A stretch of 64,000 bases of DNA from NCBI RefSeq assembly GCF_032854445.1, contig NC_088301.1, positions 40,845,187-40,909,186 of the forward strand. The letters run 5' to 3'. Both the position numbers and the translations under genes were made by a program. Of this stretch, positions 1-64,000 are shown piece by piece. Within the stretch, counting starts at the first letter, position 1. Every line of letters starts with the position of its first letter. This DNA comes from Liolophura sinensis (taxonomy: Eukaryota; Mollusca; Polyplacophora; Chitonida; Chitonidae). The notes beneath the pieces were generated by a model, which saw only the letters and a program-made list of their open reading frames with translations, was not told the DNA's origin and searched no databases.

Positions 1-114
1 GTACATGTATAAAGATCTGTGCCTTTCTGTCAAGTAACTTATCCATGAGTAACAAAATGGTTGTCAAGCTAGGAAATTCTATTCATAAAAAACACATGAA
101 CATCTTAATACATT

Positions 115-116
<2 letters not shown>

Positions 117-153
<37 letters not shown>
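117..153. repeat. (TA)n microsatellite
   Basis: An uninterrupted TA dinucleotide run, one of four long TA tracts in the window (others at 20.46-20.59, 26.54-26.63 and 63.21 kb). Confidence 0.9.
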
Positions 154-156
<3 letters not shown>

Positions 157-491
157 ATTATTTCATTAAGAAATGAATCCTGAAAATTTGTAATATTCAC
201 TTTGCTATTTTTTTGGACAAATTTTTATTTTAGCTCTCTTTCTGGGTCACAAGTGTTGTTTTATAAAGTTGAATGAGAGTTAAGTGTGGATAACACTTTA
301 TAATGGTGGATAGGACATCATGATGGTGCAATGACCTGTGAACAAGTGCTAATGATGTAAAAGTCGATAGGCTAGGACAAAGGATCTGTGTAAGATCCGT
401 GTTCTCTTACATATTGTGGAATGTGTCTGTTATCTGCGAGTGTGCATGTTTGTGTCTTGGTTTATACTTAAAGTATGTTGACTGAGGGACC

Positions 492-497
492 AATAAA
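492..497 (+). terminator. Candidate poly(A) signal of an upstream plus-strand gene
   Basis: AATAAA at 492-497 sits in non-coding AT-rich sequence at the window edge. It could end a 3' UTR whose coding part lies before base 1. No coding sequence upstream in the window supports it, so it is only a candidate. Confidence 0.3.
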
Positions 498-3400
498 GTA
501 ACCTGTCAATTTAATAGTTCGATGCATAGTTTATACTATTCATTTCTCTGTTTTCGTAACATTGTACACTATACATGTATATGTAGTATCATGCAAGTAT
601 TTGCTACCATCTGCAGTATATGCTTGTATCAGTGCGCCATGAGCTTGGTGTCATTTGCAATTTTTAATTCCCTAATCACTGTAGTAAGTGAATTTATATT
701 TAGCCGACGAACTGTTTTGTTTATTTCAAACATGGATCAGATGTACACAAGTACGAAAGTATTTGACAATTTTATTGCTTAAATGCATAATTTTAATAAA
801 AAAAATATGTTGTAGCCTTCAACAGTGTTTGAATCATTTTATCAAGCTGAGATGAATGAGATCAAGCAGTACAGGCCATCCCTAAAAAACAAAGGTGGCA
901 CACTATCTACTCGAGACAAACACAGAGCCAGGCACTTTCCCTAGATTGCCAATATCTATAATGTATTTACTAGGTAAATAGGAACATATTTTCAGGTATA
1001 TATTTAATTCAAATGAATTCTTGATATAAACTATTCTGCGCAGGTTTATTTTCTGAAACCTTAGATCAGGTTTGAAATAAGATGAATGCGTCATTTTTGC
1101 TCATTTAGCATAGGATTAAAGAAATTTTTTTCTTAAATTATGTCGTGTGGTCATACTAGCGCTCAAGACTATTACATGTATATAACCCAACCTTGATGTA
1201 GTTGTATATACACATACCTACACTGTAGGCTTCTGTGTATATGTAAGTACATGTAATGTCTTTTGTTCATCACAGCCACATCACCTCAAGCAGAGTTAAA
1301 AGGTTCATGAAATCGACATTGATAACTGGCTACATTTTGGTGCCTACCTATTTGTTCACCCGGTTCTATCCTAGCCAGAATTTTCAACTGTTTTGCCCAC
1401 AAGATAACTCCTCAACTTCAATGCACTGCACTTCATATAAACTTGGTGGAAAATGATAACTATGGATACCTGAACAATGTTATTTTTCTTCATGCCAACG
1501 TTATATAATGCAGGAGGATATATCGATCAGCTCCACTTGTTTGTCTTGTCAATGCAACTCCTCCACTTTTCAACGCTTTTTAATTGCTTTCAGCAAAATA
1601 CTTCAGTTTTGACTGAAATCATCGAAATGAGAGCTTTTTAATTGAAATCCACAATATGTAGATCTGCATGGGCTAATTTACTGGTGTAGGCTGGGGAAAT
1701 TCAGTCTTCTGATGGGTCTAATTTTGTTTCGTCACTTGCTCTTTTTGATACCAGTTGAGCGGTCTTTGATTAGAGGTTAAACCCATTGATCCACAAACCT
1801 TCGTTGGTGAGGGTTTGTGTGCATTAAATCACCTATGATTTCATGGAGTTTTCCATCAACTAGTCCTTATGTACAGCAGTTTGTAAAGCAGGGTGAATAG
1901 TTGGTTGAAAATTCCTTAAAATTATACTTGGTTTACTCATCCGACTTGTATTACGCCAGGCTAAAGAGTTTTCAGTTGTATGATGGCAGCCAGCTTTAAG
2001 GGTGGTGGAAATCGTAGACCATAGATCTCAGGAGAATTATTAGCGAACTCACCAACATAAATCACACGTTAAATTGGTGACAGGAAGGTGATGTTCACCA
2101 AGCTGTATGCAGGACCAGACAAGAAAGCAGTGCAGACCACTTGTTGACACCATAACCCCGAGAGCAATGAAGCTGGGGAAATCTGTAAAATTCCATGTCC
2201 AAGAATGGGATTGAACCCACATCAGGATTAACAAGCACCACGACTACTCATCCATAGCCCTCTCTCGAGTCTGTCATAGTTGGCACAACACAATTACTGC
2301 AGGTAATTGGACTTTAACCCCCCCCCAGAAGCTTGTAAAATTTCAAGCTGTGTCAACTTAATTTAGCCTACATCAGCCTGCATGACCACCACCATCATTC
2401 TAACATTCGCCATTCATACAATTCATTATGTGGCGAGTCCAATGCAACTTCCAGCCTAACATCACCTGAGACTTGCATTTTATGCACTACATTGTGCTTC
2501 CTTTACTATTCAAAGCAGAAGAACAGACAATGCCGACAGTCGGTCTTGTCGAATTAAACCTTTTTAAGTAAAGCAGTTCTTCAAATACACATGAATGACC
2601 ATCACAAGGGGCAGAACTTCATAAGTTTTAAGCCCTGTGATCTTTGCAAGCCTTGCACTCTTTCTGAAGGCAAACTGTCAAGAAATTTGATACTTAACTG
2701 AAGCAGTTCTTTAGATAATCATTTCCTATCAACACCACCTCAGCATTATACGATTCTCTATTACTGATCGGCACATTAAGGCGAGACTCCTTAAACATAA
2801 ATATGTTTATGTTCAACCTTATTAATTAACAAGTTTTAACCTTGTATGGTTGAAGTTCGGATGACTTGGAAGAGCGTACAAAACGGACTATTAAGGCTAT
2901 GTTCAGTTGATTTTGTGTTTGTCATTCGCCCTCACAGGAGAAATTATAACAGCTATTTATATTTTTTTGTCTGTAGGATTTCATTTTCTTTCTATCCTTC
3001 ACCATTGCATGTTTTGTCACTAGTACATGCAGAATTACGATTCCTTTCAACAATGCCAGTACAACAAAATGCGTGCTAATGCTTTTGTGTTGTTGGGCGC
3101 ACAGGTTTGTACAATTCCTTGAGACAAACACACAATCAACTCACTAAGGCCTAATGTCTTATTTTACATTGTGGAATAACTGCAATCAATTGTAACTTTT
3201 TGCATCTAATGCCACTATATTGATTCTCCTGTTAAACATGATATGAAGAGAAAAATCTGCTGGTATTAATACCTTTTTTTTATTGTATAATGTTAAAGAT
3301 TGGAAGTACTTCAAGTCAAAAACAATAAATGCCAACAAAAAGACAAAAAAGACATACATAAACAAATACATTTGGACAAACTTCATATCAGGTAATGGAC

Positions 3401-5530
3401 TGCGTAAAATTGCTGATGAAAAGAGAAGTCTTCTCAATGATTTGTACATACAAGTACAACTGTTTGTTGTATAAAGCTACAGGTTGGTCTGTAAGTGACA
3501 TTTTACAACTTAGTTGTACACAAGGACTCCAGACATTCACCCTTTTAGTTTTAGCCCTTGAGAATGATAGTCTGGCATTGACAAAGAAGCCATATACATG
3601 CATAGTCTCCTTCGGATCAGGCTGTATCCTACACACTCAGACCTGCTTTGTACATTGGTGATCTGGACCACAACCACCTAACAACTACCTGAATACTAGA
3701 TGCATCATAGCAAGTAAGTAGTTCTTAGTAAGAAATCTGGGGTTTGCAGTCCATCAAGGTGCAAAAACAAAACACATGCACTCTGGGCAAACACCTCACA
3801 CCATTACAGGGCCATTTTCTGCTGTAAAATATGCTAGTTCCTCTGTCTGGGATGGTGGTGATCAGATAAAATAATGGATACAAGAGAGAGCAGCAAATCT
3901 GAGTGCGATGGAGCAATTAGCACGGGTTGTCTGCAAGACGCGTAATTTGGACTGTTCTCACCTGTCCACAGTCTTACACACTCAAGTCACGTGTGCATTC
4001 CAGCACTGTGCCCGAGAGGTGTTGCTGGACTGGTGGTTACCAGCTTGGATTGGGGAACACAACACTACTGCTTTCTCTCTCAGCATCCAAAAGATGTAAA
4101 GCACTATTCAGCAGGAATTAAAGATCAGATTTATAGGTGATCTTGTGCGTGAGGAAGGCCAGGCTTAAGGTGTACTTTGCAGAAATACATACTATTGTAC
4201 TCGTAGGTTGATCTCTTAGACTCTAGAGAATTTTCCCAACATTGTTCATGATGTTAATTTGATCAATAAACACTGGCTTCAAACAAAATAGATATGATGT
4301 TCTTGGTCAATAAACTAACAAAATCGATTAAACTGTCTGGCAGGACACTCTTTGGAATCGGAGGTATAAAAACATTATGCTACACGACTACTGGCTAATG
4401 ATGGACACATGGCACATAACAGCAGTGGTTTGTCTTGACTGCTAAAAACCTTGACAAAATGGAAAATGACAAAAGCATGAGGTGATTGGTGGGAAATCTT
4501 TGAGTTACATGTATATGAAGCCTTTAAGCGAATGTCTTAAAAAAAATGATAATAATAAAAAAAAGCAACAAATGACACACATAAGACTAAAAAACAAAAA
4601 CCATTAACTTAGATGCTGCCAGAAGAATTTTAAAACCAAGTTAAAATTTGAAGTTACTAGAACAGGTAAATATTTCTTTCTGGAAACAATCCGCCACTGT
4701 TAACATGTTGAAAATAATTACGATTGAATTACAACTGCTTAGTCTCAAGACTGTAACCAGAAGTATACAATGAAACTGAAGACAAAGGTAACTTTGGTAC
4801 TGACCTTCCAATTAAATGTGTGCTTATTATATCACTTGTCTGAAATTGCACGAAGAGCTTTCTAAAAACAAGTATATTTCTTCTTGAAACAGAAGAAGTT
4901 CAGAGGCACATAAAAAGCAGAAAATATTTTTAAAAATTTTGGGAAAAAAAAAACGATAAAATGTTGAGTAAGGAAAATGTACAATTGATATTAAAACACT
5001 GCCTTTAAATGGCAGTGATAGACAGATCCTAACAGTTGTCACAAACCATGATGATGTAACAAAGATGGGCTTCACAGAAAAATAAGCAGCCATGAATCAA
5101 AGTGTGATAAATTTTGCAAACGATCAAATATATTCAGATGAAAAGCACAAGTAACAGTAAGGTGAACACAATAAATGATACAGATGAAGCTATGGAGGGT
5201 TATGTACGAATACTAGTAATGATATGAAACAAACTTATGTCTTTGACTACATATTCATTCTAAGTAAAATATTAAAAACCTAATAAAAAAAATTAGTCAT
5301 TAATAACTCTACACACATACATACATACATGCAGGGAAACATCATTTTCCACTTGAAAACTGCTGATCGTGAAGTACCATGTACATAAATGGGGGAATTA
5401 TTTTAGCTGGAGGAAAATGGGCCAATTACTATGTTTCGCCTAAAAATACAAGCCAAGTCTACACTGCTAACATTTCATATACACTGAAAATCCTCCTGTG
5501 AACATTAACTATAGAATGTCAATTCCTCTA
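498..5530. other. Gene-poor intergenic stretch
   Basis: About 5 kb with only short, compositionally random open frames (under 90 codons, AT-rich, no recognisable domain). It contains one eroded SINE (about 1.94-2.27 kb), short T and A runs and TACATGTA words. I see no supported gene here. Confidence 0.6.
1944..2275 (-). mobile_element. Eroded tRNA-derived SINE (minus orientation)
   Basis: Bases 1948-2010 (ATTACGCCAGGCTAAAGAG onwards, then a 'GATGGCAGCCAGC' core and GGTGGTGGAAA) match the 3' half of the common SINE seen at 9.13, 17.2, 55.5 and 61.9 kb. At the far end the reverse complement contains GGTTCAATCCC, a good Pol III B box, near 2205-2217. The middle is diverged, so this may be two fragments or one old copy. 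Confidence 0.5.
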
Positions 5531-5536
5531 CTGTGT

Positions 5537-5542
5537 TTTATT
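5537..5542 (-). terminator. Candidate poly(A) signal of the HMGB gene
   Basis: TTTATT on the plus strand reads AATAAA on the minus strand, about 850 bases past the HMGB stop codon. It would give a 3' UTR of ordinary length. No cleavage-site evidence is available. Confidence 0.35.
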
Positions 5543-6390
5543 TACAGTACACCAAGTTCAAGGAGATTTTGTTTTGAAGTAAATACCAACAAACCTTGCC
5601 TCATTACAAATGGAGTGAAATGGTCTGGTCAGACTTGGCATTCTGCATTGACTGTTCAGCACTGGTCATTTTTCTAATGGATATTACTGTTCTCTTCCAA
5701 AGATCTTTACTACCACAACACTAGTCTTCAGACGGACTTAAATAAAAAAGAATCAATAATCATAATAAAAAAATTCATCAAATATCTTTCTGTCACTCTT
5801 CCCTTTGGTTTACTAGACGAAAAAATCCCAGCTAACATCTAGAACATTTGAATACATCAAAACTAACCTAATGAAAATTGCATCCTCATGTCAGATGAAT
5901 TGACACTGTTCACAGAATCAGGTCATTCTTTCCATGCTTCAGAAGATGGTATTACCAATTGGCACAGACGGGCCATACATCAAGTTATCACCCTTAGAAA
6001 GAAAAATAGCCTTATGGCACAATGCCCCTGAGGTACCTTTGACAACTCAATGTTGAGATGCGAGATTCCAAGACAAGTTTTCCGCTGACATTTTAACCTG
6101 AACCCATAACATCTGAGGTTTACATGGACAAGGTTAATAGTTATTGAAGCCTTGTACGACATGGTATAAACATGATGCCAACCTATCATCTCACAAAAGA
6201 CATTTGGCACGGTCATGCATTTTCATTAGGTCATTTCCAGGTGACAAATTGTACAGGCCATTCGGCGAAGCGCTCTTGCAGTATTTAAATTATAAGTGAA
6301 CCACCCAATGGCAGCAGTCTACACTGACAGACAAGTTTCAACTGTCCAATCAGACATGTCTACGGTAAAATGTTGCCCAATCAGAGCTAT

Positions 6391-9300
6391 CTATTCATCA
6401 TCTTCCTCTTCATCATCATCATCATCATCCTCTTCCTCCTCTTCTTCTGCCTGGCCATTCTTTTCGGCCGCCGCCTTCATCTTGCTCACAGCTGCCGCTC
6501 CGCCCTTTTGGTTTAAAAAGGAACAACTTATTATTTCATCTATTAGTCTAACATACATACACATCCTAAATCGGTTGTTATCAAGCAAGGAAGAACATCT
6601 GCAAAAAACATCTAGCTTTTTACTTTCTTAACAGAACACCTCGGGGAATTAAATAGTTTTCACCACACTTGTATGGTTGGTACGGACACCAACAAAGAGT
6701 GTACGAATGAACCGAGATAATGTTAATTTAAATTCTGACAGAATCACAGACCTTGCGAAACTCCACCATTTCCCTCTCATAGCGCTTCTGATCTTCCTGG
6801 GACTTCTTCTCATACTTTTTCTTGTCATCTTCTGACATTCCTCTCCACACCTCACCCGCTGTACCAAAACAAAATAGAAGCTTTTCATGAGGTTTTTCTG
6901 TGCACACCCATGACAATATTTGGTTACCACCTGTGCATACCACAAAGACATTTCAACATCAAACATCTCGCAAGCCAATGTCATACAATGAAAGACTTAA
7001 AGCATAGAGATTAAAACCAGAGCAGCAACAACCAGTGTGCAAATGGTCACACACAACACACAATCTGGTGTCACTCGGTGAAGGATGCTAACAAACACAT
7101 TTTTCCATTATCATTCACACCAATGATACTACTCCTACATTCGCACTATCTGCAAACTAACTGGTTCACAGACAACCTAAGGCAATGAAAACGGCCAGAC
7201 AAGTTAACCGACCAATCACTGCACAAGAGTGTTCAAATTTCTAGGACATTCTGATGTATGCAGATGGCCATAAAACATGAAGATTGCTAACACACAGTAA
7301 CAGTTAAGAATTACTTAGTGATCTTCATACCAATACTTCCAACAGCCATACTATGTAGAATTCTTTCAAAGACTAGTTTTTCCTCAACTTACCCTTCCTC
7401 AAGATTTCCTTGTGGTCTATGTTTTTGCCCTTCATCATGACTCTGAAGTCATCCAAGAAAAAGAAGTACCCAGATTTGGCCCTCTTTGGTTTACCAGGCT
7501 CACATTTCTTTCCTTTATACTGAGCCATCTGTAAGTTTACAGCAGAATTAGAGCAATTTCCCAAAATGTTCGCCCTCGACAACAACATTTATGTACAAAA
7601 TATGATGTACAGAACAAACAATTGACAAATTGCTTCCATTCAAAAACAAACACTTTTTGTTTCTTTTACACCCTACAGTTAGGCAAACAGAAAAATTTTC
7701 TATCCAAACCAAAACAAAAATCAAATTTCTTCACATCAATGTTTAAGCTGTTTAAGGTCGGATTATCAATGAATTGACAACTACACCATGTTATGCTCCC
7801 ACTGTTCCACAGTGGCTACCGAAAAAGGGAAACTCAGAGACATCCTACACAAAAAGGGTCCAAAGAACACATTTTCTTCTGTGATACTGCAGTTCTAATA
7901 TGTATTACCTTGGTGTTCAATCAATAAGAAAGAGTTGGTTGGTTGGAAGTTCCCCATTATTAATAGGTCTCGAATATGCAATGAGAACATACAATACAGT
8001 TCCAGGTTTTCAGTCTTATTTCAACCACTGACTGTGTGCCATGGATGGCAATACCCTTCTTGCCTTGTTAAGTTATATTCATGTAATGGACGTATTACCT
8101 CTGCATCATATCTTGCCCGATCTTTGGCAGCTTGTTCTTCATAGCGACGGCGATCATTGTCCGCCAAAGAACGCCACTCCTCTGAGCATTCCTTAGTAAA
8201 CTCTGCAATCTACACCACAAATATAATCAGGAGTTAACACTGGTCACACTGGTTTGCTTAAATGACAATTGGCACAATTTATGAGCCCCCCTGGGGAACT
8301 CAATAAATAAATAAATAAATATGGAGATGAACGATTACTTTTGTAGCAAGGGTTAGTTAAGTAATTATTGATCTGGCATAGACTTTAAGAGAAGACAACC
8401 ACACAGAAGCAGTGAACTCACTCGTGAGATATTTCGCCCGGCAAGTTTCGCCTTGCATCTGCAGTCAGCCAAAAACAAGAAGTAAGCAGTCAATGCTCGC
8501 TTTGGTTTGTTGACATCCTTGGGCTTGCGACGTCTGCGCTTCACCTGTCCATCATCATTCTTTGTGCGACCTACCAAGTTAAAAAGAAAACAGATGAACA
8601 AAATGTTTCAACATATTCCATTGTAGATGTAATGTATATGTGCCCTTGCGCTAATGAATTTCCTTCAACAGGTTACATTTCCTCTCTCTACACTTCCAGT
8701 TATATTCATAAATGGTGATTTTGGGCAAGCACAGGTAGTTCAGACCAACTCATAAGTGAACTTAAATTATCTCTTGCTGTCTACAGCAGGTTATAAACGC
8801 ATTTAGCGACAAGAAATTTGGCTTGCATCCTACATATTCAACATCTAATTTACGAATTAACACTGCTCTTGGATTGCAATTTCCAGCGGTTTTTTCCAGT
8901 TAATGTTACTTTTTATGAGGTTTCGGCCTTTTCGATCAAATAATTGCCGAAGTTTTACAGTATGTACGGGTATTAAACTGCCTTATGCCTGGTACCAGCA
9001 ATTGAAAACCATGTGAAACGCTGTAAGACTACATAGTATTAAATCTACTATCTTATCCCCCCAGAGAATGGAGGTATTTGATTGGTTCTTAATGCAATAC
9101 GCTTCATTTTTTACTTACAGTGGCAGTCAGTTTTATTTATTTATTTATTTGATTGGTGTTTTACGCCATATTCAAGAATATTTCACTTATACGATGGCGG
9201 CCAGCATTATGGTGGGAGGAAACTGGGCAAAGCCCCGAGGGAAAACCACGACCATCTACAGGTTGCTGCCAGACATTCCCACTTACGGCCAGAAAGGAAG

Positions 9301-9622
9301 CCAGCATGAACTGGACTTAAACTCACAGTGACTGCATTGGTGAGACAGTCGGTTTTAGGAGTTGAGGTAACCGGAACCCCTAAGGTAAACTTCCGACCTT
9401 TCACAAGTTACTGACAAGCTTTCACACATTATTTATTGCTACAGATGATGATCACTACACTCACGACTATCATTTCAAAGTAATAAATATACATCATTCA
9501 CATCACATTTTCTTGGATAATAACCAATTACAATTTGGGTACTGAACTGTGCGGGCAAATGATGTGTTAGTTGTTAGATTCAGTAACATACTTACTGTAA
9601 ATCTTCCAACCTTTTCAACCAT
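6391..9622 (-). CDS. HMGB1: HMGB-type high mobility group protein, six coding exons
   Basis: Chromatin-bending protein of the HMGB1/2/DSP1 family. My exon model (minus strand) is 9596-9622, 8422-8559, 8099-8209, 7393-7528, 6752-6858 and 6391-6504. It is phase-consistent and gives 210 aa, close to the usual ~215. Exon 1 encodes only MVEKVGRFT, with a good Kozak context (ACAATGG) and a GTAAGT donor. Box A (about residues 26-92) starts NKPKRALTAYFLFLADCR and ends KDRARYDAE. Box B (about 103-173) has GKPKRAKSGYFFFLDDFR and then GEVWRGMSEDDKKKYEKK. Each box is split by an intron. The C-terminus is a short linker plus an unbroken Glu/Asp tail (residues 193-210), which in this family masks the boxes and contacts histones. 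The exon 2 acceptor is uncertain: an upstream TAG at 8571-8573 gives 11 extra bases and a frame that stops, so I use CAAAG/AATG. An intron 1 SINE lies at 9.13-9.40 kb. A nuclear location is expected. Confidence 0.85.
8299..8322. repeat. (AAAT)n simple repeat in an HMGB intron
   Basis: AATAAATAAATAAATAAAT run between HMGB exons 2 and 3. It resembles a SINE poly-AAAT tail, but no SINE body is recognisable next to it. Confidence 0.8.
9129..9400 (-). mobile_element. tRNA-derived SINE in HMGB intron 1
   Basis: Inserted on the minus strand, with the TTTATTTATTTATTTGATTGG tail at the low-coordinate end. The body includes GAATATTTCACTTATACGATGG, CCAGCATTATGGTGGGAGG and GGTTGCTGCCAGACATTCCC in pieces. 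The reverse complement carries GAGTTTAAGTCC, a B-box-like site. The A-box head end is weak. It is the same family as the copies near 17.2, 55.5, 57.4, 61.9 and 63.8 kb. Confidence 0.85.
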
Positions 9623-10297
9623 TGTAGCACTTATTTGAGTGGAATTTATGTGTACAATTATTAAGAAAATGATGCTAAAAAGAGATTCATTAGAATCACT
9701 AAAAATGACATGGTCCATGACACTCTGCACATTTTTCTCTACACCCCATACTTCTCTCAGAATATTTCAAAAATATTGGTTGCAGAGACGGTTGAAAAGG
9801 TTGAAGAATTAGGGTAGTTCCTTTCAGTAGAGTAGAACCTTGCAGAACAGATTCAAAATTATATTTTTTAAGTGCAAAAAAATCTCCACATTTGTTAATA
9901 GTAATAATACTTGCCAAGAACAGTTTAAACTTGTACTAAACTAGTGTACGGTCCTTCTTAACACCTCTAAAGGGATTTTCTCATTTCCTTCAGACAATCA
10001 GAAAGCACACATACATTTCTGAATATTTCAGGTTACATAAGGACTCATTACTAGTCACAGGTCAATGAAATTTAAGGATGGCTCAACCACACAACATCTG
10101 GTATAAAATCCACATCATCAACCAGTCTCACAAGGAGAAGTGACACATATACACCAAGGACAAAAGTTTTAGGCTTGTATTACAAATCCAAGAATTTATT
10201 GAACACCAAGACAAGTCATTCTGAACACATACCAGTCCATTAAGAAGTTCTGATATGTTAAATTCATAATTTATTATCCTTTTTCCAATGTACAATA

Positions 10298-10303
10298 TTT
10301 ATT
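10298..10303 (-). terminator. Candidate minus-strand poly(A) signal
   Basis: TTTATT (AATAAA on the minus strand), about 200 bases beyond the stop of the candidate small spliced gene ending at 10507. Weak evidence alone in AT-rich DNA. Confidence 0.2.
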
Positions 10304-10506
10304 AGAGCAAATTTGCATTCCTATAGCCCTTCTTCATTCAAACAGAATGCAAATATATTAGTAACAAATAAAAGCACACACTGCTCTCCAATCTGTTTTT
10401 TCTCCATGCATTGGCCAGTCATGTCAAGTGATGTTGAAAGAATGCCTGTTCCAGACAGTTTTTGGCAGAATCCATGATATGTCTGCTACGCCCCTGATGT
10501 CTTTGG

Positions 10507-13500
10507 TCATCTCCATCTAAAGCCAAAACTGCGAAACAAACCAAGATCAATTAAGTTGATTTATCAACAAAAAACCCCACAAATATCAGTTATGCACCAG
10601 ATGGATTCTGGATGAGAATACTTTATTTGGCAGTAAATCTATTTGTACTCAATGAAAATGTTTTAAAGAAAACACTTAGTAGAAACAAAAGTAATCCATG
10701 TATATGTAGTAATAACGCCATTCACTGACAGCATGCCCATAGCAAAGCCAGAGTGCTGCCATAACACAAACAAATCGTGAATACAGAAGACTGAAAAGCA
10801 TATTTGTTCTCAGAAGTGTTATTGGTAAATTTTATTTACTTATAACACTGTTGTGTTGTTAGTCCAAGCATAAATTCTGTTTCATATCACCGAATGCACA
10901 AATTTTCTGGCAAATATAATATCGCTCTAAATGGCACATCCACCTACAATGATATTATCTGTGCTTGAAAATCTGCAACACAGCTTTATGAAACAGGTGC
11001 TGGCTGTTATTGTTTACTTCAAAACATTAGATTTTTTTTTTCTTTTTTTTTTTTTTGTATATCTTTGCCCCAGTGTCACCCTTTACAAAGACCATGCTGT
11101 CAGTGACTGACTGGCTAAATGGCAGAATTTTAGTGGCTATTCAAAAGACAAAATGCAACTCACCCAGCCATATATGTATAGCCACTTGGAAAATGACCCG
11201 GTTTACAGATGTCCTTTAAAAATTCTGGATCTAACGCTGTGAATGTGTCATGCAGTTAACTGGACTTTCCACCACAGCAGACAACGGTGTTAAATCCTGT
11301 ATAAAACTCAACGTTTTACACTTCCACTGCTCATAACAATAGGCAAATATGCCAGGACACAGCTTAATCATAAACTGATCTCCCTGCATATTGTTAATGA
11401 ACAGGATATACTTATATAGATGACCTGGACAAAGTGTGCCTCCTTGGATCCTCACAACTGCTCATACTGATATACACATGGTAATGCCTTTGCCTTAGCT
11501 ACATCTCTAGTGTATTTGAGTGAGCGAGTGCTTGAGGTTTAATGTGGTACTTATCGATTTTTCAGTCATATGACAAAGGAGTCCTTGTAGTACATGTAAT
11601 GTGCTTCCTTGTTTCAAGATGGATTTCCACCGCTCTTTCATCTTGTGCTGCTTCACTAAGACGACTTACCGAAGGCAAGCAAGCCACCCCACCTGAGCCA
11701 TTAAACTGTTACGGGTCAATCAGTTGTTGCACATCCCCTTCATGTGAGTGAGCGAATGCTTGAGGTTTAACGTAGAGCTCAACAATTTTTCGGTCATATG
11801 ACGACGAAGGAATCCTTACAGTGTATGTAATGCACCTCCTTGTGGCAGTACAGATTTCCACCTCTCTTTTATCTAGTGCTGCTTCACTGAGACGACTTAC
11901 CAAAGGCAAGTAAGCCGCCGCCCGAGCCATTATACTGATACGGGTCAACCAGTAGTTGCACTATACCCTTCCTGCTGAACACCAGGCGAGTAAGTTACAA
12001 CTTCCTCTTTTTTAAGGTCTTAGGTCTGACTCGACCCAGGATTTATCCTGCATCTACCGCTCCCGAAGCGGACGCTCTACCAACTATGCCATTTGGGTCG
12101 GTAGGAAGTAGAGTATTTGAAGAATCTTGCGGAGTTTTCCGCTGATTAGACCCTATACTACTGGAAGACAGTTACTTTAAATGTGATTGTTTTGACACAT
12201 ACATGTACCATCTATCCCAGATGCATTTTTCAAAAGAAAACTCAACATTGATAACGTGCCCTGACTCATGGTATTTCAAACTAGAATGGGGAAAAATATA
12301 CAATGGGCAATTTATATATCTAGACATCGGGACCCTGAAGCTAAAAGAAATATTTAAATAAATTTTTCACCAGGTGGTGTTATGTTTGTTGCTCATTTTG
12401 AACAATGTCAGTGAGTTATACATCATAGCATTCAAGGTAGCAAGACAATAAAATATTTGCTGGAGTGCGGTAAGTTGAACAGAGAATCAATAAAATTGCT
12501 CATTTAAACCTTAATCCGAAAACTTTTTAAATAATCATCATAGGTAAAAGAAAAAAAATTTCAACAAAATCCAACTCACTGCACACATAACTTGATATAC
12601 TTGTTAACTGGGCAAATGAACTTGGTGCATGAAGTGTTTTTATTCAATTCAATGCGTTGTTTCTGTGGTAATTCAATGTAATACTTTGGTGACTATTTAT
12701 CCATTATCATATTTGGAAACTCCTTTGGTGTGTTTGTCTTATTGTAAAATTCAACAACAGATTCGCTGCACTTTTTCACTGGTCTAGCATGTAGATATGG
12801 ATCAAGTGTAATATTAGCAAAATGGCAACCTTCCAATATAGAAGACAGAATAATAAAGACAGATATCACGTGAAAATAAGTAACCTATACTCTCTACAAT
12901 GCTGGTACATTATTTGTATATTATTATCTATAAACCTTTTCTATTAAAATTATACTTAATGTGATTCAGTGATTTTGCAGGCAGCACTGTATTTACACGG
13001 GTCATTAACTCTCTATATACACAGTTAAGTCAACTAGAGTTTTGGAGTTGCTATCAAAGGTTCATTTGTAAATCACTTAATTTATAAAATTCAGTACTTG
13101 TGTGGTCATTTTTCTTCATAGACATTGTTATATTTTCGGACAATTTCTGAGATTTCTAATTTTCTAAGAAATGTACTTCAGTGATTTACATGCTTTTTAG
13201 GTTTTAACTCTAGAACAACTGGTTCGTAATGTATTCACTTTTAAATATCCCACCACCCAATAAAAAAATCCTTTGTTCTAATATTTGTAAGACAAACATT
13301 AAAAATCAACTTTTTCTGCACACTGGAATGGAGGTAGGACAGAGACGTGTATATTATACTATTATTAGAATGAACATGATTTATTTCTGTCATCGAAGCT
13401 TTAAAAGAACAAGTACCCCAAACCATTTAGGTTTACATGTATGTTTGAAGTTGATGATGTGCAGATCTTTCTTTTCCGTTTCTTTTATTTAGACTTTAAA

Positions 13501-14214
13501 TGTCTTTATTGGAAAAACTATATAAAACGAGTGATCAATCCCACATGTTAAAAGTTATCCTAAAATTTCTGTGCTTTTCGTCGGGATGAACAACCTCAAA
13601 ACGCAACATATCCCACCACAGCCATGACCCAATAAAGCTTCGTCCGGGTCAAACAACATGGCGGGAGATACAACTACTCGGGCCCGTAAATTCGACTTTA
13701 ACACTCAAATTATTAACAACAACTGCCCGGTAGATCAACACGACGAAAGATAGATGACTTCAAATAATGTTTAACTTGCTGTGGTCAGATATCAGACGGC
13801 GGTTTGCGCGAACTCGCCCCAACTTTCTCGGGACCAAAAGGTCGAGTTGGCCGCCATTATTACTCCACAAAGAAGAAAGCTTCCTTTACAAGTATATTAT
13901 AGATAAATATACTAAATAACGTTGGGTTTCCAACACATGGTAGGGTAAAGGTTGAAATAAATTAGCATTTTCTGATCACGCAGAAAGAATGGATTTCTCA
14001 ACTATCGGGAACAAGCTTGCGGAAACACAGAATCCACCAAAAAAGACAAAATGGCCGTTCAAAAGCATCTTTTTCCCAAAATCTTTTGCCATCCCCCTGG
14101 AAAATTTTTCAGCCCCAATGGCGCTGTCTATTTCTCTTATAAAATGAACAACCATACCAAAGTAGGACTTTCAAACTTATCTTAGGGCTCGTTTCATTAC
14201 AGTAACTCACCCAT
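10507..14214 (-). CDS. Candidate spliced small protein (32 aa), unidentified
   Basis: Three pieces join in phase on the minus strand. The first is a start codon right at an exon end (ATGG, 14211-14214, followed by GTGAGT). The second is an exon at 11164-11236 (acceptor TTCACAG, donor GTGAGT) encoding A-LDPEFLKDICKPGHFPSG then YTYMAG. The third is a terminal exon at 10507-10528 (acceptor TTCGCAG) ending FGFRWR and stop. The middle exon is open only in this frame. The first exon falls in the promoter-like island at 13.6-14.4 kb. I recognise no family. The other reading of the last region, LALDGDDQRHQGRSRH, is open for 36 codons but is out of phase with the middle exon. Introns of 3 kb and 0.6 kb around such short exons make chance assembly a real possibility. 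Confidence 0.25.
11514..11742 (-). mobile_element. Partial tRNA-derived SINE, second family (tail half only)
   Basis: It shares TTTCAGTCATATGAC, GGATTTCCACCGCTCTTTCA, CTGCTTCACTAAGACGACTT and ACGGGTCAATCAGTTGTTGC with the fuller copies just downstream (11.75-12.11 kb) and at 43.88-44.24 kb. It ends abruptly where the next copy begins, so the two are head-to-tail with the head of this one missing. Confidence 0.75.
11745..12106 (-). mobile_element. tRNA-derived SINE, second family, near full length
   Basis: On the minus strand the head reads GGCATAGTTGGTAGAGCGTC, an A-box region, followed by GGATAAATCCTGGGTCGAG, a B-box region. The body runs down to the GAGTGAGCGAATGCTTGAGG end. The element is about 360 bp. 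The best copy is at 43.88-44.24 kb. Confidence 0.8.
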
Positions 14215-14400
14215 ATTCGAAGATTTTCGCAATATTCGACCCAGAAATGCGGAAAGAAGCTTCTGTTCTTGGTGTATGATAATTTTAAACGGGGCAAACA
14301 AAGCCTCCCTGAAGTTCCCGCCAAGTCAAGGGAGACAATTTGTACTGATAATCGTTACGTCTCCGCTGATCAGAATGAGCGTCGGAGGCTGGATCTCATA
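13600..14400. promoter_or_regulatory. GC-richer promoter-like island with ATGGCGG motifs
   Basis: Base composition rises here relative to its AT-rich surroundings, with CpG-containing words such as CGGGCCCG and GTTTGCGCGAACTCGCCCC. ATGGCGGGA lies on the plus strand at 13659, and ATGGCGGCC (with the AANATGGCGGC form bound by YY1) on the minus strand near 13853. A splice-donor-like ATGG/GTGAGT lies on the minus strand at 14214. It looks like the 5' region of at least one gene. The short frames starting at these ATGs (29-52 codons) are not convincing proteins. Confidence 0.4.
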
Positions 14401-15358
14401 CACGCCAAACATAGTACAATCAGTAATCTTTGATCTTTGTCACAAATGACTACAGCATACAAAAAGAAAAAGATAAGCTAAATCCAATAGATTATTACCG
14501 TGGAAGTATATTTACTCATATACTTACATGAATCATACAGTGAAAATACGGAGAAAAAAAATAATAATACATGTAAATAAAAAATTATTTCAACTAAAAA
14601 AGGCCGTTCTATAAGTACTAGGGCTGTCATTAGACTGAGGCTATTTTGCTCTATATAGCTTTACCCTCCTTGCTGTTAGTAGTAATTTGTATCCGTAGAC
14701 CTACGTTTATCTAGGAAAATTTGAGATATCAATGCCCATATCCAAACAACCTGTATATAGTCAATATTGAGCACGATCGAGCATGTCGGCAAACTACAGC
14801 AGGACCCTTTCAAAATTCAAGTAATGTACATGCATAGACTTAAATTACCTTCGCCTACATGGTGACTTCAGCCGTGGTTTGCTTGTAAAACTGGTGTTAA
14901 GCAGAAAGAAAATAACTTCTGCTTCTTTTTTTTTTTTCTTTTCTTTTTTTAAAATTTATTCAAATTATTATGGAAACCTTAAATTTATCTATATACATTA
15001 TATCCTATACTTTACGTTAATAACAATGTCATCATGCATTGCTACATCTGCTGAACAACTTCAATTATCTAAACAGGCGTGCATGAAAATCAGATCAATA
15101 TTTATTGTTCTAAAAGGACGTTTTTGTGTCGTATATGAACAGGACACCGCACAAGCTATGGAAGTCTTGCGTTCTTTGTTTATAATGCAAAGGTATTTAA
15201 ATTGACAGCTATAAATATATAATTATTTGACCAAACTAAATACAGCAAATTCCAGCAAACAGATTTTGTATAAACGTCTGCACTCCTCAGTTGCCCTGGG
15301 TTGAACATGAATATGTGCAGATGGCGATCACATATCCATACTAAGGGCCGTAGGCTGC

Positions 15359-15379
15359 CCCCCCCCCCCCCCCCCCCCC
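15359..15379. repeat. Poly(C) tract
   Basis: A run of about 20 C followed by AACCCCCGCGGGG. G/C homopolymers of this length are prone to assembly-length error. Confidence 0.9.
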
Positions 15380-17225
15380 AACCCCCGCGGGGCAAAAATG
15401 TTTTGCTCAAGTCGACGAAAAAAACATTTTAGCCTATATTTCTTACCTAGCTATCATTCCACAGATATCTGCTTTAGCCTACTATATTTACTAAATGGTA
15501 TATAGGCCTATTTAGACATGTTCTGTTAGGTGAACCATTCCATATTTTTGCCGGTGGAAGACAGCGTGTTTTACAGAATTACGTCTCTTGAAATGTTCCG
15601 TGCGGGCAGCAATCGCTGTTTCCGTCTGGTGGACAAGACAGATGCCACAGTTTTACTTGTACTGTTTGTAACTCTGGAACCCATGACAATAAATACTAGA
15701 TATTCAGGGACAGCCTGTTTTCAACCCCGCTTAAGCTGAACTTTAGTTGTTTTGTTTTTTTGTTGTTGTTGTTTTTTATGTGAAAATGAATGTGTAGACA
15801 TTGGCCAAATCTGCATTCGAAACACTTCGAAATCACAGACTCTCTCTCCGGCAATCTAATATCACGGAGCTTCCGGGGCCTAGGCGGCCCCTGGACCCTC
15901 GCCTAATAGACTGTGATAGTCGCTCCGCTCTTGTCATGTTCGTGCGGCCTTGGTGACATTAATAAGCTAGCGATCGAGGATGAATATAACAAATTAACAA
16001 ATATTTGGTTATAAATAAACAATGATTGTACAGCCACTGAGTTCACAGCACGAATTCATAAGATCGGAGTTCTGTACCTTCAGTGGGGAGTCGGGGAACG
16101 GTGGTTGATCACTGCATGTCAATATTGAAACCACTATAGACCTCGAAAAGACTTACATTGAAAGCGTTTGATGGAATAACCTTGACACACTCGTTTTTGC
16201 GGTAATAACTTCTGACGTGGAATAAAATCGTCACATAACACACAGTCAGGATCTAAGAGATCCTACACACCATATACGAATGAACCCTTCGTTGTATTGC
16301 TGCTCAAGTGTGTAAGGATAACTTACAACATTACTATCCTTTTACAAATACAGGTCCAGATATAAAGATGTACCATCTAGAGAATCTGTGGTTTCTTTTA
16401 AAGTAAAAGAAAGCTGAAATGTGAAGTAAGGTTCATCATACAGGCAACTGAAATCTATGCTTAAAAATACATACAGGAAATTGAATAGTGAAGGTTGAAT
16501 ATCCTATTTTTTTGAGGAAGAAGTGAAAATGATAACCCACGAGAGGCGAAGCGTCCTTTTTGTACTTCAGAAAGTGCTTCTTTAAATACTTTTAAACTTA
16601 AAGTCGTATTCATACAAGAATAGGTATAGGTCAGCCAATAAACTTCAATTCAGTATAAGGCGCTATATTCTTATCAGGGAGATGAAACGCCTTTAGCCGT
16701 CGATGATGTAGAGATGTTGGCCATAAACGCCAAGCATATTAAGAATATGCTTCAAACAGATTGTCTCATTACAACATGTATCATTGGTAGAGATCAAGTA
16801 CATGGTGACGTTAAATAACGATATTATAGTCCTAAGAAAAGGCTGTTGGTCATCATTGATTGCACTTATGCAAAGGACAACAGGGTGTTCACGAGGATTA
16901 TGTTTTGAAATTGTGAATAACTCTTTCCTTATGTATAAAACTGTGTCGTTACAGAGATACGCCACGGTGGTAAATGGACATGGCGTAGTGCTGCGACAGC
17001 TTTGTAAAACGGGACCCAGGATTGTCTAGGAATGTGAGTCACGTTTTCAACATAGGTTGTTTAGAGGTATTGCATGGCTAGATAGAGTGAAGAAACTAAA
17101 AGTATAGAGTATAATTCAGCTGCTCCACAAGGTGGATGTATGGACGCTAATTTTGTAACACCATGCAGAATCAGTTTGACTGTTATTTGACGCCATTTTC
17201 AAAAATGTTTCACGTATTTTTACCG

Positions 17226-17481
17226 AATGTATTTTATTTGATTCGTGTTTTTACCCCGTACTCAAGAATATTTCTCCCAAACGACGGCGGCCAGCATTGT
17301 GGTGGAAAGAAACTGGGCAGCACCCAGGGGAACCCACGAAGATCCGCAGGTTGCTGGCAAACCTTCCCACGTACGGTAGGAGAGAAAGCCAACATAAGCT
17401 GAACTTGAACTCACAAACACCGCATTAGTGGGAAGCTCCTGAATCATTACTGGTGTGTTAGCCTCGGCCCCTGAGGCCCCT
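17226..17481 (-). mobile_element. tRNA-derived SINE (common family)
   Basis: Minus-oriented copy. It has the tail-side TTATTTGATTCGTGTTTTAC, then CAAGAATATTTCTCCCAAAC, GCGGCCAGCATTGTGG, GGTTGCTGGCAAACCTTCCC, and a head-side CCTGAATCATTACTGGTGTG. It ends in GGCCCCTGAGGCCCC, which reads GGGGCCTCAGGGGCC as the 5' tip. Almost full length. Confidence 0.85.
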
Positions 17482-17884
17482 GTTTTTACTTATATGATAC
17501 AGCCAAGCAGTTTTTAACATTATATTTAATAAGTTTCAGAGAAGGCTTACAGTTTCTGGCGATATCTGGCAGACTATTCCCTGAGATACTATAAGTCATC
17601 CGTTTGATACGAGAATGTTTTGCCTTGATTTCCGCTCTATCATATGGTTATGGAAAGTTATTTCTATTGGAAACAACACCTGGTAATAATAGGTGAAGGT
17701 CAGAAATGCAAAGGCAAAATAATTTGATATGCAGGTATGCGGGTAAGAAGGAGTATCACACGTGAGAACTTTTAAACCATATGTATATAGATTTAACTGT
17801 GCGCACTAACATGCACGACTAATACCCCTTTCAGGATTATTCCACAAGAGATCAAACAGCATTTGTGTGTATTTATCTTTCACA

Positions 17885-18080
17885 CTGTTGGCCGAGTGGT
17901 TAGCATGCTAACGCAGCACACTGACTAAAGAGTCTCATTAATTGCGGATTGAAGTGAATTTCCCCTTGGCTCTACATGTCCGTTTTGTTTCCAGCATATA
18001 TTGCTGGTCGCCGTCGTATAATTAAGTGAAACATTCGCAAATACTGCGTAAAATACTGATCGAATAAATACATAAATGAA
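17885..18080 (+). mobile_element. SINE with a Ser/Leu-tRNA-like head and the common tail
   Basis: It begins GTTGGCCGAGTGGTTAGCAT, a tRNA A-box-like head. It ends GCTGGTCGCCGTCGTATAAT, AAGTGAAACATTCGC, then AATAAATACATAAATG. The tail is an eroded version of the one in the common family (GTATAAGTGAAATATTC ... AATAAATAAATA), but the head differs. Confidence 0.6.
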
Positions 18081-18679
18081 ATCTGATACTGTACACATCT
18101 ATTGCATACAGTCTTACAATTCGAGAAATATGTTTCTTGACACATTTTGACTACATCACATCACCTTAATCAAAACTTGGTAAAACAATATAGAAATGAT
18201 AAATATACTTGTGCGATGTGTAAAGCGATATGAAAGGTCTGTAAGTTGACTTAACACTACAATTCTTTATACATGATGTTTAACATGTATATGTACGATT
18301 TTATATATAATTAATAACATAAACAATGCATAGTAGAGGGTTTATAAATTCATATATCTATTCAAAACCAATATTCCAGAGAAACACGTCTTCTGCATGT
18401 TTGGGTCATACACAATAAACGGTGTATCTATATGTAAGCTAGCTCCTTCCACACATGCATACATGCAAAAACAAATTCAGTCACTTGTAAATAATCTGTA
18501 TTTCCGAAGTTACAAAAAATATCGCGGCTTATACTCTTCAGTTCGGAAAAGCGTAGGGCTTACTTTCGAAAAGCAAACTTGAACACCGTTTTGCGTGTAT
18601 TCTTTTGTTTGTGACTAGCCCTAGATGTAAACGAGATGTTTGTCACAGATACGTATAGTTTCGTACACATTAAGTGTGT

Positions 18680-18830
18680 ATACGTACATAAAGATGGTGT
18701 ATGCAAGGTAAACATTAATGTTAAACATTAATGTTCCTGTGCAAATTTGGTATACGATTAATCTGTTCCTGTGGTGCGTATCTTGTGTATTTTGCTCACA
18801 ATTGCTTTTAGGAGTATACATATAGTGAGT
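18680..18830. repeat. Dispersed repeat fragment shared with 63.54-63.66 kb
   Basis: It shares GTACATAAAGATGGTGTATG (one mismatch), AACATTAATGTTCCTGTGCA and TTGCTTTTAG, in the same order and orientation, with the second site. Here the ACATTAATGTT block is doubled. The family is not identified. Confidence 0.6.
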
Positions 18831-20431
18831 CACTGAGTGGAGATTGGTGCTATAGAAAGATAAAGAGCAGTAAGCCGTACACATGCAGTCTCTGGGACAA
18901 AGCATGTGATTATAGCTTAAACTTAACTGCGATTGATTGGGTTTGCTGCATCTGTATGAGATCTGGATAATTCTTCAGAGCGTTTAGAAATATCCTTTAA
19001 TTTGAAAGTATAAACATGCATGGTTAACAGATCACAAAGCTATTGTGTCACATATAGCGCATTGAAAGGGTTACTGAAAATTTCATTTTGATTATGCTTT
19101 TTAGAACATGTCTAAGGAACTATTTTTTTTTGATTTCTCAAACATAATAAATGATACATCTCAAACATTTAGTGGTTTAAATGTCGACTCAGCAGGAATT
19201 AAAACGTTTTATAAATCGAGCTTTTATATAATACATTTTCACATCAATGAAAACATATTTAAATTAGGCCCCTATGTTATTATTATAATTTTATGTTGTA
19301 ACGTTTCATCCTCTCATGAGGAATTTTACATCGTTTTGAAAGAAAAAAAAACAGATTTCATAGTATATTTGCCAGACACATGTCAGTTTAGAAAATGTCT
19401 GGGAGAGGGAGAAAGTGTCTATGTACTTGGGAAAAGTGTGTTAGGTAAAATGTGTTGTACCACGACCATTCCGATGCGCTCATCCCCAGCTTAATCCCTT
19501 TCAACTGCATGCTATTCCCATGCTATTTTAACCCAGCTTAATCACTTTTTTATTTCACTTTTTTGTTTTTCTCATATACTTCATTTGTTTTGGCAAGCCT
19601 GTAATTCCGAAACTTATCTCTACACGCAGCTGCCAAAGGGCAACTCCGCCAAATTAAGGTCTATGTGGTATGTCTTTAATTACATTATATTCATGTGAGA
19701 TCTTTACCTAACAAACGCTACTGGACCCTTATTAATACCTTGTCAGTATATACTGTGGACATGATCTTTGGCATTGCATTACGTCTAATTCCACTTACAC
19801 CTCGGATCTGTATGAAGTCTGTTTACCTTTAGTGTGTTAATACCTCTTTGTAAGAGCACTGATGCAGTTGCAATTCAGTTGTTATATACTTTGATATACA
19901 TGTATCTATTTTGCAAGTGACTATCAGAACCGACCTGTTATTTTGAAACTTGAATCATATTTTGATTTTGTGTCCATACCTAATGTGGACTTACAAGTAC
20001 GTGCTTCCTGTCATGCATATTGGAATCTCATGGAAATGTTTAATACCTTTACATGTTATGTATGTTTTCGTATGAAGATTTGTGACAACATCTTGCGCTA
20101 ATCAATTTTGAACGTCCATGTTTGGTCGATACTTTTGTAGTAGATATCCATGCATGATGTTCTGAAGGAATGAGCGGGTGAAAGTCAAGAGTACAGTCTG
20201 TGTCCAGACCTGAGTGCGGGCCTCCAATGTGGCTACCGCCTTGCTGACCCCTCCCAGTCCTAGTCACTCTCCACCCTCACACCCACCCACCCCATAGTTC
20301 CTTGGCCATTACACCCATGGAGAGACTCAACAGCTGTCCCTTCCAGGTGAAACCGAGCCGATTACGTTCACACCAGAAGTGGTGCGTGGGGCGTGACTGA
20401 TACCTTTTATCAACTCCCAGGTAGCCATTTG

Positions 20432-20505
20432 ATACTCCTATTGGAAAATTTGGTGGAATTTATATATATATATATATATATATTCCACCAAATTTTCCAA
20501 TAGGA

Positions 20506-20509
<4 letters not shown>
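20432..20509. repeat. Perfect inverted repeat around a (TA)n core
   Basis: The left arm (20432-20460) begins ATACTCCTATTGGAAAATTT and continues GGTGGAAT. The right arm (20482-20509) is its exact reverse complement. The spacer is about 20 bases of TA. A second, longer TA tract follows directly. Confidence 0.9.

Positions 20510-20587
<78 letters not shown>
20510..20587. repeat. (TA)n microsatellite
   Basis: A long uninterrupted TA tract immediately after the right arm of the palindrome. Confidence 0.9.
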
Positions 20588-20591
<4 letters not shown>

Positions 20592-23500
20592 GACCGTACT
20601 GTCATTTTGAAAATTGATCAGTCCAGTGTTAAACAACAATCAATCAATCAATATATTGTGTCTACACGAGTATACACACGTAATTATATTGTGTACATAT
20701 CGTTTATTAAGTTATTTTATGATTATTCAAGGTCAAGTACCTTTCTTCAAATAGCAGCTAAGGATTATGTATATATTTATTATGTGCTATACACACGAAA
20801 TAGTGTAACTATACGTTGGAAGGTCAAGTTGTATCAATTTAGGAGACAGGTATGGGCTTTGTGATCAAAGTTTGCCAATGAATAAAAAACAAACCTTATA
20901 TGATAGATGAATATGTATAGTGAAAACTTTAGGTGGATGAAATGTAATATATACTATATACTTTCTTCTACTGCATGTGATGCATATGCTTGTAACTAAT
21001 ATAGGCTAAGCTGACTTAAAGCCAGAACATTCAAGTGTGAGGGTAAAATGGCAGCCTAGATATACTTGAGTATGAATTAAGATATAAAACACACAAATTT
21101 TTGTGCCTGTAGTCTTGATTTATTGAACTTAGAATGGAAACTGAAGTAATTAATGCCTTGCGACATTGTCACTGTAAGAAATCGTGGGCCTTCCAGTAAC
21201 CATAAAAATACCTTTCTTTCCATTATAATAGGCTATCATTGTAGTGATAAGGGATTAATCATAACAAATCATGTAGTTTTAATTCACGTGGGCGTGTTTG
21301 CTTTTCTTTATGGCAGTGTTATTTTAACAACGTATTCAGTAGTACTTTGTATCACAGCGGAGGGTATTTGTGAGCTAGAAGAGGGGATAATCAATTATAG
21401 TTTTAATCGCATTAACCAATCATACCTCCGGGGCCCTCTTTGATCTCTGTCGGCCATGCGTTAAAGATCGACGAAGTTTTGTTAAACCCTGTTTTCACTG
21501 ACGACCGTCAAAAGAAACACAGGTGAGAAATATTAAAATGTACTTGCCTTTGATGGGTAGACGTTTTGTTTGATCTGACCCCTTCTGTTTCGATAGTCTC
21601 ATGCATGGAGAGCAAAGGAATAGGGCATTGTCCTGGAGAGCGGACTCGCCTGGTTGACCAGAGGGGAATACTACGGCCAGATCACGAATGGTGGTCAATT
21701 TGGTCTGTTGACCATCCGGTTGGTCACTCGATCCTTACTAAGTGCGTCTGGATTTGCCGCCCCTCTCCTTTCATGTTCAGCGGCTCTCTCATGGGCTTAA
21801 TTTGCATGTTCGAATGTGTACGTCAGTGAGTAGTACAAAACCAAGTGTGTGTTGTGACCGGGATTTCAGTCCACTTAAACACGTTGTAACAATCAGATCT
21901 GTGGGTATGCTTCAGATGATCGCATGTTAACACAGGCTTAGTATGAAGGTAAGTGTAGGTGTGTACCTATTGTTGATATATACAACAAGGCATGACGGGC
22001 CCTATATACGCCCACATGCAAGCCTGATGCTGTGACTGGACCTCTAACCATGCTTCTGGTATATACATTTACCGATAAGTCCTTGCATTTACTTATAGAG
22101 AATGTAGGGATTAATTATGCGCCATGTAACTCGAGTGCATTAGGAGCCTGTCGCAATGTATAGCTAGTCAGGGTTCGAAACCCAAATTGGTTTCCACACA
22201 TTGTACATATAGAAAATACAATCCCTAAATAATGATATGACTGTTTAGACAACACCTTATCAATGGCACCAGAAGAGCAATATCATTCGTTTAATGGTAT
22301 TTTATATAATTCTGCATTTTGAGCTTGCCTTGAAGCTTCTTGAAATTTTGGGGTGAAATTCACGTATTGAGATGGTTATCTCTGACCAACCCACTTTGTT
22401 GCATGAAGTTGTAGACCTCACATAAGGATAAAGATATCAACAGAAAATGGCACAAGTAACTGCGTATGGTAATCCAAAAGCAGAATAATTTCGATAATTA
22501 TACTGTGATCCTAATAGTAAATCAGTGTGAAGCAACGAGAAAACAAATTACATGCATGTCATATGCGCACACTGCATTGAGATCTCTGTGTGAGAGGTTT
22601 TCAAACCAACCCCAAAATCGAAAAATCGAAAATGTATTAAGAGTAGCCAAATAACAACATAAAGTTGTAAACTTTACCTATTAGCATAAACAATGGTTAG
22701 AATGGAACAAAGTTTGTCATCTTATATATTGCACCTAGATCTCGATTTATTTCCAGTTTGCCATTCGGCAGCAGTTGAATCTGTTGATTGACAGCTTGAT
22801 CTCTACCCACCCGCCAGATTACAATACAAATTTTTGCGTTTCTGTTTTCTTGCAGAATAATGAAGATAAATATATGTTGTCAGTATATGTATGTATGTAT
22901 GTATATAATTATAATACAATTACAAATTGGAGTGTTGAGCTATATTTAAGCGTACAGTGCGCGGCCGTATATAGCGCCTTAATAACGTATTTTACTCATG
23001 GACAAACTGTGCTGTTCGAAGTTCCTATTTATACCCCCGAAAACCTACACAGGCCTCACTCTGGCGTAGAGAAAGAAGGCTTGCACGAGGCGGCGACTGC
23101 CTAGGTAGGCCGGGGGTAGCAGTGATTCTAACAGGCCGAAACATAAATACGTACAAGGACTAAAGGAGCATGTATATATAAACGTCATGGTATTTTGTCT
23201 ATTTATAAGCGAATGGTGTAGAGTTCGCTAAGAGCTGGTAAGAAATTCTTTTTATTTTGTTCCAGTTTTTGTCCCGTGTTTTGAAGCATGATTTCTGACA
23301 TGAAGTTCAGTCTCTAAGATCGAGTAAAAATTTAATCATGTTTGAGCAGCACATAGTATAGTACAGTATTTCTTTCGGTGAATTCACCCTAAATATACAG
23401 AGCTATATACATAGCTTCTGTAGCCTCATTCTTCATTGTATGATTGTATGTCTGTTAAACATACAGGTTAAATTATACCACGATCAGATTCACTGTCCGG

Positions 23501-23749
23501 CCGTGTTATTACTTTATAGGAATATTCGTGAATATTCGTTGTGTTTTGAACACGCTTTGTTAGGACTACATGTATATAGTAAGGGGGTCAGCAGATTATT
23601 TGAAATGCTGGTTTCCTAATCTTGTATGTAGGAAAATACTCAAACCTTAATGTTACATGCATGTATTCACAAGTAGTTTGCATTTGTCAGAGGCTGAGCA
23701 CATTCGCAATGCAATGCACAGCGTTCGGACGATCTCTTTATTTGTTTCC

Positions 23750-24530
23750 ATCCAAATTCACTGCATAGTTTTGTGACCATGCTGAGATTATCCCTTGCTA
23801 CTACAACTTTTAGCAAGGTGCCATTGTTTTGTGATAGGTATGCTGTAACCACACTCAGTGAGGTGCCATCTTTTCTTTTGTTTTTTTTTTTTTTTTGATA
23901 TTGCCTCATACCCACTGAGAGACCATCTTTTTGTGACAATGCTATAACCAGTCAGGGAGTTACCGTCTTTTTGTGTTAATGCTGCAACCAGTCAATGAGC
24001 TGTCATCTTTTTTTTTTTTGAGATATTGCTACGACCATTGTTTGTGAGTTACCCTCGTTTTGAAATAACGTTGCAACCAATCAGTGAGTTGCTATCGTGT
24101 TGTGATACTGCTGCCACCACAATCAGTGAGTTAATTATCATCCATCGTTCACCACCAGTCAGTGAATTGCCATCGTTTTGTGATAATGCTGTGACCACAA
24201 GCAGGGAGTTGCCGTCGTTTTGTGATAATGTGCTGCCATCACAATCAGTGAGTTGACATCGTTTTGTGATAGGCCTAATGCTGCGAACACGGTCAACTGA
24301 TTGCCGTCGCTTAATTTTAGTGATACAGCTGCAAGCTGAGTTAGTGAATTGCCCCAGTTTTGTGATTATGCTGCGACTACAGTCAGTGAGTTACTGTCGT
24401 TTTATGATAATGATGCGTCCAAAGTCAGTGAGTTAGGGTATCCTTTTGATAATACTGCGATCATAGTCAGTCTGTTAATAGTTTTAGAATAATGCCGTGA
24501 CAACAGTATAAGCTGCCAGCGTCTTTGATA
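23750..24530. repeat. Degenerate minisatellite, ~42-bp unit, about 17 copies
   Basis: Successive units begin near GAGTTGCCATCGTTTTGTGA and end near GCTGCGACCACAGTCAGT. Most units are 41-47 bp. Some carry T-run expansions (around 23880 and 24010) or deletions. Units near 24160-24240 are closest to each other and the outer ones are more diverged. A 76-codon plus-strand frame across it merely reads the repeat (ELPSFCDN-like blocks), so I do not call a gene. Confidence 0.85.
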
Positions 24531-26543
24531 ACGGTGAAGTTCTATAACTGCGTCAACCATGTGTTGCCTGAAGGTGCTCATGCCATAGGTCTATAAGTTT
24601 ATAGCTTTGTCGGTACTCAGCATTTACATATAGGGCATATCATCATAAACACTTATATTTGGTTAAATGAGGATGAATATCCTACAAAATGGTTGTTTTT
24701 CACTATAGCCTGTGCGAGCAATGAGCGGGTGTTCATAGGCATATGTAGGCCTACTCCACTGTATTCACTGAAGACTATATAGGTGCCACTCGCACTTGTA
24801 AACCTCTACTTCTGCTCAGGACAACCAACGCGAATGATTTATTATGTGTATTTGTTTCTTAATGTTTTCATTAATTCTGAGGTACTGAAGTGAACAAAAG
24901 ATTTCCTAGGCCTATTCACTCAGTAATTACAAAATCCTCCAGATTAAAACAAATTAAACCCTAGGGTAAACGAATTATCTGCATTTCAGGATATTCTGGT
25001 TGATATTTTGCAAATATTCGTGAAATTTAAATACTTTTTTTTTTGAATTGCATAGCGCTGTATGTGAATGTACTTAACACGTACACACATGATCACTGAG
25101 CCGTGAAATCTTATAACGTGTCCATGCATGGCAATGTTGTACTGCAAATGAAGATAACTGGGCCTTGAAAGGATCGTGAGAATGTATATGCGAAGATAGC
25201 TCTGATGTTTCAGAGGTGATTATTATGCCTGTTGGATAAGCGCTGCTACATTGATCTCGTCACATACCCTTTGTATTGAACAGGCGAACAGGCTTTATCC
25301 GCGCGCATCTTCTGACATAATGCATGTATGTGCTCCAAGCTACTCGAGCATTTTTTTTATTTATCTCCTTATTTTTTTGTAAATTTCTTGTTTTGTCACA
25401 GCAATGAACATATAATTAGGTGTCGATATCTACTCATTTGAATAATGTACGACGACTACCAAAACAATGTGAGTTATTTGTCGTCCTTCATTCACTGTGC
25501 TTTTTCTCGTCATTTTTACGCGTTAGATTTCTTGTGCGCTTTGTTCTGTGTTACACTCTTTACATCCGGCTAGACAGTCCCATGCACATAAAAGACTTTC
25601 AATGCGTATATTCAAATGATCAGAAATAGTTTTTATATTGTGTTTGTTCATTTTATTATCTAACACCTCTTATGGGAAATAAAAAAAAGAAAGAAAAAAA
25701 TCTCCGAATAACATGCCATTTTATTCTTCTCGGTGATAATTAGTTCAGGTGCATGGCAAATTGAAGATGGAAGAGAAGTATTTTTCAACACAGCCAATTA
25801 GATTTAGCCAGTTTAAAGACTGCAACTTAATTGTGTTTTCTACATACATCTATACAGGCGATGTCACATTATACATGGCATAGTGTAGCATGCAGGAATA
25901 TTAAAACATCATACAGAAACGAAGTTTGTACAAAATATGGATGTAACAAGCATATTTCAGTTTATACATAATGTAACAACCACGTGGCTTGACATTCATA
26001 TATATCTTACCTGAAAGACTACAATGCATTTATGGACATGCTCGGATCGCTCATCAACACGAATGCCTACATATACATATATGTGTGTATGTATATATCA
26101 AACACGAACTGAGGGTAAGATGTGTGTTCATTTGTTCTCTGTTACATATTCACTTCTTTATATCAGTATTTATTTTAAACCCCGGCTGGATTCTTTTCTT
26201 TCACAACAATATGCGCAGACCTGCGTACGGTAAATGTATATAGCCAATTAATTAATTTGTCGACAGTTGCTTTTGTCAAATACATTTGCTACATGATATC
26301 CATATATACATGGGCAAAGAAGGTATAATTTACATACAGACATGAATAGATCCACTGCCACACCCATGCAGCAAACTCTGTATATTGTATATGCATTCGC
26401 ATATATAATATTTGTAAATTTTGACTCCGGATCAAGCCGTGGGCTTAGTTGGGTGAGAATCGTGTAGAGGACAATAAATCATATGGTTATAACGGTCGCC
26501 ATAATTTGGCTGTCAGACAACCGTGAATACTGATTGGGGCTAT

Positions 26544-26637
<94 letters not shown>

Positions 26638-29600
26638 ACTATATAGCTCCATGTTAGATTATATTCGTCCACACATCCTCAAAATTGTAGCCAAGCTGTT
26701 TGTACACCGCAAACCTCCGAAGATGTGAACAACATTGCTGTCTGGTTACAAGATTCATGTGTCACAATTATCTATACAAGGCATGAGCTTGTAGTACAGA
26801 CAATCTAACAAGCAAACATGGAAGGTATATTGGGGGAAATCCTGAATTAAAGTGAGAAACTATGAAAAGTTTCTTCATTATATATAGCATGCTTAAAGAT
26901 CCCACGTCAGGTACGTGTGTGGTACAATAAGCAGGGTGAAGGGGCAAGAATGTTAATTCTTAAGCTAATTTAAAGTTAAGAACAGAATGTTAATTCTTAA
27001 CCTAAATTAAAGTTAATAACAGAGAGTTTATATTTAAAAGCAGTGAAAATAATATTGAAATAAAGGTATATACGTATTGAATGGTTCTGCTCACAGTAAG
27101 ACCATGTGTTATGGTCTGCCTTGGATTGTTACAAGTTACCCTGTATAGATTGCCTATATACCAAGTTTTGGTTTCACGCCATATGGTTCATCACGGGTAT
27201 AATAGGGTGAATGACCTGCAGCGCATAAAAATAATTGTTTATTGCTTAGATAAAAAAACACAGTTTGGTGAAAAATATACGTAAGGGCATTGTGTACAGT
27301 ATTACTTACGAGACAAAAACAAATCGGAAATTTAGGACGTTAATGTCTTCACGATATCCGTGTTCCTACGTGCATGACATGTCTAGTAATCTTATTAATT
27401 TATCCATTATTGGCATGTTGTTCACATAACAAAATCCCAATTATATCCACCGAGAATGCATATATAATAAACAGGTGTCAACACACATGTTTTCCAGCAC
27501 TAATAAGGAAAAGAAAATACTGGTGAACACAATATATATTGTTAAATAATAGAAGTGCTCCCCTGCAGGGTATTCCGCCAGAGTTTCTCTTGATATGCAA
27601 AAGTCACCTGATGATTAGTATTCACGCCATCTGCCCTTGTCCCTGTCAAGCATAGCACTCTTCGTGTCTTCCGGGCATCTCAACAGTCCTCACGTATTCA
27701 GACCACAGAGTTAAGAGCGACGTTGGTTGAAGTTTTACGAAGGGTGCTCAGATGTGTATGTATTCTCAGTATTTCTGTCTAGATGGGGCTCACTCTCTCA
27801 TCATCCGCTACTTTAGAGACCAATACGTTGTACGAATCGTCCCCCTCCACCCTCTCCAGTATACAGGTGTTATGTACATGGAATAAAAGACGCTCGTGGG
27901 ACCTAGAGTGTATGGTGTTAATATATATTGCCAGACATAAATTAGGTACTTTGAAGTAGTGAAATATATGGAGACGTTTAAGCAATCATTATCAATTCCT
28001 CAAAAAGGCACACTGAAAAAACAGTAAACAAACAAATACAACCGCAACAACTGTAGCCGAATATATGTAAATGAGCCGCGGCTGTAATTTTAGGGCATGG
28101 GCGGGAACATGCATCCTTGTAAAGGTTACTCATAAATTAAATGTATGTTTATATATTTATATGCAGGTGTAGAAATATCTTCGTTCTAACAACGAAAATA
28201 CTACATGTATCTCACTAAATATCACACTGTTGTATAAAATTCGTTAGTAAATCGAATTCGTTAGTAAATCATATCAAACAGATGTATACAGATGTGACAT
28301 AGAAAAACAAGTGGACTGTTCTGAACTTGTTATAAATATATCTAAAAACACATTCAATCAATTTGTTTTATTTTATTTTTTTGTTGCCTTGTTCATATTT
28401 CTCTTGACTTCAGATTGTTTTAAACATTCGTCAGGTCGTGAATATATGGATTCCTGCACACGATTTTATGAGGGAAGGGTTGGGCAGGATTATTGTTAAT
28501 AAATGTTAATTAAGAGTTATCAAACATATGCACACATGCTGTCCCATATGGTCTTGCACTAGTTCCCAAACACCACTGAGTATGACACGTAAAAGAGCCA
28601 GATGTCCAGAATACAGTCACAGTTTGAACCTAAAAAGTGCAACCACAGGTCATTCCTTAAGACTGCTATTTTTGTTACGGAGTTGTTTGTTTTTCTTGTT
28701 AGACTTGATATTGTTGTCAATATAAGCACCTCTAGTGACATCTGTGTTTTGTTATCACGGTTTGTGAATGAAGCAAAAACATGTCTTCCGTCTTTCTTGT
28801 AAACTAAAGAAAATATTCTTTGGTTTTTCCTCAGCGATAACTTGCAAGAAATACAAAAAAGAAGAGGAAATTAATTCCATTGTCTTGTTATGGTTTTTAT
28901 AATAAGAATATGAAAAGTGTATTAAAAAGTTCCAACTTCTTAACATGTCACCGAAAGGGTGTCCCATGACTAACAACATGTCACATAATGTATCAATCAG
29001 TTAATAAAAGCTTACATAATATAACCACAATTATACAATGTTACAGTCATCATGAGTGCATCAATATGATTCCGGCACCAAATGTTTCAATGTCAAAATA
29101 TAATTAGATACGAATTAGGTTTCATCGACTGCACGCCATAATTTAATTAGATGAAATCGTTAATTTGGTGTCAGAAGTGGCATCTTTTTTGCTTTCTACA
29201 TGTGTTGACAAACGTCAGAGTGAATTGTACTCTTGCACTTGAAGACTTCTCCGTACAGCTTGGGTATAGTTGTTCTTGATTAGCCACTTTAATGATCTGT
29301 ACCCTCCATGCCCCCCCCCCCTCCCCCTGCGGATAGTATACGCAGTCATTTCACCTGTGAAATATTGCACTGCACCGCCCCGTCAGCATACACTCCCCTC
29401 CCTTCATAATCCATGCCAACATCCCGCCCACAGCAGATCGAAGTGATTACAGGCGATCGAAAGTTAATATGCTTTCGTTTAAAACTCTATTCAGTTCTAT
29501 GCAACCTGCTTGCACCACATGATGCCATTCGGCAACTCTGATTGGTCGGTCAAACTTTGACATGTGGCCAATATAATCCAATCTGTTCGCACCGCATGGG

Positions 29601-29640
29601 AGTAATTGTATGTTCAGTTTGAGTGCATCTGTGAGTATGA
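24531..29640. other. Gene-free AT-rich intergenic stretch
   Basis: No supportable gene in about 5 kb. It holds a long TA microsatellite, a 37-bp tandem doublet (26948-27021), a 16-bp doublet (TTCGTTAGTAAATC, about 28240-28270) and a C-run near 29310. All open frames are short and AT-driven. Confidence 0.6.
26544..26633. repeat. (TA)n microsatellite, ~90 bp
   Basis: An uninterrupted TA tract. The alternating Tyr/Ile open frames on both strands here are artefacts of this repeat. Confidence 0.95.
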
Positions 29641-29652
29641 CATTTGACTGCA

Positions 29653-29664
29653 TATATATATATA
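29653..29664 (+). promoter_or_regulatory. TATA-like element upstream of the 459-aa gene
   Basis: TATATATATATA lies about 88 bases before the first leader ATG and about 95 bases before a GTATGT donor. It is positioned as a TATA box for a start site near 29685. The low complexity of the motif limits confidence. Confidence 0.4.
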
Positions 29665-29740
29665 GTGTAGTGGAAAGGACTTCGTTAGTGTGTCAAATAC
29701 ATTTGAACAACATACATACCTTACGAAAGAGTTGAGCAAA

Positions 29741-29943
29741 ATGCAGCCCAAGGAAACGGTATGTAGGATATATGCAATTTTATCAGAGTGTATATCGCTT
29801 ATCTGAACATTTCTGTGGAAAAGATGAGCTCAGTCATAATCAACAGTCTCTGCATTTGCCTGAATAATGTGTTAATTTTACCCGGTACTTCGCTTCATCG
29901 AACAATTTGTTAATCTACTTCTTCTTATCTTTTTAGGCTTAAC
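29741..29943 (+). other. Spliced 7-codon upstream ORF in the leader of the 459-aa gene
   Basis: ATG at 29741 in good context (AAAATGC) encodes MQPKET to 29758. A donor GTATGT follows at 29759, and the acceptor TTTTTAG ends at 29936. The joined frame continues GCT TAA, so it stops at once. The main ORF begins about 180 bases later at 30119. This would be a translated upstream ORF if the intron is real. Confidence 0.4.
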
Positions 29944-30118
29944 ACAAGAGCACTATACACTCCGGGTAGCTTCTACGAACTGGAGGACATAACAGCCCTT
30001 TACAACTTATCCCAGTTCATTCTACGTCATTTTCCAAAGACTCAGGGCCAGAGTGCAATATCATTATTATCTTGATTGAGAAGAAAAATTCCTATATAGA
30101 AACTCAAGCTTCATCCAA

Positions 30119-31498
30119 ATGCTGGCACCATTTCCAAGAACGTCGGTGTATCCGACAATTATGCCTAGAGTCCAGAAAAACAACAAGAAGCTGGGGAAAG
30201 TCTCTCATCAGATGCAGAAAATCATAGATGATATACAAGGAAAACGATCTGAGGATGTCAAATGTCGTGACTTTCACACAGCTGACGAAGGACAAAGGAA
30301 ACGTGCGAGTTTACGCGAAAGGGAAGATCCCTCGAGACAAGATCGCCGATACCAGCGTCGAAAGTCTCGACGAACCCGTGATTATAACAACAAACTGAGA
30401 GAGACAGCCTGCCAAACTACGATGCTTGAGGGTTCTCAGGATTTTGGTCAGAGTGACGGGAAGCGCCTAAAACATACGAACAAAAACTGCCAACCCTTGG
30501 AAATAACATCTGGAAGACAGGTGAAAAAAATAGATTTGACCAACAATGAATCAGGATCACAGGAAGAAGCCCGTCGAATGAACAATAAATATCTAAAAGC
30601 GAAGGCGGGAATATGTGGAGATGCAATAGCACCTTGGATGCGTCCTCTACCTCCAGTGCCTGAACAGGTATATCAGAAATCCAAATCGCAGGCCCATGTG
30701 TACCAGAAAGTTTTCGAAACGCTGAAGGCTAGGATGAAAGTTGAAAAAATCGAGAACATTCCTGAAAACACTTGGACATCCCTGTCCTTCAGTCCATCAA
30801 AATCTTTGTCTGAGCGAACTGGAGAGAGCGAATCAACTAAGGAGTTCTCAAGATACGTCGACATTGACGTCATCAGTGAGGAGAAGACCAAACCGCAGAT
30901 AATCCAGTTCAACCGAGAACAGATTTCACCTGAATCTGATAAACGGCTCGCTGATCACGGTGAATATGACGAAGACCACATTTATGAAAGTATCGACGAA
31001 AACAGCGACTGTGAAGATAACCACAAACTCTCTAACTGCCGTGAGCTGTTCCCCAATGAAGATACTCCCGCATCCGTTCATCTACTGCCCAATCTTTTGT
31101 CCCAGAGACTAGCCACTCCCTTTAGTCTAGAGTTGACATTTTGTCATGAAGACACTTACCTCCAACCGGTGTTTCCTCAAGAACTTCCAGACTGCAAGAA
31201 CACCTCGGAGGGAAATGTGGAGCTTACGCGACAAGGGCAATCCACCCTATTGTACACTTCAGATAAAATCCCAGACTTTAATGTTTGTTCACTAGAAGTA
31301 TCATCAATTCCGATATGTACGCGACACGAAATAACCAATGATTCTCCAGATAGGTGTTGCTCAGACGAATATCCAAATGTGCAATGCCCATCCTGTAGTA
31401 CTGACTTTCAGTATTCAAGAGATTATGCAGGATCTCCAACTTGGTCCAACAATTCACCCCAACATGAAATACTCCCTCTAAAAGCAACATATGTGTAA
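30119..31498 (+). CDS. Unidentified 459-aa protein with SH3- and PDZ-ligand motifs
   Basis: The longest intact ORF in the window, uninterrupted, with an in-frame TGA stop shortly upstream (about 30074). Translation starts at 30119 or at the in-frame ATG 30161. I recognise no domain. Residues 58-95 are very basic (RKRASLRERED, RRYQRRKSRRTR), nuclear-signal- or RNA-like. RPLPPVP at 175-181 matches the class I SH3 ligand (R-x-L-P-P-x-P). YQKSKSQAHVYQKVFE follows. An acidic patch at 279-300 contains DHIYESIDE, an SH2-type tyrosine site. The C-terminus TYV fits a class I PDZ ligand (T-x-V). There is no signal peptide or membrane segment. Low complexity and lack of domains suggest a mostly disordered adaptor or scaffold. 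It stands alone, with a TATA-like box, a leader intron and an ATTAAA signal about 275 bases after the stop. The function is unknown; the motif readings are inference. Confidence 0.75.
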   Translation: MLAPFPRTSVYPTIMPRVQKNNKKLGKVSHQMQKIIDDIQGKRSEDVKCRDFHTADEGQRKRASLREREDPSRQDRRYQRRKSRRTRDYNNKLRETACQTTMLEGSQDFGQSDGKRLKHTNKNCQPLEITSGRQVKKIDLTNNESGSQEEARRMNNKYLKAKAGICGDAIAPWMRPLPPVPEQVYQKSKSQAHVYQKVFETLKARMKVEKIENIPENTWTSLSFSPSKSLSERTGESESTKEFSRYVDIDVISEEKTKPQIIQFNREQISPESDKRLADHGEYDEDHIYESIDENSDCEDNHKLSNCRELFPNEDTPASVHLLPNLLSQRLATPFSLELTFCHEDTYLQPVFPQELPDCKNTSEGNVELTRQGQSTLLYTSDKIPDFNVCSLEVSSIPICTRHEITNDSPDRCCSDEYPNVQCPSCSTDFQYSRDYAGSPTWSNNSPQHEILPLKATYV

Positions 31499-31774
31499 GC
31501 TCTGGGCAAGATTCTGGAATGAACAACGGACTGGTGGTCCCTGTTGATGTAAACATCAGGGACCAGAAAAACACATTTAGTTAACGTTATTCATTAGTTA
31601 GATTAATTTCTGTCTTGGAAACATTGTCTCAGGTTATTATGACACATTTTTTTACATCATAGTGCTTACAAAGTTCTTGTAAATTTTTCATTTATTTGCA
31701 CTCTTGGAATAATGACTGGTGTAATTTCTTCCACCAAATCCAGAAAATGTTTCAAATTGTGTTGAATTGTAATT

Positions 31775-31780
31775 TTATTA
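31775..31780 (+). terminator. Candidate ATTAAA poly(A) signal of the 459-aa gene
   Basis: ATTAAA, the commonest variant signal, in an AT-rich 3' region about 275 bases after the stop codon at 31496-31498. Confidence 0.35.
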
Positions 31781-31799
31781 AATGTTATTTGTGGTGAAG

Positions 31800-33830
31800 A
31801 CCAAATATCATTTTGTTCCTTTTAACTTTCTGGACAAAGTTTCTTTCCGCTTGGTTTAAACGCTGTCTGCATCTTGGCTGCATGCCATTTTTGTTGTTAG
31901 GCAAAAAGACAATGTATGTGGCATAGTGTACATTGACACACAAAAGAAGTGTTGAGTGCATAAGTTATATGCCTATCGACATACATTGTACGTATACGTG
32001 CACGTACTCAGAAGCTAAAGCTTCAGCACCTTTCGCCAGCGGCAATGGTTTCCTCGCAGATATACTCGCATTCGTTTTAATACAGTGTTGCAAGTCCACC
32101 AAATAATGTTTTTAAACTGATTGGAATTATTAAGCATAGTGAAATACACAACTAACAATTAAATATCACATTCTTAATACGGTCGTTTCCTGAAAAGGTA
32201 CAATAGTCTGAATTCCCTAAACTCAATAATTCAAAGTAAAGTGATTTCAGATTCTTAGTTTGTGCATCTTTTTTTCAAGTCCCTAGAAACGTCTGTTCTA
32301 GGGGGTAATATCAGTCGTTAATTGTTTTGAGCCGAGGTTAAAATTTTGACCGAAGATTTGTACATGTATTGTGAAATTATAATCTTACGGTGTTGCTTGT
32401 TCAAAGCACTCATATACCAGGAGAAACAAAAGCATAGCCTGCCACTGACTCATAAAATCTTACACTTCAAGTTTGACCCACAGCATCAAATCTCTTTGCT
32501 CCCAGGATAATGAAAGTACCGCAATTTGGCCCCACACTGAGCTGCCAACAAATAAGGGGGGTTTCTCCGCCTCACTAATGACAACTTCGTCAAAGCGGGA
32601 GGGTCACATCGTGTATAGGCACGTATATGCACAGGTGGTGATAATTACAGCCCTGACACATCACCTTATAATTTATCTACAGCCCTTCTATGAACAGTTA
32701 ACCTGTATCTTCGACTCAGCTGCATGACTGACTCATACAGTGAATGCATACATATATAGAAAGTTGTTCATGTAGATTTTCTTACACATGCATGTGTTGT
32801 TCACAACAAATCGACTCATGGGTGTGGACAAATTCTATTTACAGACCAGATATTTACCTTTTCACTCTCTGAAATTCTTCAACATGCCGTATGAATATGT
32901 AATTTGGAATGGAAGAGCTGCATGCATGCATATACCAGAAACTGCAGTCTCTGTATGTCTAGATGCCTCTGTAAAGTCAGTCTTGACGAAGCAAAATATT
33001 TAAAACTCGATGTTCAAATGTAAAATTTTACTTCCACATATAGCATAAAATCGGCAATCAAAAGTTTTATATTTAAGAGTTTACTTTTGATAACAAGTTC
33101 AGGCTAGAGTAAAGCCCCACATCTCATTGTGAATCGGGCCACAGGATAGTCCTCGGTCTCACCAGGTCAGTTTTTTGTCAGTTTCAGTAGTGTATATATA
33201 AGCTATTAAATGGCGCTTTCAGAAGTGTTTAAATCTGAGAAGTCACGAGCATGGTCGCTCACAACTGACTTACGGTCGCTTTTATACCTATTTATAACCC
33301 CACCCCTCTCAATCCAGATTATTCCATATTCTTGTAAAGAGTAGGACTATGACTTGTAGAATTCATATAGCTGATCAAGATATATATTTACTGTATACTT
33401 TATTTATATATTTATTTATATATGGGCCACACACAAACCAACGGAATGATAATTACCAATTTTTATACAGAGAACTGAACTGCGATCTTCCTCCAATATA
33501 GATATATATCGGCCATGAGCTGGTGAAGGTAAACTTTGATTTGGATACACTGAGAATACTTTGTTAAAGTGGCTGGCAAAAGTTTGTTATCCCCTCAGTG
33601 TAGATGCTTCACAAGGAGTGACATTTCAACGTAAACAGTGTAGCTATATACAGTACACGAGGGACTCCTTCAAGTGGCCGGACAGCGTAACACATAGCAA
33701 CGATTGTCACATCATAAGTTTTATTGTGACGTGCACATAAGGTATATTCCAATATATTCCAGTATAGCAAACCAACGTTAAACGGCCGAATTGAATTTGA
33801 CAAGGTGAGATATATTCGTCACCTTCAATC
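31800..33830. other. Intergenic stretch, nothing recognised
   Basis: About 2 kb of unique-looking AT-rich sequence between the 459-aa gene and the repeat-rich block. Short open frames only, with no motif I can support. Confidence 0.5.
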
Positions 33831-33949
33831 TGGAGCCATACTATATGAACTTGCTTCTGTGAATAAATTACAAAATGGCTAAAAGTTAGCCGCCTAGGGT
33901 AACTAGAATGGGAGACTGGAGGACGAGCTACACAGACGATCCAAATGAT

Positions 33950-34345
33950 AGCAGAACGCGTCGTTTTCCTCTGTGACGTTGCAGTGCGTGTTTACTTTGT
34001 ATATGTTTTATGAGCACGCCTACACAGATAATTGTGACGAAATAAAGGAAAGAACAAATGAATTCACAGCTTTGGGCCATCTTGATACAGACGGGAAGCA
34101 GTTTTACGAGTTTCCCATTTCGATGTTCTTGTAAAAAAAAAAGTATATAAAAATGCGAGTTGAAGTTGCACGGTGGAAGTACGCAACTTATTCGTAACCT
34201 CCACAAAGAGCACTTTCTTCTGTGAATAAATTAGTAAAAGGGAAAAAGTTGACTGTCTTAAGACTCCGATGTTACTACAAACTAATGTATATAACAAATG
34301 ATAATGCAGTTGCACGGTGGAAGTTTGGAACTTCACAATATTATC
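33950..34345. repeat. Dispersed repeat R1, copy 1
   Basis: The first part (33980-34115: GTTGCAGTGCGTG, ATAAAGGAAAGAACAA, TTCACAGCTTTGG, TTTTACGAGTTTC) recurs at 53230-53410. The second part (34200-34345: CTTCTGTGAATAAATTAG, AATGTATATAACAAATGATA, GTTGCACGGTGGAAGTTTGG) recurs at 43130-43300. Within this copy GTTGCACGGTGGAAGT occurs twice (near 34165 and 34311), about 146 bp apart. The class is unknown. Confidence 0.65.
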
Positions 34346-34437
34346 TAGATAAGCACTTGCCACTCTGAGCCTGACGTTCTCCAGTATACCCATACAAGGT
34401 CCATTTATATAGAGCGTGCATGTCACTGAAAAAAGTG

Positions 34438-34565
34438 TTGTGCTCCGGCCGTCTATCTATCCCTTACAATCTCAGCGCGAGTTGCCTGTAAAAGTTTTGA
34501 CGCGCGGCTGTCTTGTGCCTGTGATGCATGATTGTGAAGTCACAATCACGGCGTCATCGGCCTGT
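34438..34565. repeat. Dispersed repeat R2, copy 1
   Basis: TGTTGTGCTCCGGCCGTCTATC, CAATCTCAGCGCGAGT and GCGCGGCTGTCTTGTGC (in pieces) recur in the same order and orientation at 45143-45245, on the other side of the transposon. Confidence 0.65.
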
Positions 34566-34859
34566 GCGTTGCATAGTACCTTTTGAGTGGCTCTAGTACA
34601 ACTTGACGTTTGGGTGGAAGTGTACGCCGTCGCGTACATGGTAAGGTTAACCACGTGGATAAGTCCTGAATGTTTATCCGTAAGAGTATTAGCTGACGAA
34701 AAGGAATGTTTGTCATGCGATAAATGCATTGGTTTTGCTATTACATTCGATCTGTTGCAGTTCACCAATATATAAGTCTGTCCATTTATATCAGGTCTTA
34801 CTTATTTTACTGATATATGGGCCTACACATGTAAACATACTATACAAGTCTGGGAGCTA

Positions 34860-35562
34860 GGCGAGGTTTAATTAACATGGACGATATAAAAGGTTTGAGG
34901 TGAAGGGGGTGTAGTACTACCCAGCCTTTACAAAGAATAGCCATTCTTTCATTCCGGAGGTGGTGGGTGTGATAGGGGGCGCCAGCCGAAAACTCCCAAA
35001 ATTGGATTTAATTAACATTAAAGGTACAAGTTTCACTTCTATGCCAAGTGATTATGGGCACCACACATAATCCAAATGTAGAGGGTGGTTGCCTGGTTGA
35101 GAATCACTAAAGTAAGAATGACATTTGTGGTGGAAAGGTCACATAAAAATAGGTCAAAGGTCTCTAATTAAACCAGGAACTAATTTAAATTGCCCTATCT
35201 CTTGAACTAAATTATACACCAAGTTGAAATTGGTCTCTAAATGAAGAGGGAGTAAAGAAGCACAACTGGGATGTCAAAACGTTTTAGAATGTTACATCTA
35301 ACTGGGTCAAATTTTGGAAAAAGCACCTAAAAATGTACCTTCTTGACCCCCTGGCTAATTACCATTTTAATTAACACGAAAGGTACAAGTACAAAACCAC
35401 TGCGGATTTGTAGATGGTTGTCATCTGAATATAAATCACCAACTTAAGAACGGAAATTGTGGTGGGAACATCACTTCCATGTTTAATTAACATGGAAGGT
35501 AAGCGTTTAAAACAACATGGACATTGTTGAGAATGGTGTTATGGTTCAGAATCACTTATTGC
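34860..35562 (+). repeat. Left terminal inverted repeat
   Basis: About 700 bp matching the reverse complement of 42045-42745 with scattered substitutions and small indels. It carries four copies of a motif TTTAATTAACAT..AAGGTA at about 34867, 35006, 35365 and 35481. Confidence 0.85.
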
Positions 35563-37157
35563 TTTGCCTTTATTGATTAAGGATTTGCCTACCTAGATTA
35601 TTCACGGAGGACCATAAATAAGCATGGGTTGTCTTTCTGATTGCTTCTGTTAATCTTACTGGAGTATGTTTATATCAGCATTTCGGGTGCTTTCTGAAAT
35701 AAACTGACTGTTTGGTCTCTGCAGCCCAGAACGTGGTGCGCCAAAACACGTCTTCACGGGTTAGCATACGTCAAAGGTCGTCTATACGGGGGAAAGAGAT
35801 AATTCAACTATTTTATAAACTTTCCTCGTTAGAGTAGGCCTCTACCCCAAGCCCCAATTAGATATCAAGTGGCATGCCCTGTAGCATCTCGATGTAGGTC
35901 TCGCTGTCTCGTGTACATTAGAGAGGATTAGTTGCAAGTTTTGTGACGAACTTCTAACTTGTAGAATTGTGAACGACGTCATCACTATTTGCGCAGGTCT
36001 TGAAGTTGGCGTCTGCAGCTTACCAGTTCCTGACGTCAAGCAGACGATCTTCACATAGGTTAAAACTTCTATTTATAAAGCCTTAAACCTTCCATTTTTT
36101 GTGCCAAGACTACACGTGTTAGGTAATGCAATATGTGCAAAAACTAGTTATTGTTTGTTTCCGCTAATTTATTTTTGATTTAAGAAAGAAATGTTTTTTT
36201 TTTTTGACAGCTCGGTTTTGCATAGAAGGTGAACAACAACATAATCTTGACAAAAGTAGCAAGCTAGGCTTTTGACTTTAGTCGTAAGCATTTATTTTTG
36301 GAACAAATTCAAGTTTTCAAGCATGGAAATCACTGCCTTCCACCTATGTGATTCGGGATAATCATCCGTGCGACCATTGGCTCTGGAAACAGTATACGTC
36401 GTATGTGGAAGAGTTGGTAGTAACTCACCAAAGGTTGATGGATTACTGCGGGAACTCCATTTCCTCCACCCATGGAACTGACAAGCCGGCAAATAATTGA
36501 AATAATATCGCCCTGACGATAAAATCAATGAATCAAGCCCAGCCTTCGTCTGGGAATTTATAAAATGGACCTATTCAAGTAAAACTTTTAAAAAATGCCT
36601 ATAGACCTATAGGTCAGTCTCAAGGGTGGAGGAGAGAAGAGTGTGCGTGGTCTACAGAGGGTCGGGGCATAAACAATCCTGATACAGACAGGGGTTAGAA
36701 CCTAAGCCCCGCATATGCGCTCAGGGAGAAAGTAAAACTTTCAGTCTTACCAGTCTTAGCAGATGCTGGTCAGTTGAAAGCAGCAGGTCTTTTAATTTGT
36801 TTTCAACCCAGGTAAATATAACATTAATTACGTTTCATAAAGTACAATTATACTATTTTGTTGTTACACATAGATCATCCAGCTAAATATCAAAGACCCC
36901 GTTACAAGTTTAAGTATACTTGATTAACTTATAACTAAACGTAAAATGCCAAATTTGTAACTTGTAACTTTTAACTACAAGTTATAAGTTAGAAGTAAAA
37001 CTTGTAACTAAACCTCTTTTAGGAGAGGCAATAGAAATGCTGAGACGATGGAAAACAATTTTAGTTAGCTGTACGCTTTAGGCATAACAAATTACACGAT
37101 ACCGTGTGGCCCATGCATTAATAACAGCAACATTCTTTCCAGGCTGATTTTTGCTAC
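35563..37157. other. Transposon interior between left TIR and ORF, no gene recognised
   Basis: About 1.6 kb inside the element without a supportable coding region. Minus-strand frames at 35842-36054 and 36292-36528 are open (71 and 79 codons) but I recognise nothing in them. A palindromic AAC-TTGTAACTTTTAACTACAAGTT segment lies near 36955-36990. Confidence 0.45.
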
Positions 37158-40100
37158 ATGGCTACACCCAGTTGCTCCAGTGATCCTACCGACTGTGCTT
37201 CATCCAACACTGCAGAAACAACCAGAATATGTATCCTCCATGTGGACCAACAAGGAAAGCAGAAACAAGCGGATATTTTGCTGTTCAAACCGGAAATGTG
37301 GACATCAGTAGCTGAATCTGCATCTTGACCAAAGCAGATGAAAAACTTTGATAAAGCCAAGTATTACCGTGTAGTTAAGTCCCCCCCCTCCCCCCCCCCA
37401 TCCGAACCAGACAGTGAGCATGAATATCATGTCTTTTGCTATAAAAACTTCACGGCAGTCTCACATAAGAGAAATACGGGAACAACGCCCACTGAAGGGA
37501 CGTCCAGCTCAAAGCATCTGAGTTTCTGCTACAGAATTCTTCCTAGAGCCTGCATCTACATCTGGCATGTAAATGCCTTTCCTGTAATAAAGCAAGGAAA
37601 AAAGAAAGGTTTTTCAGAGGAAAGACTTGGGGCTTGTGAAACAAAGCAAGCTGAAGCCACATTCAAGGCAGGGGCATGAGTGAAAAAAGATAACAAACTC
37701 CTCGCTGGGTTGACTTTGTAGCGAAAGAGGTCATGTGCCATCACAGTTGAAAATCGGTCTACACAAAACTACCAAAACCAGTGTCAAAGGGCAGTGAAAA
37801 GACTAAGCATGGACTTAAAGGTATCTATTCATATGTTGAGAGGTCGGTCATCTTGAACAAGAGACCTGAGCTTCTGACTTCAGTATATGCTCAGTATGAA
37901 GAGACGTGTGAAAATATTGGAGAAACCCCAATAGCAACAGCCCAAAATTTGTTAAGAAACAGGCTTAACAAATTTGGGGAGTGTCTGAGAGTACAGGGTT
38001 GTGGGGCTGAGGGGCCACTTCGAGCTGCATATGACTATGTTTCTTCAGCAGTATACAGAAGGCAGCTTTAAAACTGCGAAAGGCGATAAAGGATGTGAAG
38101 AGAGATCCTCTTGTTGATCCCCCAACACTGCAAAATTTGCGCTCTGGAGAAGCATCTCCACCTGATCGCCTCCTTTCATTCTACAGAGTTCTCTATGATG
38201 GCCTCAATATCAAATTGTACAGCCCTAAGTTGTAAAAGCGTGCTTCCTCATCTAGTCAAGATGCCATTTACATAGTCGAAAATGGTCATGTAAAACCCGG
38301 AAAATAGATTATTCTGGGTATGGCGATTAAATAGATGACCGGAAGCAAAAAAGATCGTCCAGATGTTGAACAGGTTTGAACATATCATAGATTATAGTAC
38401 AACAGAGGAGGTTGAAACATCCTTGGGTGAGGCCATACAGAATAAGCAAAACACTTGCCCAGAAGGGACCATCGACAACATGGTCATGGGACTGGCCTTT
38501 GACAATTTCGATTAAATGACAGAGAGAGTGTCGGGAGTGGACACGCTTCATGACACAATGGGTATTCTGTACCAAAACAAAGTGGATCCAAGCCAGGCTG
38601 TAGGCACATCAGTTGAAATTTGGAATATGTCATAAAGACAGCAGATGGCAGTCGTCCTGATGAGAGACCCCAAGCCAGAAAGAAGGATTTGCCGTGTATG
38701 ATGTGCCATGCATTGGGCATGTCCAACATACCAATGTGGGTTGGATATAATTCCTTGACTGAACCTGACAGTTCGACTGAGCAAGTGGTTCTGTACATGA
38801 AGAGCCTGAACCAACCAATCACAATCCTGGGTTTCATACAAGAAACCCTCATCACGACGCAAAAATGTGCCGCTAGTGTGGCCAACAGTATGGAGTGGTA
38901 ACATACGGCCTAAATGCAGCCAAGCCGGCCAGGCAGATTCCTGGGTTTCTCACTGACTGCGACGTGTTGGCACCTGGCTCATTGAATGGTTTGATAACAG
39001 GCAAACATTTCAACAGGTGCAAACGGATCCATCCCATCCTTGCATTGGCATTCGAGATTCTCCATTTTCAGACATTTTTGAGACACTTAATGGGAAGGAA
39101 GAACTTGCACCTTTGTCGTGTTCATTCGACAGAGATCCAGATGCGGACACATGGCAAGCAGTAGAGTCTTCTGAGATATTTATCTTGTGCGTTACACGAG
39201 AAGTACACACTTGAGACGAGGACTGGGACACACGGGGCGACGGCACAATTCTGGATTACTTATGTTTAACTACATCTATGACTTCCACAATCTAGAACGT
39301 GCTATCAGGACAGATGACATTGACCTGTTCATACATGCTCTCACTCCAGTTATCCAACTATTCTTTGCAACAAACCATATCCACTATCCCCGCTGGTTGT
39401 TAAAATTCCAGTTGGACCTGGTAAACATTGACAATACACACCCTGGCCTTTGCACTCTTCAACGGAATGGTGCCTTCACCGTCAAGAGAACAGGCAAGTA
39501 CTTCAGCAGATGTCCAGTGGATCTAACGTTGAAGCAGACGGTGAACGCAGACGCAGCTTCTTGACACACAGGTCTGTTATCTGCCACCAATAACTACAGC
39601 GCACGCCTTCGACGGATGATAACCAAGTCTGCTCGTGGTACCGTCATAGCCGCTGTCCAGGAGTTGGCCGGAATGTCAAAGCGTGAAGATACAACTGCGG
39701 AATTGCACAGATCACGAGGGATACCTCCGACCTACAGAAGATCATTGAGCAGATAAGGGGATGATGCGATCCCTTTTTGAAGTCATTTAAAGTATCCCCA
39801 TGCATGTTTGATATCAGAACGGGGATAGTGACCAGTGGACTTATCAGGGAATGTCTACTTGGATTGAGACAAAAGGGGAAAGAACGGCATGAAGAGTTCA
39901 TCAAGTCATGCTTCGAAAACCCAAACCACTTCGGTCAATCAAGAAGGGGAGGCTGCTGACGTTCAAGGAGTATTGAAAATCAAGTAAACAGAGCAAATAT
40001 AAGCGTCATGTCCGACATTGATATACCATTCATAGTCCGTAAAAGGCGTTCCAAGTGGATAATCGCAAGATTCATTTCCAAAGACAAACGGATAGCCTCT

Positions 40101-41514
40101 CTAGTGTGTTCACGTGACCTGTTGGGACGACTGCTTGTACTAGCCTGTAAGGAAGATCTGGACTTGAAACATGTCCTCTTTTACCCCTTAACAACGATTC
40201 CTCTCTCAATATGCAAGACCGATGGCTTGATGATGAAAACAGACATGAGCGCTCTTCTCCAAATCCTCGAAGACAGGGGCGATCAGCTCCAACCACAGTG
40301 GATGCAACCGTCATTGATGGCAATTTCTTTCTGAGGACCCTCCCGTCTCATCTTACATGAACATATGGTGACTTACCGGCTGGTATTCTTGAGAAAGTGA
40401 CTACTATGTCAGGAAACTAAGTCGAAATAGTTTTTGACGCATGCCCTATTCCGTCTATCGAGGATAATGAACGGTCTAGAAGAGGTCTTGGTGAGAAGGA
40501 TGAGCGGGAGTATATTATATCTGGTGCCGAGCAAAAGCACCCAAAGAACATTGGTGGCTGCCTACAATCTACATCATTCAAGGAGAAACTACCAAAGTTC
40601 CTAGCGGAAGAATGGGTGGCACAGCACTATGCAAGATTGCAAGCATGTGTGCCTCTCTTACCTTGGGCCTGGTTTCAGTTCTACGTCCGAAGGAGACGTA
40701 GTAGTTAGAGAAGACGAAGACAAACCACGAAGAAGCGGACACACTAGTCTGTGCTCACATAAAATCTCTGGACGATGGAAGTGTCCAGAATGTGATCGCG
40801 AAAGCATCCGACACAGATATGACTGTCATACTGGTCGATCATTCTTGGAACATTCGAGCGAACGTATGGATGGATATTTGTACATCAGTATGAAACGACA
40901 GAATGTATATCAACATTACTTATGTTGGTAAGACAATTGGAAAGATGCTTTCCGATGCCCTGCCCGCTTTCCAATCCTTTACAGGATCAGATTACACTTC
41001 TGCCTTTGTCAGAAAGGGCAAGGTACGCCCATTCAAGCAGCTGGAAAAGGACACTGAAGCACAAACAGCATTTGCAGAAACGGCGAAAGGAAACCTGAGC
41101 GAGAAGACTACACAAGATGTAATGTCTTTCACAGCAAGGATGTATGGCGCGAAGACAACGGGGGCAGCCCTATCCTTGGACGCATGTCGGCACCAAGTGT
41201 TTGAGAAAGCTTTGGGCCAAAGTCTACAAAACCCACTGAAGAAATTAAGGGGCATCGATGCGACATTGGTTCCACCCTGTAAAACAGATATTTCCCAACA
41301 TATCCGACGAGCGTCTTTTGTTGCACGAATGTGGTCAATTGCGGACGCTGCTGACATCCAGCAACATCCTACTGAAGAGGAGTCGTACGAAATTTCTTGG
41401 TTGAGTGGTGCCCAGCTGCCAGATGCATTGGTACCAGACAAGACAGCTACCAATGAGAAACTGTTGAAGACTTCTAGCTGTCCTCTTCAGATGAAGAGGA
41501 GAGTGTCGTCATGA
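37158..41514 (+). pseudogene. Decayed transposon protein with C-terminal PIN/XPG-like nuclease
   Basis: One gene read through at least eight frame changes and stops. It starts at ATG 37158 (MATPSCSSDPTDC...), then ILHVDQQGKQKQADILLFKP and, after TGA at 37326, HVFCYKNFTAV (37430s, Cys-rich zinc-ribbon-like). Further segments I associate with a widespread metazoan transposon-protein family are YAQYEETCENIGETPIATAQ (37.88 kb), MGLAFDNFD then VDTLHDTMGILYQN (38.48-38.58 kb), IDLFIHALTPVIQLFFATNH and PVDLTLKQTVNADA (39.3-39.56 kb), SRDLLGRLLVLACKEDLDLK (40.1 kb) and the nuclease core. The core has HEEADT at 40726, DTD at 40810 and LPAFQSFTGSDYTSAF at 40956-41006; these acidic residues resemble the PIN/FEN metal site. 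The last segment (40903-41511, 203 aa) is open. As it stands no single frame can make the whole protein. Confidence 0.75.
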
Positions 41515-42044
41515 GATGAGGATGGGTTGTCGGATGATAGTTGACATTAACAACAGATAGGATATCCAAGCCCTTTTAAATCTTTCGTGTTAAAACGTCT
41601 GTGATCATTTCTTCCTGGTTATGCAAGAGGTAGGACTTGAGTCAATTGTTTTGGGATTCAACTAGCCTATGGCTATTGTGTAATGGCCTGCCCTCTGCAG
41701 CTTGCATGCTATCTATAGAGTTAGTAAACAGGGTACATTTTTACCTGGTTTTGAAACTTCACGGTTTATAAACCTTGTTTTTGCAAAAATAAACTGGTCA
41801 CTGAGAAGGAATTGTTCTAAAAACCTGGCGCTCTAAGGGTTAATTCAATTTTATTGAGTGCAATCATTATTCTTTTATATACAAACGCTTCTAAAAAGCT
41901 GCTGATTATTAAATATTATGGTTATTCCTAATTGAGAGACCATTCGCAATAATTCCTATGTTATTTTTAACCTGTTTAAACTTCATGTTAATTAGGTGTA
42001 ATAGTGGGTGTTAAGTGACCTTTCCACCACAATTTCCGTTCTTA

Positions 42045-42745
42045 TGTTGGTGATTCTGAATCATAACACCATTCTCAACAATATTCATGTTGTTTTAAAC
42101 GTTTACCTTCCATGTTAAAATGTTAATTAGAGGTCATTGGGCGTGGTATGACCTTTGACCTATTTTTAAGTGACGTTCCCACCCCAATTTCCGTTCTTAA
42201 GTTGGGTGATTTATATTCAGATGACCACCATCTACAAATCCACAGTGGTTTTGTACTTGTACCTTTCGTGTTAGTTAAAATGGTAATTAGCCTGAGGGTC
42301 AAGCAGGTACTTTGACCCAGTTAGATGTAACATTCTAAAACGTTTTGACATCCCAGTTGTGCTTCTTTACTCCCTCTTCATTTAGAAACCAATTTCAACT
42401 TGGTGTATAATTTAGTTCAAGAGATATGGCAATTTTAATTAGTCGTTCTTACTTAAAATCTTAACTAGTGATAGTTAACGTCGTTCTTAAGTGATCTTTC
42501 GACCAGAAATTCCATTCTCACCTTGTAGATTTGGATTATGTGTGGTGCCCATAATCATTTGGCATAGAAGTGAAACTTGTACCTTTAATGTTAATTAAAT
42601 CCAATTTTGGGAGTTTTCGGGTGGCGCCCCTATCACACCCACCACCTCCGGAATATAAGAATGGCTGCTCTTTGTAAAGGCTGGGTAGTACTACACCATC
42701 TTCACCTCAAGCCTTTCGTACCTTCCATGTTAATTAAACCTCGCC
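42045..42745 (-). repeat. Right terminal inverted repeat
   Basis: Inverted partner of 34860-35562. It has inverted copies of the TTAATTAA motif near 42730, 42590, 42265 and 42110, plus an extra one near 41985 just inside the arm. An open frame at 42607-42882 spans the end and is not a gene. Confidence 0.85.
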
Positions 42746-43129
42746 CAGTTTCCAGATACATCTTTCGCATTCTATATTTCAACGTTTATACGCTTCAATC
42801 CAACAATATAAACGTGAAATTATATCTATCAGGTGTCATTTTACTTTTGTTTTGCTACGATTTTCATTTTTCATGCATTTAGCATAATTGTAGAAGCAAC
42901 TGGTTCACTCTTTTACCTGTCTGCAGAACATAGAAGAAGCAAATTGTCAAATCATTAAAAAATGTCTTTGCCACATGTAGGCCTTTAGGGTTAAGTTAGA
43001 TGAACTTTCGTGTAGGCTTATTGTCTTTCATAAATGTATTTTCAACTGCACTACATCTCCTAATCCACAAAAACACCAGTTTTGTGAGAAAAACTCATCA
43101 TAAAGCTTCTTGAACGAGAAAACACGACC

Positions 43130-43300
43130 CACTGAGCTAAACGTAACCTCCACATACTGCACTTTGTTCTGTGAAGAAATTAGGAAAAAGCTAAAATTAA
43201 CCGTGTTAAGTAAAAACACCCCGACAGTACTTCAAATTAATGTATATAACAAATGATAATGCAGTTGTACGATGGAAGTTTGGAACTTATTCACAGTGTT
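43130..43300. repeat. Dispersed repeat R1, copy 2 (second part)
   Basis: It matches 34200-34345 in the same orientation (CACTTTGTTCTGTGAAGAAA, AATGTATATAACAAATGATA, TGGAAGTTTGGAACTT). Confidence 0.65.
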
Positions 43301-43883
43301 GTAATACCCTGTATAGGCCCCGGTTAATAACGTAAATGGTTGATGTTTTTTGTGTGCGTGTGAATATGTTGTGGACTTGTAAAGTTCGGTGTGAGTAGGC
43401 CTATTTGATGTAATTTCATCAAATAATCAGAATTCATGGATAGTTTTTTATTGTTTACTTTTGAGAATAGCATCGTTGACATTATAAACTATATTTCACT
43501 GTTCTCTAACTCGTAAGACTCTCTTTGTGTAAAAATCCGGAGCCAGTTCGCCGAGCGGCAGACTTGATTTTCTGTGATCAATATCGTAAGTACATGTGTT
43601 TTGATGCCAGCTAACTTTATTGCAAGATCATGCAATCTGGAAACTAGCCCTTTGAACACTGTTTATCCTGTCCATTTGTGTGGCAAAGATTTGTCTTATT
43701 GCTGACCAATTAACTGATTTCCGACAATGATACAATGCGCTTGGTCATTATGTGTCATTATGTGGTTGCAGGGACTAGTTTTCCGACACATTTGGAATTA
43801 AAAACCTCTGTAATTACTTGATATGAAAGTTACATTATTATGTTCAGTCTTGCATTTTACTATGCAAAGCGGATGTTTTAAAG

Positions 43884-44240
43884 TGAGTGCTTGGGGTTTA
43901 ACGTCGTTCTCAACAATTTTTCAGTCATATGACGACGAAGGAATCATTAGGGTGCATGCACGTGTAATGTGCCTCCTTGTTGTAGGACGGATTTCCACCG
44001 CTCTTTTATTTAGTGCTGCTTCACTGAGACGACTTACCGAAGGCAAGTAAGCCGCCCCGCCCGAGCCATTATACTGATACGGGTCAACCAGTCGTTGCAC
44101 TATCCCCTTCATGCAGAACGCCAAGCGAGGAAGTTAGAACTTCCTCTTTTAAAGTCTTAGGTGTGACTCGATCAAGGATTGATCCTGGATCTACCGGTCC
44201 CGAAGCGGACGCTCTACCAACTGTGCTATCCGGGCCGGTT
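43884..44240 (-). mobile_element. tRNA-derived SINE, second family, full length
   Basis: Best copy of the family. On the minus strand the head is CCGGCCCGGATAGCACAGTT then GGTAGAGCG (A box TAGCACAGTTGG) followed by GGATCAATCCTTGATCGAGT (B box GATCAATCC). The body matches 11.75-12.11 kb through GGCAAGTAAGCCGCC and CTGCTTCACTGAGACGACTT to GTGAGTGCTTGGGGTTTAAC. Confidence 0.85.
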
Positions 44241-45142
44241 GATGTTTTAAAGTTGGTTCCTAAAGTTTATCACTGTAGTTAATCAAACTCGTTTAAAGTT
44301 AAGCCATCTCGGTGCATGGGGCCAATTCTAGGCTCCTAACTCCGTGAAAGTAGTCGCGTGATATATATTCTGAAGTCTATAAATATGAGTGCAATCCAGC
44401 TCAGGGGAGTCAGCGCCCATCCTGCTGACAACATGTCTTGAAACCTAAGTAGTCCCTCCTCTCTACCTTTGGATTTGCCTTGATTGGCTGTGGTGTGAGT
44501 CAGATATTAATATAATTCCCTTTTTGGCAGGAGTATATGAGTGAGAAGCATTATCTCTCCCCGTGATTTATATATGCAGGCCCTGGTATAGGAATATAAT
44601 GATATCTCCTTGGTACGTTCTCAACCACAGTGTTAACTGGTTAAATGTGTCATTTGTTTGGATTTAATATCTGCTGGATGGTGTGAGCATTGCCCTAAGA
44701 TTCTACCAAAGTAAAACGTTGTTGATTTGAAATTGGCTGAAAGGTCTCGTTGACTCAGTTTTTCCTTCCTGATACTCCAGTACATTCGGAAACTATTTTA
44801 GCTGATATTTGTGAACATTGGCCAGCCTGAATATAACTGGGTCTGTCGCTGTACTGCGAAGATTACATCGATGTTCTCTGGTGACGCAGTTTTACCCTGG
44901 AGTATTTAAGGACTGCCAGTGATAGTACAGCCATATAAAAATATTAAGTCATATTTTAAATTCAAAATTTTAGCCAAATTCAGCTGCTAATGCAGTTTTC
45001 TAACGTCAAAGCATAAAAGCAGAAGATTTACTTAACATTTAATATACTGTTATGCAATTATTTTTGTCTAAGTACAAAATTGAACACTTCTCATAAATTT
45101 AAATATGGTATTTAGTCTTGAAACAGTTTTGAACAACCGAGC

Positions 45143-45245
45143 CCAGGTGTTGTGCTCCGCCTGTCTATCCCATGCAATCTCCGCGTGAAAAGCCTGTAAC
45201 AGATTTGATGCGCGGCCGTCTTGTGCATGTGATGCTGGCTCTGAG
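45143..45245. repeat. Dispersed repeat R2, copy 2
   Basis: Direct-orientation match to 34438-34565 (TGTTGTGCTCCGCCTGTCTA, CAATCTCCGCGTGA, GATGCGCGGCCGTCTTGTGC). Confidence 0.65.
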
Positions 45246-45387
45246 ATCGGTTAGACATGTTTCTATAGCTAAGCTTCCACATAAACCGCTCTGAACAGTT
45301 ACGTTTACTAATCTGGAACTAGGTCCTGTCGTCTGCGCTGTCTCCAAAGTGCCAATCCTGTACGCCACAAAAAGGTGTCCCGTGATC

Positions 45388-45905
45388 TGAGTAATTCTGA
45401 ATTCATATGACCTCGTTATTTGGGATAATAAAAGCCATAAAATCGCAAATTACACAAATGTAATCGACGCACCCACTCGAACTGCATCAGAACTTCGCAA
45501 GCCGCAATTTTCAAATCACGCGACTCAGTTGCTAGGGTGGATTCGGCTGCTCTTCCCAAAATTAAGACTATCTTTTTTTCACATTATACTTGATTATAGC
45601 TCATTTCTGTTCATTATTAACACACCAATTGCAGTCAAGACTCTCAAACAATTTGTAAATCGCCCGCCATAATATTCAAATATTAAGTCACTTATTTACA
45701 AAAACGAGTTTCCTGTAGGCCTAACCCTTCAGTAATTCTTATTTCATATCTCCTAGTTATTCGTGAATAATTAAGACCATAACGTCACACTGAACACAAA
45801 TGTATTTGTTACATCGGCTTCAAGTCAAACTTCGCTAACCGTCATGTTCAATTTGAGTCGGCCGCACTCGGCATTGTCCGGAGAAAGATAAACTCGTGGA
45901 ATGAT
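45388..45905. repeat. Two diverged tandem copies of a ~340-bp repeat
   Basis: AGTAATTCTGAATTCATATG..CTCGTTATT..GATAATAAAAGCCATAA..ACACAAATGTA at 45388-45480 recurs with substitutions at 45731-45810. Both are followed by CTTCG(C)..CCG and a GC-richer CGACTC/GAGTCGG-type segment. The class is unknown. Confidence 0.4.
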
Positions 45906-47310
45906 ATGATTGAATCCAATGAGATGTACACCATCTGAATGGCGATTGCCAAATCAGCATAGTAGCCTATCAAATCAGTTAACTAGTAGCCCCAAAACAT
46001 ATGTCAACGTATTATATGATTTCGTTGTATTATCGCACGACTGAGGCTCGATGACCAATATAACGCATCGAAAAAGGGCGAATATTTTCTACATAGGCCT
46101 AACTGCATTTCATCGATTATAGATTGGGTTAGTAACATTTATGTGCGACGATTACGAAAGAGGACTGGTCCCAATTTTTTAGGCATTTGATTGAGATAGC
46201 ACATCTCTGTCAGGCATTTTTTATTTTGATAAATTTCACAGGCACCAAACCCCAAACGCGACAGTGACGCCGTGACGTCACAAATAGACCATCAAGGCAA
46301 CAAACCTTTCGAAAAGGCCTATAGATGAGGGCATTAGACCCGCTCTTCAGGAAAAATATGTTCACTAGAAAACCATGATTAAATAGAACTATTATAGATA
46401 AGTACTATGTAAGTTACTTAGACCATGACTGACTCGGGCTACACAACAATGAGCGAGACCTCTGCTAACCTATTTTGCACAGAGGCCTACCGTTATTTTC
46501 GAGCAAGTATCAAAATCAACAAGTCGTATTACACAAAAATAGAACTTTACATAGACCATTGGTCTTACAGGAAGATCCTGTCCACTGACTGGTCGAGCGC
46601 GACGAGAAAAAAAAAAGACGTCTATGATCAATCCACTTGTATCCCCCGTCACAGTTCATTTAAAATAATAATAATACATAATTTAAAAACTTTAAATCAT
46701 AAAATTCTAAAACTAAACTGAAATTGATTTAAGTTTTTTGTGCTTTTTCGAAACACTTGACTGAACTAAAAACAGTGACAAATGTTTGAAAACATATGAA
46801 GAAGTGTCCTATATTTGGTGTTTGAAATTTAGTGAATTTCTTAAATTTGGCGTTGTGTGGTAAGGATTGCGTGGTGCTTTCGCTTGCCTTGGCCATTGAA
46901 GATTATTTTCTAAGCGCGACAATGATTATCTCTTTGATCTGCAAATAAAGTTTTCTTTCAAGGTAACTCACAGTACAGGTTAAAACTTGCTTAAACCGTT
47001 CAGACAAAATTTTCATCTATACACCTTAAATCCTTCCTTGGCCCAAGGACCCTTGCCCTTTTCTCTGCCGGGATACTCTGCTTACGCATTTTCCATCCCT
47101 CGAGGGTGAAAGCATCGTGTCAAAATGGTGCTGTAAACTAAGGAGTTCAGGATGATGTGTATGCGTCTTTTACGAAAGCCAGAGGCTATCCCTCTGGAAA
47201 AAAGCTCAACACAAAATATGGTGTTTTACGATGATGTTCCGACAAAATAGTACTATAACAAGATTTTGGAACATGAAGCAAACCAAAAGAACAGTTTAAC
47301 AGAGAGATAA
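45906..47310. other. Intergenic stretch before the IFRD 3' end
   Basis: About 1.4 kb with no supportable gene. The 98-codon plus frame at 46425 has no recognised domain and unexceptional composition. Confidence 0.5.
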
Positions 47311-47315
47311 GACAG

Positions 47316-47321
47316 TTTATT
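47316..47321 (-). terminator. Candidate poly(A) signal of the IFRD gene
   Basis: TTTATT on the plus strand (AATAAA on the minus strand), 1.6 kb beyond the IFRD stop codon. It is the first canonical signal I noticed downstream, implying a long 3' UTR. Confidence 0.35.
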
Positions 47322-48917
47322 CCAAATTTTTCGTCTAAAACATTCATCATTTAGAATCCTCACGGAAGACCATACCAGATGGACAAAAGCACACATAAGC
47401 CATAAAATAGTTCATCTAGAATGACATTAATGCCAGTTGACAGAAAAGCAATGTGAACCAGCCGCATGTTTTTTTTTTTAGAATAGCGGTAGATTTGAAA
47501 GACTTCACCCTCCCAATGTGAACAGAGCCGGTACTGCGTACTCGAATCAATTAAACTGTTCACATTTCATTACCCAAATAACTGACAAAGCTCAGTCCAG
47601 TCGTGCCTTATGCTCACACTGCCAACCTCATGGTCTTTTGTCTGCTTTTCTTTTTAAATCCAAACGTTTTCTACGTAGTTAACAATGTTTTCTGACATGA
47701 AACTTCCACATGCCCTACTACCACAATAGGAATAAAATTTTGGTGTACCTAACGACTTCGAAAAGACGCAGATACGAACTCTCTTATGACGATCATTCCA
47801 AGCTGTAGGTCCCTAGAGGTACAATATATGCAAAACATAAACAATAACTTAATATTTATGAAATGGCAGACCAGTACTTCTGTTAATAAGACTTAAGAAT
47901 ATTTCTACAAAAACAGAATTACTCGCCTTTTATGATTTCATAAAAAGTAAGTAACTAGAGTTCACATAAAAATATTTCAATATCAAAGTAAAGTGTTATA
48001 TAGACAAACCAAAACCTCAACAAGCAAGAAAACAAAATATCTCTGAGTAGTTGAAACCATCCTTTACTTAAAATTTTATCAGAATTGTAGGCTAATTTCA
48101 TGTCCTACCCACTTTTCTGTCAATTATGGAGCGGAGGTTTAGGTTCATTTATGCAGTGCAATTCATGACACACCAAACAAATTTAACATAGATATATGTA
48201 TATATAATATCCTGAAATATTTCTTTCTTTCTTTTGCTATAATCATGCATCTCTTACTTCATTGACTGAGATTGTGTCAATGGCATAAATGCCAGGTACA
48301 TGTATATCAATTATTAGAAAAATTCAAAACCTTAAAATCTCTACCATGAGATGAGCTAATTATACCTTTAATATTTCCACATACAAACTGATAGACATTT
48401 CAAATTTTTTTGAGAATTTGCGGTAAACAACTTTCTCCAGCACTAAACCTTGTAAAAACAGCCGTGTGTATTTAATATACATATACTGACAGGTGATAAT
48501 GACTATCACCCTCTGTGAAATCAGACCATTTTTACCACAAAGTCAGTAATTATGCTTTGAAAGAATTCTTATTTCTCTCCAACATTACCATAAAAATTCT
48601 CAATATATAGTACAGTGACAATGTTGATAAGTTGCCTTCATGTATGGAGAAGATAGAAGGTAAATAGTTTCACACACTTCTCACTCCTGGTTCCCAATGG
48701 CTCTGTATGATGGATTACATCATGAACATCTGCTATACAACATCCTTTTGATTTTCACAGTGTCCACGATCAGAAATGCTCTACCACACATTGAGACAGA
48801 TGTGGGTACACAAGACATGGCCCACATGCTGACTATCTACTGCTATTGTATCAGTGAGTCACAAGCTTGCGTTACAACAGTCAGAATACAATGAGAGGTT
48901 TTACTTTCATTTTGATG

Positions 48918-51900
48918 TCAATACGACCCATTGGCTGTTACAGCTCGTTTGTCTCTGTACTTTGCCCTGGCCTTGGTCCTGGCTTTAAAGGCTGCTGCAT
49001 TGAACAAATGCTAAAAAAAGGACAAAAGAAACATTGAAACAATACCACAAATAGCGACCAGTATTTCATTGTACAGTTTATATCATGCCAGGTGATATAG
49101 CCACCAGAAAGAATGCATTAACAAGAAATGTGAAGTCAACACAAGTAATCCTAAACAAATGGGTAGTACTACAGGAACTATGTGAGCTTTTATGATATCT
49201 GTTTCACCAACAGGACCATGACACATAGCCTTCAGTCCATAAAACAGATTGACCTGATCTGAGCATGTCATGACTCAAAGGCACCACATGTAAATAATGC
49301 ACCATATAGTTTTTATGCATGGGACATTATAGTATCATTTGCATTTCAAACAAGGTCAGACAACTCACCCTTTGTGTTCTGCTGACTTTCTGTATGGGCT
49401 GAGAACTGATGGGAATTGGGAGCCCAGCCCAAACACATCCCGAATTAGATCATTTTCCTGGAGATGGTAGAAACAAAGCGCAAATGTAACAACTACATGT
49501 ACAACTTAAAATTTTCTTGACAGTCATGTGAAGTCCACATAACAATGAAAAAGAACAATGTTGTCACATTTGTAATGTAAAATTCACAGTATATTCCTTA
49601 CAAATAATTCTTTCTTCAAAAATACTAATACAAAGATGAGACTTACAAGCAAGTGCTGGTTCATTCCAGTTCCTAAAGCACTACATAGACCGTCATACTG
49701 GCGTTTATGGACCCAACTCATTAAGTCTAAAGTCTCCCTACCAAACCGTACAGATGTCTCTGGGGCATCCCCTTCCTAAGTCAAACAGCAGAAACAAACA
49801 CATTGGTAACTCTGATGAATACAAAAGATTGCATCATCAGGCATATAATCTTTCTAAGAACATAATGCATACAATATGCATGTACAATCAAGAGTAGAAC
49901 ACAAGGCAAATAGATACATGTACAAGAGATAAGCCAGCACTTGTGGCCCAAGATGTCTTGGACTGATGTTTTACTTCAGTATGTGCATCAATGTGCAAGT
50001 TGCAGAATTCTTAGCTTAAAGGATTCATGAAATTGTTAAATTTATGGTGATTATAAATGTTCAGTGTTTCAATAATAAAGAAAAGACAAAAACATGTGAA
50101 TGCAGTTTTTTTCCATATTTGGGGAATGTTTGCTGTCTTTTTAACGATGCCAGTCTATCCAGAAGAACTTGGGACTATTCCAAGTTGATGTCAATATAAG
50201 TGTCTGCAGCAACAACTCAGGGGTAGGGCTAATATAGCCTTTAATTAATACTAAATGTATTTTACTTCCAGCAGAGGCTTAGTTCTCACTCCACTGTATT
50301 CACCCTATTAACTGTTTTGAGAGCATTTACGATCGCTTACTCATAACCTGTCAGATAGACTGCAGTGAGCAGATAAACTCAATTTTACCTCCTGAGATGA
50401 AAACTGAAAAGCCTAGATTAACAGGTTGATTAAATGGCATCCTAATCACTTACCTCCACAGCTCGAAGAATGTCTCGAAAGCTAGAACGCTGCTGGCGAC
50501 GGTCTTTCTTTGCACGGAATTTGTTGCTGTCAGTGGCCAGTTTTTTAAGCCTATCACAGAGACCTTCCAGGTCATCCCCTTCAAACTCCTGTTAAATGGG
50601 AGGAAAACGGAAGCACCAGTTCAATGTCATGGTAACATGATTGTCACTCTCAAATCAACCACCAGCATTTACTATATCCAGTGCATAAAATCTAGGTTTC
50701 CCTCTTTGACTCTTGAAGAGAATATACATTATAATGGAAGAACGACATCTGCTCTGTCTCTCCCTTACATGATTAATTTTGGAGTACAGGATATGTGTAC
50801 AGAACACTGATGGGGGTAACCAACATACAGGTTATAGGAGTCCTACCTCATGAGATATGTCCTGGAAAAAAGTCAAGTATAGCACTTTATCATCGACATC
50901 ACTCAAAAGTTTTAGGGAGGAGAAAATCAAAAAGCCAGTCTTTTACTTTAATAACCCAAATGACCTTCATAGATGCTATATATTTCACCTGAAGTTTAAC
51001 ATTTTTTAAGATTTCTTTCTGATTGATTCATTCACCTTACAGGACAATAGAATATTTTTTTTTAAAATCTAATTTTATTACGTCGTTGTAAATTTGGCCA
51101 TATGTAATATACCCACTTCGTCGTCTTCACGTGCCAACTCGTACAGCAGCGCAATTGTCTCCCCTGATGCAATGCGAAGGTCCACATCTGGACTGTCCAA
51201 CAGGTCTGGCAGTTTAGGGAGCTCACTGATTAATGGATACCAAAACACATTCTATTCCAGGTAGAGAAGAGTCCAATGCGTCAAGTGGTAGGAGATGTGC
51301 GAAACTACTGATAGCAAAGTTTTAAGTCAAGATGCCAAAAGACTTTCATGCAGTTATACTCTCATTGATGGTTGGTATAAGGCCTATTTAAAGTATCAAG
51401 ATAAACTCCTTGTATTCTTCAGGAAAAGAAAGCATTTCTTAATTCACATTAAATATAAAATGTATAACAAATATGGTTGTCTTTCTGTTAAAGTAAGAGA
51501 TTTCCAACTTCTATTTAATAGTGGAAAACATAAAAAATGAAAGTTTATCTGAATAAGTTTCCTTGACAAAACATGACCTAGTCCATGACGTCACTAACAA
51601 TCCTACCTGTCAATTACTTTGCTGACAAGGTGGTTTGGGGCTAATGTCAGGAGAAAACTCCAACCCTCTAGGGCAGCAGTGTGAAGGGCACAAACATCTG
51701 CAGTGTGACTAGGAATGCTCTGGTCTCCACGTTTATAGGACGCCTTAAAAATTGTCTTCAGTTTGTCCATCACTTCCATAATCTCCTTAAAAATGTAATT
51801 ATAAAGTTAAACTTTCATTACAAACATTCATGTATATATCTGCACAAACACTAATATATGCCAATTATTATTTATTTATTTATTTATTTCATTGTTGACT

Positions 51901-54900
51901 GAACGCCATTCTCACTTATACTATGGCAATAAGTTTTATAGGTTGAAGAAACTGGAATCTCCTGAGTAAATCATCAACATTTGTTAAGTTAATTACATCA
52001 ATCATAAAATTTAATTTTCTGCAAACATCTAACAGATATGAAACCTTACTTCTTAACAGTCATTACTTCATAACACTAACTTACATGAATGTCATTACTG
52101 GCAATGAAACTGCACATTGCAAGTCCAATGGCACACTGTTGGAAAAATAAAATCATGTCAATTTCTCAAACAACGGCAAACAGAAATGAAATTTCTTTAT
52201 TTTTACAGTCTCTGGATTAACTCATACTTGCTTTATTTGTTGACATTTTTTAATTTAGTTCTTTATACATTGCAGTGTTATTTTCTAAGATTTTAATTGG
52301 GCTTGATTATGTGAACCTGAATCTTAAATAAACTAAGACTAGCATAAAGACAGAACAGATTAACAGAATAGGCCCAGAACCTTAGCCCTGGCTTTGAGAG
52401 AGGCTGAGTTGTCAGTGAGTATGGCAGACATAATAGGCCGGAGTTCCTGCAGAGTGGTCTCCCCTTCTTGACCTAGCTGAATGCATAGCAAAGCTGCACA
52501 AGTTGCTGCCAGACCCTGCTCCTCTCCTTTCCCCTTCTTCATGCATCGCCCCAGACAATCAGTTAAGGTTTCCTTCCTGTAAAAGAAATATTAGACAGTT
52601 CTTTGTAACATACATGTACACGTATTAATTTATCACATCACAGCGTAGAAAGCGACTTTACATGTTTTACTTCAAACTCATGAAAATTCTTGTCTTCAAC
52701 GCAAACAAAATTCTACAGTACTAATCTACCCTGAAAATCATCCCTTGAATATAAACCACAATTTCAATCATGAAGATTATTATGATGATATTGGACTTAC
52801 CTCTCAGTCAAGAAAGTGTATAAATACTTCTTTGACAATGCTCTCTGAATTCCACCTAGACAAGTTAGTCTCACTTTGGAACTGAAAATAAAAAAAGAAA
52901 GCAAAAGAGCAAATGTACACAGTTTAATAGTAAAGTATCTATTTTGACTTTATTTTGATTGTGCTTAACAGCATTTTCAAGAATTTTCTCATAAATATGA
53001 TGGGAATCAGCTTTATGGGTACAGGAAACTGCAACGACCTCTGAGGTACATATCTGTTCTCCAAATTTAACAGAAGTAATACTGTTGCAAACAAGTGAAC
53101 TGGATGTCTCTTTTATTTGTTGCATAATATATTATTTGCAATCTGGCCATGACATAACTGCTTTCACTACAAATGGAACATTCAGTTACAATGGGAGAAT
53201 CCAGGACGAGTTGACCAACTCACAGTAGAATGTATCATTTACTCCTGTGGCTTTGCAGTGCGTGTGCAGTTCATATATGTTCTATGGGTATACATACGCC
53301 CATAATTGTAATAAAGGAAAGAACAATTTACTTCACAGCTTTGGAGTGTCCTGATACAGGTGGATCAGAGTTTTACAAGTTTCTCATTGTTGTTACATTG
53401 TGCACGTGGGGTCCATCAAAACAATTATGTTGTATGCTGACCATTTCCTGATAAATGAGGATCCTGGTCACTGTTAGTTTCACCCATTATGAATGAGGTC
53501 ACCATACAGTCATGTCAGGCTCACCTTTTCTGTGTCAGATCATCAATACATTCCTTCAGTTTCTCCTCCAACTCCTCTTGTGCTGTGGTTTCATCCACTT
53601 CCCCAGTCTCACCTACTACAGTACAAGGCAAACCAAATAAAACCACTGTCACTTTCTACTCATGCATCTGTATAACATCACATGATATATAAAAGTTATG
53701 AATTCGGAAACAACTTTACAGCATATCAGACACCTATGAACAACGACCTTGTGACTATAGACTTTATGCCTTACCTTCTTCGGCAATACTGCCAATGTCA
53801 TCGGACTGGACACTGACTGTGCTGAGATTATCAGCTGTGTCATACTCCTCGTCACTTGGAGGCCGAGAGTCGGCATTCTTCCGTCCACCTGGCAACACAA
53901 GAAAAACCAACAGAACTGATTACAAATGAAAAATGTGATTCTTTTACATCTTTTTCACAGAACCGAGGTTCCAGAGACCACCTAGACACTTTAAGCTCTG
54001 CAACCCTATAAACTGCTGCAGAAGGAGTCTAGAGCCTTAAAAATGACACATGGAAGAAGAAAAAAAATTTTTTTAAGTTTTTTAAACAGTGGTAGTCCGA
54101 GATTGCTCTCAACTTAGGTTTGGCAAAAAATTTTGTTCGGTGAATGATGGCCCCAAATGTCAGCACACTTCATTTAATACCTTGATGCAGTTACCTGAAC
54201 TTGTCAGATATGTCAAGATTGTCTTGTGATAAATTGGCAAATGACAAAATAAGGAACATCAGTGTCTGCAACCTTCAGGCCAAGGAGACGTACCTGATGG
54301 GTAAATTTTATCTCAACTGCCTTGACAGCAACTGCATCAGGTTTTACAATGAAGTGCACTCTCATGTCTTTTTGGGGCCTCACCACACAAATATTTTGCC
54401 CAACCTAATGTGAGAGCAATCTTGACTAAAAAGAGGAGGCTGTATACATTACCATGAACAATTTTCTGTCATTCAGTGCTGGAGTGTTCAGACATGGGGT
54501 TTAGATTGTACAGAGACGAAAAGTGACATGGTGAAAACAATTTTTAATAGCATAAAAGTGTGCATGGCTTGATGCAAAAGGGTGTGGTGAGGGGAGAGGC
54601 CAAGTCTATCCCAGCACACATTTAAAGGTGAGGGTCTAGGGGTTGCTAACGCCCCAGAGCTATGCGACACTAGCTTGTCATATAAAGAGGTTTTCAAACA
54701 TTAAAAGTTAAAAGTTCTTTTTTTCCATGTTATTCCAGAGCGTCTGGTAACTGTTGGGGTAGCGAACTAGTGGGCCTACTACTCCAAATTTTACTCAGAA
54801 TTAAAAGTATCAAAGTTGAAAACATTTGTGCATATGTTAATCTGTTTCAGCCTTGGATAAATTATTATTTAACTACCCAGTCAGTCATTGCCTTGTAAGC

Positions 54901-56215
54901 ATACAAGGTTACATCATTCATAGCTTCATTGAATTCACAGTATATATACTGTATATGTAACTATTTACAAGTCTTATTTAAAAACCATGATGCTGTGTAT
55001 CAAATTTTAAAGACAATGAAACTAGAGAGACCAGGCTTCAACACTGTTATACATGACACGTACATGCAGCCAATTTAAGTGTAAGATGAACTGTTCAATC
55101 ACTGGTATCACTGTGTTACGTTTTCATGGTGTAAAGCCACATGTTCAAGCACTACCAGAAAGATAATTTATGATGGTGTGTTGCAATGATAGGAGTGGTG
55201 TAATCCTACAGTCCCCTTTCCTATAGTACCTGTTTAAGATTATTAACAAAAATATAGACAATTTTATAGAAATTATTTCCTACATATATAGTAAATAGTT
55301 TGCATGATGTTTAAGCAAAAAGTCAAAGAAGAAATAAAAAAAGAAAACCTTTTAAGTATCTACATATATCTTAATGTTTCACACTTTTTTATTTATAAAA
55401 AGTAACTCAGCTAATTAAACTAACTGAAAGGAATCAAAATTATTTGAGTTCTCATTTCAATATACTTTACACACCTCAAAGATTTCATTTATTTATTTAT
55501 TTGATTGGTGTTCTACCCGGTACTCAAGAATATTTCACTTATACAACAGTAGTCAGCATTATGGTGGGAGGAAACTGGGAAGAGCCCAAGTGAAATCCAT
55601 GGCCATAATCAAACATTTCAGCAATATGTATAACATGACCTATAAATTAAAAGTTCAACGTTAATCAGAAAGCTACTGGTTTCATTTATCGCACAAATCC
55701 ATATTTCCATATGGAAAACAAAGTCAACAGGCTGCAATCAGTACAACAGAACTTCCCCAAATTTCTTAATAAAAATAGTAACTTAACTGAGGGGTAAAAA
55801 CTAGTTGTGTTTATAGTCAAACCACAAATCAACAAACTGATATTTCATCAGTTGATCTAATTACAATTTATGAAGCCCATATTCCGACTATGGCCGTGAC
55901 CTAAGCAGCCTAGTATGTACGTGTAACTTCTCAAATGTCCCTGACTCAATCAATGCCTTCTCATGTTCTGGTATGTCCCACAGTGCTGTATTTACAAATT
56001 TATAATGACAGCTGATATGTATATGGAAGAAAGTATATCTGAGTACACCATCACTGTTCTGAAATAAATAATTCATAGTAAGGGAAACACATGTCATCAC
56101 CATATGGAAACATACAGGAGAACATTTCAGAAACAACTTTTGCGACTTGGGGAAAAAAGAGACGATAACTTCTACAAAACTGGACACTCTCACCTTTCTT
56201 CTTTCCGCGTGGCAT
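48918..56215 (-). CDS. IFRD1: Interferon-related developmental regulator (IFRD1/2), 12 exons
   Basis: Homologue of IFRD1 (PC4/Tis7) and IFRD2, nuclear/cytoplasmic co-regulators; IFRD2 is known as a ribosome-binding translation repressor. Exons (minus): 56194-56215, 53775-53888, 53525-53615, 52801-52881, 52381-52576, 52085-52135, 51607-51785, 51117-51225, 50454-50588, 49647-49775, 49369-49457, 48918-49010; about 429 aa. N-terminus MPRGKKKGG, then SRPPSDEEYDTADNLSTVS. The helical-repeat region includes LLCIQLGQEGE and LRIASGETIALLYELAR. Then come KFRAKKDRRQQRSSFRDILR and the IFRD C-terminal signature HLFNAAAFKARTKARAKYRD followed by KRAVTANGSY and stop. All exon phases agree except in exon 11, where the family frame changes by one base near 49420-49435. 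Exon 8 uses a weak GTGGGT donor, the only one that keeps phase. Exon 3 has a tandem TAGTAG acceptor. Intron 1 carries a SINE. Confidence 0.9.
51858..51960 (-). mobile_element. Eroded SINE fragment in an IFRD intron
   Basis: TTATTTATTTATTTATTTC followed by TTGACTGAACGCCATTCTCA and CTTATACTATGGCAATAAG matches the tail end of the common SINE with many substitutions. Confidence 0.5.
53230..53410. repeat. Dispersed repeat R1, copy 3 (first part), in an IFRD intron
   Basis: It matches 33960-34115 in the same orientation (CTTTGCAGTGCGTG, ATAAAGGAAAGAACAA, TTCACAGCTTTGG, GTTTTACAAGTTTC). Confidence 0.6.
55484..55605 (-). mobile_element. Truncated SINE in IFRD intron 1
   Basis: TTTATTTATTTATTTGATTGG, then CAAGAATATTTCACTTATAC, CAGCATTATGGTGGGAGGAA. 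The match ends near 55605, so the tRNA-like head is missing (5'-truncated copy). Confidence 0.8.
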
Positions 56216-57333
56216 TATTTCCCCGTTTTGGAATACGTTCCCGTATCTCTACAGTTTCCTAAGATATTAAACTGTCGTATATGAAAATCGTAAGGTAAAT
56301 GCTTAAAAAATTTAAGGTAAAATTGGTTCGAAATCAATGACATTGTCAAACGAGATAAACGATGTGCCCAAGTCGTTTTGAAGCACACTGCCGTAAACTG
56401 GCGTTTACGACAAGCTGTAGATGGTCAGGCGTGAAGTTTGGGGGTCGTATACTAACTGTCTGATTATACTATATCTGCCAGGTAGACGAGCCTGCAATCC
56501 ATCGTAATTATTCCTTCTGTCGTTTTCAACTGCCTCAGTCACTAATACTTTAAAACATTCTGAAAGAACAATGGAGTGCAGAGAAATAACTTTAAAACAG
56601 TTTTGTGAAGCTTGCATCTTTATTGAAGATCTACACTTAGAAGCATATATTAATTAAACACAATTCTATATCGGCCCCACCCCCTAACCCCGTCTTCATG
56701 AGATATCTCTACACGGGCGAAAAAACCGAGAAAAGAATTTTGAAATATGAAAGAACAACTTTCATTGAAATTTATGAACCTTTTTAATTAGCTTTTAGAG
56801 ACAAGTCTACATTGGTTGGGTTGACCGATTTCAGCTAGGACTTCACAAACAGTATAATTTTGCCAGGCAAAGCAGAATAATATTCTCATAACGCAGACAG
56901 GAATATGCTTGGAATGGATAAACACCTTGCAAACATGCGAAAAGATTGAAGACTTACAGTAACCAAGAACAAAAAAGTCTGTTCCGGTATTGTATTGTAC
57001 TTATCAATTAAGGCCATGTAGTCCTTTATATAGATGTATTTTATGCAAAACTTATTGCATTATTCGTATGTATGGTAGGCCTGTAGGCCCAGTATAACAC
57101 TGTCCGTAACTTTTACCGAGGCACCTGTAAATTGTTTTTGGTGTATCCAAAATTATAACATATTGATTTTCTACCTACTTTCAAAATGGAGTTGTTCTAC
57201 AAAATTCCAGTTAATCCAATAGCGTAATACTGAATAGTGTCCCCTGTACAAAGTTTATTTGAACTGTATGGTTTGTACCTTCTTGGTTGAAAGGTGGTAT
57301 ACGAATGTATGTTTCGACGAATAGATTCCTGAC

Positions 57334-57482
57334 AGGCCGGGTGAGAAGTTGTGGCAGCAGCCTGCCGATGGGCGTGGCTATGCCTGGTTTTCTCCCACCA
57401 TAATGCTGGTAAGGGTCGTGTAAATGAATATTCTTGAATGCGGTGTAACACTCCAATCAAGGAAACAAATTAACAAATCAAA
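57334..57482 (+). mobile_element. Truncated SINE between IFRD and HEXIM
   Basis: Plus-oriented tail half of the common SINE: GGCCGGGTGAGAAGTTGTGG, CAGCAGCCTGCCGATGGGCG, TTCTCCCACCATAATGCTGG and AATATTCTTGAATGCGGTGT, ending CACTCCAATCAAGGAAAC. The head is absent. Confidence 0.75.
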
Positions 57483-57787
57483 ATAATTTAATGTATCATA
57501 AGATATTTGAGTATGACCCCTTTGATGAAAATAGCTCGTGACTGGCAACTGTAAACGCAAATAGTGACGTAGGTTGATGTGGTTATATATTAAAATTATT
57601 CATCCAAGAAATCACGAACTATTGAAGTATTTTCCACACATTTATGTGTTATCCTTTGTTATTAATTACTTATCGGCTTAATGGGTATTCAGTGTATTTT
57701 TTGGGTGGAATTAAAGTAGTTTTTGGTTTTCATTTTCTTAGAGATTACCCACAATTCTAAAAGCGAATTCGATTAAACTGTTTTCTC

Positions 57788-57839
57788 ATTGGACAAAAAA
57801 TGTTGTGTCGTTTAGGAAACGTTTGTTGTGGTATAAAAG
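57788..57839 (+). promoter_or_regulatory. HEXIM core promoter: CCAAT and TATA boxes
   Basis: ATTGG (inverted CCAAT) at 57788-57792 and a canonical TATAAAAG at 57832-57839. Transcription should start near 57862. A GTAACT donor at 57906 and the TTTTCTCTATAAG acceptor ending at 58120 then define a leader intron, placing the acceptor one base before the start codon. This arrangement is strong for an invertebrate promoter. Confidence 0.7.
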
Positions 57840-58121
57840 GGATAGGTTGCGTGGCAGGTACGTTTTATTGCGACACGCCTTTACACGTGAGAAGAAGTGA
57901 GAAAGGTAACTATTTTATCTTGGTCGTATATTTCTGACCCTGAAAAACTCTTGCGATAATATCAAAGACTGTGTGTTGTGTATTTCCGAAGAAGAATTGT
58001 GAGAAGTTCTTCCGGTTACTTGATAGATTTCAGCCGTTTGTGACTTGTCACATTGTGAAAAGTTTTCACGAATTTTGTCATGCTTTTTCGTGTCAAGTCC
58101 GAACCTGTTTTCTCTATAAGA

Positions 58122-58919
58122 ATGGCTACAGTTACAGTCAGGAAGAAAACTCGTCGTGGGAGAAGGAAAGGAAACCGGTTTAGCTCAAGCAAGAGGTCGG
58201 TGTTTATTCCAGCACGAAATTGGTTGGAGAAAGGAGACAGAAGTAAGATAAACTTTGCAGCAGAAAATATTACTTCTGGGGGGTGCCCGATCTCGGACCA
58301 GATTGAGAACAGTGCACCTTATGATGGCTGCGAGTTTTTCTACAGCCATTGGTGGAATTGCACGCCTTTCAAAAAAACCCAGAAACTTGTTCGTCCACCA
58401 TACATGCCTATTGCACCAAATAATTCAACACAATTCATCATTGACAGTCATTTTGAAATCGAGTTTGACAAGACTGGACGAGATGAAGTAGAGGAAAGCA
58501 TTGTAACAGGTAATTATGGAGACTCAGAGAGTGAAAAGAATGAGCACAGTGGTGGTGTTCAGCACTCAGCTGTGAGTGAGGACCTGTCCAGAAACAGCCA
58601 AAGAATGAAATTAAAACCTTGTACAAATCGTACAGACATAACAGACCGATGTCAACAGCATAATGAAACTCCAGAAGATAATCTCAAAGAGGGGGTCGTT
58701 GAAGGATCCTATCTACTTGAAATAGACTATGATTATGAATCGCTCTACAATGATGACTTTTTCGAATTTGTTCATAATGACTTTGTACAGACATATCAAG
58801 AACTGCAGAGAGAGAAATTATTGAGACTGCCAAAATCAGAGCTTATTGTTAAAATCATGGAACTCGAGACAAAATTTGATGAATTACAGAGGAAAGAGGA
58901 GATGCAGAATTTGACGTGA
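58122..58919 (+). CDS. HEXIM1: HEXIM family P-TEFb inhibitor
   Basis: HEXIM proteins, bound to 7SK RNA, hold P-TEFb (CDK9/cyclin T) inactive in the nucleus. This intronless reading frame is 265 aa from ATG 58122 (context AGAATGG, just after a likely splice acceptor); an in-frame ATG at 58080 would lie in the leader intron. Residues 7-19 are an arginine-rich RNA-binding motif (RKKTRRGRRKGNR). FFYSHWWNCTPFKKTQKL is at 72-89. IAPNNSTQFIIDSH at 97-110 aligns with the family's APYNTTQF motif. An acidic stretch runs 118-142. At 205-260 the cyclin-T-binding dimer region contains NDFVQTYQELQREKLL then KSELIVKIMELETKFDELQR. Odd points: the motif PYNT is PNNS, the basic motif is at the very N-terminus, and the C-terminal coiled coil ends soon after its first half (human HEXIM1 is 359 aa, HEXIM2 286). 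Vertebrate HEXIM1 is also intronless in its coding part. Confidence 0.87.
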   Translation: MATVTVRKKTRRGRRKGNRFSSSKRSVFIPARNWLEKGDRSKINFAAENITSGGCPISDQIENSAPYDGCEFFYSHWWNCTPFKKTQKLVRPPYMPIAPNNSTQFIIDSHFEIEFDKTGRDEVEESIVTGNYGDSESEKNEHSGGVQHSAVSEDLSRNSQRMKLKPCTNRTDITDRCQQHNETPEDNLKEGVVEGSYLLEIDYDYESLYNDDFFEFVHNDFVQTYQELQREKLLRLPKSELIVKIMELETKFDELQRKEEMQNLT

Positions 58920-61519
58920 ATTTTATCTTTTCCTGAGCCCAACATGGAAGTGTGACATCAAACCATTTTGTGGTTATCAAAACCACATGAGCTGGGCGAG
59001 ACCAGAAGAGTGTTTGAAACCTGAAAATCCCATTTGTTGAAAAGTGTTAGTTGATTTTAAGTTATTTGCCATTTGACAACTTTGAAAATGTGAAAAGTGT
59101 GAAATGCTTGGCCAATTGAATTTGATATGCCATACATGAAGACCATGTTTATTTCATATCTGAAGCAGAAGCGTATGGAACAAATCTTAGAGCCCAACGT
59201 TCCCTTTTTTTTGTTTTGTCTGAAAGGAATATTTCTATTGGAGTAATGTATTTTTTTTTTTGGTTTTTTTTTTGATGTGTATGTTTGAGGTGTGTGTGTG
59301 TGAACGGTCTTGGAAGTAGTATGTGAAATATGTTTACCATTGTATTAGATGTCTGTTCTTGCTTTTCCAGCATCTCCAGAAATTCCCTTTCCCTCTTGTG
59401 CCTACACCATCCATACCTGGATTGGAACGGGATGAAGGCTGGAGAGGTAAACAACCTTACAGACATGGTCATGGTTCAAGCCTTGAAGCTTTCGCTGCAA
59501 CATATGGTTGCTACTTAACTCTGCCCATTCCGTCTTCAGTGAGAAATGGTCAGAATGCCCTCTACCTAAATGCCCTCTATATATAATGTATGTTCAAGCT
59601 AGCAGCATAGCCATAGATGTGTGCCTGCGATCATATTGTATCACATATGGCCTATAAATGTTGCTTCTGAGCAAAATTTAAGTACTTTGTTTCTTTGTCT
59701 TGCCAGACACAAATGAAATGGCACAAATTAACAGCTTTGTTTCAGTTAGTCTTCGTCCTTTATGTGTATGAACAGAAGTAAACAAATACACATTTGTGAA
59801 CTGATTGCATGTAAATATATACTCCCATGTTGGACACCTGGTACAGTATGTGTCTTGGGTAAGTGAGTTAACAGGATTACCCCAACATCCCCAGCTTTTT
59901 ATCGCAACGTAATAGTGGTAGCACAATAGTGAGGGTTTTACGGTTTATGCATAGACTGATAGAGAGGGCGTTCTTGCTAGAGGGCCTTTTGACTTGATCC
60001 CCTCAGTGACCTGCTCCACTTCCAATTCTGCATCATTCTGCTGAACTTGTGCACAGTGGCCGTAGAGAAATGTTGAAAAAAAAAAAAAAAATACTACAAG
60101 CAGTGGATTTCTTCTAGCGCAAATCTGTAATGTAGGATATTTGCCAGTTGACTTTTAGAAGTACATGTAGTTGTATCTCTTAGATTACAATTGGTTAAAA
60201 TAGTATAGGCTTGAACATTACCTATATACACATATGCTTATTGACTTTTTTTTTTTAGTTCAATTTCTTGTTAAAGCCATGCTCATTATTTATGATTTGT
60301 TTATTCTATTTATTATGGTTGCAGTTCTGTCTCTTTCAGATGTGTCTTGGGTCAGTCATCACTTGGTCAACCCATCAGAAGTCCCAAGAGGCCAATGTTA
60401 ATTTTATGGAAAGAGTTCAGCTTACTTGATCATTGACTCGCTTCATAAATATGTCTGGATGAAGTGTAAATTTTATTTACTAGGCACTAAGTGTAAATTT
60501 TATTTATTTACTATCATTAAAAATATGTTTGGGCATAATCAGACTTCCCCCTTCTCACAAAATGACCATACTGTAATGTTTTCATTTTGAATTAGAAAGT
60601 TATTTTTCTTTCTCGATGTTTATTTATTAAAGAAAATCATGCCTTTAGCATTAGCCACAAAGGGGGTATTTTCTGATATGATTTGGTCATATCCAGCAAA
60701 CATATTTTTAAGATCGGCATCAACCAAAAGATCCGTTTTTGACATACTCAGTGTGAGGGTGAAGAAAGATAAAATCATTTTCATCTTCGCAGGGCATCCA
60801 GGCTCAACACAAAAATCAGGGTAAGGGTATTGACGATTCAGACATTGATGCCCAAGTCCACAGGCCTGTCCATTTCGGGATATGTAAATGATTACATCCC
60901 CCCCCCCCCCCTTCGTTGTACATACATGTCTTGCAAACAGCTGAAATACTGCTGAAGGCAAGAGTTACCATTTGTTACATGTGTTTGTGTTACCTGTTAT
61001 GCAAGAAGTGAGAGAGAGAGAGAGAGAGGTTAAATGGTGTCTGCATTCCAAAATTACATGATTGTTGCATAAGCAAGGTAAAAATTTTATAGATAAGTTC
61101 CATTTAATTTAGAAACCTCAGTTTGAGTATTTCATTCCTGATGGCAGTTACGATCTGTTAGAATACTAGACTTAAAAGTATGATAGTTCTGATCAGTGTG
61201 TTGATTTTTTCCAGTGCTCTACAAAGATCACAGTATTTTGATTTGCTGATTCACATCTTTTTGTTCAGAACTGAAAAACCTTATACTACTGATTCTTGTC
61301 GTGATTATTGATCACAAGTTGTCCAGTTAATTATATTAGTGCCAATGGAGAGTGGCATGAAAACTGAATAAAGTATCTTGTATGTTATATTGAAATTGAC
61401 TGTGTTTGAATGCGTTAATACCGGCCGTCCACAGGTCTTTGTGATCTGTATTTGTCAAGAAAACTCCTGTATTTGCTTGGATGATAACATTTGAAATCAG
61501 AATATTGGGTGCTTTCTTT
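58920..61519. other. HEXIM 3' flank, probably partly 3' UTR
   Basis: Non-coding AT-rich sequence with T, A, C and GA runs (59.2, 60.07, 60.9 and 61.01 kb). Candidate poly(A) signals are ATTAAA at 60626 and AATAAA at 61367. Open frames at 59323 and 60620-60961 are not supported by motifs or splice signals. Confidence 0.5.
61367..61372 (+). terminator. Candidate AATAAA poly(A) signal downstream of HEXIM
   Basis: Canonical AATAAA 2.4 kb after the HEXIM stop. An ATTAAA at 60626 is a closer alternative. Confidence 0.3.
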
Positions 61520-61719
61520 NNNNNNNNNNNNNNNNNNNNNNNNNNNNNNNNNNNNNNNNNNNNNNNNNNNNNNNNNNNNNNNNNNNNNNNNNNNNNNNNN
61601 NNNNNNNNNNNNNNNNNNNNNNNNNNNNNNNNNNNNNNNNNNNNNNNNNNNNNNNNNNNNNNNNNNNNNNNNNNNNNNNNNNNNNNNNNNNNNNNNNNNN
61701 NNNNNNNNNNNNNNNNNNN
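61520..61719. other. Assembly gap of 200 N
   Basis: Exactly 200 undetermined bases. Open frames reported across it are artefacts. The true distance is unknown. Confidence 1.
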
Positions 61720-61875
61720 ACCGTTGACTTCAAACAATATCAGAGCGAAGGTATCATGCAAGACTACTTTCACATTACATGTTCAAGATCCCTGCTTCCG
61801 TTGTTCTCAGAGGCATTGTGAAGGGTAAGGATCTTTTGTTATGTGTGGTCTCACATGAGGGTTTGTTGAGACTTG

Positions 61876-62108
61876 CCTTGGTGTTTTATGCCGTACTCAA
61901 GAATATTTCATTTATACGACGACGGCCAGCATTATGGTGGGTGGAAACCGGGCACAGCCTGGTGGGGAAACCCACAACCATCTGTAGGTTGCTGGCAAAC
62001 CTTCCCACTTACGGCTGGAGAGGAAGCCAGACAGCGACCGCATTGGTGAGAGACTCCTGGGTCATTACGCTGTGCTAGTGCGCTAACCAACTGAGCCACT
62101 GAGGTCCC
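61876..62108 (-). mobile_element. tRNA-derived SINE with intact tRNA-like head
   Basis: Best head of the common family. On the minus strand it starts GGGACCTCAGTGGCTCAGTT then GGTTAGCGCACTAGC, a clear A box (TGGCTCAGTTGGTTAGCGC), and continues GACCCAGGAGTCTC and CAATGCGGTCGC. The tail side ends at GTATAAATGAAATATTCTTG and ACGGCATAAAACACC. The AATAAATA tail is missing. Confidence 0.85.
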
Positions 62109-62599
62109 GTCCTTGTGCAGAAAGCATTGCACTGTATCTTAATATGTCGATAGCCATGACCTGTCAGGAACAGCATTATTCACAACTGTACCAGTCGACT
62201 GTATCTGCATATCCCATATAGTGATTCTACTATAGAGTGTAGAAGTACATTTGGCTTGGTAACAATGTTATTGCAGTGCATGAGTGTTGGAAAGCGTGAA
62301 TGGGTACTGGTAGCTCTGAAATTTTGTGGCAATTTTTCCATCACACCTTTCACATTATCAGTTATGGATACCTGAAGTTGTGGATGGTGCTTCACCATAA
62401 TTCTAAAATACTTTGTGTGCCATGGAAACTTAATCATCAACTATCAAATTAAAAGCTACATGATGTTTTGTAAGTTAACCAGTTGTCACTGTTTTGGCAG
62501 TTTTATTGTGTGCATGTCACAAAAATCTGACTGCGCTGGTAGCACTGTTTGAGTAGTCTAACATTCGTTGAAGACTACATGCAAGTCTTCCATCAATAT

Positions 62600-62790
62600 G
62601 GAGTGCGGCGTACTCTGTAGACGTCACATGTAATTGGTTAACAAGTTGCCAAAGGTCGGTGGTTTATACCTGCACTCCACCGATTCCTCACTCATAAAAC
62701 TGAGAGCCACCAAGCAATATGAAAGTGGTACAGTCATTGGTTGACTATTCCAGCTCAAATGGCAAAGCTCCAGGGGCTACCTAGGTGTTT
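62600..62790 (+). mobile_element. Possible eroded SINE head
   Basis: TAATTGGTTAACAAGTTGCC followed by AGGTCGGTGGTTTATACCTG and CACTCCACCGATTCCTCACT looks like a decayed tRNA-like A box / B box head with the 'CTCCACCGATTCCTC' body. No recognisable tail follows. Confidence 0.3.
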
Positions 62791-63200
62791 TATTCCTTTT
62801 TTTTTTTCTTTTTTTGCTGAAAAGTAGTATGGCCATCACCATATTGGCCATACTGCTTCCAACGCCTCTGCCATGTATACTTCAGTACCAAGAAACAACA
62901 GGTGGAAATAATAAAATTATATGAATGAAACAGAGGTAGCACCATGATTCAAAGGATTAATGAAAAAATTCTGATAAGTCCTGAAAAATAAAATCTTCAG
63001 CAATCATTGTGAAATTTTCCTGATGTGATAATATTCCTTTCTTGATGACCAATCTGGCAGACATGATGTCTAGTGAGGCAGTTCTGCTACAATGGCTGTT
63101 AAAGTGTGCCTCATTTTATTAAACTCCATTGTAAACATCAACGTGAATAGGTAATGTAGCTTGTTTGTAATGGTGATCTAGTTTTTGTGGTTGAAATAAG

Positions 63201-63206
<6 letters not shown>

Positions 63207-63242
<36 letters not shown>

Positions 63243-63243
63243 C
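63207..63243. repeat. (TA)n(CA)n compound microsatellite
   Basis: A TA run passing into ACACACACAC. Confidence 0.9.
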
Positions 63244-63324
63244 TTTTTGTGGCACAAATAATACCTGATATAGCAGGCTAGTCACACTACTATTGTCACT
63301 GGATAAAGGTATAAAGATCTTGTC

Positions 63325-63372
63325 CTACGTGGGAAGATCTGCCAGCAACCTGTGGATGGTCATGGGTAATGA
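63325..63372 (+). mobile_element. Short SINE fragment
   Basis: GTGGGAAGATCTGCCAGCAA and CCTGTGGATGGTCATGGGT match the middle of the common SINE; nothing recognisable on either side. Confidence 0.55.
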
Positions 63373-63539
63373 AAAAATGCATGGTATCTTACATGTTAAA
63401 TCCCATTTCTGTTACCTTATCTAAAGTATCTTTGGCTTCGCACTACTCGTGAAAAGTGACTGTGCATGGTTTTGTACACATTTATGTACCTCTCAATGTA
63501 AACAAGACCTCTATCACAAGTTCACAATTTGGTAAACGT

Positions 63540-63670
63540 TGAAGGTGTAGGTACATAAAGATGATGTATACAAGGCACATATTAATGTTCCTGTGCAAAT
63601 TTTTTACTGTACACTTATTGTGTGCATCTGGTACAAATATTTTTTGCTTTTAGAGATTATTGCTGGCTGA
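63540..63670. repeat. Dispersed repeat fragment shared with 18.68-18.83 kb
   Basis: GTACATAAAGATGATGTATA, CATATTAATGTTCCTGTGCA and TTTGCTTTTAG occur in the order and orientation seen at 18.68 kb. Confidence 0.6.
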
Positions 63671-63726
63671 AAAAAAAAAACAACTTTACATCTTATAGGC
63701 ATACATATTTTTAACCGTTAGGAGCT

Positions 63727-63998
63727 GGGTGGGGTCTCAGTGGCCAAGAGGGGTGAGCACACCAGCACTGCACAATGAACCAGGTGCCTCTCACCAATGT
63801 GGTGGCTGTGAGTTCAAGTCCAGCTCATGCTGGCTTCCTTTCTGGCCATAAGTGCAAAGGTTTTGCAACAACCTGCAGATGGTTGTGTGTTTCCCTAGGC
63901 TCTACACGGTTTCTCCCACCATGATGATGGAGGCCGTTGTATAAGTGAAATATTCTTGAGTATGGCATAAAACACCAATCAAGTAAATAAATAAAAGT
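63727..63998 (+). mobile_element. tRNA-derived SINE, near full length
   Basis: Plus orientation. The head is TGGGGTCTCAGTGGCCAAGA (eroded A box). The B box is GAGTTCAAGTCC near 63812. Then come AGCTCATGCTGGCTTCC, CAACCTGCAGATGGTTGTG, TTTCTCCCACCATGATGATG and AGTGAAATATTCTTGAGTAT, and it ends ACCAATCAAGTAAATAAATA. This copy shows both the head and the AATAAATA tail of the family. Confidence 0.9.
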
Positions 63999-64000
63999 TG

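Follow-up and report, generated by a model that had tools for sequence, protein, structure and literature searches.

The nuclease of AcademX is of the XPG type. Academ as a whole is counted among the superfamilies with a DDD/E transposase (PMC9587614), and two lineages are distinguished within it, AcademX with target-site duplications of 3-4 bp, tied to its nuclease, and AcademH with duplications of 9-10 bp, tied to its helicase (PMC10045372). In bivalves, Academ consensus sequences average 5,565 bp (PMC10294476). Here we describe an element at 34849-42756 of the window (the whole 64-kb stretch of DNA that was analysed), 7,908 bp in full and with inverted arms at both ends, which we consider most likely a decayed copy of a low-copy, cut-and-paste DNA transposon of the AcademX type. 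Feature coordinates are collected in Table 1.

Table 1. Positions of the features of the element in the window.
Feature	Position	Strand	Remark
Possible left target-site duplication TAC	34843..34845	.	Valid only if the right end has lost its terminal triplet CTA
Left terminal inverted repeat, ~0.71 kb	34846..35560	+	AAG-TCTGGGAGCTAGGCGAGGTTTAATTAACATGG at start; likeness to right arm from 34849
Four left-arm copies of TTTAATTAACATGGAAGGTACAA	34867, 35007, 35366, 35482 (range 34867..35504)	+	
N-terminal part, broken coding region	37338..38071	+	
Middle part, broken coding region	38071..39561	+	Candidate DDE/RNase H-like region; weak DUF6589 match
LAFDNFD	38492-38512	+	Middle part; candidate catalytic site by eye
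VVTYGLNAAKPARQI	38895-38939	+	Middle part; candidate catalytic site by eye
ILALAFEILHF	39036-39068	+	Middle part; candidate catalytic site by eye
Dispersed repeat, ~93 bp	39995..40087	+	Inside coding region
C-terminal FEN/XPG-like region	40185..41514	+	
VIDGNFFL	40310-40333	+	C-terminal region
VFDACPIPSIEDNERSRRG	40430-40486	+	C-terminal region
HEEADT	40726-40743	+	C-terminal region
DTD	from 40810	+	C-terminal region; 84 bases after HEEADT
LPAFQSFTGSDYTSAF	40960-41007	+	C-terminal region
Right terminal inverted repeat, ~0.71 kb	42045..42756	-	
Three right-arm copies of TTTAATTAACATGGAAGGTACAA	42257, 42577, 42716 (range 42257..42738)	-	
Possible right target-site duplication TAC	42757..42759	.	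Same condition: right-end CTA lost

Results

Ends and inverted arms

A reading made beforehand from the sequence only had proposed matching inverted arms of about 0.7 kb, and these are confirmed by blastn within the window, where 34849-35476 pairs with 42756-42168 (84% over 631 columns including gaps) and 35487-35555 with 42118-42050 (94%), as well as by alignment of arm against arm (712 bp each), which gives 90.2% identity over 661 ungapped positions. Arms of this length are far beyond chance. They differ by 43 transitions and 22 transversions (K2P 0.106), a divergence that implies that the window copy is not young. The same reading had set the borders at 34860 and 42745 and taken GAGGTTTAATTAACATGG as the tip; GAGGTTTAATTAACATGG is indeed the same in both arms, but it lies inside the true tip and the edges are 11 bases further out on each side, since the likeness between the arms, in the majority of other copies as in the window, starts at 34849 and stops at 42756. 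TAG stands immediately outside TCTGGG at 12 of 20 ends (10 of 16 with three copies on contig C3, described below, counted once), and TAGTCTGGGAGCTGGGCGAGG is the likely end of the element. The window copy has AAG in place of TAG at the left and no such triplet at the right. The arms also share a repeated motif, TTTAATTAACATGGAAGGTACAA, with seven matches in the 64-kb window at up to three mismatches, all of them in the arms (four left, three right), compared to none in 100 shuffled controls; these copies may represent candidate protein-binding sites. The element stands between the two copies of an 81% direct repeat (34193-34333 and 43142-43288), at distances of 515 bases on the left and 385 on the right.

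Copies across the genome

We searched the source genome (609 Mb, 632 contigs) with the terminal 32-mer, allowing up to three mismatches, and recovered 19 ends at 12 loci on five contigs, window included (reversed control, 0), with both ends at seven loci and one end at five; C2:10.09 Mb is a thirteenth locus, whose end has diverged. Coding remnants of the same family lie outside the window at C7:40.37, C13:6.20, C3:23.86, C3:23.96, C3:24.03, C2:10.09 and C9:4.98 Mb, the last of which also shows a 73-base coding DNA match. These remnants come from a protein search in which all 33 candidates were scored, and which we relied on instead of the coding DNA search (53 matches listed, with the best 40 of 1,488 first-look candidates scored). 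Arms are present at all seven of these loci, and the ends are common to loci with different flanks, as expected of the DNA transposon proposed earlier. Two contrary observations had been named in advance by the sequence-only reading, and neither appeared in the genome-wide search: no coding remnants of the same family were found without arms, and the arms, rather than surrounding unrelated interiors, enclose shortened forms of the same interior or none of it. Five two-ended copies outside the window measure 564, 1,554, 2,374, 2,407 and 3,680 bp, with 0, 57, 299, 441 and 1,421 interior bases, respectively, matching the window element (blastn; the 1,421 bases include the dispersed repeat of the coding region), and these shorter, internally deleted copies look like non-autonomous derivatives.

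Flanks differ between loci, save for two cases. The three copies at C3:23.859, 23.963 and 24.027 Mb (L035, L033 and L036) have both flanks in common, and the C3 insertion was therefore probably multiplied by segmental duplication within ~170 kb. The C5 copy, with 3,751 bp between its ends, is a palindrome at C5:18.780-18.784 Mb (L041, L043) with identical outer flanks, which reflects either duplication in inverted orientation or an artefact of the assembly.

Target-site duplications and empty sites

To count duplications, we excluded the C5 palindrome, treated the three C3 copies as one insertion and set aside one-ended copies as unusable. Among the four testable insertions, two have a clean duplication, ATA on both sides with TAGTCTGGGAGCTGGGCGAGG taken as the end (L053 at C13:18.0 Mb and L064 at C7:52.3 Mb). 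Comparison of the flanks, which had been proposed as a check, thus gave a mixed outcome: the C3 insertion has TTG vs. GTG, with no matching duplication, and the window copy has a duplication only if a triplet was lost (Table 1). From these flanks, the target-site duplications are probably 3 bp long. Flank repeats of 9-10 bp were not seen by eye at any of the four testable insertions. Searches for empty sites of the window and C13:18.0 Mb insertions returned none, as the matches were to the flanks of the insertions themselves and, in the case of C13, also to a dispersed repeat (one search scored the best 40 of 274 candidates).

A broken coding region

The view that the element holds one decayed plus-strand coding region stands, with stops and frameshifts throughout: the three forward frames of 37150-41514 contain 70, 61 and 47 stops, and the longest intact plus-strand frame in the coding region is 203 aa (40903-41514). 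Because the frame is broken in so many places, the window copy is unable to make its protein. It is also without ~35 residues of the middle part compared to a relative (L072; by eye). The ~93-bp dispersed repeat is probably a later insertion; 37 of the 53 listed coding DNA matches cover about that stretch only, at 88-96% identity. Some Cys and His residues can be seen by eye at 37413-37747, in the N-terminal part.

The C-terminal region

A PIN/XPG-like nuclease had been proposed from a layout of HEEADT, DTD about 80 bases on and then LPAFQSFTGSD, and the positions of these motifs are confirmed, with a spacing of 84 bases. Read-through of the C-terminal part gave distant relatives at C6:25.16, C6:72.99, C7:35.34, C10:30.50 and C9:11.42 Mb. 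We built an alignment of six read-through sequences, with L031 and L032 excluded and both L073, which matched over a short part only, and the C9:11.42 Mb locus left unused, and compared it with FEN/XPG, the sole family profile-compared and one picked beforehand from the motifs. With eight FEN/XPG proteins as the reference profile, hhalign in local mode gave a score of 42.3 (P 5.8e-5, probability 65.6), a value that no column shuffle reached (0/300, maximum 22.9), and reversing the alignment gave 15.5; the local alignment spans DTD to TGSDY..GKV. Adding the L072 pieces gave a score of 39.5, again with no shuffle as good (0/100, maximum 18.9), and a two-protein FEN1 profile found the TGSDY..GKV stretch alone (P 0.014). 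When the N-terminal half was used by itself, VFDACPIPSIEDNERSRRG aligned to VFDGKPP of FEN1 (P 0.02, without shuffle control). In global mode, 1/300 shuffles beat the real alignment, and hence this mode provides no evidence and was dropped. As to the catalytic acids, DTD and GSDY fall inside the local alignment and VFD inside that of the N-terminal half; the placement of VIDG and HEEAD follows from their order only.

The region therefore resembles the FEN/XPG family (FEN1, EXO1, GEN1, XPG) in profile from DTD to GSDY..GKV, weakly in the VFD stretch, and apparently in the order of its acidic motifs, but it belongs to a much larger protein and is beyond the reach of Pfam and PDB sequence searches. 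Specifically, the Pfam XPG model matched none of the sequences scanned, PDB sequences held no relevant match for the C-terminal single sequence or profile, and AlphaFold, run on a single window fragment, returned a mean pLDDT of 33.4 and no usable fold. The nuclease proposal is thus upheld by the FEN/XPG profile likeness and without support from Pfam, PDB or fold prediction; a distant FEN/XPG nuclease at the C-terminus is likely on the profile comparison. The 203-aa frame also matched Pfam DUF6321 (E 0.0009; 20.3 bits, below the cut-off of 28.5), a match seen in one of the six aligned sequences and probably due to chance, which calls for caution over the weaker DUF6589 matches described below. 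No relatives were found in the viral contig set, in the genome contig set (including a search for FEN1 relatives) or in phages; one viral pattern match (L071) was rejected, such a protein being absent there.

The middle region

Two further distant relatives, at C7:28.17 and C4:7.18 Mb, were found via the middle part. Two of five middle pieces match Pfam DUF6589 over overlapping stretches of the profile, the window at positions 277-356 and the L069 segment, which belongs to a different family, at 275-324, both with 14.1 bits and E 0.019, far under the cut-off of 27; the L067 segment and two L072 pieces show no match. Our search of the literature on DUF6589 (PF20231) found nothing relevant. Proteins with these middle motifs are presumably common among uncharacterised predictions from marine invertebrates and fish.

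By eye, LAFDNFD of the window pairs with RDNTD of L072 and TYGLNAAKPARQI with VCDQALYGKAAEI, and LALAFEILHF follows as a candidate in the window; the second D is replaced by G in the window copy, where its surroundings are shortened. An order D...D (G in the window copy)...E would suit a transposase of the RNase H fold. Hence, the earlier statement that there is no DDE triad has become doubtful, in that such an order can be proposed by eye from the window and one relative, even though the window itself has G for the second D. Among the six loci with distant relatives, four (L067, L069, L070 and L072) were checked over 4-5 kb and showed no inverted arms longer than 42 nt, and their ends may lie beyond that distance; L067 has two short imperfect inverted pairs.

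Discussion

A nuclease together with inverted repeats at the ends and duplications of probably 3 bp fits AcademX, a lineage of DNA transposons with terminal inverted repeats. AcademX is described as having a nuclease and duplications of 3-4 bp (PMC10045372), and membership is probable as judged by these published traits. At 7.9 kb, the element is longer than the bivalve Academ mean of 5,565 bp (PMC10294476). Alternatively, the element might represent an undescribed superfamily with a FEN/XPG-like nuclease, in which mobility would depend on the DUF6589-like domain or on the nuclease. Consistent with this view, the Pfam matches of the scanned pieces include no transposase model at E up to 10, and DUF6589 appears, at E 0.019, in two pieces of different families. 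However, the missing transposase match says little, given that the presence of an Academ model in Pfam is uncertain, and a nuclease and duplications of 3-4 bp are already joined in AcademX (PMC10045372); we regard a separate superfamily as unlikely.

AcademH, the helicase-bearing lineage, shares its superfamily with AcademX (PMC10045372), yet its helicase and its duplications of 9-10 bp are both unseen here: the Pfam matches of the three read-through parts include no helicase, which a broken copy may have lost, and the flanks at the four testable insertions are without repeats that long. This assignment appears highly improbable. An origin without transposition, i.e., a decayed host gene around which duplication formed an inverted repeat, could draw on the C5 palindrome with its identical outer flanks and on the flanks common to the three C3 copies, but the same ends recur at 12 loci on five contigs with flanks that differ apart from those two cases, and we give such an origin hardly any weight. 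The find is real, if largely ordinary, and the nuclease-bearing transposon lineage to which this decayed element belongs is most likely AcademX. No description of such an element was found among the titles of the literature searched, a search with Repbase and most subscription journals outside its scope.

Under the AcademX reading, one multidomain protein would bind the arms via the repeated motif, its middle domain (DUF6589-like and perhaps an RNase H-fold DDE enzyme) would cut and join the ends, the XPG-type nuclease would trim flaps, hairpins or second strands, and insertion would leave a 3-bp duplication. It is tempting, if doubtful, to go further and propose that a DUF6589-type domain is fused here to a FEN/XPG nuclease, that DUF6589 is a transposase domain, and that the transposon uses its own flap-type nuclease to process intermediates. 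The matches in the middle region provide a first, weak link between DUF6589, a family of unknown function, and a transposon protein. The superfamily has received little study, and the present family contributes to it mapped ends, duplications that are probable and copies of reduced length; the element alone has little wider consequence.

Other features of the window

Repeat copies at 11523-12102 and 43882-44239 are 83-86% identical and contain a tRNA-like stretch by eye, perhaps indicating a SINE, and a minisatellite with units of ~42 bp occupies 23922-24471. There is also an intact 459-aa frame at 30119-31498, for which Pfam gave no match at E 0.01, and an intact 279-aa frame at 58080-58919 that matches Pfam HEXIM (E 4.5e-12) and is probably a host gene.
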